From NCBI RefSeq assembly GCF_002075885.1, contig NZ_MDET01000001.1, positions 62,001-126,000 on the forward strand: 64,000 bases of DNA, read 5' to 3'. Made by a program: the position numbers and the translations under genes. Under the pieces are notes generated by a model. It saw nothing but the letters and a program-made list of their open reading frames with translations, ran no database searches and was not told the DNA's origin. Each line of letters starts with the position of its first letter. Positions within the stretch are counted from its first letter, which is position 1. Source of the DNA: Manganibacter manganicus (lineage in GTDB: Bacteria > Pseudomonadota > Alphaproteobacteria > Rhizobiales > Rhizobiaceae). Positions 1 through 64,000 of this stretch are shown one piece after another.

Positions 1-299
1 TGGACGAGCCGTTCGGTGCGCTCGACGAAATCGTGCGCGACCATCTCAACGAGCAATTATTGAAGCTATGGGCGCGCACAGAAAAAACGATCTGCTTCGT
101 TACTCATTCCATTCCCGAGGCGGTGTATCTGTCCACCCGCATCGTGGTGATGTCGCCGCGCCCCGGTCGCGTTACCGACATCATTGAATCGACGCTGCCG
201 AAGGAGCGCCCGCTCGACATTCGCGAGTCACCGGAGTTCCTGGCCATCGCGGCGAGGGTGCGCGACGGGTTGAGGGCGGGGCATTCCTATGAGGATTGA
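1..299 (+). CDS. ABC transporter ATP-binding protein, NitT/TauT type (5' end missing)
   Basis: This is the C-terminal part of an importer ATPase; the start lies before the window. Reading from base 3, the first residues are DEPFGALD (end of Walker B and the D-loop). FVTHSIPEA (H-switch histidine) follows, then VVMSPRPGR, which is typical of nitrate/sulfonate/taurine-type ATPases. It would power uptake through the two permeases downstream (449-1327 and 1324-2433), with the binding protein at 2455-3420 delivering the ligand. A dispersed repeat separates it from the first permease. Family assignment is secure; the substrate is not visible. Confidence 0.93.
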   Translation, partial: DEPFGALDEIVRDHLNEQLLKLWARTEKTICFVTHSIPEAVYLSTRIVVMSPRPGRVTDIIESTLPKERPLDIRESPEFLAIAARVRDGLRAGHSYED

Positions 300-310
300 G
301 CCGACTATGT

Positions 311-413
311 GCTCGCACCTCAGGACGAGGGAGGTCGTGCATCGGCATCTCCTGCAAGAGTTTGCAACAAACGGTCCTCATCCTGAGGTGCGAGCGCAGC
401 GAGCCTCGAAGGA
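311..413. repeat. dispersed palindromic repeat, inverted pair (copy A)
   Basis: A 20-base arm at 311-330 (GCTCGCACCTCAGGACGAGG) is the reverse complement, with one mismatch, of 376-395. The right arm continues with GCGCAGCGAGCCTCGAAGGA up to about 413. The same core recurs at 3511-3547, 3617-3656, 46161-46201 and 58389-58432. It sits between the ATPase and permease genes of one operon, so it should be transcribed as a long hairpin. It resembles the REP-like palindromes common in rhizobia; the family name is not known to me. Confidence 0.8.
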
Positions 414-448
414 TGCAGTTTGTCAAAAAATTTTGGACGGGGGCTAGC

Positions 449-1327
449 ATGGACCCGCTTCGCTCCAAGATCGTTCCCGTGCTGACCATACTCGGCATCA
501 TGATCGTGGCCTGGTACGCCTTCGCGGTCGTGCTCAACGGGCCGTTCCAGCGTGATCTTGATCGGCGCGCCGGCCGCTCGCCGGGCCTGGCCGGGTTCCT
601 GGTCGAAACATGGTCGCAGCCGAAGCCGACACTGCCGGCGCCGCATCAGGTGGCGCAGAATTTTTTCAACACGACCTTCATGGTCAAGCCGTGGAGCCGG
701 CGCAGCCTTGTCTATCACTCCTGGGTGACGCTTTCCTCCACCTTTGTCGGCTTCGTCTTCGGCGCGATGCTCGGCATCTTGATCGCCGTCGGCATCGTCC
801 ATTTTACGTCGCTCGACCGCAGCCTGATGCCGTGGATCATCACTTCGCAGACCATTCCCATCCTGGCGATTGCGCCGATGGTGGTGGTGGTGTTCGCCTC
901 GATCGGCATTACCGGCCTGATCCCCAAGGCGCTGATCTCGACCTATCTGTCATTTTTCCCGGTGGCGGTCGGCATGGTCAAGGGCCTGCGCTCGCCCGAA
1001 CTCATGCATCTCGATCTGATGCGCACCTATAACGCCACGGCCTCGCAGGTTTTCTGGAAGTTGCGGTTGCCGGCGTCGCTGCCCTTCCTGTTCGCCTCGA
1101 TGAAAGTCGGCGTTGCCGCAAGCCTTGTTGGCGCCATCGTCGCCGAACTGCCGACCGGTGCGGTCGCCGGCATAGGCGCAAAGTTGCTCGCCGGCTCCTA
1201 TTACAGCCAGACCATCGAGATATGGGCGGCGCTGGTGGCCGGTTCGCTGGTCGCCGTGGTGCTGGTGATGCTGGTGGGGCTTGCCGAGCGGATTACCGGG
1301 CGGGCCATGGGCGGGAGGCCGGCATGA
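449..1327 (+). CDS. ABC transporter permease, NitT/TauT family (first)
   Basis: Inner-membrane permease of 292 residues with the BPD_transp_1 fold. Hydrophobic segments are spread along the protein. The EAA-like loop that contacts the ATPase is at about residues 190-215 (RTYNATASQVFWKLRLPAS). The ATG at 449 was chosen because the open frame further upstream only translates the repeat at 311-413, and a purine-rich GGACGGGGG stretch precedes this ATG. Its stop overlaps the start of the second permease by ATGA (1324-1327), so the two are probably translated together as a heterodimer. The substrate is unknown. Confidence 0.9.
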   Translation: MDPLRSKIVPVLTILGIMIVAWYAFAVVLNGPFQRDLDRRAGRSPGLAGFLVETWSQPKPTLPAPHQVAQNFFNTTFMVKPWSRRSLVYHSWVTLSSTFVGFVFGAMLGILIAVGIVHFTSLDRSLMPWIITSQTIPILAIAPMVVVVFASIGITGLIPKALISTYLSFFPVAVGMVKGLRSPELMHLDLMRTYNATASQVFWKLRLPASLPFLFASMKVGVAASLVGAIVAELPTGAVAGIGAKLLAGSYYSQTIEIWAALVAGSLVAVVLVMLVGLAERITGRAMGGRPA

Positions 1328-2433
1328 GTCGACCTTTCGCGTGGCAGATGGCCGCTGCACTTGTGCTTGTGCTTGGCGGAATGGCATTGGAGACAATGCA
1401 GGGGGGAACTGCCGCCAATATCTGGCCGGCGCTCGGCCTCGTACTGGTGGCGGCGATTGCCGGAAGCCTGTTCGCGACGGCTCCGCTTATCGAGGCCGGC
1501 ATCGCCTTTATCGGCGCGCATGGTGCCGCCTGGCTGCTCATTTCGGGTATTGCCGGCCATGAGGGCAATGCCGGGCCGTCCTTCTATCTTGCGCTGGTGG
1601 GCGCTTGGCTGCTTGCCTGGCGCTGTGTAACCGCGCTTTCGGCCATCAAACCGGCCTCGCGGCAGGCGGCGGCCGCGCTTGGCCTGATCATTCCCGTCAT
1701 CTTCGGTGTCTGGATTCTCATTCTGTGGGAAGCGATCGTTCGCGGCGCCGGCATTCCGTTCCTGCTTTTGCCGGCACCGAGCGCCATCGGCGCGCGTATC
1801 GTCAGTTCGGCTTCGATCCTGGCAGCCGACGTTAACCAGACCGTCTTCAAGGCGGTGCTGGCCGGCTATGCGATCGGCTGCATTTCCGGCTTTGCGGCGG
1901 CCGTTGCGGCCGACCGTTTCATATTCCTGCGGCGCGGCCTTCTGCCCATCGGCAATATGGCGGCGGCGCTGCCGATCATCGGCGTGGCGCCGATCATGGT
2001 GATGTGGTTCGGCTTCGGCTGGGAATCAAAGGCGGCTGTCGTCGTCGTCATGACCTTCTTCCCGATGCTGGTGAACACCGTGGCCGGACTTTCCTCGGCC
2101 GGCCATATGGAACGCGACCTGATGCGCACCTATGCTTCCGGCTATTGGCAAATGCTGTTCAAGCTCAGGCTACCCGCCGCAATGCCCTTCATCTTCAATG
2201 CGCTCAAGATCAATTCCACGCTGGCACTGATCGGCGCCATCGTCGCCGAATTCTTCGGCACGCCGGTGGTCGGCATGGGCTTTCGCATCTCCACCGAGGT
2301 CGGGCGCATGAATATCGACATGGTGTGGGCCGAGATCGCGGTTGCGGCGGTGGCCGGTTCGGTTTTCTATGGCGGGGTTGCCTTGCTCGAAAGGGCAGTC
2401 ACGTTTTGGCATCCGTCTATCCGTGGTGGGTAG
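1324..2433 (+). CDS. ABC transporter permease, NitT/TauT family (second)
   Basis: Second permease, 369 residues, longer than its partner because of extra N-terminal hydrophobic segments (about residues 1-110) before the transport domain. The EAA-like loop RTYASGYWQMLFKLRLPAA lies near residues 266-284 and closely resembles that of the first permease, so the pair probably arose by duplication. It starts inside the stop of the upstream permease (ATGA). It would form the channel with that permease and the ATPase at the window start. Confidence 0.9.
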   Translation: MSRPFAWQMAAALVLVLGGMALETMQGGTAANIWPALGLVLVAAIAGSLFATAPLIEAGIAFIGAHGAAWLLISGIAGHEGNAGPSFYLALVGAWLLAWRCVTALSAIKPASRQAAAALGLIIPVIFGVWILILWEAIVRGAGIPFLLLPAPSAIGARIVSSASILAADVNQTVFKAVLAGYAIGCISGFAAAVAADRFIFLRRGLLPIGNMAAALPIIGVAPIMVMWFGFGWESKAAVVVVMTFFPMLVNTVAGLSSAGHMERDLMRTYASGYWQMLFKLRLPAAMPFIFNALKINSTLALIGAIVAEFFGTPVVGMGFRISTEVGRMNIDMVWAEIAVAAVAGSVFYGGVALLERAVTFWHPSIRGG

Positions 2434-2454
2434 GCGCTTCAGAGGGTGAGAAAA

Positions 2455-3420
2455 ATGAAAAGACTGGTAGTTTCGATGCTGGCCGGCGCCCTGTCGCTGG
2501 CGGCGGTTCAGGCATGGGCCGCGGATCAGGTCACATTGCAGTTGAAATGGCTGGCACAGGGCCAGTTCGCCGGCTATTTCGTCGCCAAGGACAAGGGCTT
2601 TTATGAAGATGAAGGGCTCGATGTCACGATCAAGAATGGCGGGCCGGACATTGCGCCCGAGCAGGTGATCGCCGGTGGCGGCGCCGACGTGATCGTGACC
2701 TGGATGGCGGCTGCGCTTTCGGCGCGCGACAAGGGCGTCAATCTGGTCAATATCGCCCAACCGTTCGCGAAGTCCGGCCTGGAACTGATCTGCTTGAAGG
2801 ACGGGCCGGTCAAGACGGAAGCCGATTTCAAGGGCCATACGCTCGGCGTCTGGTTCTTCGGCAATGAATATCCGTTCTTCGCCTGGATGCATAAACTCGG
2901 GCTTTCGACCGAGGGCGGACCGGACGGCGTTACCGTTCTCAAGCAGAGTTTTGATGTGCAGCCGCTGATCCAGAAGCAGGCCGACTGCATTTCGGTGATG
3001 ACCTATAACGAATATTGGCAGGCGATCGATGCCGGTTTCAAGCCGGAAGACCTGATCGTCTTCAACTACACCAAGCTTGGCAACGACCTTTTGGAAGACG
3101 GCCTTTATGTGATGCAGGACAAGCTCAAGGATCCAGCCTTCCAGGACAAGATGGTGCGCTTCGTGCGCGCTTCGATGAAAGGCTGGCACTATGCCGTGGA
3201 ACATCCCGACGAGGCGGCGGAGATGGTGATGGAGCATGGCGGGCAGGACGAGCACCACCAGCAGCGCATGGTCGGCGAGGTGGCCAAGCTGATCGGTGAC
3301 GGCAAGCTCGATCCGGAGCTTTACGAGCGCACCGCCAAGGCATTGCTCGATCAGAAGATCATCACAAAGGAGCCGGAAGGCGCTTATACGACTGAAATCA
3401 CCGACAAGGCGCTGAAATAG
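2455..3420 (+). CDS. ABC transporter substrate-binding protein, THI5/NMT1 family
   Basis: Periplasmic binding protein of 321 residues with a Sec signal peptide (about residues 1-22, ending AWA before ADQVT). The start of the mature protein, LQLKWLAQGQFAGYFVAKDK, is characteristic of NMT1/THI5-like proteins, which bind pyrimidine or thiamine-precursor ligands or related small molecules. The ATG at 2455 is preferred over a GTG at 2446 because the GAGGGTGAG stretch then sits at a normal distance. It is last in the transporter operon and is followed by a terminator. The ligand cannot be read from the sequence; a thiamine-precursor or pyrimidine-like compound is only a possibility. Confidence 0.88.
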   Translation: MKRLVVSMLAGALSLAAVQAWAADQVTLQLKWLAQGQFAGYFVAKDKGFYEDEGLDVTIKNGGPDIAPEQVIAGGGADVIVTWMAAALSARDKGVNLVNIAQPFAKSGLELICLKDGPVKTEADFKGHTLGVWFFGNEYPFFAWMHKLGLSTEGGPDGVTVLKQSFDVQPLIQKQADCISVMTYNEYWQAIDAGFKPEDLIVFNYTKLGNDLLEDGLYVMQDKLKDPAFQDKMVRFVRASMKGWHYAVEHPDEAAEMVMEHGGQDEHHQQRMVGEVAKLIGDGKLDPELYERTAKALLDQKIITKEPEGAYTTEITDKALK

Positions 3421-3448
3421 AGGCGATCAAGCAGTTCGATATGAACGG

Positions 3449-3474
3449 AAAGGGGCGGGCGACCGCCCCTTTTT
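3449..3474 (+). terminator. rho-independent terminator of the ABC transporter operon
   Basis: AAGGGGCGG (3450-3458), loop GCGA, CCGCCCCTT (3463-3471), then further T residues. It lies 30 bases after the stop of the binding protein. Confidence 0.85.
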
Positions 3475-3510
3475 GCGTATGTATCGACGCTCGTTTTGGG
3501 TCGTTGTGCG

Positions 3511-3547
3511 TTCTTCGAGGCTCGCTGCGCTCGCACCTCAGAATGAG
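3511..3547 (-). repeat. dispersed palindromic repeat (copy B)
   Basis: The core CTTCGAGGCTCGCTGCGCTC followed by GCACCTCAGAATGAG matches the reverse complement of copy A. Together with copy C at 3617-3656, which lies in the opposite orientation, it forms a long inverted pair in the gap between two convergent operons. Confidence 0.8.
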
Positions 3548-3616
3548 AAAGGTTGTCGGCGATTGCCCTCTAGCCAATTGGCACCTGTAGTCCGCTTGCT
3601 GAGGTGTGCCCGCCTC

Positions 3617-3656
3617 CCTCATCTTGGGGTGCGAGCGGAGCGAGCCTCGAAGGACG
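3617..3656 (+). repeat. dispersed palindromic repeat (copy C)
   Basis: CCTCATCTTGGGGTGCGAGC followed by GGAGCGAGCCTCGAAGGACG matches the right arm of copy A with a few changes. It ends only 20 bases before the stop of the thiamine-diphosphate enzyme gene (3676) and may act as its transcript end. Confidence 0.8.
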
Positions 3657-3675
3657 TACGACATCTTCGCTTGTC

Positions 3676-5325
3676 TCACCGCTTCTCGCGAATGTCGCTC
3701 AGCGTGCGTGTCGGCGTGATCGCCTCGGGATCGAGCTTGATCTCGATGATGGCCGGCTTGCCGCTGGCGCGCGCGCGCTCGAAGGCCGGGACGAAGTCTT
3801 CGGTCTTTTCGACTGTCTCGCCATGGCCGCCAAAGGCACGGGCGTAGGCGGCGAAATCCGGGTTCTTCAAGCTGGTGCCGCTCACCCGGCCGGGATAGTC
3901 GCGTTCCTGGTGCATCCGGATGGTGCCGTAGATGCCGTTGTTCAGGATGACGACGATTACCGGCAGGTCGTGTTGGACGGCGGTGGCAAACTCCTGGCCG
4001 TGCATCAGGAAATCGCCGTCGCCGGCCCATACGATCACCTCGCGGTCCGGGAACACGCTCTTGGCGCCGACACCCGCCGGCACGCCGTAACCCATGGAAC
4101 CGCTGGTGGGCGCGGCCTGTGTGTTGTAGCGGCGGTAGCGGTGGAAGCGGTGCATCCAGGTGGCGAAATTGCCGGCGCCGTTGCAGATGATGGCGTCGTC
4201 CGGTAGCGCGCCTTCCAGATATTCCACGATAGGGCCCATCTGCACCGCGCCGGGGCCGGTGTTGGGAGGCGTGGACCATTCCAGATAGAATTTATGCAAC
4301 TGCTCGGTCTGCGCGGCCCAATCCGGCGGTGCGGATGCTTTCCGCTTTGCGAAGGCCTCGACAAAAGCGGCTGGCGAAGCGTTGATCGCCAATGTCGGCC
4401 TGAACACGCGGCCAAGTTCGTTGGCGTCGGCATGGACGTGAACAAGCTTCTGGTCGGGATAGGGGCTTTTCAGCAGCGTATAGTCCGAAGACGGCATCTC
4501 GCCGAAACGCCCGCCGATCAGCAGCACCAGATCGGCCGCCTTGATGGCCGCGCCCAGCTTCGGATTGATGCCGATGCCGACATCGCCGGCATAATTGGCG
4601 TGCAGATGATCGAACAGCATCTGGCGGCGGAATTCGACGCCGACCGGCAGCGCCCAATTCTCCGAAATCCGCTTGATATTCTCGACTGCCTCGGCACTCC
4701 AGCGTGTGCCGCCGAGAATGACGAACGGTCGCTTCGCTGCACCAAGCAACTTTTCCAGTTCATCGAGTTCGGCTTCGCCGGGGCGGGTTTCGACCGGCGT
4801 GAATGGCAACGCAACCGGGGCCTCGACTTCGCTGGTGAGCATGTCCTCAGGCAATGACACGACGACGGGGCCGGGACGGCCGGACGTCGCCACGGCAAAG
4901 GCGCGGGTGATGAATTCGGGGATGCGGGCGGCGTCCTCGATCTCGACCACCCATTTGGCGATGCTGCCGTAAAACTGCTTGTAATCGACCTCCTGGAAGG
5001 CCTCGCGCTCCTTGGCGTGGCTGGCGACCTGGCCGATGAACAGGATCAGCGGAATGGAATCCTGCATGGCGATATGGATGCCGGCCGAGGCATTGGTGGC
5101 GCCGGGACCGCGCGTGACGAAGCAGATGCCGGGCCTGCCGGTCAGCCTGCCCTCGCAGTCGGCCATCATCGACGCGCCGCCTTCCTGCCGGCACACGATA
5201 ATGCGGATTTTCGAATCGTGCAGGGCATCGAGAACGGCGAGGTAGGATTCGCCCGGCACGCAGAACACGCGATCCGTGCCATTGGCTTCCAGGGCTTCGA
5301 CAATCAGTTTTCCGCCGGTCTTCAT
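3676..5325 (-). CDS. thiamine diphosphate-dependent enzyme, acetolactate synthase-like
   Basis: A 549-residue protein with the three-domain layout of the acetolactate synthase/oxalyl-CoA decarboxylase superfamily. The N-terminal pyrimidine-binding domain has the catalytic glutamate in RQEGGAS (E48) and FVTRGPGATNA. The C-terminal domain has the ThDP motif GDGDF (about residue 435), closed by LNNGIYG about 28 residues later. It starts within the stop of the CoA-transferase gene (ATGA, 5322-5325), so the two are coupled. No regulatory subunit gene (ilvN) is adjacent, which argues against housekeeping acetolactate synthase. The pairing suggests C-C cleavage or formation on a CoA thioester or a 2-keto acid. 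The reaction is unknown. Confidence 0.85.
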   Translation of the reverse strand: MKTGGKLIVEALEANGTDRVFCVPGESYLAVLDALHDSKIRIIVCRQEGGASMMADCEGRLTGRPGICFVTRGPGATNASAGIHIAMQDSIPLILFIGQVASHAKEREAFQEVDYKQFYGSIAKWVVEIEDAARIPEFITRAFAVATSGRPGPVVVSLPEDMLTSEVEAPVALPFTPVETRPGEAELDELEKLLGAAKRPFVILGGTRWSAEAVENIKRISENWALPVGVEFRRQMLFDHLHANYAGDVGIGINPKLGAAIKAADLVLLIGGRFGEMPSSDYTLLKSPYPDQKLVHVHADANELGRVFRPTLAINASPAAFVEAFAKRKASAPPDWAAQTEQLHKFYLEWSTPPNTGPGAVQMGPIVEYLEGALPDDAIICNGAGNFATWMHRFHRYRRYNTQAAPTSGSMGYGVPAGVGAKSVFPDREVIVWAGDGDFLMHGQEFATAVQHDLPVIVVILNNGIYGTIRMHQERDYPGRVSGTSLKNPDFAAYARAFGGHGETVEKTEDFVPAFERARASGKPAIIEIKLDPEAITPTRTLSDIREKR

Positions 5326-6494
5326 TTTCCGGTTTTCTCCAGTTCGGCCAGAATTTCATCGGTATGTTCGCCAAGGCGCGGCGAGGGGCGCTCATAGGCA
5401 AGCGGCGTTGCCGACATGACAATCGGCGCGCGCACTGAGGGCAGGGCGTTGCCATGGCGATCGTCCAGATCGAGCCGCATGCCGCGCGCGATGGCTTGCG
5501 GGTCGGAAAACATCTGGCCGATATTGTTGATCGGGCTGGCGGGGACGCCGGCGGCCTCAAGTTTCGCCAGCAAGTCGTCGCGCGTGACCTCTGCAAGCGG
5601 GCCGAGGATCGCCTCCCTCAGCGCGACGCGATTGGCAACTCGCGCCGAATTGGTCGAAAAAGCTGGATCGTCGACCAATGTGCCTTTGCCGATGACCGTA
5701 CAGAACTTGCGGAACTGGCCGTCATTGCCAACCGCGAGAATGAAATGCCCGTCCTTGACCGGCAGCACCTCGTAAGGCGCGATGTTGGGATGGGCGTTGC
5801 CCATCTGCACCGGCGACACACCGGATACGAGGTAATTCAAATTCTGGTTGGCAAGCACGGAGATCTGTGCGTCGAACAGCGCCATGTCCAGATGTTGGCC
5901 TTCGCCGCCGGCCTCGGCGTGGCGCAGGGCGGCCTGAATGGCGATGACGGAATAAAGCCCCGTGAAGATGTCTGTGACGGCGACGCCGACCTTTTGCGGC
6001 TCGCCGCCGGCCGGCCCGGTGATCGACATCAGGCCGGACATGCCCTGCACGATGAAATCATAGCCTGCGCGCGCCGCGTAAGGCCCGGTCTGGCCGAAGC
6101 CGGTGATCGAGCAATAGACAAGGCGCGGATTAACCGCCTTCAGGCTTTCATAGTCTAGCCCGTATTTCTTGAGGCCGCCGAGCTTGAAATTCTCGATCAC
6201 GACGTCGGCGGTGGCGACCAGTTTCCTGACGGTCGCGGCGCCTTCCGGTGTCGAAAAATCGATGACAATGGAGCGCTTGCCGCGATTGCAGGCATGATAA
6301 TAGGCGGCTGAAAGGTTCTCGCCCTCCTTGCCCTCGACGAAGGGCGGCCCCCATTTGCGGGTATCGTCGCCGTCCGGGCTTTCCACCTTGATGACGTCGG
6401 CGCCGAGATCGGCGAGCAACTGGCCCGCCCATGGCCCTGCCAGGATGCGGGCAAGCTCTATGACGCGGACGCCTTTCAGCGGAGGTTCGGCCAT
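5322..6494 (-). CDS. CaiB/BaiF family III CoA-transferase
   Basis: A 390-residue class III CoA-transferase. The N-terminal motif LKGVRVIELARILAGPWAGQ and the segment GADVIKVE are diagnostic. Asp146 in GYDFIVQGMSG aligns with the family's catalytic aspartate that carries the acyl group. Such enzymes move CoA between carboxylic acids (formyl-CoA:oxalate, carnitine, 2-hydroxy acids and others). It is first in a leftward two-gene operon and overlaps the thiamine-diphosphate enzyme gene by four bases. The operon points to activation of an acid to its CoA ester followed by ThDP chemistry. The substrate is not determinable here. Confidence 0.9.
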   Translation of the reverse strand: MAEPPLKGVRVIELARILAGPWAGQLLADLGADVIKVESPDGDDTRKWGPPFVEGKEGENLSAAYYHACNRGKRSIVIDFSTPEGAATVRKLVATADVVIENFKLGGLKKYGLDYESLKAVNPRLVYCSITGFGQTGPYAARAGYDFIVQGMSGLMSITGPAGGEPQKVGVAVTDIFTGLYSVIAIQAALRHAEAGGEGQHLDMALFDAQISVLANQNLNYLVSGVSPVQMGNAHPNIAPYEVLPVKDGHFILAVGNDGQFRKFCTVIGKGTLVDDPAFSTNSARVANRVALREAILGPLAEVTRDDLLAKLEAAGVPASPINNIGQMFSDPQAIARGMRLDLDDRHGNALPSVRAPIVMSATPLAYERPSPRLGEHTDEILAELEKTGK

Positions 6495-6591
6495 GGATCA
6501 CCAGAAAATGCTTCGGATGCTGTGTGGCAGGCTCTATCAACCCGGCGGGACGATGTCACGGTCCTTGCGCTGGGCCAGCCTGCAAAGACCG

Positions 6592-7521
6592 CTATTTCAG
6601 GATTTCATCGAGCCAGTGGGCGAAATCGGCCATGATGATGTTTCGATTCAACTCGTTCAGGCTTTCGTGCCGGGTTTCGTCGTAAATCCTTGAAACCAGA
6701 TTCGAAAAGCCGAGACGCCGCAACTGCGAAGCCAGCCGCTCGACCGCCTTGCCACATTCAGTTGCAGGGTCGGCGCCGCCGCCCAGCAGATTGAAAGGCA
6801 GGTCTTTTCGCACCGATGCAAATCGGCCGGTATTCATCGCCGTCAAGGTGATGTGCAGCAGATCGCGCCATAGCGAAATGGAGGAATCCCGGCCGCAATG
6901 CCGATCTTTCATATATTGGGCGATCTCGTCTTCGTCGCGCGTGAGCCAGCCGAAGCCCGAATGGTGATAGGGGACTGCGCGAGCCCATGCCCTGAAGGTC
7001 AGTTTCGGCATGATCCTTGAAGGCACGTCCGAACCTAACCTGAACCGTTCCCAGGTGAGCAGCGCCTGCGCAGCGCGACATTGCGGCACCGTGGGTAAAA
7101 CCGGGTTCCAGATGGCCGCGCCATGCAGCTTTTGCGAATGGGCCTGGACGAAGCGCAGCGCAATCACCGCGCCCATCGAATGACCGAAGATGACCACCGG
7201 CAGGCCGGGATGCTCGCTCGCGATCAAATCGTGGACGGCGGCAACGTCGGCGATCACCTTGGCCGCGCCATTATGGGCCGCGAAACGGCCGGTCGGCGCG
7301 TCGGGCGCGGTTGTGCGGCCATGGCCGCGATGGTCATGCGCATAGACATGGCAGCCTTGGGCGGCAAGGAAGCCAGCGAAGCGCCCATAGCGGCCTGCAT
7401 GTTCGGCCAGCCCGTGATTGACCTGGACGACCGCGCGCGCTGGCCTGGCGGCCTGGCGGACATAAAGGCTGAGCGCGGCGCCGGTAGGCGAATGCAGGGT
7501 CTTGTGTTCGCTGAAATGCAT
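6592..7521 (-). CDS. alpha/beta hydrolase, monoacylglycerol lipase-like
   Basis: A 309-residue serine hydrolase (Hydrolase_4 type). The nucleophile elbow is GHSMG (Ser115). The likely acid and histidine are Asp251 (GGGADPATE) and His285 (DETRHESLNE). VNHGLAEHAGRY near residues 35-45 is typical of monoacylglycerol lipase/lysophospholipase relatives and supplies the oxyanion hole. There is no signal peptide, so it is probably cytoplasmic. The ATG at 7521 was chosen over a longer frame because AGGGTGG lies just upstream and the family start aligns there. It is divergent from the RNase T2 gene. Confidence 0.85.
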   Translation of the reverse strand: MHFSEHKTLHSPTGAALSLYVRQAARPARAVVQVNHGLAEHAGRYGRFAGFLAAQGCHVYAHDHRGHGRTTAPDAPTGRFAAHNGAAKVIADVAAVHDLIASEHPGLPVVIFGHSMGAVIALRFVQAHSQKLHGAAIWNPVLPTVPQCRAAQALLTWERFRLGSDVPSRIMPKLTFRAWARAVPYHHSGFGWLTRDEDEIAQYMKDRHCGRDSSISLWRDLLHITLTAMNTGRFASVRKDLPFNLLGGGADPATECGKAVERLASQLRRLGFSNLVSRIYDETRHESLNELNRNIIMADFAHWLDEILK

Positions 7522-7609
7522 CGCCACCCTGCCTTGCCTGGTCTTTTCCTTTGTGGGACATCGCCACGGTACTGGCAATGATGCCACGCTTCTGGTTGGG
7601 AAATTGTCT

Positions 7610-8350
7610 ATGCGGTCGGTCCTTGCGCTTGCTGTCGCTTGTCTTGCCCTGTCGCCTATCGGGCAGACGAAGGCGGCAATGGCCGCGTCGGCAAAGTCCG
7701 GATATGTGCTGGCGCTAAACTGGCAGCCGGCTTTCTGCGAGACGAGGCCGCGCAAACCCGAATGTCGGAGCCAGACGGCAAACAGGTATGACGCCACGCA
7801 TTTCACCCTGCACGGCCTGTGGCCACAACCGAACGACAAATTCTACTGCAATGTCGGTCGCGGAGACCGCCGTGACGATAAATCCGGTCGCTGGTGGAAA
7901 TTGCCGCGGGTCAGGCTCGATCCGAAGGTTCGTGCTGAACTCGATCGGGTCATGCCCGGCACGGCGTCGCAGTTGGAGCGGCATGAATGGATCAAGCACG
8001 GCACCTGTTCCGGCAAGAGCCAGCAGGATTATTTTTCTGCTGCGCTGGCCATGGCGGGGGCGGTGAATGCATCTGCCGTGCGCGTTCTTTTCGCCAGCCA
8101 TATCGGCAAGGAATTGACGGCCGAACAAATCCGTGCCGCCTTCGACAAGGCGTTCGGTGCGGGCGCGGGCGAACGGGTTCGGATCTCCTGCTTTCGCGAT
8201 CGCGGCAAGCGGATGATCGGCGGAGTGACGCTCGGCCTTGCCGGGCCGATCGGGCCGGACGTTCCGCTGCGTGATCTGATGGCCGCTTCCGCACCCACGC
8301 GGCACGCCGGTTGCCCGCGTGGGATCGTGGATGCGGCCGGAATACAGTAG
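7610..8350 (+). CDS. secreted ribonuclease T2 family protein
   Basis: A 246-residue RNase T2 with a Sec signal peptide (about residues 1-26). Both conserved catalytic segments are present: CAS I FTLHGLWP (catalytic His68) and CAS II HEWIKHGTC (Glu126, His130). Cysteines are placed to make the usual disulfides. The enzyme cuts RNA through a 2',3'-cyclic phosphate and acts in the periplasm or outside the cell, perhaps for nutrient recovery. The ATG at 7610 gives a proper signal peptide; the longer frame upstream overlaps the divergent hydrolase gene. Confidence 0.9.
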   Translation: MRSVLALAVACLALSPIGQTKAAMAASAKSGYVLALNWQPAFCETRPRKPECRSQTANRYDATHFTLHGLWPQPNDKFYCNVGRGDRRDDKSGRWWKLPRVRLDPKVRAELDRVMPGTASQLERHEWIKHGTCSGKSQQDYFSAALAMAGAVNASAVRVLFASHIGKELTAEQIRAAFDKAFGAGAGERVRISCFRDRGKRMIGGVTLGLAGPIGPDVPLRDLMAASAPTRHAGCPRGIVDAAGIQ

Positions 8351-8490
8351 GATATTTCAAGGCAGGATGCCGCCTCTTCGGCCGTGGCAGCGGTTTGGCA
8401 CAGCCAAAAGGGTTTGCCGTTTGGCGCCGCATCGCCTACATAGCCCGCAACCTCCGTTCAATCCATCTTCGTACGACAGGAACCGCGCGC

Positions 8491-10140
8491 GTGGCACGCC
8501 AATTCATCTATCACATGGCCGGCCTTTCTAAGGCCTACGGCACCAAGAAGGTGCTGGAGAACATCAATCTTTCCTTCTACCCCGACGCCAAGATCGGCAT
8601 TCTCGGCCCTAACGGCGCCGGCAAATCGACCATTCTCAAGATCATGGCCGGGCTCGACAAGGAATGGACCGGCGAAGCCTGGCTCGCCGAAGGCGCGACA
8701 GTCGGCTATCTGGCGCAGGAGCCGCATCTTGATCCGGAAAAGACCGTGTTCGAAAACGTCATGGATGGCGTGAAGAAGAAGACGGCGATCATCGATCGCT
8801 ATAACGAGCTGATGATGAACTATTCCGACGAGACGGCGGACGAGTCGGCCAAGCTTCAGGACGAGATGGACCGCCTGAACCTGTGGGATCTCGAACAGCA
8901 GGTCGAGATGGCGATGGAGGCTCTGGCCTGCCCGCCCAAGGATTCGGACGTGACTTCGCTTTCGGGTGGCGAGCGTCGCCGCGTGGCGCTGTGCCGGCTG
9001 CTTCTGGAGCAGCCTGACCTTCTGCTGCTTGACGAGCCGACCAACCATCTCGACGCCGAGACGACGCAGTGGCTGGAAAAGCACCTGCGCGATTATCCGG
9101 GCGCGGTGCTGATCATCACCCACGACCGCTACTTCCTCGACAATGTCACTGGCTGGATTCTCGAACTCGACCGTGGCCGCGGCATTCCCTATGAGGGCAA
9201 TTACACCAAATATCTCGACGCCAAGGCCAAGCGGCTCATCCAGGAAGGTCGCGAGGATGACTCCCGCCAGAAGGCGATCTGGCGCGAGCGCGAGTGGATC
9301 GCGTCTTCGCCCAAGGCGCGGCAGACCAAATCCAAGGCGCGCATCAGCGCCTATGAGGACCTGCTCGAACAGGCCAACAAACGCAAGCCGACCGACACGC
9401 AGATCGTTATCCCGACCAGCGAACGGCTGGGCAATGTCGTCATCGAGGTCGAGGACCTGAAGAAGGGTTATGGCGATGAGGTGCTGATCGAGGATTTGTC
9501 GTTCAAGCTGCCGCCCGGCGGCATTGTCGGCGTCATCGGCCCGAACGGCGCCGGCAAGACGACGTTGTTCAAGATGATTACCGGACAGGAACAGCCCGAT
9601 GCTGGCTCGATCCGCAAGGGTGAGACGGTCAGGCTCGGCTATGTCGATCAGAGCCGCGATGCGCTCGATCCGAACAAGACCGTCTGGGAGGAAATCTCCG
9701 GCGGTGCGGAGGTCATCAAGCTCGGCAAGCATGAGGTCAATTCGCGCGCCTATTGCTCGTCGTTCAATTTCCGCGGGGGCGACCAGCAGCAGAAGGTTGG
9801 TAATCTTTCCGGCGGCCAGCGCAATCGCGTGCATCTGGCCAAGATGCTGAAGAATGGCGGCAACGTGCTCCTGCTCGACGAGCCGACCAACGATCTCGAC
9901 ACCGAGACGCTGGCCGCCCTTGAGGATGCGCTGGAGGCCTATGCCGGCTGTGCTGTCATCATCAGCCACGACCGCATGTTTCTCGACCGGCTGGCCACGC
10001 ATATGCTGGCCTTCGAGGGCGATGCGCATGTCGAGTGGTTCGAGGGCAATTTCGAGGATTACGAGAAGGACAAGGTGCGCCGGCTGGGGCCGGAGGCGCT
10101 GACCCCACACCGCATGACGCACAAGAGACTGACGCGCTGA
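8491..10140 (+). CDS. ettA: energy-dependent translational throttle protein EttA (ABC-F)
   Basis: A 549-residue ABC-F ATPase with two nucleotide-binding domains and no membrane part. Walker A is GPNGAGKST (39-47) in domain 1 and GPNGAGKTT (about 350) in domain 2. There are LSGGERRR and LSGGQRNR signatures and DEPTNHLD and DEPTNDLD Walker B motifs. An arm insertion lies between Walker A and the signature of domain 1, and a basic linker around residues 250-310. Length and opening sequence match EttA (E. coli 555 residues). EttA binds the ribosomal E site and gates the first elongation step according to ATP/ADP. The start is GTG at 8491; the longer upstream frame lacks homology. Confidence 0.95.
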
Positions 10141-10150
10141 TTCTACAATG

Positions 10151-10174
10151 CCCCGCTTTTGCGGGGCGTTTTCG
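10151..10174 (+). terminator. rho-independent terminator of ettA
   Basis: CCCCGC (10151-10156), loop TTTT, GCGGGG (10161-10166), followed by CGTTTTCG. It lies 11 bases after the ettA stop and just before the ribosome binding site of tam. Confidence 0.8.
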
Positions 10175-10190
10175 TTTCGAGGAGGCCTTG

Positions 10191-10961
10191 ATGGCAGACT
10201 GGTCCGCTTCTCTTTACCTCAAATTCGAGGATGAGCGCACGCGGCCGGCACGCGATCTGCTGGCGCAGGTGCCGATAGACAGGCCGCGACGCGTGGTCGA
10301 TATCGGCTGCGGACCGGGAAATTCCACCGAACTTCTGGCCGCACGCTGGCCGCAGGCTCAGGTCAGCGGCTTTGACACTTCGCCCGACATGATCGACAAG
10401 GCGCAAAAGCGCCTTCCCGGCCTTACCTTCGAGCTTGCCGACGCGGCGACATGGCAGCCGGCGAAGCCGGTCGATGTGATCTTCGCCAATGCCGTGTTCC
10501 AGTGGCTGCCGGAACATCCGGCGATCCTGAAGCGGCTGATGGGTTTTCTGACACCCGGCGGCGTGCTGGCGGTGCAGATGCCGGACAATCTCGGCGAGCC
10601 ATCCCACAGCCTGATGGTGGAAGCGGCAGCCGAATCGCCGTTCGCGGATAAGCTCAGGAACGCACAAAAAGCACCGCTGCCGCCTGTTTCGACCTATTAC
10701 GACCTGTTGTTGCCCCTGTCGGATCGGCTCGACATCTGGCACACCATCTATAACCATCCGCTTGCGGGTGCCGATGCGGTGGTGGAATGGCTCAAGGCGA
10801 CAGGGTTGCGGCCGTTCCTCGATCCGCTGACCGATGACGAGCGGCGATGGTTCCTTGACCGCTACGCGGCCAAGCTGCGGCAGGCCTATCAGCCGGCCGC
10901 CGGCGGCAAGGTGCTGTTGCGCTTCCCGCGCCTGTTCATTAGCGCACGCCGCAAATCTTGA
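10191..10961 (+). CDS. tam: trans-aconitate 2-methyltransferase
   Basis: A 256-residue class I SAM-dependent methyltransferase. Motif I is [12 protein letters not shown] (35-46), followed by [19 protein letters not shown] and [14 protein letters not shown], all characteristic of Tam. The enzyme methylates trans-aconitate, a by-product of aconitase that inhibits the TCA cycle. A GAGGAGG ribosome binding site precedes the ATG at 10191. The gene stands alone between a terminator and a large hairpin. The assignment is good, although related methyltransferases exist. Confidence 0.85.
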
Positions 10962-10965
10962 TCTG

Positions 10966-11005
10966 CATGGCTGGCTTGGCGGCTTGACCCGCCACGCCAG
11001 CCATG
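10966..11005. repeat. 17-base inverted repeat after tam
   Basis: CATGGCTGGCTTGGCGG (10966-10982) pairs with CCGCCACGCCAGCCATG (10989-11005), with one mismatch around a 6-base loop. It begins five bases after the tam stop. There is no T run, so it may stabilise the 3' end or act as an atypical terminator. Confidence 0.7.
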
Positions 11006-11125
11006 CGCAATTCAGCGCCGATATTCGCTTCCGCGACGATTTTTGGCGGTGTTTGCCGTCCGGGCATTGGCGTCGTTCAAGGTCGGCCCATCCGAGAGTC
11101 GCCGCGCTCCAGACGGACATAAAGC

Positions 11126-12247
11126 ATGAAACGCGTCATCATCAGCGGCATGGGGGTCGAAATTCCCGAAGCCTCGATTACCAATGAGGAATTGGTGGCG
11201 AGCTTCAATAGCTGGGTCGATGTCGAAAATCCGGCCCGTGAAGCGCGGGGCGAGCCGCCGCTACAAAGATCAGACAGCCATTTTATCGTGCATGCTTCTG
11301 GCATTCGCAGCCGCCATGTGGTCGAGCGCGAGGGCATATTGGACCCGGCGCGCATGGCGCCGCACATTCCGGCGCGGCCGGACGATGCGCTTTCCATACA
11401 GGCCGAATTCGGGCTTGCCTCGGCGCGTAAGGCGCTTGCCCACGCCGATGTCGCGCCTTCGCAGATCGATCTCGTCATGTGTTCGTCGTCGCACTTGCAG
11501 CGGCCTTACCCGGCCCTCGCCATCGAGATGCAGCAGGCGCTCGGCACCAGCGGCGCGGCGTTCGATATGGGGCTGGGTTGCTCGTCGGCTGTTGCTGCAC
11601 TGCATGTCGCGGCCAATCTTGTGCGCTCCGGCGCGCAGAAAAGGGTGCTGGTAACGGTGCCGGAAATCATCACCGCCCATCTCAACTTCCGCGACCGCCA
11701 GACGCATTTCATTTTCGGCGACGCGTCGGTGTCGATGGTGATCGAGGCGCTGGAGGAGGGGGAGGAGCAGTCGGGCCGCTTCGAGGTACTGGACACGCGG
11801 CTGTGGACGCAGATGTCGAACAATATCCGCACCAATCTCGGTTATCTCACCCGCACCGCATTGGACGACCCCTATCGGATCGACCTGGAAGGCAACATGA
11901 TCAAGCAGGTCGGGAACAAGGTGTTCAAGGAGGTCACCGTGGCCGGCCATAAATTCATCGTTGATTTTCTGGCCGAGCATGGGCAGACGCCGGAGGGGAT
12001 AAGGCGGTTCTGGCTGCATCAGGCCAATGCGCGCATGAATGCGATGATCCTGCGGCTGGCGTTCGGCCACGATGTCGATCAGGATCGCGCGCCGATGGTG
12101 CTCGACCGGCTCGGCAATACGGCGGGCGCGGGTTCGGTCGTCGCGCTGTCGGAATATCATGCCGACATGAAGGCCGGCGATTTCGGCCTGCTCTGCGCTT
12201 TCGGCGCCGGCTATTCCATCGGCGGTGCGCTGCTCAGAATGATGTGA
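11126..12247 (+). CDS. beta-ketoacyl-ACP synthase III family protein
   Basis: A 373-residue thiolase-fold condensing enzyme. The FabH-type catalytic triad is visible: Cys152 in GLGCSSAVA, His298 in WLHQANARMN and Asn331 in GNTAGAGSV. It is about 50 residues longer than housekeeping FabH (near 320), with an insertion around residues 40-80, as in medium-chain FabH-like enzymes of proteobacteria. It would join an acyl-CoA to malonyl-ACP, either to start fatty acid synthesis or to salvage beta-oxidation products. No other fatty acid genes are adjacent, so it is unlikely to be the main fabH. Confidence 0.85.
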   Translation: MKRVIISGMGVEIPEASITNEELVASFNSWVDVENPAREARGEPPLQRSDSHFIVHASGIRSRHVVEREGILDPARMAPHIPARPDDALSIQAEFGLASARKALAHADVAPSQIDLVMCSSSHLQRPYPALAIEMQQALGTSGAAFDMGLGCSSAVAALHVAANLVRSGAQKRVLVTVPEIITAHLNFRDRQTHFIFGDASVSMVIEALEEGEEQSGRFEVLDTRLWTQMSNNIRTNLGYLTRTALDDPYRIDLEGNMIKQVGNKVFKEVTVAGHKFIVDFLAEHGQTPEGIRRFWLHQANARMNAMILRLAFGHDVDQDRAPMVLDRLGNTAGAGSVVALSEYHADMKAGDFGLLCAFGAGYSIGGALLRMM

Positions 12248-12260
12248 TGGCCACTGGCAG

Positions 12261-12575
12261 TCAGATTTCGTCGTCGTCCGGGTCGAGCAGGCGCGTAGCA
12301 CGCCATCGGGTCAGGACGGCGTTGATCTCGTCGATGACGAAGAAGCGCGCGGCGTCGCGGTCGTACCCCTCGGCGAGCAGTTGCTCATAGCCGGTATGGG
12401 CATGGCGGACATGCGCCACCGTCGCCAGCCAGACGGCGATGGAGGGCGGCAGTGTCTTGAGGTGGGCGGCCCCGGCATCGGCACGGATCGCTTCCATGTC
12501 GGCATAGGGCGCCATCGGCAGCAGCGCCGTAAGCGCCCTGGCAATCGCCCGGCGGCGGCCGGTATAGCGCCTCAT
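12261..12575 (-). CDS. DUF2293 domain-containing protein
   Basis: A 104-residue basic/acidic protein. The opening RRYTGRRRAIARALTALLP, followed by a segment rich in A, D and H, resembles DUF2293 proteins of rhizobia. No catalytic motif is evident. Its ATG overlaps the stop of trmO (ATGA, 12572-12575), so the two are translationally coupled. It is convergent with the ketosynthase gene, whose stop is only 13 bases away. Function unknown. Confidence 0.65.
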   Translation of the reverse strand: MRRYTGRRRAIARALTALLPMAPYADMEAIRADAGAAHLKTLPPSIAVWLATVAHVRHAHTGYEQLLAEGYDRDAARFFVIDEINAVLTRWRATRLLDPDDDEI

Positions 12576-13075
12576 GCACCGCTCCGCCCGGTGACGGCAT
12601 CGGGAAATGCGTCGTTGGAAGGGAAGTAAGGCTTGATGTCGATGACCGGAGTGCCGTCGAGGACGTCGATGGCGTCGAGTTCCAGCCGCCCCTTGTCGAT
12701 GTCGAGTGCCGTCAGGTGGACGATATGAAGGCCGATAGGGTTCGGCCGCACCGGTGAGCGCAAAGCGAAAACGCCTTTCGCTTCAGATGCGTGGCGTGGT
12801 TTCTGAACAATCAGATTCCGCGGCGCGCGGTCGAGCCATGTCAGGATGACGGCATGGCTGGCGCCTTCAAGGCCCAGGAGACCGGCGCGATAGGGTTCAT
12901 CGAGGTGGAGCGTTGCGGACTTAGCGGCCTCACGCGCCGCGCGCATGTTCTTCGGGCAGGCCTCGCGCGTCGTCCAGGGTGAGGCGATGCGGCCGATAAA
13001 GACGATGTGGCCATCTGCGGCCATCGTCACTGGATCGTCAACAAGCACCCGTTCGCCGTCGCGGATATCGAACAT
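12572..13075 (-). CDS. trmO: tRNA (N6-threonylcarbamoyladenosine37-N6)-methyltransferase TrmO
   Basis: A 167-residue protein of the TrmO/TsaA (UPF0066) family. It carries the signature RPNPIGLHIV and the C-terminal motif DGTPVIDIKPY. The enzyme uses SAM to methylate the threonylcarbamoyl group on A37 of certain tRNAs. The ATG at 13075 is chosen because GAAAGG precedes it and the conserved N-terminus begins here; an alternative ATG at 13132 would add 19 residues. It is divergent from the SahR-type regulator gene and shares its intergenic region and operator. Confidence 0.85.
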   Translation of the reverse strand: MFDIRDGERVLVDDPVTMAADGHIVFIGRIASPWTTREACPKNMRAAREAAKSATLHLDEPYRAGLLGLEGASHAVILTWLDRAPRNLIVQKPRHASEAKGVFALRSPVRPNPIGLHIVHLTALDIDKGRLELDAIDVLDGTPVIDIKPYFPSNDAFPDAVTGRSGA

Positions 13076-13176
13076 CGCTCTAACCTTTCCAGTGTCTGCG
13101 TGGTCGGGCGAGGTGAATCTCTGATGCGTCATTTTCTTGCTTTCTAACGACACGCGCTTGCCACAAGATAAAATAT

Positions 13177-13198
13177 GATATAAACATATCTTTATATC
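13177..13198. promoter_or_regulatory. palindromic operator, predicted SahR-type binding site
   Basis: A 22-base near-perfect palindrome: GATATAAA, centre CATATC, TTTATATC, with 20 of 22 positions symmetric. It is very AT-rich in a GC-rich genome and lies 12 bases before the regulator ATG and about 100 bases before the divergent trmO start. ArsR-type regulators of methionine-cycle genes in proteobacteria (SahR) use ATATC-type palindromes; the match to SahR is recalled, not computed. The site should autoregulate the regulator-metF operon. Confidence 0.7.
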
Positions 13199-13210
13199 TT
13201 TTCTGGAGCA

Positions 13211-14257
13211 ATGCCGTTCATGCCTGCGCTCGACACATTGGTAGATACATTGAAGGCTGCCGCCGAATCCAGCCGCTTGCGGATTCTGGCGCTGTTGTCG
13301 CGCGGCGACCTCACCGTTTCCGATCTTACGGAAATCCTCGGCCAGTCGCAGCCGCGCGTGTCGCGCCATCTCAAGCTGCTGCTGGAAGCCGGCCTGATCG
13401 GGCGTTATCAGGAAGGCTCGTGGGCCTTCTTCAGGCTGTCGGATGCCGATGCGGCACACGACTTCGTGCTCCGCCTGGTCTCAAACATCGATGCCGGCGA
13501 TGCGCAGGTCGAGCGCGACCTTGAAAGGTTGAGCGCGGTCAAGCGGCGCCGTCAGGACAGGGCAGCGGAATATTTTTCGCGCAACGCCGCAAGCTGGGAT
13601 CAGATCAGGCTGCTGCACGTGCCGGACAAGGCGGTCGAGGCTGCGCTACTCAAGCTCATCGGCAAACGGCCGTTCCAGTCCATGCTCGATCTCGGCACCG
13701 GCACCGGCCGGCTGCTGGAAATCTTCGCGCCGCTTTATCGCCGCGGCATCGGCATCGACATGTCGCGCGAGATGCTGGCGGTGGCGCGCGCCAATCTCGA
13801 CAAATCCGGCGTTTCTCATGCGCAGGTGCGCCAGGGCGATATCTTCTCGCCGCCGGTCGATCGCGACGCGTTCGATCTGGTCACCATCCATCAGGTTCTG
13901 CACTATCTCGATGATCCGGGCCGCGCGGTCCGCGAAGCGGCACGGTTGCTGAGGCCGGCAGGGCGGCTGGTGATCGTTGATTTTGCGCCGCATGCGTTGG
14001 AGTTTTTGCGCGACGCGCATGCGCACCAGCGTCTCGGTTTTGGCGACCGGCAAATTAGCGAATGGCTGGGTGAGGCGGGGCTCGACCTCGAAGAGACACA
14101 GGATTTCGCGCCGAATGGCGGCAGCGAGGCGGGGCTTACCGTCAAGCTCTGGCTTGGCCGCGACCGTCGCCTGTTGATTGCCGATCCGGCCGATCGGCCG
14201 CAATCCAACGGCGCCATTCAATCGACAAATGCCCGCCCGTTGGGGGAGATCGCCTGA
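13211..14257 (+). CDS. ArsR-family regulator fused to a SAM-dependent methyltransferase domain (SahR-like)
   Basis: A 348-residue two-domain protein. Residues 1-95 are an ArsR winged helix (recognition helix near LGQSQPRVSRHLKLL). Residues about 125-330 are a class I methyltransferase fold with motif I LDLGTGTGR (near 160) and IHQVLHYLDDPGRA. In alphaproteobacteria this architecture next to metF fits SahR, which senses S-adenosylhomocysteine and represses methionine-cycle genes. The fused domain may therefore be a ligand sensor and not an enzyme. Its stop overlaps the metF ATG by one base. The metal-binding cysteines of classical ArsR are absent. Confidence 0.82.
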   Translation: MPFMPALDTLVDTLKAAAESSRLRILALLSRGDLTVSDLTEILGQSQPRVSRHLKLLLEAGLIGRYQEGSWAFFRLSDADAAHDFVLRLVSNIDAGDAQVERDLERLSAVKRRRQDRAAEYFSRNAASWDQIRLLHVPDKAVEAALLKLIGKRPFQSMLDLGTGTGRLLEIFAPLYRRGIGIDMSREMLAVARANLDKSGVSHAQVRQGDIFSPPVDRDAFDLVTIHQVLHYLDDPGRAVREAARLLRPAGRLVIVDFAPHALEFLRDAHAHQRLGFGDRQISEWLGEAGLDLEETQDFAPNGGSEAGLTVKLWLGRDRRLLIADPADRPQSNGAIQSTNARPLGEIA

Positions 14258-15171
14258 TGAACCAGTTCCGCTTTTCCCGCCAGCCGGATATCGGCGAACG
14301 CATTCGCGTGTCGTTTGAATTCTTTCCGCCCAAAACCGACGAGATGGAAACCCGCCTTTGGGACACCGTAACGCGGCTGGAGCCTCTCAGGCCGAATTTC
14401 GTCTCTGTGACCTACGGCGCCGGCGGCACGACGCGCGAGCGTACCGGGCGTACCATCAAGCGTATCCTGACCGAGACCGGCATCCCGGCAGCCGCGCATC
14501 TCACATGCGTCGGCGCGACGCGGGAAGAGGTTGATGCAGTTATTCGCGAGTATGATGCCATGGGCATCCGCCGCTTCGTCGCGTTGCGGGGCGATCCCGC
14601 AAACGGCGTTGGCGAAGCCTATCAGCCTTATCCCGGCGGCTATCAGAACGGGGCCGAACTGGTTGGCGGGCTGAAGTCGATTGCGGATTTCGATATTTCC
14701 GTGGCCGCCTATCCCGAAAAGCATCCGCAAAGTCCGGATTTCGCCACCGATATCGAAATGCTGAAGCGAAAGGTCGATAATGGCGCGACACGAGCCATCA
14801 CCCAGTTCTTCTTCGACAACGATCTTTACGAACGCTATGTCGAGCGGGTGCGCCGCGCCGGCATCTATATCCCGATCGTGCCGGGTATACAGCCGGTGCA
14901 CAATTTCCGGCAGGTGGCGAATTTCGCCTCCCGCGCCGGCACTCATGTCCCGGCATGGCTGGCGGAGCGTTTCGAGGGGCTTGCACAGGACCCGCAGACG
15001 CATGCGCTCGTTGCCTCCGCTGTGGCGACCGAGCAGGTGATGGACCTTGTCGAACGTGGCGTCAGCGACTTCCATTTCTATACGATGAACCGGGCAGACC
15101 TCGTCGTCGCCATCTGTCACATGATCGGCATACGGTCGCCGCAGGGGATCGTCGGGTCGGCCGCAGCTTGA
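14257..15171 (+). CDS. metF: 5,10-methylenetetrahydrofolate reductase
   Basis: A 304-residue flavoenzyme that reduces 5,10-methylene-THF to 5-methyl-THF, the methyl donor for methionine synthase. Recognisable segments are RVSFEFFPPKTDEME, FVSVTYGAGGTTRERT, ALRGDP, QFFFDNDLYERYV and PGIQPV. Length agrees with bacterial MetF. It is coupled to the SahR-like regulator, which should derepress it when S-adenosylhomocysteine builds up, and it is followed by a strong terminator. Confidence 0.96.
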   Translation: MNQFRFSRQPDIGERIRVSFEFFPPKTDEMETRLWDTVTRLEPLRPNFVSVTYGAGGTTRERTGRTIKRILTETGIPAAAHLTCVGATREEVDAVIREYDAMGIRRFVALRGDPANGVGEAYQPYPGGYQNGAELVGGLKSIADFDISVAAYPEKHPQSPDFATDIEMLKRKVDNGATRAITQFFFDNDLYERYVERVRRAGIYIPIVPGIQPVHNFRQVANFASRAGTHVPAWLAERFEGLAQDPQTHALVASAVATEQVMDLVERGVSDFHFYTMNRADLVVAICHMIGIRSPQGIVGSAAA

Positions 15172-15190
15172 CCAGGTTATCGCTTGCATG

Positions 15191-15223
15191 AAAAAGGCCG
15201 GGCAAAATGCCCGGCCTTTTTAT
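15191..15223. terminator. bidirectional rho-independent terminator
   Basis: AAAAAGGCCGGGC, loop AAAAT, GCCCGGCCTTTTT. The A run before and the T run after make it work on both strands. It ends metF from the left and the small peptide gene at 15248-15334 from the right. Confidence 0.9.
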
Positions 15224-15247
15224 CTCGTTTCTTCTCTCTGGCGCTGT

Positions 15248-15334
15248 CTATGGAAGAACGCCCATGATGAGGGCGCCGATGAAGGCGAACGCAGCACAAA
15301 TCATCAATGCGTTGATTGGCTTTGTCAGTCCCAT
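15248..15334 (-). CDS. 28-residue hydrophobic small protein
   Basis: A tiny frame that reads MGLTKPINALMICAAF, then FIGALIMGVLP. After a short N-terminus with one lysine there is one hydrophobic stretch of about 18 residues, long enough to span the membrane. A perfect AGGAGG ribosome binding site lies five bases before the ATG (reverse strand), and a bidirectional terminator (15191-15223) follows the stop by 25 bases. These signals make it more than a chance frame. I do not recognise a named family; the role is unknown. Confidence 0.65.
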   Translation of the reverse strand: MGLTKPINALMICAAFAFIGALIMGVLP

Positions 15335-15557
15335 GATAGCCTCCTGTTGAAAAGCTATCGCCAGAATCTAAGGGCATTTGCGCTACAGACAAGTGAAAAA
15401 TTTGCTGCATTGCGACGGAATTGTGGAATTTGCGACCTGAAACAGCCCGTTAGCGGTTGAAAACCCTCAACAAAAGGTGGGTCAGCCGGTTGTGTACAAA
15501 TCATGGCAGGATTCCGGCCCTACCGTGATTCGTCTCCGCGGAGCGTTCGGTTTGCAC

Positions 15558-16742
15558 TTATAATTTTGCCAGCAATTCCGCGGTCGGCCAGCCATCCACC
15601 GGCAGGCCGAGGCGTTTCTGTTCCTGGCGGATCGCCTCGCGCGTATTGTTGCCGAGGATGCCATCGACGCTGCCGACGTCATAGCCTTTCGCTTCCAGCC
15701 TGGTCTGGAGCGCCTTCATTCTTTCGGCGCTGAAGCCGGGGTCCGGATCGCGCCGGTCATAGGCCGGTGCGCCGGCCAGGCGGGTCGCCAATACGGCGGC
15801 GGTCAGCGCGTAGGTCGCCGACTTGTTCCATTCGAGATAGACATCGTAATTGTCGAAGGCCAGGAACGCCGGGCCTTTGCGACCCATGGGCAGCACCAGC
15901 CCGGCCTTCAGGCCGTTGTCTTCCAGCGGCGCACCGTCGCGTTGCGTCACGCCCCATTGCGACCATTGCGCAAGCGGCAGCTTGTTGTCGCGCCCGGTCT
16001 GGTCCCATGGCATCTGGTCGGGCACGCGCACTTCCACGACCCAGGGCTGCTCCGGCTTCCAGCCCATGACCTGCAACTTCTTCGCGGTGGTCATGATGAC
16101 ATCGGGCGCGCTGTTGCGCAGATCCACCTGGCCGTCTCCATCGCCATCGACGCCGTCATGGAGATAATCGACGGGGAGCATCTGGGTCTGGCCGATCTCG
16201 CCGGCCCAGGCGCCCTCGACATCGGCGGGCACGACGCCGCGATCGATCAGCGTCAGCAAGGGAACGAGTTGGCGCCGGAACAATTCCGGGCGCCGGCAAT
16301 CATGCGCCAGCGTCACCAGCGCGGTGAGGGTGTGGAAATCGCCCTGAACCGCGCCGAAATCCGTCTCCAGCGCCCAGAAGGCGGCGACGACCGGAGGCTG
16401 TACGCCGAACTCCTGCTCCGCGCGCGAAAAGACGTCGGCGTATTTCTTCAGATTGGCGTCGCCATGCTTGAGGCGATAGGCCGAAATCATGCGGCTGGAG
16501 AACTCGATGAAGGTTTGGGTGAATACGCCCTGCGCTCGGTCGCGCGCCAGAACCTTGTCATCGATGGTTGCGGCCGCCAGCGCCGCAAGGCCCTTTTCAC
16601 CGACGCCTGCCGCCCTGGCCTCGGCCGCAACGCCCTGCTTCCATGCCTGGAAATCGCCACCGCACTCCTGTGCCATGGCCGAAACCGTCCCGGCGGCGGT
16701 AAAAAGCAACGTTGCCGCGAGGGCACTCAGGGGTGCTCGCAT
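15558..16742 (-). CDS. lytic murein transglycosylase, MltB type, with peptidoglycan-binding domain
   Basis: A 394-residue secreted enzyme. The Sec signal peptide covers about residues 1-24 (cut near AMA-QECGG). The SLT_2 (MltB) domain has the catalytic glutamate Glu126 in FWALETDFG and the following segments GQTQMLPVDYL and DIMTTAKKL-like. A C-terminal PG_binding_1 domain occupies about residues 335-394 (YDVGSVDGILGNNTREAI). It cleaves glycan strands to 1,6-anhydro-MurNAc products. There is no lipobox, so it is probably periplasmic and soluble. The ATG at 16742 gives the signal peptide; a longer frame does not. Confidence 0.9.
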   Translation of the reverse strand: MRAPLSALAATLLFTAAGTVSAMAQECGGDFQAWKQGVAAEARAAGVGEKGLAALAAATIDDKVLARDRAQGVFTQTFIEFSSRMISAYRLKHGDANLKKYADVFSRAEQEFGVQPPVVAAFWALETDFGAVQGDFHTLTALVTLAHDCRRPELFRRQLVPLLTLIDRGVVPADVEGAWAGEIGQTQMLPVDYLHDGVDGDGDGQVDLRNSAPDVIMTTAKKLQVMGWKPEQPWVVEVRVPDQMPWDQTGRDNKLPLAQWSQWGVTQRDGAPLEDNGLKAGLVLPMGRKGPAFLAFDNYDVYLEWNKSATYALTAAVLATRLAGAPAYDRRDPDPGFSAERMKALQTRLEAKGYDVGSVDGILGNNTREAIRQEQKRLGLPVDGWPTAELLAKL

Positions 16743-16821
16743 CGATATTTCTCCAGACCTTCGTTGTCGGCTGCGTTCTGTGCCTGCCACAAATGGCAAA
16801 AAACAGGCAAGTTAAGTCCGG

Positions 16822-17616
16822 TCAATTTGTGTTGAGCCGCAGCCATTTTTCCCAGGCGACTTTGGAACCGTTGAAGACATTGATATCGGCATTGCCGTCA
16901 ATGCCCGGCACCACTCCGGTGCCGGTATATTGCCAGAAGGTGAAAGGGTGGCTGCCGTATTTTTCGCTCGGGTGGCCGGCGACCGAGCGCAGCCAGTAGG
17001 GATAGCCGCGGAACGTGGACAGATCATTGTCATCGAAGAAATCGAGCGTGGTGTAGATAATCGGCTTCTTGCCGTAATGGCGTTCCAGCATGCCGAGATA
17101 AATCTTCATCTCGCTTCGTACCGTTTCCTTGCCGGGGCGCAGTTTGCAGGTCGGTGAATGCGGGTTCCATTCCATGTCGAGCACAGGCGGCATGGCCGAG
17201 GCGTCCTTGGGAACGTGCTCGATGAACCAGCGCGCCTGCTTTGCCGCTGGCGTGCAGAAATAGTAGAAATGATAGGCACCGCGCGGGATGCCTGCGGCTT
17301 TCGTGCGGCGCCAGTGCTCGTTGAAATATTCGTCGAAGCGGTCGCCGCCCTCCGTCGCCTTGATGAAGGCGAAGGAAATTCCGCTTGCCCGTGCTTTGTG
17401 CCAATCCACCGACGTCTGGTATTTGGAAACGTCCGTGCCGTGCACGCCATAGGTCCAGGGCGCAGTGCCCTCCCACTTATACGGGTCACTATCGGTGAAG
17501 CGCGGCGTGTGGCTCGTTGCACGCGCGGAAGCGCCGGGTGTCGGGGCAAGGTCTTCGATCGTGGTGCAGCCGCCCAGGATAAACATTATGGACAAGGCTG
17601 TCGCGCTGCGCGTCAT
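16822..17616 (-). CDS. glycoside hydrolase family 25 (lysozyme) lipoprotein
   Basis: A 264-residue lipoprotein with a lipobox ending LGGC (Cys17). The GH25 catalytic fold has Asp62 (GTDVSKYQ), Glu89 (IKATEG) and the acidic pair Asp147 and Glu149 (VLDMEW), with WQYTGTG near the C-terminus. GH25 enzymes hydrolyse the MurNAc-GlcNAc bond. Anchoring in a membrane suggests a wall-remodelling role and not that of a phage endolysin, and no holin or phage genes are near. It sits just upstream (in its reading direction) of the MltB-type gene, separated by 79 bases. Confidence 0.88.
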   Translation of the reverse strand: MTRSATALSIMFILGGCTTIEDLAPTPGASARATSHTPRFTDSDPYKWEGTAPWTYGVHGTDVSKYQTSVDWHKARASGISFAFIKATEGGDRFDEYFNEHWRRTKAAGIPRGAYHFYYFCTPAAKQARWFIEHVPKDASAMPPVLDMEWNPHSPTCKLRPGKETVRSEMKIYLGMLERHYGKKPIIYTTLDFFDDNDLSTFRGYPYWLRSVAGHPSEKYGSHPFTFWQYTGTGVVPGIDGNADINVFNGSKVAWEKWLRLNTN

Positions 17617-17884
17617 TTTTCCCAAACCCGCCAACCCCGTTTGCAGCCGATATCGATGCTATTGCGGCCTGTCACGAATGGCATTGATTCTCGGCCAGAT
17701 CGCCGGACGACCTTGCGGAAGGACAGCCGCGAAATCAATGGCAAGGGCGAGGGATTGCCATGGAATAAAGGGGGAGCGGCAAGATTACGCTGCGAAATGC
17801 AACGTGACGAAACGGATTTCGCGGGCATGCATTATCCTTGCGAGCGGCGCCTGAGGGAGGTGCCGGTTTACAAGGAGAGATGCG

Positions 17885-18097
17885 ATGAAGAAGCTTATTT
17901 TAGCGTCGGTTTCGGCTTTGGCCCTGTTTGGCGTTGCGGCTTGCAGCGACAGCGGCACGGATAATACGACGACGGAAAGCACGAATCCGCCCGCCACCGA
18001 ACAGCCAGCGGCCCCGCCGGCCAACGACACCATGCAGCCGGATACCGGCACCGGTACTGACGGCGGCACGATGCAACCGGCTGCGCCCGCGCAGTAA
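17885..18097 (+). CDS. small low-complexity lipoprotein
   Basis: A 70-residue protein: lipoprotein signal ending GVAAC (Cys20), then a tail rich in T, P, A, D and G with no recognisable fold. AAGGAGAG precedes the ATG, and a terminator follows 18 bases after the stop. Such tails are seen in many rhizobial surface lipoproteins of unknown role. Confidence 0.75.
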   Translation: MKKLILASVSALALFGVAACSDSGTDNTTTESTNPPATEQPAAPPANDTMQPDTGTGTDGGTMQPAAPAQ

Positions 18098-18115
18098 ACT
18101 GGTTTTAACGAGGAA

Positions 18116-18142
18116 GGCCCGCCGTCATGGCGGGCCTTTTGC
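18116..18142 (+). terminator. rho-independent terminator
   Basis: GGCCCGCC (18116-18123), loop GTCAT, GGCGGGCC (18129-18136), then TTTTGCT. It ends the small lipoprotein gene. The stop of the convergent gene lies immediately beside it. Confidence 0.88.
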
Positions 18143-18144
18143 TA

Positions 18145-18528
18145 TCAAGGGAAACGTTGGCTCGATTTGCCGAAGCCGACAATCTCGCCAGAAGCGTCCA
18201 GTGCTTTCACGGAAATTTCGTATCTGTGGGGGCCGGCCGGCGGACAAGGGCCTTTATAAACCTTGAGAGCGCCAGATGGGATAACGTTGCCGCTCGCAAT
18301 AATTGTCCCGCCGCCGTGATTATAATCGGGCTTGTCCAGATCTGTCATATGGACGGCATATTTCGCTGTTCCCGTCGGAACACCGGTTAAGGTGATCTGG
18401 GGATTGACCGGCGAGCACCGACTGCTTGGTGAAAACTGAAAATTGACGCCCAAATGCGCCGCACTTTGAGGGACTGACTGGCACCCGCTCAGTCCGGCGA
18501 CCACGATCGCTATCGCAAATTTCTTCAT
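18145..18528 (-). CDS. PEBP-like (YbhB/YbcL) lipoprotein
   Basis: A 127-residue lipoprotein (lipobox LSGC, Cys16). The segments AVHMTDLDKPDYNHGGGTI and GPCPPAGPHRYEISVKALD match phosphatidylethanolamine-binding/Raf-kinase-inhibitor-like proteins, whose shallow pocket binds phosphate-containing ligands. It is shorter than the usual 150-180 residues: the C-terminal part after the strand ending VKALD is reduced to about 15 residues. It may be a minimal form or a truncated one. GGAGGG lies upstream of the ATG. Confidence 0.7.
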   Translation of the reverse strand: MKKFAIAIVVAGLSGCQSVPQSAAHLGVNFQFSPSSRCSPVNPQITLTGVPTGTAKYAVHMTDLDKPDYNHGGGTIIASGNVIPSGALKVYKGPCPPAGPHRYEISVKALDASGEIVGFGKSSQRFP

Positions 18529-18726
18529 TCAAGAAAGCCCTCCACTATTGACGGCCGGAAATCTAGCTGCGTCAATCCGTGATGCCTATTGGCAATTTGT
18601 TGCCGGACCCGAAAATCGACGTCCTTGATAATTCTGTCGCGAAGAATTCGCGTGAACCAACATGAAGGCCTCTCGCCATCCTTCTTTGACTTGATAGCAA
18701 GGGGGCGTTCGCTTTAAGAAGCGCCC

Positions 18727-19446
18727 ATGTCCATCTGGGATCGTCTCGGCGACTTCATCGCTCGTATATCGGCCTCCACTGCGTCCGGCATCGCCGATTT
18801 CGTGGAGGCGGTGCGCACGGTCTTTTCCGGGGACGCGGATTTGCGGCGCCGGGTGGCCTTCTCTATTGCCATGATCGCGCTTTCAGCCAAGATGGCCAAG
18901 GCCGACGGCGTCGTCACCCAGGATGAGATTCGCGCCTTCCGCGCGATCTTCGAGGTGCCGCCCGAGGAGGTGGGGCATGTCGCCCGGCTCTACGATCTCG
19001 CCAAGCGCGACGTGGCCGGCTACGAAATTTACGCCGAGAAACTGGCGCAGCTTTGCGGCTCCGGGCAGCCCAATTGCATGATGCTGGAAGATGTTCTCGA
19101 CGGACTGTTTCACATCGCCACCGCCGATGGCGTGCTGCACGAGCGCGAAGGGCAGTTCCTGCACCGGGTTTCGGGAATTTTCGGCATTGACGAAGAACAT
19201 TACCAGACCATTCTTGCCCGGCACGTCCATCTCGGCGAGGCCGATCCCTATACAGTGCTGGGTATCGAGCGCGGGCGCCCGCTGGAAGAGGTCAAGAAGC
19301 GTTACCATAAGCTGGTTGCGGACAATCATCCCGACAGATTGATCGCGCGCGGGCTGCCGAAGGAATTCATCAAGATCGCCACCGCACGGTTGGCCGCGAT
19401 CAATGCCGCTTATGAGACGATCGAACGGCGGCTGAAAGCGGCATGA
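18727..19446 (+). CDS. TerB-DnaJ (DjlA-like) co-chaperone
   Basis: A 239-residue protein with an N-terminal TerB-like helical domain (about residues 35-160, KMAKADGVVTQDEI and ATADGVLHEREGQF) and a C-terminal J domain (about 174-239) carrying the HPD motif in NHPDRL. It should stimulate a DnaK-type ATPase. Unlike DjlA of E. coli, no clear N-terminal transmembrane helix is present. Its stop overlaps the next gene's start by ATGA, coupling it to a cell wall amidase. Confidence 0.85.
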   Translation: MSIWDRLGDFIARISASTASGIADFVEAVRTVFSGDADLRRRVAFSIAMIALSAKMAKADGVVTQDEIRAFRAIFEVPPEEVGHVARLYDLAKRDVAGYEIYAEKLAQLCGSGQPNCMMLEDVLDGLFHIATADGVLHEREGQFLHRVSGIFGIDEEHYQTILARHVHLGEADPYTVLGIERGRPLEEVKKRYHKLVADNHPDRLIARGLPKEFIKIATARLAAINAAYETIERRLKAA

Positions 19447-20207
19447 CCGGCTTTCGGCCAGACCATGCCGGAGCCGATGTGCGTGTCTCGCCGAATTTCG
19501 GGCCGCGCCTTGGCGTCGCCCGGCCGGACATGATCGTCCTGCATTATACCGGCATGCCGACCGGCGCTGCCGCCGAGGCCTGGCTGTGCGATTCGGCGAG
19601 CGAGGTGTCATCGCATTACCTGGTCCATAAGGATGGGCGCATCGTTCAGATGGTGCGCGAGAGTGACCGGGCGTGGCATGCCGGCAAGAGTTCATGGGCC
19701 GGAGTCACCGATATCAATTCCCGCTCTGTGGGGGTCGAAATCGTCAATCCTGGACACGCGCTCGGCTATCGCACATTTCCACGCCGACAGATCGAGGCGG
19801 TGATCGGCCTTTGTACCGGTATCGTGCAACGTCACGGCATTGCGGGCGAACGGGTCCTCGCCCATTCCGATGTGGCACCTGGTCGCAAGATCGACCCCGG
19901 CGAGAAGTTTCCGTGGAAGGCGCTTGCCACCGCCGGTATCGGACACTGGGTGCCCGCAGCGCCGATCCGGCGCGGGCCGAGCCTTTGTCTTGGCGATCAA
20001 GGCTGCGCGGTCGAGGAACTGCAATCCATGCTCGCGCTTTATGGCTATGGCGTTGAGATCACCGGGCAATTCGACGACCAGACCCGCATCGCGGTCGAGG
20101 CTTTTCAGCGCCATTTCCGGCCGCGCCGGGTGGACGGCATTGCGGACGGTTCGACGCTGCGCACATTGCGCACCGCGTTGGATGGGGTTGCCGCGCAACT
20201 CGGCTGA
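19443..20207 (+). CDS. N-acetylmuramoyl-L-alanine amidase (Amidase_2) with peptidoglycan-binding domain
   Basis: A 254-residue zinc amidase of the AmpD/AmiD type. Zinc ligands are His34 (IVLHYTG), His141 (LAHSDVAPGRK) and Asp151 (IDPGEKF); Glu99 (VGVEIVNPG) is the likely general base. A PG_binding_1 domain follows (about 180-250). The enzyme cuts the MurNAc-L-Ala bond. No signal peptide is seen, so it may act in the cytoplasm on recycled anhydro-muropeptides like AmpD, although the wall-binding domain argues for a periplasmic site. It is translationally coupled to the TerB-DnaJ gene. Confidence 0.88.
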   Translation: MTGFRPDHAGADVRVSPNFGPRLGVARPDMIVLHYTGMPTGAAAEAWLCDSASEVSSHYLVHKDGRIVQMVRESDRAWHAGKSSWAGVTDINSRSVGVEIVNPGHALGYRTFPRRQIEAVIGLCTGIVQRHGIAGERVLAHSDVAPGRKIDPGEKFPWKALATAGIGHWVPAAPIRRGPSLCLGDQGCAVEELQSMLALYGYGVEITGQFDDQTRIAVEAFQRHFRPRRVDGIADGSTLRTLRTALDGVAAQLG

Positions 20208-20383
20208 CCCAGACCGCGGTTACAAGTCGTCACGCAAAGTGATTCGCCTTGCCCTTATTGGGGCCGGTTCCACGTCCAAAGGCAGAGACACGCCGATGAC
20301 GCGTTGCTAATTTAGCTACTGCTCATTCAATGTGGATTGTCGCGCCGTCCCCTCCCGTAGCGCGATCAGACAAACAGGACTCC

Positions 20384-21148
20384 ATGCACAGACTGACCAT
20401 TTTAGCGGCAGCGCTTGCTGCCGGCATGATGACTTTTGCCGCAAATGGCGAAGCCGTCGCAAAAAGTCCACGTGATCGTGAGAGCGTTGCCGTGGTGAAA
20501 AAGCCGGTTACAGCCAAGGCCAAGCAGAAGAATGCGAAGGCAGAGGCGCCGTGCCCCTATCTGTTCGGCTGCAAGAAGTCGGAAGACAAGAAGGCGCAAG
20601 CCCCCGCCCCAAAAAGCGACAAAGCCAAGCCGGCCGGGAAAAGCGCCAAGGCCAAGGTCCGCAAAGGTAAGGCCCGGCATAAATCGGCGCGTGTCCAGGT
20701 GGATAATTTCACCACCGCGTCGATCGGCAAGGAAAAGGACAAGGCCGCTTCGACCAATGGAAGCAAGCCCTATTCGGCGATCATCGCCCGCTATGCCTCG
20801 GCCTACGGCGTGCCGGTTTCACTGGCCCGCGCCGTCATTCATGTCGAGAGCAATTATCGTCCAAACATTACCGGCAGCGCCGGCGAGGTCGGTCTGATGC
20901 AGATCAAGCCGGCGACGGCGCGCATGCTCGGCTATAATGGCTCGGTCAAAGGCCTCTATGATCCCGAAACCAATATCAAATACGGTATGAAATACCTGGC
21001 CATGGCGCAGGAACTCGGCAATGGCACAACCTGCGGCACCATATTGAAATACAATGCCGGCCATGCCGCAACGCGCATGAACCCCGTATCCTCGGCCTAT
21101 TGCCGCAAGGTCAAGGTGCGGTTGGCCGCACTTGGTTCGTCTGCGTGA
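20384..21148 (+). CDS. secreted SLT-domain lytic transglycosylase
   Basis: A 254-residue protein. Signal peptide about residues 1-26, then a lysine- and alanine-rich low-complexity linker (about 35-105) that would be strongly basic, then a soluble lytic transglycosylase domain (about 130-254). The catalytic glutamate is Glu155 (AVIHVESNYRP), followed by GEVGLMQIKPATA and ILKYNAG. It cleaves peptidoglycan glycan strands. The basic linker may bind the anionic wall or outer membrane. The ATG at 20384 is chosen for the signal peptide; a longer frame from 20330 has none. Confidence 0.85.
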   Translation: MHRLTILAAALAAGMMTFAANGEAVAKSPRDRESVAVVKKPVTAKAKQKNAKAEAPCPYLFGCKKSEDKKAQAPAPKSDKAKPAGKSAKAKVRKGKARHKSARVQVDNFTTASIGKEKDKAASTNGSKPYSAIIARYASAYGVPVSLARAVIHVESNYRPNITGSAGEVGLMQIKPATARMLGYNGSVKGLYDPETNIKYGMKYLAMAQELGNGTTCGTILKYNAGHAATRMNPVSSAYCRKVKVRLAALGSSA

Positions 21149-21159
21149 GTGAAGCGGGC

Positions 21160-21190
21160 TTGCGTTTTGGTGCGCCAGCCCGTTTATACG
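21160..21190 (+). promoter_or_regulatory. possible sigma-70-type promoter of rnpB
   Basis: TTGCGT (21160-21165) and TTATAC (21184-21189) are separated by 18 bases, with the first base of the RNase P RNA stem (21195) six bases on. It is a weak match to consensus but is well placed. Confidence 0.35.
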
Positions 21191-21194
21191 CCCT

Positions 21195-21591
21195 GCCAGT
21201 CGGCCGGGCGGCCGCACCCGCAATCGCCGAAAGGTGGTGGGTGAGGAAAGTCCGGGCTCCATGGAAATGCGGTGCCGGCTAACGGCCGGCGGGGGCGACC
21301 CCAGGGAAAGTGCCACAGAAAGCAGACCGCCGCGCTTATTGCGCGGTAAGGGTGAAAGGGTGGGGTAAGAGCCCACCGCGCGCCTGGCAACAGGAGCGGC
21401 ACGGCAAACCCCACCGGGAGCAAGACCGAATAGGGATGGCTTGGAGGGCAACCTTCAGGGGCTGTTTCCGGCTCGCCATCCGGGTAGGTTGCGTGAGATG
21501 CGTGGCAACACGCATCCAAGATGAATGGCCGCCACGTTCCCGTTTCGCAAGAGGCGGGGCCATACAAAACCCGGCTTACAGGCCGACTGGC
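21195..21591 (+). ncRNA. rnpB: RNase P RNA (M1 RNA), bacterial type A
   Basis: The catalytic RNA of RNase P, which removes the 5' leader of tRNA precursors. The conserved 5' block GAGGAAAGTCCGGGCTCCA, the CAGGGAAAGTGCCACAGAAA block, GGTAAGAGCCCACCGCG, GAGCAAGACCGAATAGG and the 3' block CCCGGCTTACAGGCC are all present in order. The terminal P1 stem pairs GCCAGTCGG at 21195 with CCGACTGGC ending at 21591, which fixes the ends. A short T-rich stretch follows. The length of about 397 bases fits alphaproteobacteria. Confidence 0.97.
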
Positions 21592-21668
21592 ACTTTTGCT
21601 TTTCTTCCCGATCGGTCAGGAAGGAACGGCGGCAAACAGATTCAAAGTTGGTTGCCACGAAATCGTGG

Positions 21669-22778
21669 TCAAAGCCGGTCGAGCGACGCTTTGATCGCAG
21701 CCCATAATTCCTCGGCTGGTTCGCAGCCGACCGCCAACCGCACGAAGCCCGGCGGCACGACATCGCCGCGCCGGGTGCGGCGCTCCGCCGAGGTGTGAAC
21801 GCCGCCGAAGGACGTGGCTGCCTCAATCAGCGCGCAGCCATTGATGAAATCCTCTGCCTTTTCTTCCGAATCCAGCACCAGGCTGATGAGGAAGCCGAAG
21901 CGCTCCATCTGGGCGCGGGCGAGATTGTGCGAGGGGTCGTCGGCAAGGCCGGGAAAGCGAACGGCGCTGATGGCCGGATGCTCACGCAGGCGAGGCGCGA
22001 TGAATTCGGCATTGGCGCACATGCGCTCGAAGCGCAGTTCCAGCGTCTCCAGCCCGCGATGTACCATCCATGCGTCGAAGGGGCTGGGAATGCTGCCGGT
22101 GGTCTTGCGCCAGTCCTGGACGGCGGTGACGATTTCGGGGTTGCGGCTGGCGACATGGCCGAACAGCACGTCTGAATGGCCGTTCGGCGCCTTGGTGTCG
22201 GCAGCCACCACGATATCGGCGCCAAGTTCAAGCGGGCGTTGGCCGAAAGGCGTCATGGTGGTGTTGTCCACGACGAGCAGGGCGCCGGCTTGGTGCGCGG
22301 TGTTGGCGACAGCGGCGATGTCGCAAATGTCGAGGCCCGGATTGGACGGCGTCTCCACGAAGGCCAGTTTATAGCCATCGAACCCGCCGTCGAGGAAGGA
22401 GGCAGTGGGGCGGACGTCCATCGTCACGCCGAAGCCTTTCAGGTAGCGCTCGCCGATGCCGCGCGTGGTCGGGTAACCGTCAGCCGCGACAAGGATGCGG
22501 TCGCCGGCTTTCAATAAGCCGAAGAATACTGCCGAGATTGCGGCCATGCCGGAAGGAAAGGCCACGCACGGCGCGTCCTCAAGATGCGCCAGCATGTGCT
22601 CCAGTTCGCTCCATGTCGGATTGGAGAAGCGGCCATATTGGTTATAGCCGGTCGCATCGCCAGGCGCATGAAAGACCGAGGCCATGACCAGAGGCAGCGG
22701 GATCGGGTCGCCCTTGGCCAGTTTGGGCTTGCGCAGATGGGCTAGAGTTGCGGCGCGCGCGTTTGCAGTGTCTGTCAT
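21669..22778 (-). CDS. Cys/Met metabolism PLP-dependent enzyme (cystathionine gamma-lyase-like)
   Basis: A 369-residue fold type I PLP enzyme. The cofactor lysine is Lys196 in AADTKAPNGHSD; SGMAAISAV (about 76-84) binds the PLP phosphate; VETPSNPGLD and VVDNTTMTP are family hallmarks. These enzymes act on cystathionine, homocysteine, methionine or O-acylhomoserine. The lysine motif here (TKAPNGHSD) departs from the common TKYxxGHSD, where the tyrosine is conserved, so the exact substrate is uncertain. The gene is convergent with rnpB. The ATG at 22778 was chosen because the family start aligns there. Confidence 0.85.
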   Translation of the reverse strand: MTDTANARAATLAHLRKPKLAKGDPIPLPLVMASVFHAPGDATGYNQYGRFSNPTWSELEHMLAHLEDAPCVAFPSGMAAISAVFFGLLKAGDRILVAADGYPTTRGIGERYLKGFGVTMDVRPTASFLDGGFDGYKLAFVETPSNPGLDICDIAAVANTAHQAGALLVVDNTTMTPFGQRPLELGADIVVAADTKAPNGHSDVLFGHVASRNPEIVTAVQDWRKTTGSIPSPFDAWMVHRGLETLELRFERMCANAEFIAPRLREHPAISAVRFPGLADDPSHNLARAQMERFGFLISLVLDSEEKAEDFINGCALIEAATSFGGVHTSAERRTRRGDVVPPGFVRLAVGCEPAEELWAAIKASLDRL

Positions 22779-23203
22779 GGAGTGAACCTCTTGGCCGGCG
22801 GACGGGACCACGCAAGGTCCGCGTTTGGCTCCGTTTTGCTTAGGCCTGTGCGCCTGACAAGGCAAGCACGCTGCGCGTCGATCCATGCGGCTTAAACACT
22901 TCGTTAGGCTTAATGGAAGATAAAGGCGAGGATGCCGTCACGGTCGCCATGCGCGGTCCGGATGGCAGGCAAACCCAGTTTGTTCCCGTTGACGCCCATG
23001 ATGTCCCATGTTATCCCATTTCGATACTCAAGCCTTTGTTCCGTGTCAGGGTGAAGCGTACGCCGATCGGGCCGCCGCTGCGGTCGCGCGTTGGCTTTCG
23101 CGCAGCTATGCGGGAGGGAAGTTTTCTCGGAATGGATCGTGCCGCAAAGGCAGAGGCGCAGGGATGGAAAGGGGTGCGGCGGCGCAAGCCGTTGTAAAGC
23201 GTC
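22779..23203. other. intergenic region upstream of the dcw cluster
   Basis: 425 bases between the PLP enzyme gene and mraZ. It must hold the promoters of both. The only clear structure is the MraZ operator at 22985-23018. A frame at 22913-23197 crosses the operator and shows no family resemblance, so I do not call it a gene. Confidence 0.7.
22985..23018 (-). promoter_or_regulatory. MraZ operator: four 10-bp-spaced repeats
   Basis: CCC(G/A) units start at 22985, 22995, 23005 and 23015, exactly 10 bp apart. On the reverse strand they read ATGGGA, ATGGGA, ATGGGC and ACGGGA, matching the TGGG-type direct repeats that MraZ binds in E. coli. The array lies 186 bases before the mraZ start, so MraZ should regulate its own operon here. 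The units point away from mraZ. A fifth CCCA at 22974 is out of register by one base. Confidence 0.8.
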
Positions 23204-23662
23204 ATGGACCGTTTTCTGTCGAGTGCCGTGAACAGGATCGATGCCAAGGGCCGGGTTTCGGTTCCGGCGCATTTCCGCTCGGTGGTGCTGAAGCGTGGCT
23301 ATACGGAACTTTACGCCTTGCGCTGCCTGGACGTGGCGGCGCTGGATGTCGGCGGGCTGGACCTTCTCGATCGCTACGAACAGCGCATTGCACAGGAAGA
23401 TCCGTTCTTGCAGACCGCGGACGATATGTCCTTCTACTGCCATGGCGACAGCAGCTTTCTGAAGCTCGATCAGGACGGGCGTATCGGGGTGAGCGATTTC
23501 ATCCGCGAGCATACGGGTATCACCAGCGAGGTGGCTTTTCTCGGGCGCGGCAATTTCTTCCAGATGTGGGAACCGGGCAGGCTTGCCGCCTATCGTGCGC
23601 AAGCGCGCGCCCGGCTGTTGCAGCTTCGGCAGGGGACGAAGCCTGGGGAGTGGCCGGAGTGA
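23204..23662 (+). CDS. mraZ: transcriptional regulator MraZ
   Basis: A 152-residue protein with two SpoVT/AbrB-like swapped-hairpin halves; [15 protein letters not shown] (about 11-25) and [18 protein letters not shown] in the second half are the two DNA-binding repeats. MraZ forms a ring that contacts several 10-bp-spaced operator repeats, like those at 22985-23018, and represses the dcw operon. First gene of the cluster; its TGA overlaps the rsmH ATG by one base. Confidence 0.95.
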
Positions 23663-24675
23663 TGGCGGACCACGGCGATGACCTTGACGCCGCTGGCGGA
23701 CCGGCCCGTCACATTCCGGTCCTTCTCACAGAAGTTCTGGGCGCGCTGGCGCCGAAACCGGGCGATCTCCTCATCGACGGAACGTTCGGCGCGGGTGGCT
23801 ACGCGCGGGCGATCCTCGACACCGGCGCTTCGGTGGTTGCCATCGACCGCGACCCCGACGCGATCGAAGCCGGGCGGGTGTTGGAGCGCGAAGCCGATGG
23901 CCGGCTGAGATTGGTTCAGGCGCCGTTCTCGACGCTCGATGCCCATAGCGATGCCGCCGACGGCGTGGTGCTCGATATAGGCGTGTCGTCCATGCAGCTT
24001 GACCAGCCGGATCGCGGCTTTTCCTTTCGTGCCGATGGGCCGCTCGATATGCGCATGGCGCAGGCCGGCATGAGTGCGGCCGACGTGGTGAATCAATTCA
24101 AGGCCGGCGATCTGGCGCGCATTTTCGGTTTTCTTGGCGAAGAACGTCATGCCGGCCGCATCGCGCGCATGATCGAGGCGCGAAGGCAGAAACGTCCTTT
24201 CGAGCGTACGCTCGATCTGGCGGACGCCATCGAGACTCATATCGGGCGCAAGCCCGGTGACAAAATCCATCCTGCCACGCGGGTGTTCCAGGCGCTGCGC
24301 ATCTTCGTCAATGACGAATTGGGCGAACTGGCGAAGGCGTTGCTGGCGGCCGAGCGGGTGTTGAAGCCGGGCGGGCGGCTGGCGGTGGTGACGTTCCATT
24401 CTCTGGAAGACCGCATCGTCAAGCGCTTCATGAGCGACCGCTCGGAGCAGGCGGCGGGCTCGCGCCACATGCCGCAACTGGCGGTGCAGGCGCCGACATT
24501 TCGCAAGCTGGGTGGCGGTGTGACGGCGGGCGAAGTCGAGCTTGCCGCCAATCCGCGTTCGCGCTCGGCGCGCCTGCGGGCTGCGGTGCGCGCCGACGCA
24601 GCGGCGCGCGACGGTGATTTTTCAGTTTTCGGCCTGCCGCGGCTTCCCGGCCCCGGCGCCATGGGTGAGAGGTAA
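23662..24675 (+). CDS. rsmH: 16S rRNA (cytosine1402-N4)-methyltransferase RsmH
   Basis: A 337-residue methyltransferase (formerly MraW). [13 protein letters not shown] at the N-terminus, [14 protein letters not shown] (SAM motif I), [20 protein letters not shown] and [20 protein letters not shown] are diagnostic. It modifies C1402 of 16S rRNA in the P site. The start overlaps the mraZ stop. The C-terminal [12 protein letters not shown] is the typical end of the fold; about 25 extra residues follow. Confidence 0.95.
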
Positions 24676-24679
24676 GCGC

Positions 24680-25057
24680 GTGTTTCGCACCACAGATATT
24701 ATCCTGATCGCCGTAATGGTTTCAGCCGCCGCCATGACCTACAAGATCAAGCGCGATGCCGAGAACCAGATGGAAATGGTGCAGAAGTTGCAGGCACAGA
24801 TCCATACTGAAGAGGATACGATCGATCTTTTGAAGGCCGATTGGAGCCTTCTTACCCAACCCGCCCGCTTGCAGCAACTCACTGAACTTTACCAGGACCA
24901 ACTCGGTCTCGTTCCCGTTGATCCGCATCAGTTCAGCGGGATCGACACGCTTCCCGTCAAGCCCCTGACCATCGAGCAACTGGTCGCCCGTTCGGGCAGG
25001 GTCGCCGGCAATGGCAGCGACACAGATGCGATCGTGACCGGGAGCATCGGTCAATGA
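24680..25057 (+). CDS. ftsL: cell division protein FtsL
   Basis: A 125-residue bitopic membrane protein, placed by position between rsmH and ftsI. It has a short N-terminus, one transmembrane helix (about residues 6-22, IILIAVMVSAAAMTY) and a coiled-coil-like periplasmic stretch (about 25-70) of the FtsL/FtsB type, with DLLKADWSLLTQPARLQ. It joins FtsB and FtsQ in the divisome core that activates FtsWI. It starts with GTG at 24680, five bases after the rsmH stop, with GAGAGG upstream, and overlaps ftsI by ATGA. Confidence 0.85.
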   Translation: MFRTTDIILIAVMVSAAAMTYKIKRDAENQMEMVQKLQAQIHTEEDTIDLLKADWSLLTQPARLQQLTELYQDQLGLVPVDPHQFSGIDTLPVKPLTIEQLVARSGRVAGNGSDTDAIVTGSIGQ

Positions 25058-26763
25058 TCGGAAAGCTCGGCAAGCCGCTGAAACGCGGTACGACGACAGC
25101 GGACGACGGTTCCATCGTGGTGGACAGCGCCCGCAAGGCATCGGGAGGCAATGGCCGCGCGCGCGTCGCGATGACCATTGCGGTTTTCTTCGCCATCTAC
25201 GCCACGATTGCCGGGCGGCTGGTCTATTTCGGCCTTAAGGATATCGACGATTCAGGGCCGCCGCAAAGCCGCGTCACCGCCTCGCGCCCGGATATTCTCG
25301 ACCGCAACGGCGAGGTGCTGGCCACCGATATCAAGACGTTCTCGCTGTATGCCGAACCGCGCCGTATCGTCGACGCCGACGAGGCGATCGAGAAACTCGC
25401 GACCGTGCTTCCCGACATCGACTACGAGCAGGCTTACCGCAAGCTGAAGAGCGGTGCGGGTTTCGTGTGGCTGCGGCGCCAACTTACACCGAAGCAGCAA
25501 AGCGAAATCTTCGCGCTCGGCATTCCCGGTGTTGGTTTCCGCAGCGAAAAGCGCAGGTTTTATCCGAGCGGTTCGACATCGGGTTATGTGGTCGGACTCA
25601 CCAATATCGACAACAAAGGTATCTCCGGCATGGAGAAATACCTGGACGATCAGGGCCTGACCGATCTCCAGTCGGTGGGGTTGGCCACGGACATGAAACC
25701 GGTTCGCCTGTCGATCGACCTCAGGGTTCAGCATGTGGTGCATGATGAAATCACGGCCGGAATGGCGCGCTATCATGCAATTGCCGCCGGTGCGGTCGTG
25801 CTCAACATCAAGACCGGTGAAGTGCTGGCCATGGCCTCGGTGCCGGATTTCGACCCGAACAATCCGTATAATGTCGAGGATAAGGATCGGCTGAACCGCA
25901 TGTCCGCCGGCCTCTACGAAATGGGCTCGACCTTCAAGAGCTTCACCACCGCCATGGCGCTGGATTCCGGCAAGGTGACGATGGACACCAAGCTCGACGC
26001 CACCAAGCCGCTGCGCATCGCCGGCCAGACCATCCATGACTTCCATGGCAAGCATCGCTGGCTGACAATTCCGGAGATCTTTATCTACTCGTCCAATATC
26101 GGCTCTGCGCGGGAGGCCGATGTCGTCGGCATCGACGGGCATCGCGAATTCCTGCATCGTCTCGGGATCCTCGAACGAATGGATACGGAACTGCCCGAAG
26201 TGGCCCGTCCGACCGAGCCGAAAGTGTGGAAGAAGATCAACTCCATCACCATTGCCTTCGGTCACGGCGTCTCGACCACCCCGCTCCAGACCGCGGTGGG
26301 CTGCGCTGCGCTGATGAGCGGTTTCCTGATCGAACCGACATTCCTGATGCGCACCCCGCAGGAGGCGATGGAGGTGGCGAAGCGCGTGGTGAAGGACAGC
26401 ACTGTGAGCGCCATGCGCTATGTCTACCGGCTCAATGCGGTGAAGGGTTCCGGCCGCAAGGCGCTTGTTCCGGGCTATCGGGTCGGCGGCAAGACCGGCA
26501 CGGCCGAGAAGGTGGTCAACGGACGCTATTCGCACGATAAGAATTTCAATGCTTTCGTGGCCGCGTTTCCGATGGATGATCCGGAATATATCGTGCTCAC
26601 CATCGCCGACGAGCCGAAAGCGGAAAAGCCCGGCATGGGAGAAACGGCGGCTTGGAACGCTGGCGTCATTGCCCACAACATCATCGCCCGCTCGGCTGCC
26701 ATGCTTGGTGTGAAGCCAGATTTCAGCCATGAAGATGCGGCAACGCTGGTTTCGTATGAATGA
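25054..26763 (+). CDS. ftsI: division-specific transpeptidase FtsI (PBP3)
   Basis: A 569-residue class B penicillin-binding protein. One N-terminal transmembrane helix (about 38-58), a pedestal domain beginning at RPDILDRNGEVLA, then the transpeptidase domain with the active-site motifs Ser292-x-x-Lys (GSTFKSF), SSN (near 346) and KTGT at about 480. It cross-links septal peptidoglycan with FtsW. It overlaps ftsL by ATGA. An 85-base gap follows before murE, the first sizeable gap in the cluster. Confidence 0.96.
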   Translation: MIGKLGKPLKRGTTTADDGSIVVDSARKASGGNGRARVAMTIAVFFAIYATIAGRLVYFGLKDIDDSGPPQSRVTASRPDILDRNGEVLATDIKTFSLYAEPRRIVDADEAIEKLATVLPDIDYEQAYRKLKSGAGFVWLRRQLTPKQQSEIFALGIPGVGFRSEKRRFYPSGSTSGYVVGLTNIDNKGISGMEKYLDDQGLTDLQSVGLATDMKPVRLSIDLRVQHVVHDEITAGMARYHAIAAGAVVLNIKTGEVLAMASVPDFDPNNPYNVEDKDRLNRMSAGLYEMGSTFKSFTTAMALDSGKVTMDTKLDATKPLRIAGQTIHDFHGKHRWLTIPEIFIYSSNIGSAREADVVGIDGHREFLHRLGILERMDTELPEVARPTEPKVWKKINSITIAFGHGVSTTPLQTAVGCAALMSGFLIEPTFLMRTPQEAMEVAKRVVKDSTVSAMRYVYRLNAVKGSGRKALVPGYRVGGKTGTAEKVVNGRYSHDKNFNAFVAAFPMDDPEYIVLTIADEPKAEKPGMGETAAWNAGVIAHNIIARSAAMLGVKPDFSHEDAATLVSYE

Positions 26764-26848
26764 TTCTTGAACGGCGTCGATACTCACCCCCTGCCTGCCC
26801 GGCCAAGCGGCGTGGCGCGCCCCAATTCGTTGCGATGACTGGATTTCC

Positions 26849-28315
26849 ATGAAGCTCAAAGACCTAGCCGGTGTCCTGCCTGCCAAGGGGACAAGCGCCC
26901 TGGATGTGGACGTGGCCGGACTTTCCGCCGATTCGCGGCAGATCGGTCCCGGCATGGTGTTCTTCGCGCTGGCCGGCACGAAGGCCGATGGCGCGCGCTT
27001 TGCCGCCGATGCGGTGGCCCGCGGGGCCGTGGCCGTGGTGGCCGCGCCGGGTGCGGCGCTGGAAGGCTTGGGTGTGCCGGTGATGAGTGCCGACGATCCA
27101 AGGCTGGCCCTTGCGCTTTCGGCGGCACGCTTCTTCGGCCGCCAGCCTGAAACCATGGTCGCGGTGACGGGCACCAGCGGCAAGACTTCCGTTGCCGCCT
27201 TCACGCGCCAGATATGGGAGCACGCTGGCCTTGCTGCGGCGTCGATCGGCACGACGGGCGTGGTGGCGCCCGGCCGCAACGATTACGGTTCGTTGACGAC
27301 GCCCGATCCGGTGGCGCTGCATCGGCTGCTCGCCGAACTCGCCGAGGCGGGCGTTACCCACGCGGCGATGGAGGCGTCCAGCCATGGCCTCGACCAGCGC
27401 CGGCTCGACGGCGTGCGGCTGGCCGCCGGCGCCTTCACCAATCTTGGCCGCGACCATATGGATTATCATCCGACGATGGAGGACTATCACCGCGCCAAGC
27501 TGCGGCTGTTCGATACGCTTCTGCCGAAGGGCGCGCCGGCCGTGATCTTTGCCGACGACGCCTGGTCGGAGCTGACGGTGCGGGCGGCAAGGGCGGCCGG
27601 GCTGGATGTTCTGACCGTTGGCAGGGGCGGGGCCTTCCTGCAACTCAAGCGCGTCGAGCATGAGCGGCATCGCCAGCGCGCGGAGATCGAGGCCGGAGGC
27701 ACGCTTTACGAAATCGATCTGCCGCTGGCCGGCGATTTCCAGATTTTCAATGCGCTGGTGGCGGCAGGGCTTGCGATCTCTACCGGAACGCCGGCGGCCA
27801 AGGCCTTGCACGCACTGGAAAAATTGAAAGGCGCGCCGGGGCGGCTCGATCTTGTCGGCACCACGACTGAGGGCGCGCCGGTCTATGTCGATTATGCCCA
27901 CAAGCCCGACGCGCTGGAAAATGTGCTGGCATCCGTGCGGCCCTTCACCACCGGCCGCGTGGTGGTGGTGTTCGGCTGCGGCGGCGACCGTGACCGCGGC
28001 AAGCGCCCGATCATGGGCGAGATTGCCACGCGCCTTGCCGATGTCGTCGTCGTTACCGATGACAATCCGCGCTCGGAGGCGCCGGCCGAAATCCGCGCGG
28101 CTATCCTGGCGGCAGCGCCCGATGCCATCGAGATCGGCGACCGCCGCCAGGCAATCGAAGAGGCGGTCGGCATGTTGCATGCAGGCGATACGCTGATCGT
28201 TGCCGGCAAGGGGCATGAAGAAGGACAGACCGTTGGCGACCGGACCCTGCCGTTCTCTGATCATGAGGCGGTGCGCGCGGCGCTCGGAATGGTATTGGAG
28301 GAAACCGGCGCATGA
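26849..28315 (+). CDS. murE: UDP-MurNAc-L-alanyl-D-glutamate:meso-diaminopimelate ligase
   Basis: A 488-residue Mur ligase that adds the third stem-peptide residue in the cytoplasm. The ATP-binding loop is GTSGKTS (about 109-115). The substrate-selecting motif DNPR (about 407, DDNPRSEAP) specifies meso-diaminopimelate and not lysine, as expected for a Gram-negative. Its stop overlaps murF by ATGA (28312-28315). Confidence 0.96.
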
Positions 28316-29745
28316 GCATGCTCTGGACCTCGGATGCGCTGGTCGCGGCCATGGACGGGCGGCCGCTCGGTCAGCTGCCGCAGGGTATCACCGGAATTTC
28401 CATCGACAGCCGCACGCTGAAACCCGGTGAGGCTTTCTTCGCAATCAAGGGCGAGACGATGGACGGCCATGATTTCGCGACCGCCGCCACCAAGGCGGGC
28501 GCGGGCGTGCTGGTGGTGGCGCAGGGGCGATTGCCGGCGCTCGGCCGGCTGACCGCGCCGATGATCGTCGTGCCGGACGTGCTGGAAGCGATGGTCAAGC
28601 TCGGCGTCGCCGCACGGGCACGCACAAAGGCAAAGATCATCGCCGTGACGGGTTCCGTCGGCAAGACCACCACCAAGGAGGCGCTGCGCCATGTGCTTGC
28701 CGCACAGGCCAAGGTGCATGTCTCGGACAAATCCTTCAACAATCATTGGGGCGTGCCGCTGACTTTGGCGCGCATGCCCGAGGATTGCGATTATGCCGTG
28801 TTCGAGATCGGCATGAACCATCCCGGTGAGATCCGTCCGCTGGTCAGGATGGTGCGTCCGCATATTGCGTTGATCACGATCATCGCCCCGGCGCATCTCG
28901 GTTTTTTCCGCAACCTCGACGAAATCGCCAAGGCCAAGGCCGAAATCTTCGAGGGCGTGGTGCGGGGCGGGGCAGCGCTGCTCAACCGTGACGATCCGCG
29001 TTCGCGCCTGCTGGGAAAGATGGCGCGTGAAGCCGGCATCGAACACCTCTACGGCTTCGGCGAGAACACGCGCGCCACCTATCGGCTTATGAATTGCGTG
29101 CTCGATGCCGATCACTCGATCATGACGGCGAAAATTGCCGGGCAAGAGGTTGTCGCGCGGATCGGCGCGCCGGGCCGCCATATCGCGCAAAACGCATTGG
29201 CCGTGTTGGGGGTCGTGCATCTTGCCGGCGCCGATGTCGCGCGCGCCGCGCAGGCGCTGGGCGATCTGGCGCCGGAGAGAGGGCGGGGGCAGCGTCATGT
29301 CCTGGCGCATCCCGAAGGGCCCTTTACCCTTATCGACGAAAGCTACAACGCCAATCCGACCTCGATGAAGGCGGCGCTGGACCTTTTGGCCACGACGCCG
29401 GTTTCCGGCGATGGCCGCCGCATCGCCGTGCTGGGCGATATGCTGGAACTCGGCTCGCATTCGGCCAAGCTGCATGCCGCGCTGGCCAATTTCGTCACCG
29501 ATGCGAACGTCGATGTCGCGTTTCTCGGCGGGCCGGAGATGAGGGCGCTGACGGATGCCCTGCCGAGTGATGTTGCAGTCGAGCACCGCGACAGCGCCGA
29601 CGAACTCAAACCGATGCTTCTGGATGCGATCAGGCCGGGCGACGTGGTCATGGTCAAGTCATCCAAGGGTATCGGCTTTTCCAGACTGGTCGAGGCCATG
29701 CTCAAGACATTTCCGGCGCAGCGCGTCGGGCAGCCAGACATTTAG
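28312..29745 (+). CDS. murF: UDP-MurNAc-tripeptide:D-alanyl-D-alanine ligase
   Basis: A 477-residue Mur ligase that adds D-Ala-D-Ala and completes the UDP-MurNAc-pentapeptide. ATP loop [11 protein letters not shown] (about 113-123), [11 protein letters not shown], and the C-terminal [13 protein letters not shown] typical of MurF. It is coupled to murE by ATGA; mraY follows after 23 bases. Confidence 0.95.
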
Positions 29746-29768
29746 GCGGAATCGGGGGACGAAACCGC

Positions 29769-30851
29769 ATGCTTACGCTTCTTGTCGACTTCGCAGACCA
29801 GATCACGGTCTTCAACGTCTTCCGCTACATCACCTTTCGAACCGGCGGCGCGCTGATCACTGCCGCGCTGATCGTTTTCATTTTCGGCCCGGCCATCATC
29901 AATTCACTCAGGCTGCGTCAGGGCAAGGGCCAGCCGATCCGCGCCGACGGACCGCAGACCCATTTCAAGAAGGCCGGCACGCCGACCATGGGCGGGCTGA
30001 TGATGCTCACCGGCATCATCATTTCGTCGCTGCTGTGGGCGAACCTGTCCAGTGTCTATGTCTGGGTCGTGCTTCTGGTGACGCTCGGCTTCGGCGGCAT
30101 CGGTTTTTATGACGACTATCTCAAGGTGACGAAACAATCGCATCTGGGCTTTTCCGGCAAGGCGCGGCTGGCGCTCGAATTCGTCATCGCCGGCATTGCC
30201 GCATGGATCATCATGCATAACGGCCAGGAGCCGTTTTCCTCGTCGCTCACATTTCCCTTCGCCAAGGAATTCTTGATCAATCTCGGCTGGTTCTTCATTC
30301 CCTTCGGCGCCTTCGTCATGGTGGGCGCCGGCAATGCCGTGAACCTGACCGACGGTCTCGACGGGCTGGCGATCGTGCCGATCATGATCGCGGCCGCATC
30401 CTTCGGCGTCATCGCCTATCTGTCCGGCAACGCGGTGTTCGCCGAATATCTGCAAATTCATTTCGTGCCCGGCACCGGCGAACTGTCGGTGATCCTCGGC
30501 GCGGTTATCGGTGCGGGCCTCGGCTTTCTGTGGTTCAACGCGCCGCCGGCGGCGATCTTCATGGGCGACACGGGTTCACTGGCGCTGGGTGGCTTGATCG
30601 GCACGGTGGCCGTCTCGACCAAGCACGAGATCGTGCTGGTCATTGTCGGCGGCCTGTTCGTACTGGAAATCCTTTCGGTCATCATCCAGGTCGGCTATTT
30701 CAAGATGACCGGCAGGCGCGTCTTCCTGATGGCGCCGATCCACCATCATTTCGAGAAGCTTGGCTGGACCGAAAGCCAGGTGGTGATCCGCTTCTGGGTC
30801 ATCGCGGTGATGCTGGCATTGATCGGCCTTTCCACCCTCAAGCTCAGATAG
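29769..30851 (+). CDS. mraY: phospho-MurNAc-pentapeptide transferase MraY
   Basis: A 360-residue polytopic enzyme (about ten helices) that transfers phospho-MurNAc-pentapeptide to undecaprenyl phosphate to make lipid I. Conserved loops: [10 protein letters not shown] (cytoplasmic, near residue 75), [18 protein letters not shown] (about 192, Mg2+-binding) and the HHHFE motif near 325. Length and topology fit the family. Confidence 0.96.
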
Positions 30852-30864
30852 GATCGCGGTCGCG

Positions 30865-32268
30865 ATGATCCCCGCCACGTCATTTTCCGGCAAGCGCGTC
30901 GCCCTGTTCGGGCTCGGCGGTTCGGGCGTCGCCACGGCGCGCGCGCTCATCGAGGGAGGTGCCGATGTTGTCGGTTGGGACGACAATCCCGGCAGCGTGA
31001 CCAAGGCTCAGGCCGAGGGCATCGGCACCGCCGATCTGCGCGCCGAGGACTGGGGCAATTTTGCCTCCCTGGTATTGTCGCCCGGCGTGCCGCTTACCCA
31101 TCCCAAGCCGCACTGGACGGTGGAGCTTGCACGCGGCTCGGGCGTCGAAATCATCGGCGATGTCGAGCTTTTCGTGCGCGAGCGCACACGACAGGCCCCG
31201 ACCGCGCCGTTCATTGCCATAACCGGCACCAACGGCAAATCGACGACTACGGCGCTCGCCGCCCATATCCTGAAATCGGCGGGCCGCGATGCCCAGATGG
31301 GCGGCAATATCGGCCGTGCGGTGATGACGCTTGATCCGCTGGCGCCGGATCGCAACTATGTCGTGGAATGCTCCTCCTACCAGATCGATCTCGCGCCCTC
31401 GATCAATCCGACTGCCGGCATCCTGCTCAACCTGACGCCGGACCATCTCGACCGCCACGGCACCATGCAGCACTACGCCTTGATCAAGGAACGGCTGGTG
31501 GCCGGATCGGAGACGGCGATCATCGGCGTTGACGATTCCTGGTGCGCGCAGATCGCCGACCGGCTGGAGCGCGCCGGCAAGCCGGTGGTGCGCATTTCCA
31601 AGCGGCTGCCTCTGGCCGATGGCTATTTCGCGGATGGCAGCAATCTCATGGAAGCCATCGACGGCCGCTACAGCCGCATCGCCTTCCTCGAAGGCATTGG
31701 TTCACTGCGCGGCCAGCATAATGCGCAGAATGCGCTCGCGGCGGTCGCCGCCTGTCTCAAGGTCGGGCTTGAGCTTGGCGAAATCCAATCCGGACTGGAA
31801 AGCTTTCCCGGTCTTGCGCACCGGATGGAGCAGGTCGGCCGCAAGGATCATATCTTGTTTGTCAACGATTCCAAGGCGACCAACGCCGATGCGGCGGCAC
31901 CGGCTCTTTCCAGCTTTGCACGGATCTACTGGATTGCCGGCGGCCTGCCCAAGGAAGGCGGCATCGAGCCTCTGCGCGGCTTCTTTCCGCGCGTCGCCAA
32001 AGCCTATCTGATCGGCGAGGCCGCGCCGGTCTTCGCGGCGACGCTTGGCGAAGCGGCATCTTATGAGATTGCCGGCACGCTTGCGGCGGCTGTCGAGCAT
32101 GCGGCGGCCGATGCCGCCGGCGATGCGTGCGGCGAGGCGGTGGTGCTGCTTTCACCGGCTTGCGCCAGCTTCGATCAGTTCAAGAATTTCGAGGTCCGCG
32201 GCGAAGCCTTCAGGCAAGCCGTGAACGCTATCGAAGGCGTGAAACCCATCAAAGGGAGCATGGTCTAA
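30865..32268 (+). CDS. murD: UDP-MurNAc-L-alanine:D-glutamate ligase
   Basis: A 467-residue Mur ligase adding D-glutamate. N-terminal nucleotide-binding fold [20 protein letters not shown] loop GTNGKSTT (about 120-127), [19 protein letters not shown] and [10 protein letters not shown] are the MurD marks. The first two bases after its stop lead straight into the ftsW start (32270). Clear assignment. Confidence 0.96.
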
Positions 32269-32269
32269 A

Positions 32270-33430
32270 ATGGCGCAGGCAAGCCGACTTGACAGAAGCC
32301 CGGTCGCGGTCTGGTGGTGGACCATAGACCGATGGTTCCTCGCCGCATTCCTGTTGCTGATGGGGCTCGGCATCGTGCTCTCCTTTGCCGCGAGCCCGGC
32401 GGTGGCGGAACGTATCGGCCTCGATTCTTTCCACTTCGCGGATCGCCAGATCATCTATACCATTCCGGCGCTTGGCGTGATGCTGGCCGTTTCATTCCTC
32501 GACGCGCGCCAGATCAGACGCCTGTCGCTGGCCATTTTATGCGTCATGCTCGTGCTGATGGTGGCCGTGCTTTACATCGGCGTCGAGGTCAAGGGCGCGC
32601 GGCGCTGGGTGTCGATCATCGGGCTATCGATCCAGCCGTCCGAATTCCTCAAGCCGGCTTTCGTCGTGGTATGCGCCTGGCTGTTTGCCGAGCACAAGCG
32701 CCAGCCCGACATTCCGGGCAATTTGTTTTCCATGATCCTTTTGGTGCTGGTCATATCGCTTCTGATCGCGCAGCCGGACCTCGGACAGACCATGCTGGTT
32801 TCCGGCACATGGGGCATCATGTTCTTCATGGCCGGCCTGTCATGGATATGGATCGTTCTGCTGGGTGCCGGCGGCGTTTTGGGCCTATTCGCCGCCTATG
32901 AAGTGTTTCCGCACGTTTCGGGCCGCATCAACCGCTTCCTGACCGGCGAGGGCGACACCTATCAGGTGGACATGGGGCGCGAGGCGCTCATCAATGGCGG
33001 CTGGTTCGGCGTCGGGCCGGGCGAAGGCACCTATAAGCGCCTTATTCCCGACAGCCATGCCGACTTCGTCTTTGCGGTAGCCGGCGAGGAGTTTGGCCTG
33101 GTTCTGTGTTTCTTCATCATGCTCATCTTTGCCTTTATCGTCATCCGCGGATTGAACAAGGCGCTCAAGGAGCAAGATGACTTTACCCGCTATGCGGTGG
33201 GCGGACTGGTGACGGTGTTCGGCCTGCAGGCAATCATCAACATGTGCGTCAATCTGCAACTCATCCCGGCCAAGGGCATGACCTTGCCGTTCATCTCCTA
33301 TGGCGGCTCGTCACAGATCGCGATCGCGCTTTCGATGGGCATGGTGCTGGCGTTGACACGCAAGAAGCCGGAACGGCGCAAATCGCTCGGACTCGCCGAT
33401 TTCGTGCAGCGCACCATGGCGGCGGAATAG
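32270..33430 (+). CDS. ftsW: septal peptidoglycan polymerase FtsW
   Basis: A 386-residue SEDS glycosyltransferase with about ten transmembrane helices that polymerises lipid II at the septum together with FtsI. Marks of the family: GARRWVSI, QPSEFLKPAFV, IAQPDLGQTMLV, LINGGWFGVGPGEGTYK and LPFISYGGSSQIA. It starts one base after the murD stop; only nine bases separate it from murG. Confidence 0.95.
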   Translation: MAQASRLDRSPVAVWWWTIDRWFLAAFLLLMGLGIVLSFAASPAVAERIGLDSFHFADRQIIYTIPALGVMLAVSFLDARQIRRLSLAILCVMLVLMVAVLYIGVEVKGARRWVSIIGLSIQPSEFLKPAFVVVCAWLFAEHKRQPDIPGNLFSMILLVLVISLLIAQPDLGQTMLVSGTWGIMFFMAGLSWIWIVLLGAGGVLGLFAAYEVFPHVSGRINRFLTGEGDTYQVDMGREALINGGWFGVGPGEGTYKRLIPDSHADFVFAVAGEEFGLVLCFFIMLIFAFIVIRGLNKALKEQDDFTRYAVGGLVTVFGLQAIINMCVNLQLIPAKGMTLPFISYGGSSQIAIALSMGMVLALTRKKPERRKSLGLADFVQRTMAAE

Positions 33431-33439
33431 TCGCGGCCA

Positions 33440-34567
33440 ATGAGCAAAGGAACGATCCTTCTTGCGGCGGGTGGAACCGGCGGGCATCTTTTTCCGGCTG
33501 AAGCGCTGGCGCATGCGCTGAACCAGCGCGACTGGAGCGTGCATCTGGCGACAGATGAGCGCGTCGAGCGTTTTGCGGCGAATTTTCCGGCAGAAGAGGT
33601 GCATCGCATCCGCTCGGCCACGTTCGGCTCGAAGAATCCCGTCGCTCTCGCCCGCGCGCTCTGGACGATCTGGGGCGGCGTGCGCCAGGCGTCGGCGGTC
33701 ATTCGCCGGATCAGGCCGGCAGCCGTGGTCGGCTTTGGCGGCTATCCGACGCTACCGCCGCTCTATGCGGCGACGCGGCGTGGTGTGCCAACCCTGATCC
33801 ACGAGCAGAACGCGGTGATGGGGCGGGCGAACAGGGCGCTGGCCAGCCGGGTCAGCGCCATTGCCGGCGGCTTCCTGCCTGAAGATGAAAGTGTAGCCGG
33901 CGCCAGGACCGTCATTACCGGCAATCCGGTCCGGCCGCAGGTGCTCGCGGCTGCCGCCACGCCTTATGCGCCGTCGTCCGCCGGCACGCCGTTCCGGCTT
34001 CTCGTCTTCGGCGGCAGCCAGGGCGCGAAGTTCTTTTCCGACGCCGTTCCGCAGGCGGTGGCGCGGCTGTCTTCGCCGGCGCGCGGGCAATTGGTGGTGA
34101 CGCAGCAGGCGCGCGCCGACGATGCCGAGCGGGTCAAGGCGATCTATGCCGAACTTGGGGTGCGTGCCGAGGTCTCGCCTTTCTTCACCGATATGGCGGC
34201 GCATCTGGCGGCGGCGCATCTGGTAATTTCGCGCTCCGGCGCATCCACGGTGTCGGAGATCGCGGTTATCGGCCGCCCGGCGCTTCTGGTGCCTTACCCG
34301 CATGCGCTCGACCACGACCAGGCGGCGAACGCGGCGGCATTGGCGGCGGCCGGAGGGGCTGAGGTGCATCCGCAATCCACGCTTTCGACGGAGAGGATCG
34401 CGGCGCTGTTAAGTGCGGCGATGGCCGAACCGCAACGGCTGGCGACAATGGCCGCGGCGGCGAAGTCGGTGGGCCGGCCGGAAGCGGTACGGTTGCTCGC
34501 CGATTTCACAGAGGCTATTGCCTCGGGCAGATCGATTGAGGATTTCAGGAAGGAAGCGCGCGCATGA
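33440..34567 (+). CDS. murG: lipid II synthase MurG (GlcNAc transferase)
   Basis: A 375-residue GT28 glycosyltransferase on the inner face of the membrane. It adds GlcNAc to lipid I to make lipid II. Glycine-rich loops: [12 protein letters not shown] (11-22) and [11 protein letters not shown] (about 191-201), with the acceptor-site [12 protein letters not shown]. Its stop overlaps the murC ATG by four bases. Confidence 0.96.
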
Positions 34568-35967
34568 AGATGCCGCAGACTATCGGCCTCGTGCATTTCA
34601 TCGGCATTGGCGGCATTGGCATGAGCGGCATTGCCGAGGTGCTGCACAATCTCGGCTACAAGGTTCAGGGATCGGACCAGGCGGAAGGCGCCAATGTGCA
34701 GCGGCTGCGCGAGAAAGGCATCGAATGCTTTGTCGGCCATAGCGCAGAGAATCTCGGCGATGCCGAGGTGGTTGTGGTGTCCACCGCCATCAAGAAGGAC
34801 AATCCGGAACTGATCGGCGCGCGCGAACGGCTTTTGCCGGTGGTGCGCCGCGCCGAGATGCTGGCCGAACTGATGCGTTTCCGTCAGGCCGTTGCCATCG
34901 GCGGCACGCATGGCAAGACCACGACCACCTCCATGGTGGCGACGCTGCTCGAGGCCGGCGGGCTCGACCCGACCGTCATCAATGGCGGCATCATCAATGC
35001 CTACGGCACCAATGCGCGCATGGGCGACGGTGAGTGGATGGTGGTGGAGGCCGATGAGAGCGACGGCACCTTCCTCAAACTGCCGGCGGACATTGCCGTC
35101 GTCACCAATATCGACCCCGAGCATCTCGATCATTACGGCTCCTTCGACAAGGTGCGTGATGCGTTCAAGCAGTTTGTCGAGAACGTGCCGTTCTACGGCT
35201 TCGGCGTCATGTGTATCGATCATCCGGAGGTGCAGGCGTTGGTCGGACGCATCGGCGACCGGCGCGTCATCACCTATGGCGAGAACGCGCAGGCCGACGT
35301 GCGCTTCGTCAATCATCGCGTCAACGGCGCGTCGTCGGAGTTCGACGTCACCATCCGCGCGCGCAAGGGCGGCGGCCAGACATTGATCGAAGGCCTCAGG
35401 CTGCCGATGCCCGGCCACCACAATGTCTCCAACGCCACAGCGGCGATCGCAGTAGCGCATGAACTCGGCCTTTCGGCCGACGCGATCCGCAAGGGGCTTT
35501 CCTCCTTCGGCGGCGTCAAGCGCCGCTTCACCCACACCGGCTCGTGGAACGGTGTCGAGATATTCGACGATTACGGCCACCATCCGGTCGAGATCAAGGC
35601 GGTGCTGAAGGCGGCGCGCGGCGCGGCCAGGGGGCGCGTCATCGCCATCGCCCAGCCGCACCGCTACACCCGTTTGCACGACCTGTTCGAGGATTTCGCC
35701 GTCTGCTTCAACGATGCCGATACGGTGGCGATAGCGCCCGTCTATTCAGCCGGCGAAGAGCCGATCGATGCGGCGACTTCGGATGCGCTGGTTTCGCGCA
35801 TCCGTGCTGGCGGCCATCGCGACGCGCGCTATATCGAAGGCCCGCAGGCCATTGCGCCGCTGGTGCGCGATCTCGCCAAGCCGGGCGATTTCGTCGTCTT
35901 CCTCGGTGCCGGCAACATCACGCAATGGGCCTATGCGCTGCCGAAGGAACTGGGCGAGGGCGCATGA
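34564..35967 (+). CDS. murC: UDP-MurNAc:L-alanine ligase
   Basis: A 467-residue Mur ligase that adds the first stem amino acid. The N-terminal [15 protein letters not shown], the ATP loop GTHGKTTT (114-121), [10 protein letters not shown] and the C-terminal [11 protein letters not shown] are diagnostic. It overlaps murG upstream and murB downstream (both ATGA), so the three are coupled. Confidence 0.97.
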
Positions 35968-36932
35968 CCGGAGGTGGCGAGGCGCTTGTTGCAAAACTCG
36001 GCGACAGGCTTGCCGGCCTGCGCGGGCGCATCACGCCCAACGCCGAGATGGACAAGATCACCTGGTTTCGTGCCGGCGGCATGGCCGATGCGCTGTTCCA
36101 GCCCGCCGACGAGGAAGATCTCGCCGCCTTCCTGAAGGCGGTGCCGCGCGACATTCCCCTGATGGTGGTCGGCATCGGCTCCAACCTTCTGGTGCGCGAC
36201 GGCGGCATTCCCGGTTTCGTGATACGGCTTTCGGCCAAAGGGTTCGGCGAGGCGCGGGCGCTTTCCGACACTCGCATCCAGGCCGGCGCGGCAACGCCTG
36301 ACAAGCGGGTTGCAGCGGCGGCACTGGAGGCCGGCATCGGCGGTTTTCATTTCTATCACGGCATTCCCGGCGCCATCGGCGGGGCGCTGCGTATGAATGC
36401 AGGCGCCAATGGCGTCGAGACTCGCGAGCGCGTGGTCGAGGTGCGGGCGCTCGACCGTGAGGGCCGACTGCATGTGCTGTCCAATGCGGATATGGGCTAT
36501 GCCTACCGCCATTCCTCCGTGCCCGCGGATTTCATTTTCACGTCCGCCGTGCTGGAAGGCTACGGGCAAGACCGCGAGACGATCCGCGCCGCCATGGATG
36601 GCGTGCAGCATCACCGCGAGACGGTGCAGCCGATCCGCGAGAAGACCGGTGGCTCGACCTTCAAGAATCCCGAAGGCACGTCCGCCTGGAAGGAAATCGA
36701 CAAGGCTGGTTGTCGTGGCCTGATGGTGGGCGGGGCGCAGATGTCGCCCATGCACTGCAATTTCATGATCAACACCGGTGCGGCCACCGGTTACGAACTC
36801 GAATATCTCGGCGAGACGGTACGCGCGCGCGTGCTGGAAAACTCCGGCATCCGGCTCCATTGGGAGATCAAGCGCATTGGCGATTTTCGCCCCGGCCATG
36901 AGGTACAGGAGTTTCTCGGGCAGTTGCTGTAG
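35964..36932 (+). CDS. murB: UDP-N-acetylenolpyruvoylglucosamine reductase
   Basis: A 322-residue FAD enzyme that reduces UDP-GlcNAc-enolpyruvate to UDP-MurNAc. [13 protein letters not shown], the FAD-binding [13 protein letters not shown], the [16 protein letters not shown] loop, and the catalytic serine in GGSTFKNP near residue 232 fit the family. It starts inside the murC stop (ATGA). A 236-base gap with clustered GANTC sites follows before ddlB. Confidence 0.95.
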
Positions 36933-36981
36933 TGGTTAGCCGCCTTTCCGGCGAATTATTTGCCCTGTTTTCACGGAAAGT

Positions 36982-37119
36982 GAATCTCCGCGAATCCTAG
37001 GCCCTTGTCAGGGAATCAACTCTCTGATTCTTTGGGCATAGAGCGTTTCCTGATTTGAGTCGTTCGACGCGTGACCGCGTTTTCCGCTTGGGGGGTAGCC
37101 TGCCGGGAGACTCGGACTC
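36982..37119. promoter_or_regulatory. cluster of seven GANTC (CcrM methylation) sites upstream of ddlB
   Basis: GANTC sites start at 36982, 36992, 37013, 37026, 37057, 37109 and 37115. About one per 256 bases would be expected by chance, fewer in GC-rich DNA. CcrM adenine methylation of GANTC in promoters ties division genes to replication in alphaproteobacteria. The cluster fills the only sizeable gap inside the dcw cluster, so a promoter for ddlB-ftsQ-ftsA-ftsZ is likely here; its -35 and -10 elements are not clear. Confidence 0.6.
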
Positions 37120-37168
37120 AATATCAGGGAGACATGTCGCGACCCGCCGCAAGAGGGGATGACGGGGT

Positions 37169-38095
37169 ATGAAAAACAAGCACGTTGCCGTTCTCATGGG
37201 TGGTTTTTCTTCCGAACGGCCCGTGTCGCTCTCGTCGGGGAATGCATGCGCTGCCGCCCTTGAGGATGTTGGCTATAAAGTGACGAGGGTCGATGTCGGG
37301 CGTCATATCGGACCGGTGCTTCTCGCGCTCAAGCCTGACGTCTGCTTCAATGCCTTGCATGGTCCCTTTGGCGAGGACGGGACTATCCAGGGAATCCTCG
37401 AATATCTGGCTGCTCCCTACACGCATTCGGGCGTGCTGGCTTCGGCCCTGGCGATGAACAAGGATCTGGCCAAGACGGTGGCTTCCGCCGCTGGCATTCC
37501 GGTCGCGGAATCGAAGCTCATCAACCGCTTTGCGGTGCGCGACCAGCATCCGATGCCGCCGCCCTACGTGGTGAAGCCGGTCAATGAAGGATCGAGTTTC
37601 GGCGTGGTGATCGTCAAGGAGGATCAGTCGCATCCGCCACAGATCATCAGCTCGACCGAGTGGAAATATGGCGAGCGCGTCATGGTCGAGCGCTATGTTC
37701 ATGGACGTGAACTGACCTGCGCCGTGATGGGCGACGTCGCGCTCGGCGTTACCGAAATCATTCCGACCGGCCATTCCTTCTACGATTATGATTCGAAATA
37801 TGTGCCGGGCGGCTCAAAACACGAATGCCCGGCAAAAATTTCACCGAATATTTACCAAAAAATACAGACACTGGCACTCAAGGCTCATCAAGCTATCGGT
37901 TGCCGGGGCGTCTCCCGGTCGGACTTCCGCTACGACGACCGCCATTCGGAAAATGGCGAACTTGTCTGGCTGGAGATCAATACGCAACCTGGCATGACGC
38001 CGACGTCATTGGTCCCTGAGATCGCAGCCCAGGCGGGGCATTCGTTCGGTGATCTGTTGAGTTGGTTGGTGGAGGACGCTTCGTGTCTGCGTTGA
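37169..38095 (+). CDS. ddlB: D-alanine:D-alanine ligase
   Basis: A 308-residue ATP-grasp enzyme that makes the D-Ala-D-Ala dipeptide used by Mur[21 protein letters not shown] at the N-terminus, [16 protein letters not shown], the ATP-grasp loop [12 protein letters not shown] and the C-terminal [17 protein letters not shown] are clear. It is the first gene after the GANTC-rich gap and overlaps ftsQ by 13 bases. Confidence 0.96.
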
Positions 38096-39021
38096 GGTGG
38101 AGCCAGAACAGGAGTGGCGCGGCAAGGCTGGCGCTGTTCGGTCTGCCGCTTTCGCTTGACCGTTTCGTGCTGCCGCGCTGGCTGCGCCGGCCGGTGCGTC
38201 TCTTCGCCCGTCTCAATGACGGTGAGTTCCAGGCGCCGCCTTTTTCGGCGACCGTCCTTTCGGCGGTGCTGCTTGCTTCCAGTTCCATTTACGGCGGCTA
38301 TCTCGGCGGCCATCTCGACGGTTTCGTGCAGGGCGTGACCGCGCGCACCGGCTTTGCCGTCGATCAGATCAAGGTCGTCGGCAACCAGCGTACCTCGGAG
38401 ATCGACGTGCTCGGCGCGCTGGGTCTCGATGGTTGGACGTCGCTGATCGGTTTCGATGTGGGGCAGGCGAGGGAACGCGTCGCGCAACTGCCCTGGGTCG
38501 AGCGGGCGGCTGTGCGCAAGGTCTATCCGCATACGCTGGAAGTGAAGATCGCCGAGCGCGCGCCGTTCGCGCTGTTGCAGCAGGGCTCCCGGCTCGACGT
38601 GATCGAGCGCTCGGGCCGGGTCATCGTGCCCTATTCGGGCGGCAAGGACGCGCTTCTGCCGTTGCTGGTCGGTTCCGACGCGGCGGCGCCGGCGCCTGAG
38701 TTTCTCGCCGAGATCGACAGATATCCCGACTTCGCGTCGCGGATCAAAGCCTACATCCGCGTTGGGGGGCGCCGCTGGGATCTGCGGCTGGAAAACGGCG
38801 TCACGGTGAAATTGCCGGAGGAGGACGAAGCACAGGCCATCGCCGACATCGTGCGCCTGGAGCATGAAAAAGGGCTTCTGGAGCGCGATATCGTCACCGT
38901 GGACATGCGCATCTCCAACCGGCTGATTGTTGAACTGACGCCGGACGGGGTGAAAGCCCGGCAGACCGCGCTCAAGGAAGCGGAAAAATCTGTCAAGCGC
39001 AGGGCGGAGGCGAGGATATGA
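38083..39021 (+). CDS. ftsQ: cell division protein FtsQ
   Basis: A 312-residue bitopic divisome protein. A basic N-terminal cytoplasmic part (about 50 residues), a transmembrane helix near residues 55-75, a POTRA domain beginning at [17 protein letters not shown], then the beta domain with [21 protein letters not shown]-like sequence. It links FtsL and FtsB to the rest of the divisome. It starts with GTG at 38083, six bases after a GGAGGA site inside the end of ddlB, and overlaps ftsA by ATGA. Confidence 0.93.
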
Positions 39022-40325
39022 GCTGGCTGAGCGGGTACGGCGATCTTTCCATGCGCCGCTCCGGCGTGTTGACGGTGCTCGATGTCGGGTCGAGCAAAGT
39101 GTGCTGCGTTGTCGCGCGATTGAAGCCATGCGAAGACGGCAAGCTGTTGCGCGGGCGCTCTCATCAGACGCGTGTGATCGGTATCGGCCACCAGAAGTCG
39201 CAGGGGGTGAAATCCGGCGTCGTCATCGATCTCGACCGCGCCGAGCAGGCCATCCGGCTCGCCGTGGATGCGGCCGAACGGATGGCGGGACTGACGGTCG
39301 ATTCACTCTTCGTCAACATGACGGCGGGACGGCTGAAGAGTCAGTCGTTTTCGGCCACCATCAACCTCGGCGGGCACGAGGTCGACGAGGCCGACATCAA
39401 GCGGGTTCTCGGTGCGGGCGCCAAACAGGCGCTCAAATCCGAGCGCGAGGTCGTTCATTCGCTGCCGGTCGGTTTTTCGCTCGATGCCGAGCGTGGCGTG
39501 CGCGACCCGCGCGGCATGGTGGGCGAGACACTCGGCGTGGACATGCATGTGCTGACCGCCGATGCCGCGCCGCTGCGCAATCTCGAACTGGCCATCAACC
39601 GTTCGCACCTTTCGGTCGAGCGCATGGTTTCGACGCCTTATGCCAGCGGTCTTGCGGCGCTGGTCGACGACGAGTTGGAAATGGGCGCCGCCTGCATCGA
39701 CATGGGCGGTGGAACGACGACAATCTCCATCTTTGCCGAGGGCCGGTTCGTTCATGGCGACTCCATTCCCGTCGGCGGCAACCATGTGACGCTGGATCTG
39801 GCCAAGGGGCTTTCGACGACGCTGGACGCCGCCGAACGGCTCAAGGTCATGCACGGTTCGGCGCTGCCGGGCAGCGCCGACGACCGCGACCTCATCAGCA
39901 TCCAGCCGATCGGCGAAGAGGGCGAGACGCCTTTGCAGGTGCCGCGTGCGGTGATGACGCGCATCGTGCGCGCCCGTATCGACGAGACGCTGGAGATGTT
40001 GCGCGAGCGCATCGGCAAATCCGGCTATGGCAATGTCGTTGGCCGGCGCATCGTCCTGACCGGCGGCGCCAGCCAGCTTTCGGGCCTGCCGGAAGCGGCA
40101 AGGCGCATTCTCGGACGTAATGTGCGCGTCGGCCGGCCGCTCGGCGTGGCCGGATTGCCGGAAGCGGCCAAGGGGCCGGCCTTCTCGGCGGCGGTCGGGC
40201 TTTTGATTTATCCGCAAATGGCGAGTTTCGAGAGCCATGTTGCGCAAGGAGCTTCCCGTTTCAGGATGACGGGGACAGGTGGGAAACTGCATCGCATGAG
40301 TCAGTGGTTGAGAGACAGTTTTTAG
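39018..40325 (+). CDS. ftsA: cell division protein FtsA
   Basis: A 435-residue actin-like ATPase that tethers FtsZ to the membrane. VLDVGSSKVCC (phosphate 1), CIDMGGGTTTISIF (phosphate 2), IVLTGGASQLSGLPE (adenosine) and a C-terminal amphipathic helix (MSQWLRDSF) for membrane binding are all visible. It is coupled to ftsQ by ATGA; ftsZ follows after 77 bases. Confidence 0.96.
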   Translation: MSWLSGYGDLSMRRSGVLTVLDVGSSKVCCVVARLKPCEDGKLLRGRSHQTRVIGIGHQKSQGVKSGVVIDLDRAEQAIRLAVDAAERMAGLTVDSLFVNMTAGRLKSQSFSATINLGGHEVDEADIKRVLGAGAKQALKSEREVVHSLPVGFSLDAERGVRDPRGMVGETLGVDMHVLTADAAPLRNLELAINRSHLSVERMVSTPYASGLAALVDDELEMGAACIDMGGGTTTISIFAEGRFVHGDSIPVGGNHVTLDLAKGLSTTLDAAERLKVMHGSALPGSADDRDLISIQPIGEEGETPLQVPRAVMTRIVRARIDETLEMLRERIGKSGYGNVVGRRIVLTGGASQLSGLPEAARRILGRNVRVGRPLGVAGLPEAAKGPAFSAAVGLLIYPQMASFESHVAQGASRFRMTGTGGKLHRMSQWLRDSF

Positions 40326-40402
40326 GGCCGGCGTTGAGGCCATGAGTTTGTAGGGGACTGCCCCATAATTGTAGCGGCGGAAAAGGCAAAAGGACGAGGA
40401 TT

Positions 40403-42127
40403 ATGACCATCAATCTGCAAAAGCCGGACATTACCGAGCTGAAGCCACGCATCACCGTTTTCGGTGTGGGAGGCGGTGGCGGCAACGCGGTCAACAACAT
40501 GATCACCGCGGGCTTGCGCGGCGTCGAGTTCGTGGTGGCGAACACCGATGCCCAGGCGCTGACCACGTCGAAGGCGGAGCGCCTGATCCAGCTCGGCGCG
40601 CATGTCACCGAGGGGCTGGGCGCCGGTTCGCAGCCGGAAGTCGGCCGCGCGGCTGCCGAGGAATGCCTGGATGAGATCGTCGACCACCTGACCCACACCC
40701 ATATGTGCTTCGTCACCGCCGGCATGGGCGGCGGCACCGGCACGGGGGCCGCACCGGTGGTCGCCCGCGCTGCGCGCGAAAAGGGCATTCTGACCGTCGG
40801 CGTCGTTACCAAGCCGTTCCATTTCGAAGGCCAGCGCCGCATGAAGACGGCGGATCTGGGCATCGAGGAATTGCAGAAATGCGTCGACACCCTGATCGTC
40901 ATTCCCAACCAGAACCTGTTCCGGCTGGCCAATGACAAGACGACCTTCGCCGACGCCTTCGCGATGGCCGATCAGGTGCTCTATTCGGGTGTTGCCTGCA
41001 TCACCGACCTGATGGTCAAGGAAGGCCTCATCAATCTCGATTTCGCCGACGTCCGTTCGGTCATGCGCGAGATGGGCAAGGCGATGATGGGAACCGGCGA
41101 GGCATCGGGCGAGGGCCGCGCGATGGCCGCCGCAGAGGCCGCGATCGCCAACCCGCTGCTCGACGAGACCTCGATGAAGGGCGCCAAGGGCTTGCTGATC
41201 TCGATCACCGGCGGGCGCGACCTGACGCTGTTCGAGGTGGACGAGGCGGCGACCCGCATCCGCGAGGAGGTCGATCAGGACGCCAACATCATTCTGGGTG
41301 CTACCTTCGACGAGGAACTGGAAGGCGTGATCCGCGTGTCGGTCGTGGCCACCGGCATCGACAAGTCGGCCGCCGACATGGTTGCCGCGCCGATCGCCAT
41401 TCGCCCGGCGCAGGCCAAGGCAGCGGTTGCGCCGCGTCCGGCTGCGGCCGAGGGCCGCCAACCCGCCGCCGCAGTGGTGCAACCGGCAACCGAGCCGGTC
41501 CGGGCCGACCCCGTCGCCGAAGCGATCCAGCAGGCCGAGGCCAACGCCGCGGCCATGAGCCGGCAGCCGTCGCAAACGCGGCCGGCAGCTGCTGCTTCGA
41601 CTGACGATTTCCGCCCGCACAGCAGGCTGTTCCAGTCGCCGCCGCCACCGCAGCCGGACCTTCGCCATGTGCCGCTGCAACAGCAGGCGCCCCAGCCGGC
41701 CCAGCCCGCGCCGGTGCAGGCTGCACCGCAGATCCGCGACGTGCAGCAGGCGCAACCGGTCCAGCAGGCGCCGCAGCGCATGCCGCGTGTCGAAGATTTC
41801 CCGCCGGTCGTTCGCGCCGAGGTCGAAGCCAAGACGCATCCGATCGACCATGAGGATCGCGGCCCGATGGGACTCCTGAAGCGCCTGACCAACGGCCTGA
41901 CGCGCCGCGAGGAAGAGCCGGCGCGCCTGCAGCCCGCCCAGCCGCGCGAGCCGAAACTGCGCCAGGCCGCGCCGGAGACGCGGCGTCTCGCCAGCCAGGA
42001 CGCGCAGCTTTACGCGCCGCGCCGTGGCCAGCTTGACGATCACGGCCGCCTGGCGGTACCGACTCAGCGCGCGCATGAGGAGGATCAGCTCGAGATTCCG
42101 GCCTTCCTGCGCCGCCAGGCCAACTGA
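40403..42127 (+). CDS. ftsZ: cell division GTPase FtsZ, long-linker alphaproteobacterial type
   Basis: A 574-residue tubulin-like GTPase that forms the Z ring. The GTP loop [12 protein letters not shown] (about 107-118) and the catalytic loop [11 protein letters not shown] are present. After the folded core (about 1-320) comes a proline-, glutamine- and alanine-rich linker of roughly 240 residues, far longer than in E. coli (383 in all) and usual for this class. The conserved C-terminal peptide [10 protein letters not shown] binds FtsA and other partners. It has its own purine-rich leader (AGGACGAGGATT) and ends at a terminator. Confidence 0.97.
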
Positions 42128-42153
42128 TCCGTTAACGGAATGTAACATGTGTT

Positions 42154-42187
42154 AACAGGCAGACGGGGCCACCGCCTGCCTGTTTTT
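42154..42187 (+). terminator. rho-independent terminator of ftsZ
   Basis: AACAGGCAG (42154-42162) pairs with CTGCCTGTT (42176-42184) around a 13-base loop, followed by TTT. It separates the division genes from lpxC, which must then have its own promoter in the 220-base leader. Confidence 0.82.
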
Positions 42188-42410
42188 ATGTGTAAGCCTT
42201 TTGAAACAAGGGGTTGCGAGCGCCTGTCAACACTCTTTCGGCATTACACAGGGAAAGAAAGCGTGATTTGGACTTCAGTGGACCCGACATTATCTTCGCC
42301 AGCGAAACAAGGTCGGTATGGGTTTGTGGGGATTGGCCCCTGCCGATAGAAAAGAGCCGCATGATGAATCTGTCAGGACGGCACGCAAGCTTGGGCGTAC
42401 GGGGCTCATT

Positions 42411-43349
42411 TTGAATATCTATCAGACGACGATCAAATCGCGCGTGACGCTTTCGGGCACGGGTGTGCATAGTGGCAAGCCGGTGTCGGTCAATTTTATG
42501 CCGGCGGATGCCGACACGGGCATTGTCTTTCAGCTTCTCGACGGGCCGCAGCAGGGCAAGGAAATCCGCGCGCTGGTGTCGGAGGTCGGCTCCACTGATC
42601 TCTGCACCATGCTGGGCGATCCGAACGGTGGGCATGTCGCCACCGTCGAGCATTTGATGGCGGCCGTGCTCGGCCTCGGCCTCGATAATCTTTTCATCGA
42701 GATCAGCGGCGGCGAAGTGCCGATCCTCGACGGCAGTGCCGCCGCGTTCGTTGAAGCGGTGGACCATGTCGGCATCGAGATTCTGCCGGTCAAGCGCCGT
42801 TTCATCCGTATCCTGAAGCCGGTGCGCATCGAAAACGGCGCCTCCTGGGCCGAGTTCCAGCCTTATGCGGGAACCCGCTTCGACGTCGAGATCGATTTTG
42901 AGAGTCCGGCGATCGGCCGCCAGCATTTCGCCTGCGATCTTACGGCTGAGACCTTCCGCACCGAGATTTCGCGCTCGCGCACCTTCGGCTTCATGAAGGA
43001 TGTCGAGCGGCTGTGGGCGGCGGGCTACGCGCTCGGCTCCTCGCTCGAAAATTCGCTGGTGATCGGCGACGACAACCGCGTCATCAATATGGGCGGGCTG
43101 CGCTATCCGAATGAATTCGTACGCCACAAGATGCTGGACGCGATGGGCGATCTGGCCCTGGCCGGCGCGCGCTTCATCGGCTGCTTCCGCTCCTATCGCG
43201 GCGGTCACAGGATGAATGCTGCGGCGCTGCGCCGGTTGTTATCCGACCGCTCGGCGTTCGAGATTGTCGAGACGTCGCGGCCGGAGCGCGGGCGGGGCCT
43301 CGAGATGAGCGCCGTCAGCGCACCTGTTCACGCGCCCTGGGTGATTTGA
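42411..43349 (+). CDS. lpxC: UDP-3-O-acyl-N-acetylglucosamine deacetylase
   Basis: A 312-residue zinc deacetylase carrying out the committed step of lipid A synthesis. TLSGTGVHSGKPV, VEHLMAAVLGLGLDN (zinc ligand), RTFGFMKDVERLWAAG and the second zinc site HKMLDAMGDLAL are present. The TTG at 42411 is chosen because the protein then begins NIYQTTI, aligning with known rhizobial and Brucella LpxC starts (NAYQKTI). An ATG at 42318 would add 31 residues with no family support. Placement behind ftsZ is standard in this group. Confidence 0.93.
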   Translation: MNIYQTTIKSRVTLSGTGVHSGKPVSVNFMPADADTGIVFQLLDGPQQGKEIRALVSEVGSTDLCTMLGDPNGGHVATVEHLMAAVLGLGLDNLFIEISGGEVPILDGSAAAFVEAVDHVGIEILPVKRRFIRILKPVRIENGASWAEFQPYAGTRFDVEIDFESPAIGRQHFACDLTAETFRTEISRSRTFGFMKDVERLWAAGYALGSSLENSLVIGDDNRVINMGGLRYPNEFVRHKMLDAMGDLALAGARFIGCFRSYRGGHRMNAAALRRLLSDRSAFEIVETSRPERGRGLEMSAVSAPVHAPWVI

Positions 43350-43550
43350 CCGCTGCCCTCGTCGGCAACTCGCCGCAAATATGTGTTGCCCGATTGCACC
43401 ATGCTCCAGTTCGATTGCAGGCTGTATGGCCAGCTTTTCGGCTTGCCACAAAAATGTGCGATTGCCTGTCGATAGCGTTGCTGGGTAGGGCGGTTTTGGG
43501 CTATGGCTGCACGCCGACGATGAAAATCCGCCGAAGGGGCGATATTCTGC

Positions 43551-44423
43551 ATGACTTCCAAACGGGCTGATCGAGTGAAGGGGCCGGCCAGAGCCGCTCT
43601 CATGGCTTGCGCGCTGGTCGGTGCGCCGCTGCTTTTGTCGGCCTGCATGTCTTCGGAAAAAGACATCGACCTGTCCACCTATGTCGACCAGACGGAACCG
43701 GGAGACGTGCTATACAACCAGGGCCTGGCCAATCTCAATGCCGGCCGGCTGAGCGAGGCGGCGAAAAAGTTCGCCGCCGTCGATCAGCAGCATCCCTATT
43801 CCGAATGGGCGCGCAAATCGATGGTGATGGGCGCCTTCACCAATTACCGGCAGGGCAATTACGAGGATGCGATTTCCGGCGCCAAGCGCTACCTCAATCT
43901 CTATCCCTCGACCGATGACGCCGCTTATGCCCAGTATATCATCGGCCTGAGCTATTATCGCCAGATCAAGGACGTCACCCAGGAGCAGAAGGAAGCGCGC
44001 CTGTGCATCCAGGCGATGCAGAACGTCGTGACGCGGTGGCCGGATTCCGAATATGTCGATGACGCCAAGGCCAAGATCCGCTTCGCCACGGACCAACTGG
44101 CCGGCAAGGAAATGCAGATCGGCCGCTATTATCTGGAACGCCGCGAATATATCGCCGCCATCAAGCGCTTCCGCAATGTAGTTGAGAACTATTCCAATAC
44201 CCGCCACATCGAGGAGGCGCTGGCGCGCCTGACCGAAGCCTACTATGCCATGGGCCTGACGAGCGAGGCGCAGACGGCGGCAGCCGTGCTCGGCCGCAAT
44301 TATCCTGACAGCCAGTGGTACAAGGATTCCTACAAGCTGCTGCAAAACAACGGCTTGCAGCCGCGTGAGAACAGCGCGTCCTGGATATCCAAGGCTGGCA
44401 AGCTCATCACCGGCGCGTCCTGA
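43551..44423 (+). CDS. bamD: outer membrane protein assembly factor BamD
   Basis: A 290-residue lipoprotein (lipobox LSAC, Cys32) made of TPR-like helical repeats: [21 protein letters not shown], then [16 protein letters not shown]. BamD binds BamA and feeds beta-barrel proteins to it at the inner face of the outer membrane. The preceding 201 bases have no gene. A short hairpin separates it from recN. Confidence 0.94.
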
Positions 44424-44430
44424 TAAGGCA

Positions 44431-44455
44431 CATGGAGCGCTTGTGCGGCTCCATG
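44431..44455 (+). terminator. small hairpin between bamD and recN
   Basis: CATGGAGC (44431-44438) and GCTCCATG (44448-44455), perfect over eight bases with a 9-base loop. No T run follows, so it may be an attenuator, an RNA-stability element or a weak terminator. Confidence 0.4.
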
Positions 44456-44468
44456 CTATAGCGTTGCG

Positions 44469-46145
44469 ATGCTCTCCAGGTTGTCGATTCGCGATATCGT
44501 CCTGATTGAACGGCTGGACATCGACTTTTCCACCGGTCTGTCCGTATTGACCGGGGAGACCGGTGCCGGCAAATCCATTCTTCTGGATGCGCTTTCGCTG
44601 GCGCTCGGCGCGCGCGGCGATGCCTCGCTGGTACGCCATGGTGCTGCCCAGGGGCAGGTGACGGCGGTGTTCGACGTGCCGCGCAACCATCCGGCGCGCG
44701 CGCTTCTGGCCGAAAACGCGATCGACGAAAACGACGACATCATCCTGCGCCGTGTCCAGAATGCCGACGGCCGCACGCGCGTCTTCGTCAACGACCAGCC
44801 GTCCAGCGTGACGCTGATGCGCGATATCGGTCGTCTTCTGGTGGAAATCCATGGCCAGCACGACGAACGCGCACTGGTCGATCCCGGTGCGCATCGCGAC
44901 CTGCTGGATGCCTTTGGCGCTCACCAGAGCGCGGCCAGCGCCGTTGGCGAGGCCTGGCGTCACTGGCGCGGCTGCGAGAATGAGCTTTCGCGCCACCGCG
45001 CCAGAGTGGAGGCGGCGGCGCGCGAGGCGGATTATCTGCGCGCTTCTGTCGCCGAACTCGTGCGCATAGATCCGCAACCCGGTGAGGAGAGCGATCTTGC
45101 CGAAACGCGCACGGCGATGATGCGGGCGGAAAAGATCGCCACCGAAATCAGGGATGCGCAGGACGTGCTTTCGGGGCCGAGTTCGCCGCTGCCGCAGCTT
45201 GCCGGCCTGCTGCGGCGGCTTCAGCGCAAGGTCAACGAAGCGCCCGGCCTGCTGGATGAGGTCATCACGTCTCTGGACGAGGCGATGCTGTCGCTGGATG
45301 CCGCACAGGAGAGTGTGGAGGCTGCGCTGCGCGATACGGAGTACGATCCGCAGCGGCTGGAAAAGGCGGAAGAGCGGCTGTTTGCGCTGCGAGCCGTCGC
45401 GCGCAAGCACAATGTCGCGGTGGACGATCTGGCGCAATTGCGCGACACCATGGCCGCCGATCTTGCCGATCTCGATGCCGGCGAGGAGCGGCTGGCCGGC
45501 TTGGAAAAGCAGGCCCGCGCCGCCCGTGAAGCCTATGATGTGTGCGCGGCACATTTATCGGAATTGCGCGAGGCTGCCGCCGCCGGCATCGTGCGCGCCG
45601 TCATGGCCGAACTTCCGGCCTTGAAGCTCGAACGCGCTGAATTTCTGGTCGAGATGGCGAGCGAGCCGGACAACCGCATGGAAGAGGGTATCGATCGCAT
45701 CGAATTCTGGGTGCGCACCAATCCCGGCACGCGGGCAGGGCCGATGATGAAGGTGGCCTCCGGAGGGGAATTGTCGCGGTTCCTTCTGGCGCTCAAGGTG
45801 GCGCTGGCCGACCGCGGCTCGGCGCCGACGCTTGTCTTCGACGAAATCGACACCGGTGTCGGCGGTGCGGTGGCCGATGCCATCGGGCAGAGACTGGCGC
45901 GGCTGGCCAGGCGCGTGCAGGTGCTTTCCGTCACCCATGCGCCGCAGGTCGCGGCGCGGGCAAACACGCATTTCCTGATCTCGAAATCGGGTGGTGCCGA
46001 CAAAGTGGCGACCAGCGTTGCCGAGATGGACAAGGCAGCGCGGCAGGAAGAGATCGCCCGCATGCTGGCAGGCGCGACGATCACCGACGAGGCGCGAGCC
46101 GCTGCCGAACGGCTGCTGAAGGAGAATTTGGCGTCGGCGGGGTAG
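44469..46145 (+). CDS. recN: DNA repair protein RecN
   Basis: A 558-residue SMC-like ATPase for double-strand-break repair. Walker A is GETGAGKS (29-36); a long central coiled coil follows (about 150-370); the C-terminal half holds the ABC signature SGGELSRFLLALK and Walker B LVFDEIDTGVGG, with the D-loop. It brings broken ends together with RecA. It lies 45 bases after bamD and ends at a strong palindrome. Confidence 0.96.
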   Translation: MLSRLSIRDIVLIERLDIDFSTGLSVLTGETGAGKSILLDALSLALGARGDASLVRHGAAQGQVTAVFDVPRNHPARALLAENAIDENDDIILRRVQNADGRTRVFVNDQPSSVTLMRDIGRLLVEIHGQHDERALVDPGAHRDLLDAFGAHQSAASAVGEAWRHWRGCENELSRHRARVEAAAREADYLRASVAELVRIDPQPGEESDLAETRTAMMRAEKIATEIRDAQDVLSGPSSPLPQLAGLLRRLQRKVNEAPGLLDEVITSLDEAMLSLDAAQESVEAALRDTEYDPQRLEKAEERLFALRAVARKHNVAVDDLAQLRDTMAADLADLDAGEERLAGLEKQARAAREAYDVCAAHLSELREAAAAGIVRAVMAELPALKLERAEFLVEMASEPDNRMEEGIDRIEFWVRTNPGTRAGPMMKVASGGELSRFLLALKVALADRGSAPTLVFDEIDTGVGGAVADAIGQRLARLARRVQVLSVTHAPQVAARANTHFLISKSGGADKVATSVAEMDKAARQEEIARMLAGATITDEARAAAERLLKENLASAG

Positions 46146-46160
46146 GGCGCGTGCTTCGAC

Positions 46161-46201
46161 CCTTCGAGGCTCGCCCTTCGGACTATCACCTCAGGGTGAG
46201 G
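46161..46201 (-). repeat. dispersed palindromic repeat (copy D, degenerate)
   Basis: CCTTCGAGGCTCGCCCTTCG, then GACTATCACCTCAGGGTGAGG. The two ends match the family core in copy B; the middle differs. It lies 16 bases after the recN stop. Confidence 0.65.
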
Positions 46202-46220
46202 GAAGGTTGGAGTTTGAAAG

Positions 46221-46257
46221 CACCCCCCTCTGGCCGGCAGGCCAGAGGGGGGTGTTG
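46221..46257 (+). terminator. perfect 15-bp palindrome after recN
   Basis: CACCCCCCTCTGGCC (46221-46235), loop GGCA, GGCCAGAGGGGGGTG (46240-46254), then TTG. It is a very stable hairpin but has almost no T tail. It probably ends or protects the long lpxC-bamD-recN transcript. Confidence 0.6.
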
Positions 46258-46570
46258 TCCCGCGAACAGTCGCGATTGGCGTGGATGAAAAATCACGACG
46301 CCAATCATCGAAAAAGATAATTCCGTCACCGATCAAGCGTTTATCCAGTCCGCGACGATTTCTTCTTGCCCGCTTTATCCACACCCTCCACCGCTCCCCC
46401 ATAATCCCCACAGCAGCTTGCCAGCGGGAACGGGTGTGCACACTCGAGCATCCAGGCAAGTGTGGCGCCGGGTGCGTTATCCGTAACAGTGAACGGAACC
46501 GCCCGGCCCGAACCGGACCTGAGATGCTCGCGCTCGCAAATGGGCGATGGGCCGGGAAAGGCAAGGGTAG

Positions 46571-48931
<2,361 letters not shown>

Positions 48932-49030
48932 GGGCCGGATACATCATTTTCGCTGATCGTTTGGCTCAAATGAATTCGTGTGACAGTGGCCGGTGTGCCT
49001 CCTAGAACCCACCTTCTCAAGGAGAAGCAG

Positions 49031-49786
49031 ATGTCCGCGCAGGCGATTTCGGAACGGCCCGCATCGAGCGAATTCTGGCGCGGCGCGCGGCTGGCAATTC
49101 CGGTGATGGTGGCATCCGGGCCGTTCGCCATGCTGTTCGGCGCGCTCGCGGTGGACAACGGCTTCTCGGTGTTCGAGGCCTTTTTCATGAGCGCGGCCGT
49201 GTTCGGCGGCGCCAGCCAGATGGTTGGCATCGAACTGTTCGGCCATCATGTCGCGCCGTGGCTGATCGTGCTGTCGATCTTCGCGGTGAACTTCCGTCAC
49301 ATGCTGTATTCGGCGGCGATCGGCCGGCAGCTTGCGCACTGGCCGCTTGCCCAGCAGGCAGCGGCCTATTTCTTGCTCACCGATCCGCAATATGCCTTTG
49401 CGGAGAGCGAGGCGCTGGGCGGCCGCAAGGTCGGTTTCGTCTGGTATATGGGGGCTGCACTTGCCGTCTATGTCTCGTGGGTGATCCTCACGACACTCGG
49501 TGCCTTCTTCGGCCAGTTCATTCCGGATACCGGCGCGCTCGGTATCGATTTCCTGCTGCCGATCTATTTTCTCGGCCTGGTGATGGATTTCCGCAAGCGG
49601 CCGCTGTGGCTGCCCATTGTCGCGGTCAGTGCCGTGGCGTCGATCCTTGCCTACAAGCTTGTCGGCTCGCCCTGGCATGTCTCGCTCGGCGCGCTGGCGG
49701 GCGTCGCGCTGGCTGTCATCCTGCCGCCGCACCATAGCGGTGTCGGTATTGAGCCGGGCGAAACCGAGATCGAGAAATTGCCATGA
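49031..49786 (+). CDS. azlC: AzlC-family branched-chain amino acid exporter subunit
   Basis: A 251-residue inner-membrane protein with several hydrophobic helices. It has the AzlC opening FWRGARLAIPVMVASGPFA, FMSAAVFGGASQM, and NFRHMLYSA. With AzlD it exports branched-chain or related amino acids. AAGGAGAAG stands six bases before the ATG at 49031. The stop overlaps azlD by ATGA. Confidence 0.9.
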   Translation: MSAQAISERPASSEFWRGARLAIPVMVASGPFAMLFGALAVDNGFSVFEAFFMSAAVFGGASQMVGIELFGHHVAPWLIVLSIFAVNFRHMLYSAAIGRQLAHWPLAQQAAAYFLLTDPQYAFAESEALGGRKVGFVWYMGAALAVYVSWVILTTLGAFFGQFIPDTGALGIDFLLPIYFLGLVMDFRKRPLWLPIVAVSAVASILAYKLVGSPWHVSLGALAGVALAVILPPHHSGVGIEPGETEIEKLP

Positions 49787-50079
49787 GCACGACCCTCTGG
49801 ATCACGGTTGCTGCGGCGATCGCCACCTATCTCACCCGCGTCGGCGGGCATCTGGTGCTGTCGCGCTTCGAGCGCATTCATCCACGCGTCGAGGCCGGCC
49901 TGAATGCGGTGCCGGCGGCGGTGCTGACCACGCTGGTGGCGCCGGCCGTGCTTGGCGCCGGACCGGCGGAATGGATAGCGTTGATCGTCGCAGCGCTGGT
50001 GGCGCTGCGCGGCAACCTGCTTTCGATGTTTCTGGCCGGTGCGGCCGTGCTGATCGTCGCGCGGCAATTCATGGGGTGA
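49783..50079 (+). CDS. azlD: AzlD-family branched-chain amino acid transport subunit
   Basis: A 98-residue membrane protein with three to four helices, the usual small partner of AzlC. TYLTRVGGHLVLSRFERIHP and NAVPAAVLTTLVAP are typical. It is coupled to azlC by four bases. The stop is only seven bases from the convergent aminopeptidase gene. Confidence 0.9.
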   Translation: MSTTLWITVAAAIATYLTRVGGHLVLSRFERIHPRVEAGLNAVPAAVLTTLVAPAVLGAGPAEWIALIVAALVALRGNLLSMFLAGAAVLIVARQFMG

Positions 50080-50086
50080 AGGCGGA

Positions 50087-51931
50087 TCAGCCCTTGGGCT
50101 GATACGGTAGCGGCGCGCAGGCTTTCTCAAGCCATGCCAGCACCTCGCCGTCCAGCATCGGGCCGATCTCGGCCAGAACGCGGGTGTGGTAGGCATCAAG
50201 CCAGTTCAATTCGTCACGGGTCAGCAGTTCGGTTTCCACCATGCGGGTGTCGAACGGAGCCAGCGTCAGTGTCTCGAAGCGGTGCATGGCGATGTCGCCG
50301 CCTTCGAGATCTTCGGCAGGCGTGACGAGGATCAGGTTTTCCAGCCTGATGCCGTAATGGCCGTTCTTGTAGTAGCCCGGCTCGTTGGAAATTATCATAC
50401 CTTCCAACAGCTTCTGCGTGCCGGTGCGGGCAATGCGCTGCGGTCCTTCATGCACGGCGAGATAAGAGCCGACACCGTGGCCGGTGCCATGGGCGAAGTC
50501 GTGGCCGTGCTTCCACAGCGCCATGCGGGCAACAGAATCGATCTCGGAACCGCGCGTCCCTGCCGGGAAACGCAAGGTGGAAATGCCGATCAGGCCTTTC
50601 AGAACCAGTGTGTAGCGCTCACGCATCTCTGCCGTCGGATTTCCGACTGGCACGGTGCGGGTGATGTCGGTGGTTCCGTCCTGATATTGCGCACCGGAAT
50701 CAAGCAGGAACAGTTCGCCTGCATTCAGCTTGCGGCTGGTGGCGCGCGACACGCGGTAGTGCATGATGGCGCCATTGGGGCCGGCCCCCGAAATCGTATC
50801 GAAGGAGACGTCGCGCAGCGGCATCTGCGTTTCCTCGCCGGTTTGGCGGCGGCATTCTTCCAGCTTTGTCACCACGGCGATCTCGTCGAGCGAGCCAGGG
50901 ATCTGGCGATCCAGCCAGCAAAGCAGTTTGACCACGGCGGCTCCATCGCGGCGATGCGCTGCACGACTGCCGGCGATCTCGGCCTTGTTCTTGGCCGCGC
51001 GGGGAATGCGTGCTGGATCGGCTGCTTCAACGACAGCACCGTTATTTTCCTCAACGATCATGCGCAGCCTGTCGGCGACAAGTGCCGGATCGAGCGCGAT
51101 CCTGGCGCTGCTTTTGGCGAGATCGGCAACGGTGCGTTCGAATTCGTCGGGCTGATGCAGGTCGGCCAGTTGCGTGAGATAGGCCTCGACTTCGAGCGAG
51201 AATTTGGCCTTGTCCATGAAAAGCCGATGCTTGCCGTCGGCGGCGAGAATGGCGAAGCCGAGCGCCAGCGGCGTGTGCGGCACGTCATCACCACGGATAT
51301 TGAACGCCCAGGCAATCGACGAAGGGTCTGTCAACACCGCATGGCTGGCGCCGTCCCTGGCGATATCTGCCGCCAGCCGCTCGAGCTTGTCTCTGGCCAA
51401 CTCACCGGCGAAGGCAATCGGATGAAGCTCGACCTGTGCCGCCGGTGCTGCCGGCTGGTCCTGCCAGATGATGTCGATGGGATTGCGTCCGACCGGCACA
51501 AGCACCATGCCGGCCTTGTCGGCGGCTAACCGAAGTGCCTTGATCTCGCCGATGGTGTGCAGCCATGGGTCGAAGCCGAGCCTGGTGCCTTTTGCCAGAT
51601 TTTCTCCAAGCCAGGAGGAGGGCGGATTGTCCACGAGACTTTCGATGCCAAAGATGTCGAGATCGACCTCATCGCGTACCTGAAGCTGATAGCGGCCGTC
51701 GACGAAGATCACGGCGTGGTCGGCGAGCACGATGGCAACGCCGGCGGAGCCGGAAAAGCCGGTCAGCCATTTCAGCCGGGCGGCGCGTGCTGGCACATAT
51801 TCGCCCTGATGCTCGTCGGCACGCGGTACCATGAAGCCGTCCAACTCGTTTTCGGAGAGCCATTCACGCAGCTTTGCAACCCGAGGCTTGCCGACAGCGG
51901 GATCGCTGACGGAATCGAATGTCTGGAACAT
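50087..51931 (-). CDS. aminopeptidase P family (Xaa-Pro aminopeptidase)
   Basis: A 614-residue metallopeptidase. Two creatinase-like N-terminal domains are followed by a pita-bread catalytic domain with the metal ligands in LLDSGAQYQDGTTDITRT (two Asp), GTGHGVGSYLAVHEGP (His) and ISNEPGYY (Glu). The three-domain length matches the eukaryote-like long aminopeptidase P forms common in alphaproteobacteria. It removes the N-terminal residue before proline. Cytoplasmic; no signal peptide. Confidence 0.92.
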   Translation of the reverse strand: MFQTFDSVSDPAVGKPRVAKLREWLSENELDGFMVPRADEHQGEYVPARAARLKWLTGFSGSAGVAIVLADHAVIFVDGRYQLQVRDEVDLDIFGIESLVDNPPSSWLGENLAKGTRLGFDPWLHTIGEIKALRLAADKAGMVLVPVGRNPIDIIWQDQPAAPAAQVELHPIAFAGELARDKLERLAADIARDGASHAVLTDPSSIAWAFNIRGDDVPHTPLALGFAILAADGKHRLFMDKAKFSLEVEAYLTQLADLHQPDEFERTVADLAKSSARIALDPALVADRLRMIVEENNGAVVEAADPARIPRAAKNKAEIAGSRAAHRRDGAAVVKLLCWLDRQIPGSLDEIAVVTKLEECRRQTGEETQMPLRDVSFDTISGAGPNGAIMHYRVSRATSRKLNAGELFLLDSGAQYQDGTTDITRTVPVGNPTAEMRERYTLVLKGLIGISTLRFPAGTRGSEIDSVARMALWKHGHDFAHGTGHGVGSYLAVHEGPQRIARTGTQKLLEGMIISNEPGYYKNGHYGIRLENLILVTPAEDLEGGDIAMHRFETLTLAPFDTRMVETELLTRDELNWLDAYHTRVLAEIGPMLDGEVLAWLEKACAPLPYQPKG

Positions 51932-52018
51932 GGATCGCCTTTCGGAGCGTTATTGCGCCCGACCGTAATCGCAAGATGGGTGGCTGACAATCATCGCCGC
52001 CCGATCCGGCGAGCATTG

Positions 52019-52894
52019 TCAACGCTTGAGATGGATCGTCACCCAGCCTTCGCGATGCAATGTATCGACGTGACTGAAACCCGCTTGTGCGTAGGCTGCA
52101 AGCACGGCGTCCTCCTGCCTGTCGAGAATGCCGGAAAGCACAAGTGATCCATGAAGCGTAAGATTGGCGGCCATGTCGGGCGCCATGTCCATCAGGGGAC
52201 CGGCCAGGATGTTGGCAACGATCAGGTCGAACGGGCCGCGTGCGGCAAAGATCGGGTCATCGAAGCCAGTGGCGGTCACAGTCTCGACCAGTGAGGAGGC
52301 GCCGTTCAATTCGGTGTTACCGGCCGCGACCTTCGTCGCCACCGGGTCGATGTCCGTCGCCAGCACAGGAATTTCGGCGAGCTTGGCGAGCGCAATGGCC
52401 AGAACGGCGCTGCCGGTGCCAAGATCGAGAGCATTTTTCGGTTGCTCGGCCGCGGTCACGCGTTCCAGCGTTTCGAGGCAGCCGGCGGTCGTGCCATGAT
52501 GGCCGGTGCCGAAAGCCTGTCCCGCTTCGATTTCGATGGCGATGTCGTTTGGCTGGCGCTGGTCCCGATCATGGGAGCCGTGAACAAAAAATCGACCGGC
52601 GCGTACGGGTTTCAGCCCTTCCAGCGACTTGGCCACCCAGTCGATCTCGGGGACGTCTTCCCGCTCGATTGTCGGGGACAAGGCAAGGTCGGACAAGGCG
52701 GCATTTATGCGCGCAGTCACATCGTCCGCATTTTCGGCCTCGGTATAGACGGACACTTCGTGAATGTCGTTGGCTTCGTCCAGTTCAAGCATGGCGATCG
52801 GCAGGCCATCCTCCTCGAAGGCGGTTTCGAGGAGAGCGAAGATGCGGTCCGCCTCGGCTTTGGAAGCAGTCAGGTAAAGGCGGCTCTGAGGCAT
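52019..52894 (-). CDS. prmA: ribosomal protein L11 methyltransferase
   Basis: A 291-residue SAM-dependent methyltransferase that trimethylates ribosomal protein L11. An N-terminal substrate-binding domain (about 1-100) is followed by the methyltransferase domain with [12 protein letters not shown] (PrmA loop), motif [15 protein letters not shown] and the NILAGPL active-site motif. Clear family match. It is upstream of the aminopeptidase gene on the same strand. Confidence 0.93.
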
Positions 52895-52909
52895 GGCGAT
52901 CCCGTGCTG

Positions 52910-53491
52910 TCAGCTATTTTTGGCGGCCAGCCGTTTCAATTTGGCGATGGCGTTTTTGGGGTCTTCGCCATAGGCGATCGTACCGGCGAAATCCCCCTTG
53001 GAATTCAGCAGAAGCACCGACGCCGTGTGATCCATGGTGTAGTCGTTGCCGTCAGTGGGTACCTTCTTCCAGTAGATGCCGAAGGATTTGGCCATGGCGT
53101 AGACCTTGTCAGGCTCTCCGGTGATGCCGACAATCCGGTCCGAGAAATTGCTGACATAAGCTTTCATGACCGTCGGCGTGTCGCGTTCCGGATCGATGGT
53201 GACGAAAAAGACGTGGATGTTCTTGCTTTCGTCGCCGAGGGTTTTCAAATAGCCGGCCAGTTCGAACAATGTGGTGGGACACACCTCCGGGCAATGGGTG
53301 AATCCGAAGAAAATGGCGCTCGGATGGCCGCGAAAAGCCTTCTCGGTGATCGGCTGTCCGGACTGGTCCGTGAGTGCGAAGGAAGCGCCGAATGCCTCGC
53401 CGCCATAGTGGCCGCGATACCAGTTGAAGCTCAGCCAGCCGATGCCGGCAGCCATCAGGACAACAATGCCGATCAGGATCGAGCGCATCAT
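52910..53491 (-). CDS. SCO1/SenC family copper chaperone
   Basis: A 193-residue membrane-anchored thioredoxin-fold protein. One N-terminal helix (about 5-22), then the copper-binding pair Cys67 and Cys71 in THCPEVCP and the third ligand His155 in YTMDHTASV. SCO proteins deliver copper to the CuA centre of cytochrome c oxidase and can act as thiol-disulfide factors. The oxidase genes are not in this window. Confidence 0.92.
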   Translation of the reverse strand: MMRSILIGIVVLMAAGIGWLSFNWYRGHYGGEAFGASFALTDQSGQPITEKAFRGHPSAIFFGFTHCPEVCPTTLFELAGYLKTLGDESKNIHVFFVTIDPERDTPTVMKAYVSNFSDRIVGITGEPDKVYAMAKSFGIYWKKVPTDGNDYTMDHTASVLLLNSKGDFAGTIAYGEDPKNAIAKLKRLAAKNS

Positions 53492-53658
53492 GGCAGGGGC
53501 TCCGGGTGCTTGTCTGTTCTGCGCCCGTCTCTAACCCGTTTGGCAAGCGGGGCAAAGGTGCCCTGTTGCCGCAAGCGCCGTCTGCCGTTCCTGCAAACTT
53601 GCAAAGCCTGCCGAGGCGGCCCATGTCTTGCCGGCGAACTCTGGATAGGAGAACCACT

Positions 53659-54147
53659 TTGGGCAAATTGCGTCGCGGCATCATGGTTCTTTCTTTTGCT
53701 GCCTGTATCAGTCCGGCTATAGCCGACGAGGTTGGGAAGGTGGGAGTGGACTGGATCGGTAATGACATCGTCGTCGAGGCGATAAAGGATCCCAAGGTGG
53801 ACGGGGTGACATGCCACGTTGCTTATTTCGATCGCAGCATGATCGACCGGCTGAAAGAAGGTAACTGGTTCGAGGATCCTTCCAACACGGCGATCTCGTG
53901 CCAGCAGACCGGACCAATCACCATTGGCGATATCGATCTTAGTGAGAAGGGCGAAGAGGTTTTCAAGCAGGGGATCAGCCTGATCTGGAAGAAACAGGTG
54001 GTCAATCGCATTTACGACAAGGGCAATGACACGCTTGTCTATCTCTCGCATACGCGGCAGGTGCAGGGCGGTTCGGCGAAAATGTCGCTATCCACGGTAC
54101 CGCTCTATAAGCAAAACGTGGTGTGGACGAAGGGCAAGCCCAAGTGA
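53659..54147 (+). CDS. creA: CreA family protein
   Basis: A 162-residue secreted protein with a signal peptide (about 1-22, cut near IADEV). The mature part, VGVDWIGNDIVVEAIKDPKV, then GVTCHVAYFDR, is the strongly conserved CreA signature. The function of CreA is not known. The TTG at 53659 was chosen because AGGAG precedes it by seven bases; an ATG at 53683 would give a shorter signal peptide and is also possible. Confidence 0.88.
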   Translation: MGKLRRGIMVLSFAACISPAIADEVGKVGVDWIGNDIVVEAIKDPKVDGVTCHVAYFDRSMIDRLKEGNWFEDPSNTAISCQQTGPITIGDIDLSEKGEEVFKQGISLIWKKQVVNRIYDKGNDTLVYLSHTRQVQGGSAKMSLSTVPLYKQNVVWTKGKPK

Positions 54148-54203
54148 ATCGGCCCGAATGCCCCCGACTTGCAGGGACGTTCGGCCCAGCGTAAAGGCGG
54201 CGC

Positions 54204-54845
54204 ATGGACCGACCTAACGATTTGATTGGCAGGGATTCCGAGCCGCGTGCCCATCCGACTGCGGAACTGAAGGGCTGCCGTCTTGGCCGCTATGCAGTCA
54301 TCGGTGAGCGGGTGATCCTGCGCGAGGTGACGGTCGGCGACTTTTCCTATTTCGAGCGCAATGCCGAGGCGATCTATGCAACCATCGGCAAGTTCTGCTC
54401 CATCGCCGCCAACAGCCGCATCAATGCGCTGGAGCATCCGATGGAGCGGCTGACCACGCACAAGGTCAGCTATCGCCCGAATGAGTATTTTCGCTGGCTC
54501 GGCATTGATGCCGATTTTCGCGAGCGCCGGCGGGCAAAGTGTGTGTGTGTCGGCCATGATGTTTGGATCGGTCATGGGGCGGTGGTGATGCCCGGTGCCA
54601 GCATCGGCAACGGCGCGGTGGTAGGCGCCAATGCAGTGGTGACCAAGGACGTTCCGGCCTATTCGATCGTGACCGGCGTGCCGGCGCGACTATTGCGTCC
54701 GCGCTTTGCGCCGGCCATTGCCGAGCGCATCGAAGCGCTCTCCTGGTGGGATTGGCCGGTGGAAACACTGGCGCGGGCAATCCCCGACATGCAGACGCTT
54801 CCGATTGAAACCTTTCTCGATCGCTGGGAGAGTGCGAGCTCCTGA
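54204..54845 (+). CDS. hexapeptide-repeat acyltransferase, phosphonate-type (phn_thr-like)
   Basis: A 213-residue left-handed beta-helix transferase. It resembles the transferase hexapeptide family found in phosphonate operons: LGRYAVIGERVILREVTVGD, IYATIGKFCSIAANSRIN, VGHDVWIGHGAVVMPGASIG, and the C-terminal ALSWWDWPVETL. An acetyl-type transfer is likely; the acceptor is unknown. No phn genes are near, so it stands apart from its usual context. The hexad repeat VxIGxGxxV is intact. Confidence 0.8.
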   Translation: MDRPNDLIGRDSEPRAHPTAELKGCRLGRYAVIGERVILREVTVGDFSYFERNAEAIYATIGKFCSIAANSRINALEHPMERLTTHKVSYRPNEYFRWLGIDADFRERRRAKCVCVGHDVWIGHGAVVMPGASIGNGAVVGANAVVTKDVPAYSIVTGVPARLLRPRFAPAIAERIEALSWWDWPVETLARAIPDMQTLPIETFLDRWESASS

Positions 54846-54856
54846 TCGTGCTCGGC

Positions 54857-56278
54857 TTACGCGCCGCGCCCGTAGGAGGCGAGTCTCATCCTTGCGCGTC
54901 CGTTGCCGGGAACGACAACAAGTTGCCTGATTTCGCCCTTCTTGAACGCTTTCAGGAAGCGGTCGTAATGCTCGAACACGACGCAGCCGTTTGATTGTTC
55001 AAGCCCGCCGCGAAGCATATAGGTGTGCGCCAGCAGGCCATTTCGATTGAACTTGTTTTTTCCGTCGACAGGGAGCAGACGGATAGCCTCGACGCCATGG
55101 AACAGCGACTCGCGCATGACCAGATTGTAGGTATTGGGGGGCGTTGGGCCGCGATTCTTGACCTTTACGTAGCGCGGATCGTCCACCATCTTGCCCAGGC
55201 CCGAATGCGCTTCGAGGCGCTGGCCGTCGGGCATATAGACCGTGTGCGCGCTGATATCGTAGACCGCGACGCCGCCATTGCGGCGGGGTCTTGGCGAAAA
55301 CAGATTCTTGAACGCCTGACCGAAGCTGGACGTCGGATTGTCCGGTTTTGCATAAGCAAGTGCATTGTTGGAATGTGACGCACCTTTTTCGTCGCCGGAG
55401 TCGGTTTTGGCGGGTGCTTTAGCAAGTTTCTGTGGTTGAGGGCGCGTAGATGCGGCGGAATCGGCCGCAGCGGCCGAGGGAGCCGCGGCTATCCGCGCTT
55501 CGCTTAACGTTGGGCGGATTGTTGGCAGAGGAACAACATCCGGAAAGGCGTCCAGAAGCGAACTGCCGGTCTCAAGACTGGCTTCCAGAACCTCCCTTGG
55601 TGCGACATAGACGCCATCGGGGCGCTCGACCAAGGGCGAGGTGGAGGCGGCGAAAGCCACCAGTTCGACTTCGGCGCTGCCGGAAAGCGCGAGTGCGAGC
55701 CGTGAAGATCGATCGGTCTCGGCCATCCGGGGACCGAATCGTTCTGCCGCCGGGTTTGCCTGGAGAACATCCGCATCCTCATGGAAGCGTTCTCTCGACG
55801 GCGCATCCAATGTCAATTGCGGGGAGGGCGCGTGCGGTTCGCCCCGCAGGAGGTCGGCGAGCTTTTGCGGTGTGAGAGAGGCCTGCATGGCGATGCGGTC
55901 GAAGCGTTCGCCGGGCTTGACGACGATCTGCGGCAGTTCACCGGCGTTGGCAGAGGCGGTCCGGCTGGCTTTGCCGGATTGCAGAACGACCGTAGGCCAG
56001 TGACCGCCGCCGGCAGGCTGCACGCTTTCTGCACTCTGCGGAATGTGCGTATGCGGCAAAGTGAAGTTCGCGTTCAGCGACGAAAGCTTGTCGGGCAGGA
56101 AACTGGTGGAGGAGCCGAGCGAATTCGTGGCGGAGGACACGCCGACGATGGTCGCTGCGGACCACAGGGCGAAAGCCAGACCTGCACCGGGGACGACAAC
56201 GCAGCGCGCGAGGCACCCGCATGCCCTTGCGAACCGACTTCCTCCAGCAATTGATGTGTCCCGACCTGAAAACGACAT
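54857..56278 (-). CDS. DUF2778 protein with long N-terminal extension
   Basis: A 473-residue protein. An N-terminal hydrophobic segment (about 15-45) that could be a membrane anchor is followed by about 270 residues of low-complexity, disordered-looking sequence rich in S, A and P. The C-terminal domain (about 345-473) matches DUF2778, related to L,D-transpeptidase-like folds, with VYMPDGQRLEAHSGLG, YNLVMRESLFHG and a cysteine in SNGCVVF that is a candidate catalytic residue. A role in cross-linking or modifying the wall is plausible but unproven. The ATG at 56278 is preferred over a TTG at 56329. Confidence 0.75.
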   Translation of the reverse strand: MSFSGRDTSIAGGSRFARACGCLARCVVVPGAGLAFALWSAATIVGVSSATNSLGSSTSFLPDKLSSLNANFTLPHTHIPQSAESVQPAGGGHWPTVVLQSGKASRTASANAGELPQIVVKPGERFDRIAMQASLTPQKLADLLRGEPHAPSPQLTLDAPSRERFHEDADVLQANPAAERFGPRMAETDRSSRLALALSGSAEVELVAFAASTSPLVERPDGVYVAPREVLEASLETGSSLLDAFPDVVPLPTIRPTLSEARIAAAPSAAAADSAASTRPQPQKLAKAPAKTDSGDEKGASHSNNALAYAKPDNPTSSFGQAFKNLFSPRPRRNGGVAVYDISAHTVYMPDGQRLEAHSGLGKMVDDPRYVKVKNRGPTPPNTYNLVMRESLFHGVEAIRLLPVDGKNKFNRNGLLAHTYMLRGGLEQSNGCVVFEHYDRFLKAFKKGEIRQLVVVPGNGRARMRLASYGRGA

Positions 56279-56605
56279 GCCAACCAATCTTTTCAACCGG
56301 CAAACTGAAAACTTCGCAATCGCGCTCAAACGCTTATGCGTGTTTTCCCGGCGCCTCAGTGCGCCCGTTGCGTGTTGCCGTTTGATTCAAGAATGGACAA
56401 AGATGGTTAACCAAACCCTTTGCCTGCCCCCTCTGGTCGAAAAACCCTCCGTAGACCTTAAAATCCCCATACCCATCGGCGGCAGGAGCCACCTTTCCGA
56501 CCTCGATTGCTGCCTGCTTCCGTTGCGGAAGTCAAGAAAACAACGCCAATCGGGCTGAAATCGAGGTGTAATTGCCCATTTTACAATTGGAATCGTCGGC
56601 AGGAG
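56279..56605. other. 327-base gap upstream of the DUF2778 gene
   Basis: No convincing gene. It should carry the promoter of the DUF2778 gene and the end of uvrD transcription. One small hairpin, CTTCCG-TTG-CGGAAG at 56517-56531, lies about 75 bases beyond the uvrD stop, without a T run on the uvrD transcript side. Confidence 0.6.
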
Positions 56606-59284
<2,679 letters not shown>

Positions 59285-59378
59285 CGCATCCGAATGTAGT
59301 GATTCGGCAGTGAAAGGCTAGGAGCGTGTCCGTTTTGTTCTCGAAAGGTTGGGTAAAGGTGGCGCCTTCATGGCTTGA

Positions 59379-59816
59379 TCATGCAAGGCCAAGATGGCCT
59401 TTCAGGCTGGGAACGGAATCGAGAACCTTGTTGGTGATGTCGGGACCGGCTGCCTCTTCCGCCTGCTGCACCAGGACAGTGCCGGCCTGCTGGATCTGAT
59501 CGAGGCTCAGGCCCGACGACTTGAGTTGCGACAGGCCATTGATCAGCGCGCCGGCTTTTTCGCCGAGCGCACTGCCCAGCGCCGATTCCAGCGAGCCGAT
59601 AAGGCCGCCGCCGGTGTTGGCGTTCGCATTGGCCATGACATCATACTGCTGCGCGAGCGTCTCGGCCCCAGGTATCCTGGCGAAAAGCTCGGCGACGCCG
59701 GTGCCTTCCGCTTCGTGCTGGAAAACGGAAAAAATGATGCCGGCGGTGCGCTCGGTCGTGGCCTGGTCGAGCCCGACTTTGGCGGAAATAGTGTCGATGA
59801 TCTCCTGGGCGTTCAT
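59379..59816 (-). CDS. small helical protein, DUF2267/DUF2780-like
   Basis: A 145-residue protein without a signal peptide. The opening MNAQEIIDTISAKVGLDQAT and the segment VAELFARIPGAETL resemble DUF2267/DUF2780-type domains, as does the end VLDSVPSLKGHLG. A glycine- and alanine-rich middle (about 60-100) follows. Function unknown. Its ATG faces the divergent dienelactone hydrolase gene. Confidence 0.65.
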   Translation of the reverse strand: MNAQEIIDTISAKVGLDQATTERTAGIIFSVFQHEAEGTGVAELFARIPGAETLAQQYDVMANANANTGGGLIGSLESALGSALGEKAGALINGLSQLKSSGLSLDQIQQAGTVLVQQAEEAAGPDITNKVLDSVPSLKGHLGLA

Positions 59817-59964
59817 ATCAGGTTTCCCATTTTTAGGCGGCGACGATGCTCTTACAATGGAAGTGCCGCGCGCATGTCGCCATTCACTTCGACGTGATTC
59901 GAATCCGGCCTCGACGGCCTCTATCCTGTTCGTGACATTTCCAGGGTTGCGAGGAGGACCAGCG

Positions 59965-60840
59965 ATGAAGACACCGCCGATCACCCAGGCGATGATCGAT
60001 GCCTATGACGAATATACCCATCTTACTCTCGACCGTCGCCGGTTCATGAATACCCTGACGCGGCTGGCCGGTTCCGGCGCGGCAGCGGCGGCCATCGCGC
60101 CGCTGCTGGCAGCAAACGCAGCCAAGGCGGCGGTCATCGCCGAAGACGATCCGCGTCTTACGGGCAAGGATGTCACCTGGCCGAGCGGTGGCAGCGAGCT
60201 AAAGGGTTATCTCGTGCATCCGGCCGAACCGGCAGGCAAGCTTGGCGCCGTTATGGTGGTGCATGAAAACCGAGGGCTGAACGCGCATATACGCGATGTT
60301 GCCCGACGCGTCGCGCTCGAGGGATTCGTCGCACTGGCGCCGGATTTCCTGTCGCCGTTGGGCGGCACGCCGGCGGATGAGGATGCCGCGCGGGCATTGT
60401 TCGCCAAACTCGACCCGGCCGTGACCGTGGACAACGGCATCGCCACCGTGGGCTACCTCAAGGACCATGAGCACGGCAACGGCAAGGTTGGCGCCGTCGG
60501 CTTCTGCTGGGGTGGCGGCACGGTCAACCAACTGGCGGTTCATGCGCCGGATCTTGCCGCCGCCGTCGCCTATTACGGCGCGCAGCCCAAAGCAGAGGAT
60601 GTGTCCAGGATCAAGGCGGCGCTGATGCTGCATTATGCCGGTCTGGACCAGCGCATCAATGCCGGTATCGAACCGTTCAGGAAGGCGCTGGATGACGCGC
60701 ATGTCGAATATTCGATCTTCGTCTATGAAGGCGTCAATCACGCCTTCAACAACGATACGTCGCAGGCCCGCTACGACAAGCCGGCGGCGGACCTGGCCTG
60801 GGGACGCACGATCGAATTCCTGAAGAAGAAACTGGCTTAA
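59965..60840 (+). CDS. dienelactone hydrolase family protein with Tat-like signal
   Basis: A 291-residue alpha/beta hydrolase. The DLH catalytic triad is visible: Cys181 (GFCWGGG), Asp228 (AGLDQRIN) and His259 (VNHAFNN). A twin-arginine-like stretch RRRFM (24-28) followed by an alanine-rich hydrophobic segment up to about residue 55 suggests export. The 23 residues before it are unusual for a signal. GAGGAGG precedes the ATG. The substrate is unknown; many such proteins are general esterases. Confidence 0.82.
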   Translation: MKTPPITQAMIDAYDEYTHLTLDRRRFMNTLTRLAGSGAAAAAIAPLLAANAAKAAVIAEDDPRLTGKDVTWPSGGSELKGYLVHPAEPAGKLGAVMVVHENRGLNAHIRDVARRVALEGFVALAPDFLSPLGGTPADEDAARALFAKLDPAVTVDNGIATVGYLKDHEHGNGKVGAVGFCWGGGTVNQLAVHAPDLAAAVAYYGAQPKAEDVSRIKAALMLHYAGLDQRINAGIEPFRKALDDAHVEYSIFVYEGVNHAFNNDTSQARYDKPAADLAWGRTIEFLKKKLA

Positions 60841-61039
60841 AGCGCGGCGCGACCATTCAGGTTCGCTCCATGGCGTTTCCGGCTTTGGACGAACGGGCAG
60901 GGACCGTGGCTTTTACGCAATGCAGCCGGGGATTCGATATTGCCCGGTTGCGCGCGAAGGGTGAAGTCTGATCTATATTCGCCATGCGCGCGGCGTGTTT
61001 TCCCGCTATGAGAAGCGGTCGGCGGTTAGAGGACTGGAA

Positions 61040-61288
61040 ATGGACGACAATTTCGACAAGGCGGCCATCGCTGTCATCATCGTGTTCGGGACACTGTGCG
61101 TCGGTGGCCTGATGGCGGCCAATCTTGCCGCTCACGATCGCAACGGCTTTCTTTTCGCGCTTGGCTCCGGTTTTGCCGCGTGGATCGCGGGGCATGCCAT
61201 CCTGTTCGATCTGCCGCGCGCTTATGCGGTGCTTGTCGCCATAGCAGTGGTGATGGCCGTTGCCTCCACATTCGCCTACACGTTTTGA
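61040..61288 (+). CDS. small membrane protein
   Basis: An 82-residue protein with two or three hydrophobic segments (about 7-28, 38-56 and 58-78) and an acidic N-terminus (MDDNFDKA). No family recognised. AGAGGACTGG lies before the ATG at 61040; an upstream ATG at 60995 would add 15 polar residues. Confidence 0.6.
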   Translation: MDDNFDKAAIAVIIVFGTLCVGGLMAANLAAHDRNGFLFALGSGFAAWIAGHAILFDLPRAYAVLVAIAVVMAVASTFAYTF

Positions 61289-61299
61289 ACGCTGGCTGT

Positions 61300-61494
61300 T
61301 CAGTCGCCACGCTTTGAACGCGCCTGTTTGAGGATGGCGCGGCGGCGCACCATGGCGAAGGGAATCGGCTTGTTGTTGTAGGAAATCTGGAAGATCTCGT
61401 TGTTGAGATTCTTCAGCGAGCGCCAGAAGTCATAATCGGTGATTTGCGGATCGGCGGCCAGACGGTCGGCTTCGGCGTCGATGTCGATCTTCAT
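61300..61494 (-). CDS. small hypothetical protein
   Basis: A 64-residue soluble protein (MKIDIDAEADRLAADPQITD) with a basic C-terminus (MVRRRAILKQARSKRGD). GAGGA six bases before the ATG at 61494 decides the start over the ATG at 61500. Convergent with the small membrane protein gene, 11 bases apart. No function visible. Confidence 0.65.
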   Translation of the reverse strand: MKIDIDAEADRLAADPQITDYDFWRSLKNLNNEIFQISYNNKPIPFAMVRRRAILKQARSKRGD

Positions 61495-61514
61495 TTCCAT
61501 TCCTCGAGTCGGCC

Positions 61515-61620
61515 TTGGAGCGCTGTGCGTTCAATCGAACGCACAAAATGACGCTCCAACACTTTGATTGAGCATCGGAATGACCCGAAAACCGGGTTCC
61601 ACTTTTCGGTCCGATACTCT
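61515..61620. repeat. two-hairpin palindromic repeat element
   Basis: First unit: TTGGAGCG (61515-61522) with CGCTCCAA (61552-61559), enclosing TGTGCGTTC-AATC-GAACGCACA, perfect. Second unit: GAGCATCGGA (61570-61579) with TCCGATACTC (61610-61619), enclosing CCGAAAA and TTTTCGG. The GAACGCACAAA...CCGAAAACCG...TTTTCGG pattern is one I recall as a dispersed repeat of rhizobial and Brucella chromosomes. It lies in the 240-base gap between two genes. Confidence 0.75.
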
Positions 61621-61734
61621 AACTCCCGCCATCCCGCACAACGTAATGACATTCGACCGTGCTGCCGATTCGTTCAATGCGCGATCCGGCTTATGCACGT
61701 TCAAGATTGGTTAAGGTTAACGGGAGATGACCGC

Positions 61735-62220
61735 TCAGGCCGTCTTGCGGCGGATGCCTATGGAGCGGCCGGCGCGCTCGGGCATCGGCAGCGCCGCTTG
61801 CGCCTTGCTCATGGCTTCGAGTTTGGCCATCACGTCTGCCGGGAAGGGAGCGACCTTTGGGCCGGTCATGTCAACATGCAATGCAAGTTGTTCTGAAGTG
61901 GCAGCCAACCAGCCGTCGACATGGCGGATTTCCTGATAGGCGCGCAAGCGCTTCTCGTCGTGGTCCAGCAATTGGAAGGAAACCGTGACCTGATGGCCAA
62001 GATGCAGTTCCTGCACATAGCAGACATGCACCTCGGCCGTGTAGATGGTGAGTTTGCGCTCCCTGGCATAAGCCGCACCAAGCCCCAGCGCGTCAAAGGC
62101 CAGATCCGAGCCACGATCGAACAGGACGTTGTAATAGGCCATATTGAGATGACCGTTATAGTCGATCCAGTCCTTTTCGATGTCCATGGCGTGGGAGACG
62201 AGCGGGGCTTGCATGATCAT
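61735..62220 (-). CDS. acyl-CoA thioesterase, 4HBT hot-dog fold
   Basis: A 161-residue hot-dog thioesterase with the 4HBT-type motif DYNGHLNMAYYNVLFDRGSD (Asp20, His24). Such enzymes hydrolyse acyl-CoA esters in the cytoplasm. AGGA six bases before the ATG at 62220 suggests this start among three close ATGs. It is divergent from the FAD-linked oxidase gene; substrate unknown. Confidence 0.82.
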   Translation of the reverse strand: MIMQAPLVSHAMDIEKDWIDYNGHLNMAYYNVLFDRGSDLAFDALGLGAAYARERKLTIYTAEVHVCYVQELHLGHQVTVSFQLLDHDEKRLRAYQEIRHVDGWLAATSEQLALHVDMTGPKVAPFPADVMAKLEAMSKAQAALPMPERAGRSIGIRRKTA

Positions 62221-62329
62221 AATCATTCCTGTGCGTGGTGGGTTGCGCTGGCCAGAGCCGGGTGGCAGGGACAGTAGCGATCTATAAATGCTGAACAAGG
62301 GCCGTTCTGGCCTGTTTACGGAGGAAAGC

Positions 62330-63745
62330 ATGGCCCTGAGCGACCTGATGCCCATCGAGCGCAACGAGGCGGGGATTGCCGCGGCCCTGGGTATCCTGAA
62401 ACAACGTTTCGACGAGCGCCTGCAGACGGGAGAGGCGGTCCGGGCGCAGCACGCGCATACCACGACCTATATCCCGAACCAGCCGCCGGACGGTGTCGTC
62501 TTCGTCGAATCGGCGGCGGACGTTCAGGAAATCGTGCGCATTTGCGCCGCGCATTGCGTGCCGGTCATTCCATTCGGCGTCGGTTCGTCGCTCGAAGGCC
62601 ATACCAACGCGCCGGGCGGTGGCATTTCGATCGACATGACGCGGATGAACCGCGTGATCGAGGTGAATGCCGAGGATCTGGACTGCACGGTCGAGCCGGG
62701 CATCACCCGCGAGGACCTCAACCAGTATCTGCGCGACACCGGCCTGTTCTTTCCCATCGATCCCGGCGCCAATGCGTCTCTCGGCGGCATGGCGGCGACG
62801 CGCGCCTCGGGCACCAATGCCGTGCGCTACGGAACCATGCGCGAAACGGTGCTGTCCCTGACGGCAGTCATGGCGGACGGGCAGATGGTGACGACAGGCA
62901 AACGGGCGAAGAAAAGCTCGGCGGGCTACGACCTCACACGGCTTCTGGTCGGCTCGGAAGGCACGCTCGGCATCATTACGGCGCTGACGCTGCGCCTGCA
63001 GGGCATCCCGCAGGCGATTTCAGGCGGTGTATGCCCATTTCCAACCCTGGAAGCCGCCTCCCGCGCGGTCATCGCAACGATCCAGATGGGCATTCCGGTC
63101 GCACGGATCGAACTGGTCAACGCGCTGCAAATGCGGGCCATGAAGAATTATTCGAAGCTCGACTACCCCGAAAGCCCGTGCCTGTTCGTGGAATTCCACG
63201 GCACCGATGCGGGCGTTGCGGAGCAGGCCGAGACATTCGGCATGATCGCGGAGGAAAATGGAGGCGGGCCGTTTCACTGGACGGCGCTGGCCGAGGAGCG
63301 CAACAAGCTCTGGAAGGCGCGTCACGACTCCTACTGGGCGACGCTGACGCTGAGGCCCGGTGCCAAGAGCCTGTCGACCGATGTGTGCGTGCCGATCTCG
63401 CGGCTGGCGGAATGCGTGGCCGAAACCGAAGCCGACATCGAGGAAATGGGTTTGATCGCGCCGATTGTCGGCCATGCCGGCGACGGCAATTTCCACGCGA
63501 TGGCGCTGATGGACCCGAACGACCCTGACGAGATCGCCTTGGTGGAAAGGTTTGTAGCGCGCCTCAACAGGCGGGCCATTGCCATGGACGGCACCTGCAC
63601 AGGCGAGCATGGCATCGGCCAGGGCAAGACCGGCTTTCTGCGCCATGAACTCGGCCACGGTGTCGATGTCATGCGCACCATCAAGCAGGCGCTCGATCCG
63701 CTGAATATCCTCAATCCGGGCAAGATCCTGCCGCAAGAGTCCTAG
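62330..63745 (+). CDS. FAD-binding oxidase, D-lactate dehydrogenase (cytochrome)-like
   Basis: A 471-residue flavoprotein of the GlcD/LDHD family. FAD-binding PCMH domain (about 40-220) with PFGVGSSLEGHTNAPGGG, GLFFPIDPGANASLGGM and GTNAVRYGTM; the C-terminal FAD-oxidase domain has VGHAGDGNFH and CTGEHGIGQGK. It oxidises D-2-hydroxy acids (lactate or similar) and passes electrons to cytochrome c or a flavoprotein. CGGAGGAAAGC lies just before the ATG at 62330. Confidence 0.9.
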   Translation: MALSDLMPIERNEAGIAAALGILKQRFDERLQTGEAVRAQHAHTTTYIPNQPPDGVVFVESAADVQEIVRICAAHCVPVIPFGVGSSLEGHTNAPGGGISIDMTRMNRVIEVNAEDLDCTVEPGITREDLNQYLRDTGLFFPIDPGANASLGGMAATRASGTNAVRYGTMRETVLSLTAVMADGQMVTTGKRAKKSSAGYDLTRLLVGSEGTLGIITALTLRLQGIPQAISGGVCPFPTLEAASRAVIATIQMGIPVARIELVNALQMRAMKNYSKLDYPESPCLFVEFHGTDAGVAEQAETFGMIAEENGGGPFHWTALAEERNKLWKARHDSYWATLTLRPGAKSLSTDVCVPISRLAECVAETEADIEEMGLIAPIVGHAGDGNFHAMALMDPNDPDEIALVERFVARLNRRAIAMDGTCTGEHGIGQGKTGFLRHELGHGVDVMRTIKQALDPLNILNPGKILPQES

Positions 63746-63821
63746 TCGGTGCCGTAAAGATGGCTGCCCGCAGTCGCGATCTAGCGAGAGTAGCCTCGCC
63801 GGCAGGGTCTGGCCGCCCAGG

Positions 63822-64000
63822 TCAGTCCACGGCGGCGAACGAGGCCAACAAAGCTATCCCCCAGACAATCAAGACGACACCGGCGGCCCTGCCGATCCAA
63901 TGACCGGCGGGGGCGAGCTTTTCGATCAGGACGAACAGCGCGATGCCGGCGATCCATGCAAAATTCATGACGCCGCCGACAAACAGAAGCAGCATCAGCA
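63822..64000 (-). CDS. DUF2182 membrane protein (5' end missing)
   Basis: The last 58 residues of a reverse-strand gene that continues past the window edge. LMLLLFVGGVMNFAWIAGIA, then LFVLIEKLAPAGHWIGRAAG and a final hydrophobic helix, match the C-terminus of DUF2182 predicted metal-binding membrane proteins, where the GGxMNxxWI...EK motif is conserved. Some family members are encoded beside DUF1326 genes; none is visible here. Confidence 0.72.
   Translation of the reverse strand, partial: LMLLLFVGGVMNFAWIAGIALFVLIEKLAPAGHWIGRAAGVVLIVWGIALLASFAAVD

Follow-up and report, generated by a model that had tools for sequence, protein, structure and literature searches.

Does the DNA ahead of ddl in Manganibacter manganicus hold a promoter whose activity follows CcrM methylation? 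The question is raised by seven GANTC sites lying within 138 bp between murB and ddl, in a window of 64,000 bp (the whole stretch analysed; contig NZ_MDET01000001.1, positions 62,001 to 126,000 of the forward strand). The initial annotation had interpreted these sites as a methylation-sensitive switch for the ftsQAZ transcript, possibly recognised by a GcrA-like factor. All seven sites were recovered at the starts reported there (Table 1).

Table 1. Window coordinates of the murB-ddl gap, its GANTC sites and predicted promoter elements, and the genes that follow
Feature	Position	Strand	Remarks
murB-ddl intergenic region with GANTC cluster	36933..37168	+	236 bp; murB stop 36932, ddl ATG 37169
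GANTC site 1	36982..36986	.	-58 from predicted start; kept in 75/85 deduplicated gaps
GANTC site 2	36992..36996	.	-48; kept in 76/85; all four N letters occur
Predicted -35 element CTTGTCA	37004..37010	+	C precedes TTG in 75/80 cores; TTG fixed by the search
GANTC site 3	37013..37017	.	-27, inside the -35/-10 spacer; kept in 84/85
Conserved spacer CAACTCTCT	37017..37025	+	nearly invariant
GANTC site 4, GATTC	37026..37030	.	predicted extended -10 (-14 to -10); 85/85
Predicted transcription start, A	37040..37040	+	A in 58/80 cores; the first T of the -35 TTG lies 35 bp upstream
GANTC site 5, TGAGTCG (YGAKTCK)	37057..37061	.	+18; 85/85
GANTC site 6, YGAKTCK on minus strand	37109..37113	.	+70; kept in 62/85
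GANTC site 7	37115..37119	.	+76; kept in 79/85
ddl (D-alanine--D-alanine ligase), first gene after the cluster	37169..38095	+	NF002378, 395 bits, above cut-off
ftsQ, start codon uncertain	38062..39021	+	weak sub-cut-off FtsQ model matches; placed between ddl and ftsA
ftsA	39018..40325	+	TIGR01174, 349 bits, above cut-off
ftsZ with alphaproteobacterial C-terminal extension	40403..42127	+	TIGR00065 and TIGR03483 above cut-off

The GANTC cluster at the head of ddl-ftsQ-ftsA

The genes are arranged as mraY-murD-ftsW-murG-murC-murB-gap-ddl-ftsQ-ftsA-ftsZ-lpxC, where mraY, murD, ftsW, murG, murC and lpxC are named from their translations. The cluster stands at the head of ddl-ftsQ-ftsA. Its description as the only sizeable gap in the dcw cluster was nearly right: murB and ddl are 236 bp apart and ftsA and ftsZ only 77 bp, and the 190 bp between ftsZ and the longest lpxC open reading frame contain no GANTC. 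A weak terminator-like hairpin with a T-rich tail is located just 3' of murB (36950-36964) and could separate ddl from upstream transcription. When the own genome was searched with the gap, only the locus itself matched well (next E 0.53) and a plasmid search was also empty; the gap is thus single-copy in this genome, which rules out a dispersed repeat of the REP or MITE type.

GANTC is avoided in the window, with 112 sites observed against 304.5 expected from dinucleotide shuffles, and elsewhere in it no 138-bp stretch starting at a site holds more than two. The density ranking suggested by the initial annotation was run on 1,652,792 bases (34% of the own genome, window included) and places the cluster first at 138 bp, with 7 sites followed by 5, 5 and 5. 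Similar density in many unrelated regions, which had been named as the finding that would make the cluster ordinary, is limited in these 1.65 Mb to a single tie at 236 bp (7 and 7, at L365:11477). The genome background amounts to 1.81 GANTC per kb, or 0.24 expected per 138 bp, and is exceeded about 29-fold by the cluster (Poisson P for at least seven sites approximately 8e-9 per placed stretch). The earlier estimate of half a site by chance is a flat-composition figure and as such generous.

The phrase 'ftsQAZ transcript' proved too strong, because ftsZ starts 3.2 kb past the start of ddl and may own a promoter; control of ftsZ by the ddl-upstream cluster is uncertain. Averaged over 21 genomes, there are 7.7 GANTC in the 400 bp before ddl (19.2 per kb), 1.71 per kb in the body of ddl-ftsQ-ftsA, and 1.1 sites in the 300 bp before ftsZ, where 18 of the 21 have at least one, mostly near -95. 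In the window a lone GAGTC occurs at 40298-40302, within the 3' end of ftsA.

The conserved gap and its promoter-like core

Ranked by Ddl protein, the named relatives are led by Mesorhizobium. The gap DNA itself matches 89 of 150 relatives at E<=0.01, all falling within the 90 same-genus genomes (own included); the single same-genus genome without a match is 86% complete. For the comparison with homologous gaps, which the initial annotation had also put forward, 168 loci (L020-L187) were used. After removal of 34 in which no MurB end could be identified (many being of Rhizobium type) 134 were left, of which 111 passed a ddl identity of at least 82% and a length below 700; deduplication, before which some genomes occurred in both of the collections drawn upon, yielded 85 gaps, including those of close neighbour genera. 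Here the individual sites are kept in 62 to 85 of the 85 gaps, and six of the seven in at least 75. The number of GANTC per gap ranges from 4 to 11 (8 in 41 of 85), and conservation at the sites is 0.96 for the specified GANTC bases, 0.92 for the N and 0.72 for the flanks.

Part of the cluster is embedded in a promoter-like core with a fixed layout: CTTGYCA, a 15-bp spacer between the TTGNNN hexamer and GATTC, and a conserved A 10 bp further on. In 104 loci the pattern TTGNNN-N15-GANTC gives 80 matches, against 6-20 at spacers of 13, 14, 16 and 17, and further GANTC are mostly found 29-31 bp downstream of the core GANTC (57 matches). The same spacing peak is seen in a second set of 80 loci (56 against 0-13; control zone 1). 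TTG-N15-GATTC is present in 102 of 165 loci, leaving 80 cores after deduplication; as the cores were selected for GATTC, its invariance among them is by construction. The CTCT in front of GATTC is nearly fixed (61, 69, 67 and 71 of 71 in a 71-core subset), TG falls at the extended -10 position, and GATTC spans -14 to -10. In many Rhizobium-type cores site 3 is missing. In a scan with GATTC masked, the 63 top-scoring of 129 loci, which exceed the control maximum of 4.4, all carry GATTC, a result that is partly circular given that the matrix was trained on GATTC-bearing cores. If transcription starts at the predicted A, GANTC would lie at -27, -14 and +18, within about -40 to +40 of the start.

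A strict sigma-70 consensus scan returned no promoter on the plus strand, alongside the conserved -35-like CTTGYCA. The CtrA box TTAA-N7-TTAA is absent, with no TTAA anywhere in 36933-37168. The sequence CAACTCTCTGATTC has one exact copy in the own genome, by which a shared operator elsewhere was ruled out; with up to two mismatches 9 matches are obtained (locus included), against 5 for a reversed-pattern control. Likewise, 854 kb of the own genome searched for TTGNNN-N15-GATTC gave no preferred spacing away from this locus; the pattern is hence not a visible promoter class there, and a general class of this form was rejected. The gap is a real, conserved and family-specific promoter-like element. 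The N base and CAACTCTCT come close to GANTC in conservation, so that the DNA is probably read by something more than methylation.

Distribution across the family

Similar tendencies are observed in 80 family genomes from 79 genera, chosen from places without a prior locus. Summed over these genomes, the GANTC counts per 100-bp bin upstream of ddl are 97, 122, 56 and 24, followed by 4-14. The 300 bp before ddl contain 275 sites (shuffle mean 108, maximum 133) and the zone 500-1600 bp upstream only 112 against 418 by shuffling, amounting to a 9.0-fold higher density close to ddl; the other 15 of 16 palindromes of the form XYNYX reach at most 2.33-fold. In 50 of the 80 genomes at least three GANTC fall into one 138-bp stretch no more than 400 bp from ddl (in the control slice none reaches three).

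Outside the family the picture changes. The 27 best-matching non-family genomes, taken from 75 that gave a match and belonging to 19 other families of the order, lack both cluster and core and have 11 GANTC in all within the same 300 bp. In about half of eight non-family sequences the murB-like reading ends, by eye, a few bases from ddl. Gap and cluster therefore look as if they had been acquired at the level of the family.

Of the 80 family genomes, 49 carry the core and average 4.7 GANTC in 300 bp; the 31 without it average 1.5, the background being 0.38. It follows that division does not need the core. Among loci L139-L187 it is found in 17 of 49, for instance in Phyllobacterium calauticae, Shinella kummerowiae and Sinorhizobium medicae; it is absent in one Agrobacterium (L185; 3 GANTC) and in R. 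johnstonii 3841 (L162), which we take to be a close relative of R. leguminosarum. Three of five small-genome members (1.1-1.9 Mb) have the core and two lack it (L307 and L308). The data do not support that cores disappeared because CcrM was lost: a CcrM homologue is found in 149 of 151 family genomes. In five Rhizobium-type loci (L246, L260, L263, L265 and L287) TTAACGAAAGTAAAC followed by TTAACC, which is CtrA-box-like, lies between the core position and ddl.

CcrM, GcrA and alternative explanations

Homologues of both proteins that would be needed are encoded in the own genome. The CcrM homologue (L228, 379 aa) scores 232 bits with PF01555, above cut-off, and 646 bits with NF050803, below the 830 cut-off of that Caulobacter model; the GcrA homologue scores 200 bits with PF07750 (cut-off 26.9) and 156 bits with NF050816, under the 280 cut-off. 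Sites activated by Caulobacter GcrA are given as TGATTCG or more broadly YGAKTCK (PMC7987155, citing Haakonsen 2015), and the accessible text of the same paper reports no such extended preference for B. subvibrioides GcrA. In the gap, YGAKTCK is matched at 37026 (TGATTCT), at 37057 (TGAGTCG) and, on the minus strand, at 37109; the other four sites do not match. The core GATTC meets the motif in 53 of 80 cores and the downstream site in 67 of the 69 cores having one (41 TGAGTCG, 20 TGATTCG), the fraction among background GANTC being 0.14. In Brucella, GcrA ChIP peaks are described as 4.4-4.7-fold enriched in GANTC and GcrA depletion as impairing division (PMC6813329, accessible text).

The methylation-switch and GcrA interpretation of the initial annotation is partly supported. 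The exceptional and GANTC-specific density, the conserved sites, the promoter-like core, the CcrM and GcrA homologues and the YGAKTCK matches make a methylation-sensitive reading of the cluster well supported at the level of sequence, and methylation control of the promoter-like element is likely. Specifically, we think there is a good chance, at roughly two in three, that the gap is a promoter heading ddl-ftsQ-ftsA(-ftsZ) whose activity depends on CcrM methylation of its built-in GANTC. Sigma-70 RNA polymerase would then start at about 37040, CcrM would methylate the sites late in the cycle and fork passage would leave them hemimethylated, while GcrA on the YGAKTCK sites at -14 and +18 might help the polymerase to open a promoter with a poor -10. 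Methylation could activate, which is the case for ftsZ of Caulobacter, or the promoter could be released when full methylation ends, for which gcrA of Agrobacterium is the model. Both precedents would fit the anatomy of the gap; because of the YGAKTCK match we slightly favour GcrA-assisted activation.

The first precedent is formed by the CcrM-activated ftsZ and mipZ promoters of Caulobacter crescentus (PMC3708114, accessible text), with which the gap would share a division promoter with GANTC near -35/-10, a CcrM homologue being present; the published results suggest that the ftsZ promoter is least active when unmethylated and most active when fully methylated. There, however, one conserved CGACTC is found in the ftsZ promoter itself, whereas the gap has seven sites ahead of ddl and 3.3-3.4 kb before ftsZ, among them GATTC in the predicted -10 and TGAGTCG at +18. 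The second is the Agrobacterium tumefaciens gcrA promoter PG, from a related rhizobial-type bacterium, which has a similar density (6 GANTC in 250 bp) and was shown to be methylation-sensitive, methylation lowering its activity even in E. coli (PMC11514494, accessible text). What it drives is a regulator rather than a division operon. With the GcrA-activated promoters of Caulobacter (PMC7987155) the gap shares the extended motif at -14 and +18, here as a sequence match.

The essentiality of CcrM in rhizobia and related bacteria still awaits an explanation. A direct link to division has been set aside in print because ftsZ promoters of the order seldom carry GANTC, or because ftsZ of A. tumefaciens has one site and hardly responds. 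GANTC is reported as not frequent in Rhizobiales ftsZ/mipZ promoters (Gonzalez and Collier 2013, PMC3708114), A. tumefaciens ftsZ has one GANTC within 200 bp and is hardly changed by CcrM depletion, with no significant drop in complex medium (PMC11514494), and no GANTC enrichment is reported for the cell-cycle promoters of E. meliloti taken together (PMC8725594), in each case according to the accessible text. As far as that text goes, the statements on rarity refer to the ftsZ promoter proper and not to a site 3.3 kb upstream, and no mention of the region before ddl was found in PMC3708114 or PMC11514494. Nor was a description of the cluster found in the titles, abstracts and accessible passages on GANTC, CcrM or GcrA and division genes. 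The present analysis finds a strongly conserved GANTC promoter-like element heading the ddl-fts genes, outside the stretch covered by published statements. The patchy absence of the core within the family provides natural controls for a direct test: species with the core are predicted to show methylation-dependent ddl-ftsQA transcription, and coreless species are not.

A bolder and in our opinion unlikely extension is a family-specific replication-fork timer, in which a CcrM site is fused to the -10 of ddl-ftsQ-ftsA(-ftsZ) and phased with a GcrA site some three helical turns away, so that divisome synthesis would read recent replication. GANTC is reported to be nearly fully methylated early in Ensifer symbiotic differentiation and in R. 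leguminosarum bacteroids (PMC8725594 and PMC8709438, accessible text). If the timer were true, it might be speculated that such near-full methylation locks the switch and helps to stop division, though R. johnstonii 3841 is among the genomes without the core.

Alternatively, the conserved block might be the operator of another DNA-binding protein, or an atypical sigma-factor promoter containing GATTC/GAATC, on which methylation would have little effect. Hardly any variation is seen at the N positions and in the spacer CAACTCTCT, GATTC at site 4 and GAGTC at site 5 occur in 85 of 85 gaps, and MucR is described as binding and shielding GANTC sites in alphaproteobacteria (PMC5172544, accessible text). 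Nonetheless, sites 1, 2, 3 and 7 stay GANTC in some sequences despite a changed N (with several N letters at 2, 3 and 7), GANTC is enriched where other palindromes are not, the extra sites from -58 to +76 share by eye no single longer motif, and as CAACTCTCTGATTC is unique in the genome no regulon is visible. We therefore rate this explanation as rather improbable.

It might also be argued that the downstream half encodes a 5' leader with RNA structure, its GANTC being a by-product of a stem: TTGAGTC (37055-37061) can pair with GACTCAA (37115-37121), the stem is present in the predicted fold, pairing is possible in 75-84 of the 85 sequences at each of seven inner positions, and 2 sequences have both bases changed at one of the six outer pairs. 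No compensatory change is seen at any of the seven inner pairs, however, on which ground the RNA stem was rejected. Moreover, the left arm is invariant and variation is confined to the right arm, just 39-70 of 85 sequences can form the six outer pairs, the fold z-score is only -1.48 and sites 1-4 are left unexplained. A known structured RNA family was ruled out, as a search of 36800-37300 gave no Rfam match at E up to 1. Altogether, a leader of this kind is very improbable.

Least credible of all is that the cluster represents the tail of ordinary intergenic GANTC enrichment, which averages more than 1.5-fold between genes in alphaproteobacteria (PMC3973325, accessible text) and could point to the equally populated 236 bp of L365 (7 sites), but which is contradicted by the roughly 29-fold excess over background, the first rank at 138 bp in 1.65 Mb, the position-by-position conservation in 85 gaps, the peak in 80 family genomes and the lack of GANTC in the 190-bp gap after ftsZ.

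Dense GANTC clusters elsewhere in the same genome include cell-cycle and replication genes, but not exclusively. Among the next densest is the region upstream of ctrA (L224:5940, 5 sites; CtrA NF045991, 424 bits), and the repB-repC gap of a repABC replicon (L221:2399-2540, own genome C16) has 4 GANTC, the published Agrobacterium counterpart having three. Control by CcrM/GcrA has been published for ctrA in Caulobacter and for repABC in Agrobacterium (PMC4287350 and PMC11514494, accessible text). The 250 bp upstream of the own gcrA and ccrM contain three and one GANTC, respectively, and the dense stretch at L224:10600 is inside an open reading frame. The ctrA-upstream cluster (L224:5724-6040, own genome C29) includes TTGCGT-N14-GATTC, which resembles the ddl core. 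Several clusters with up to 7 sites in 236 bp extend over about 5 kb at L365:11153-16386 (own genome C23) and adjoin an open reading frame that, judged from its translation, reads like a transfer-type ATPase; this region might represent a mobile island with a composition of its own. Finally, five GANTC in 138 bp (L371:9), likewise among the next densest, lie near a RepB-like open reading frame, named from its translation only, at L371:1-1100 (own genome C59), which is possibly a second repABC unit.
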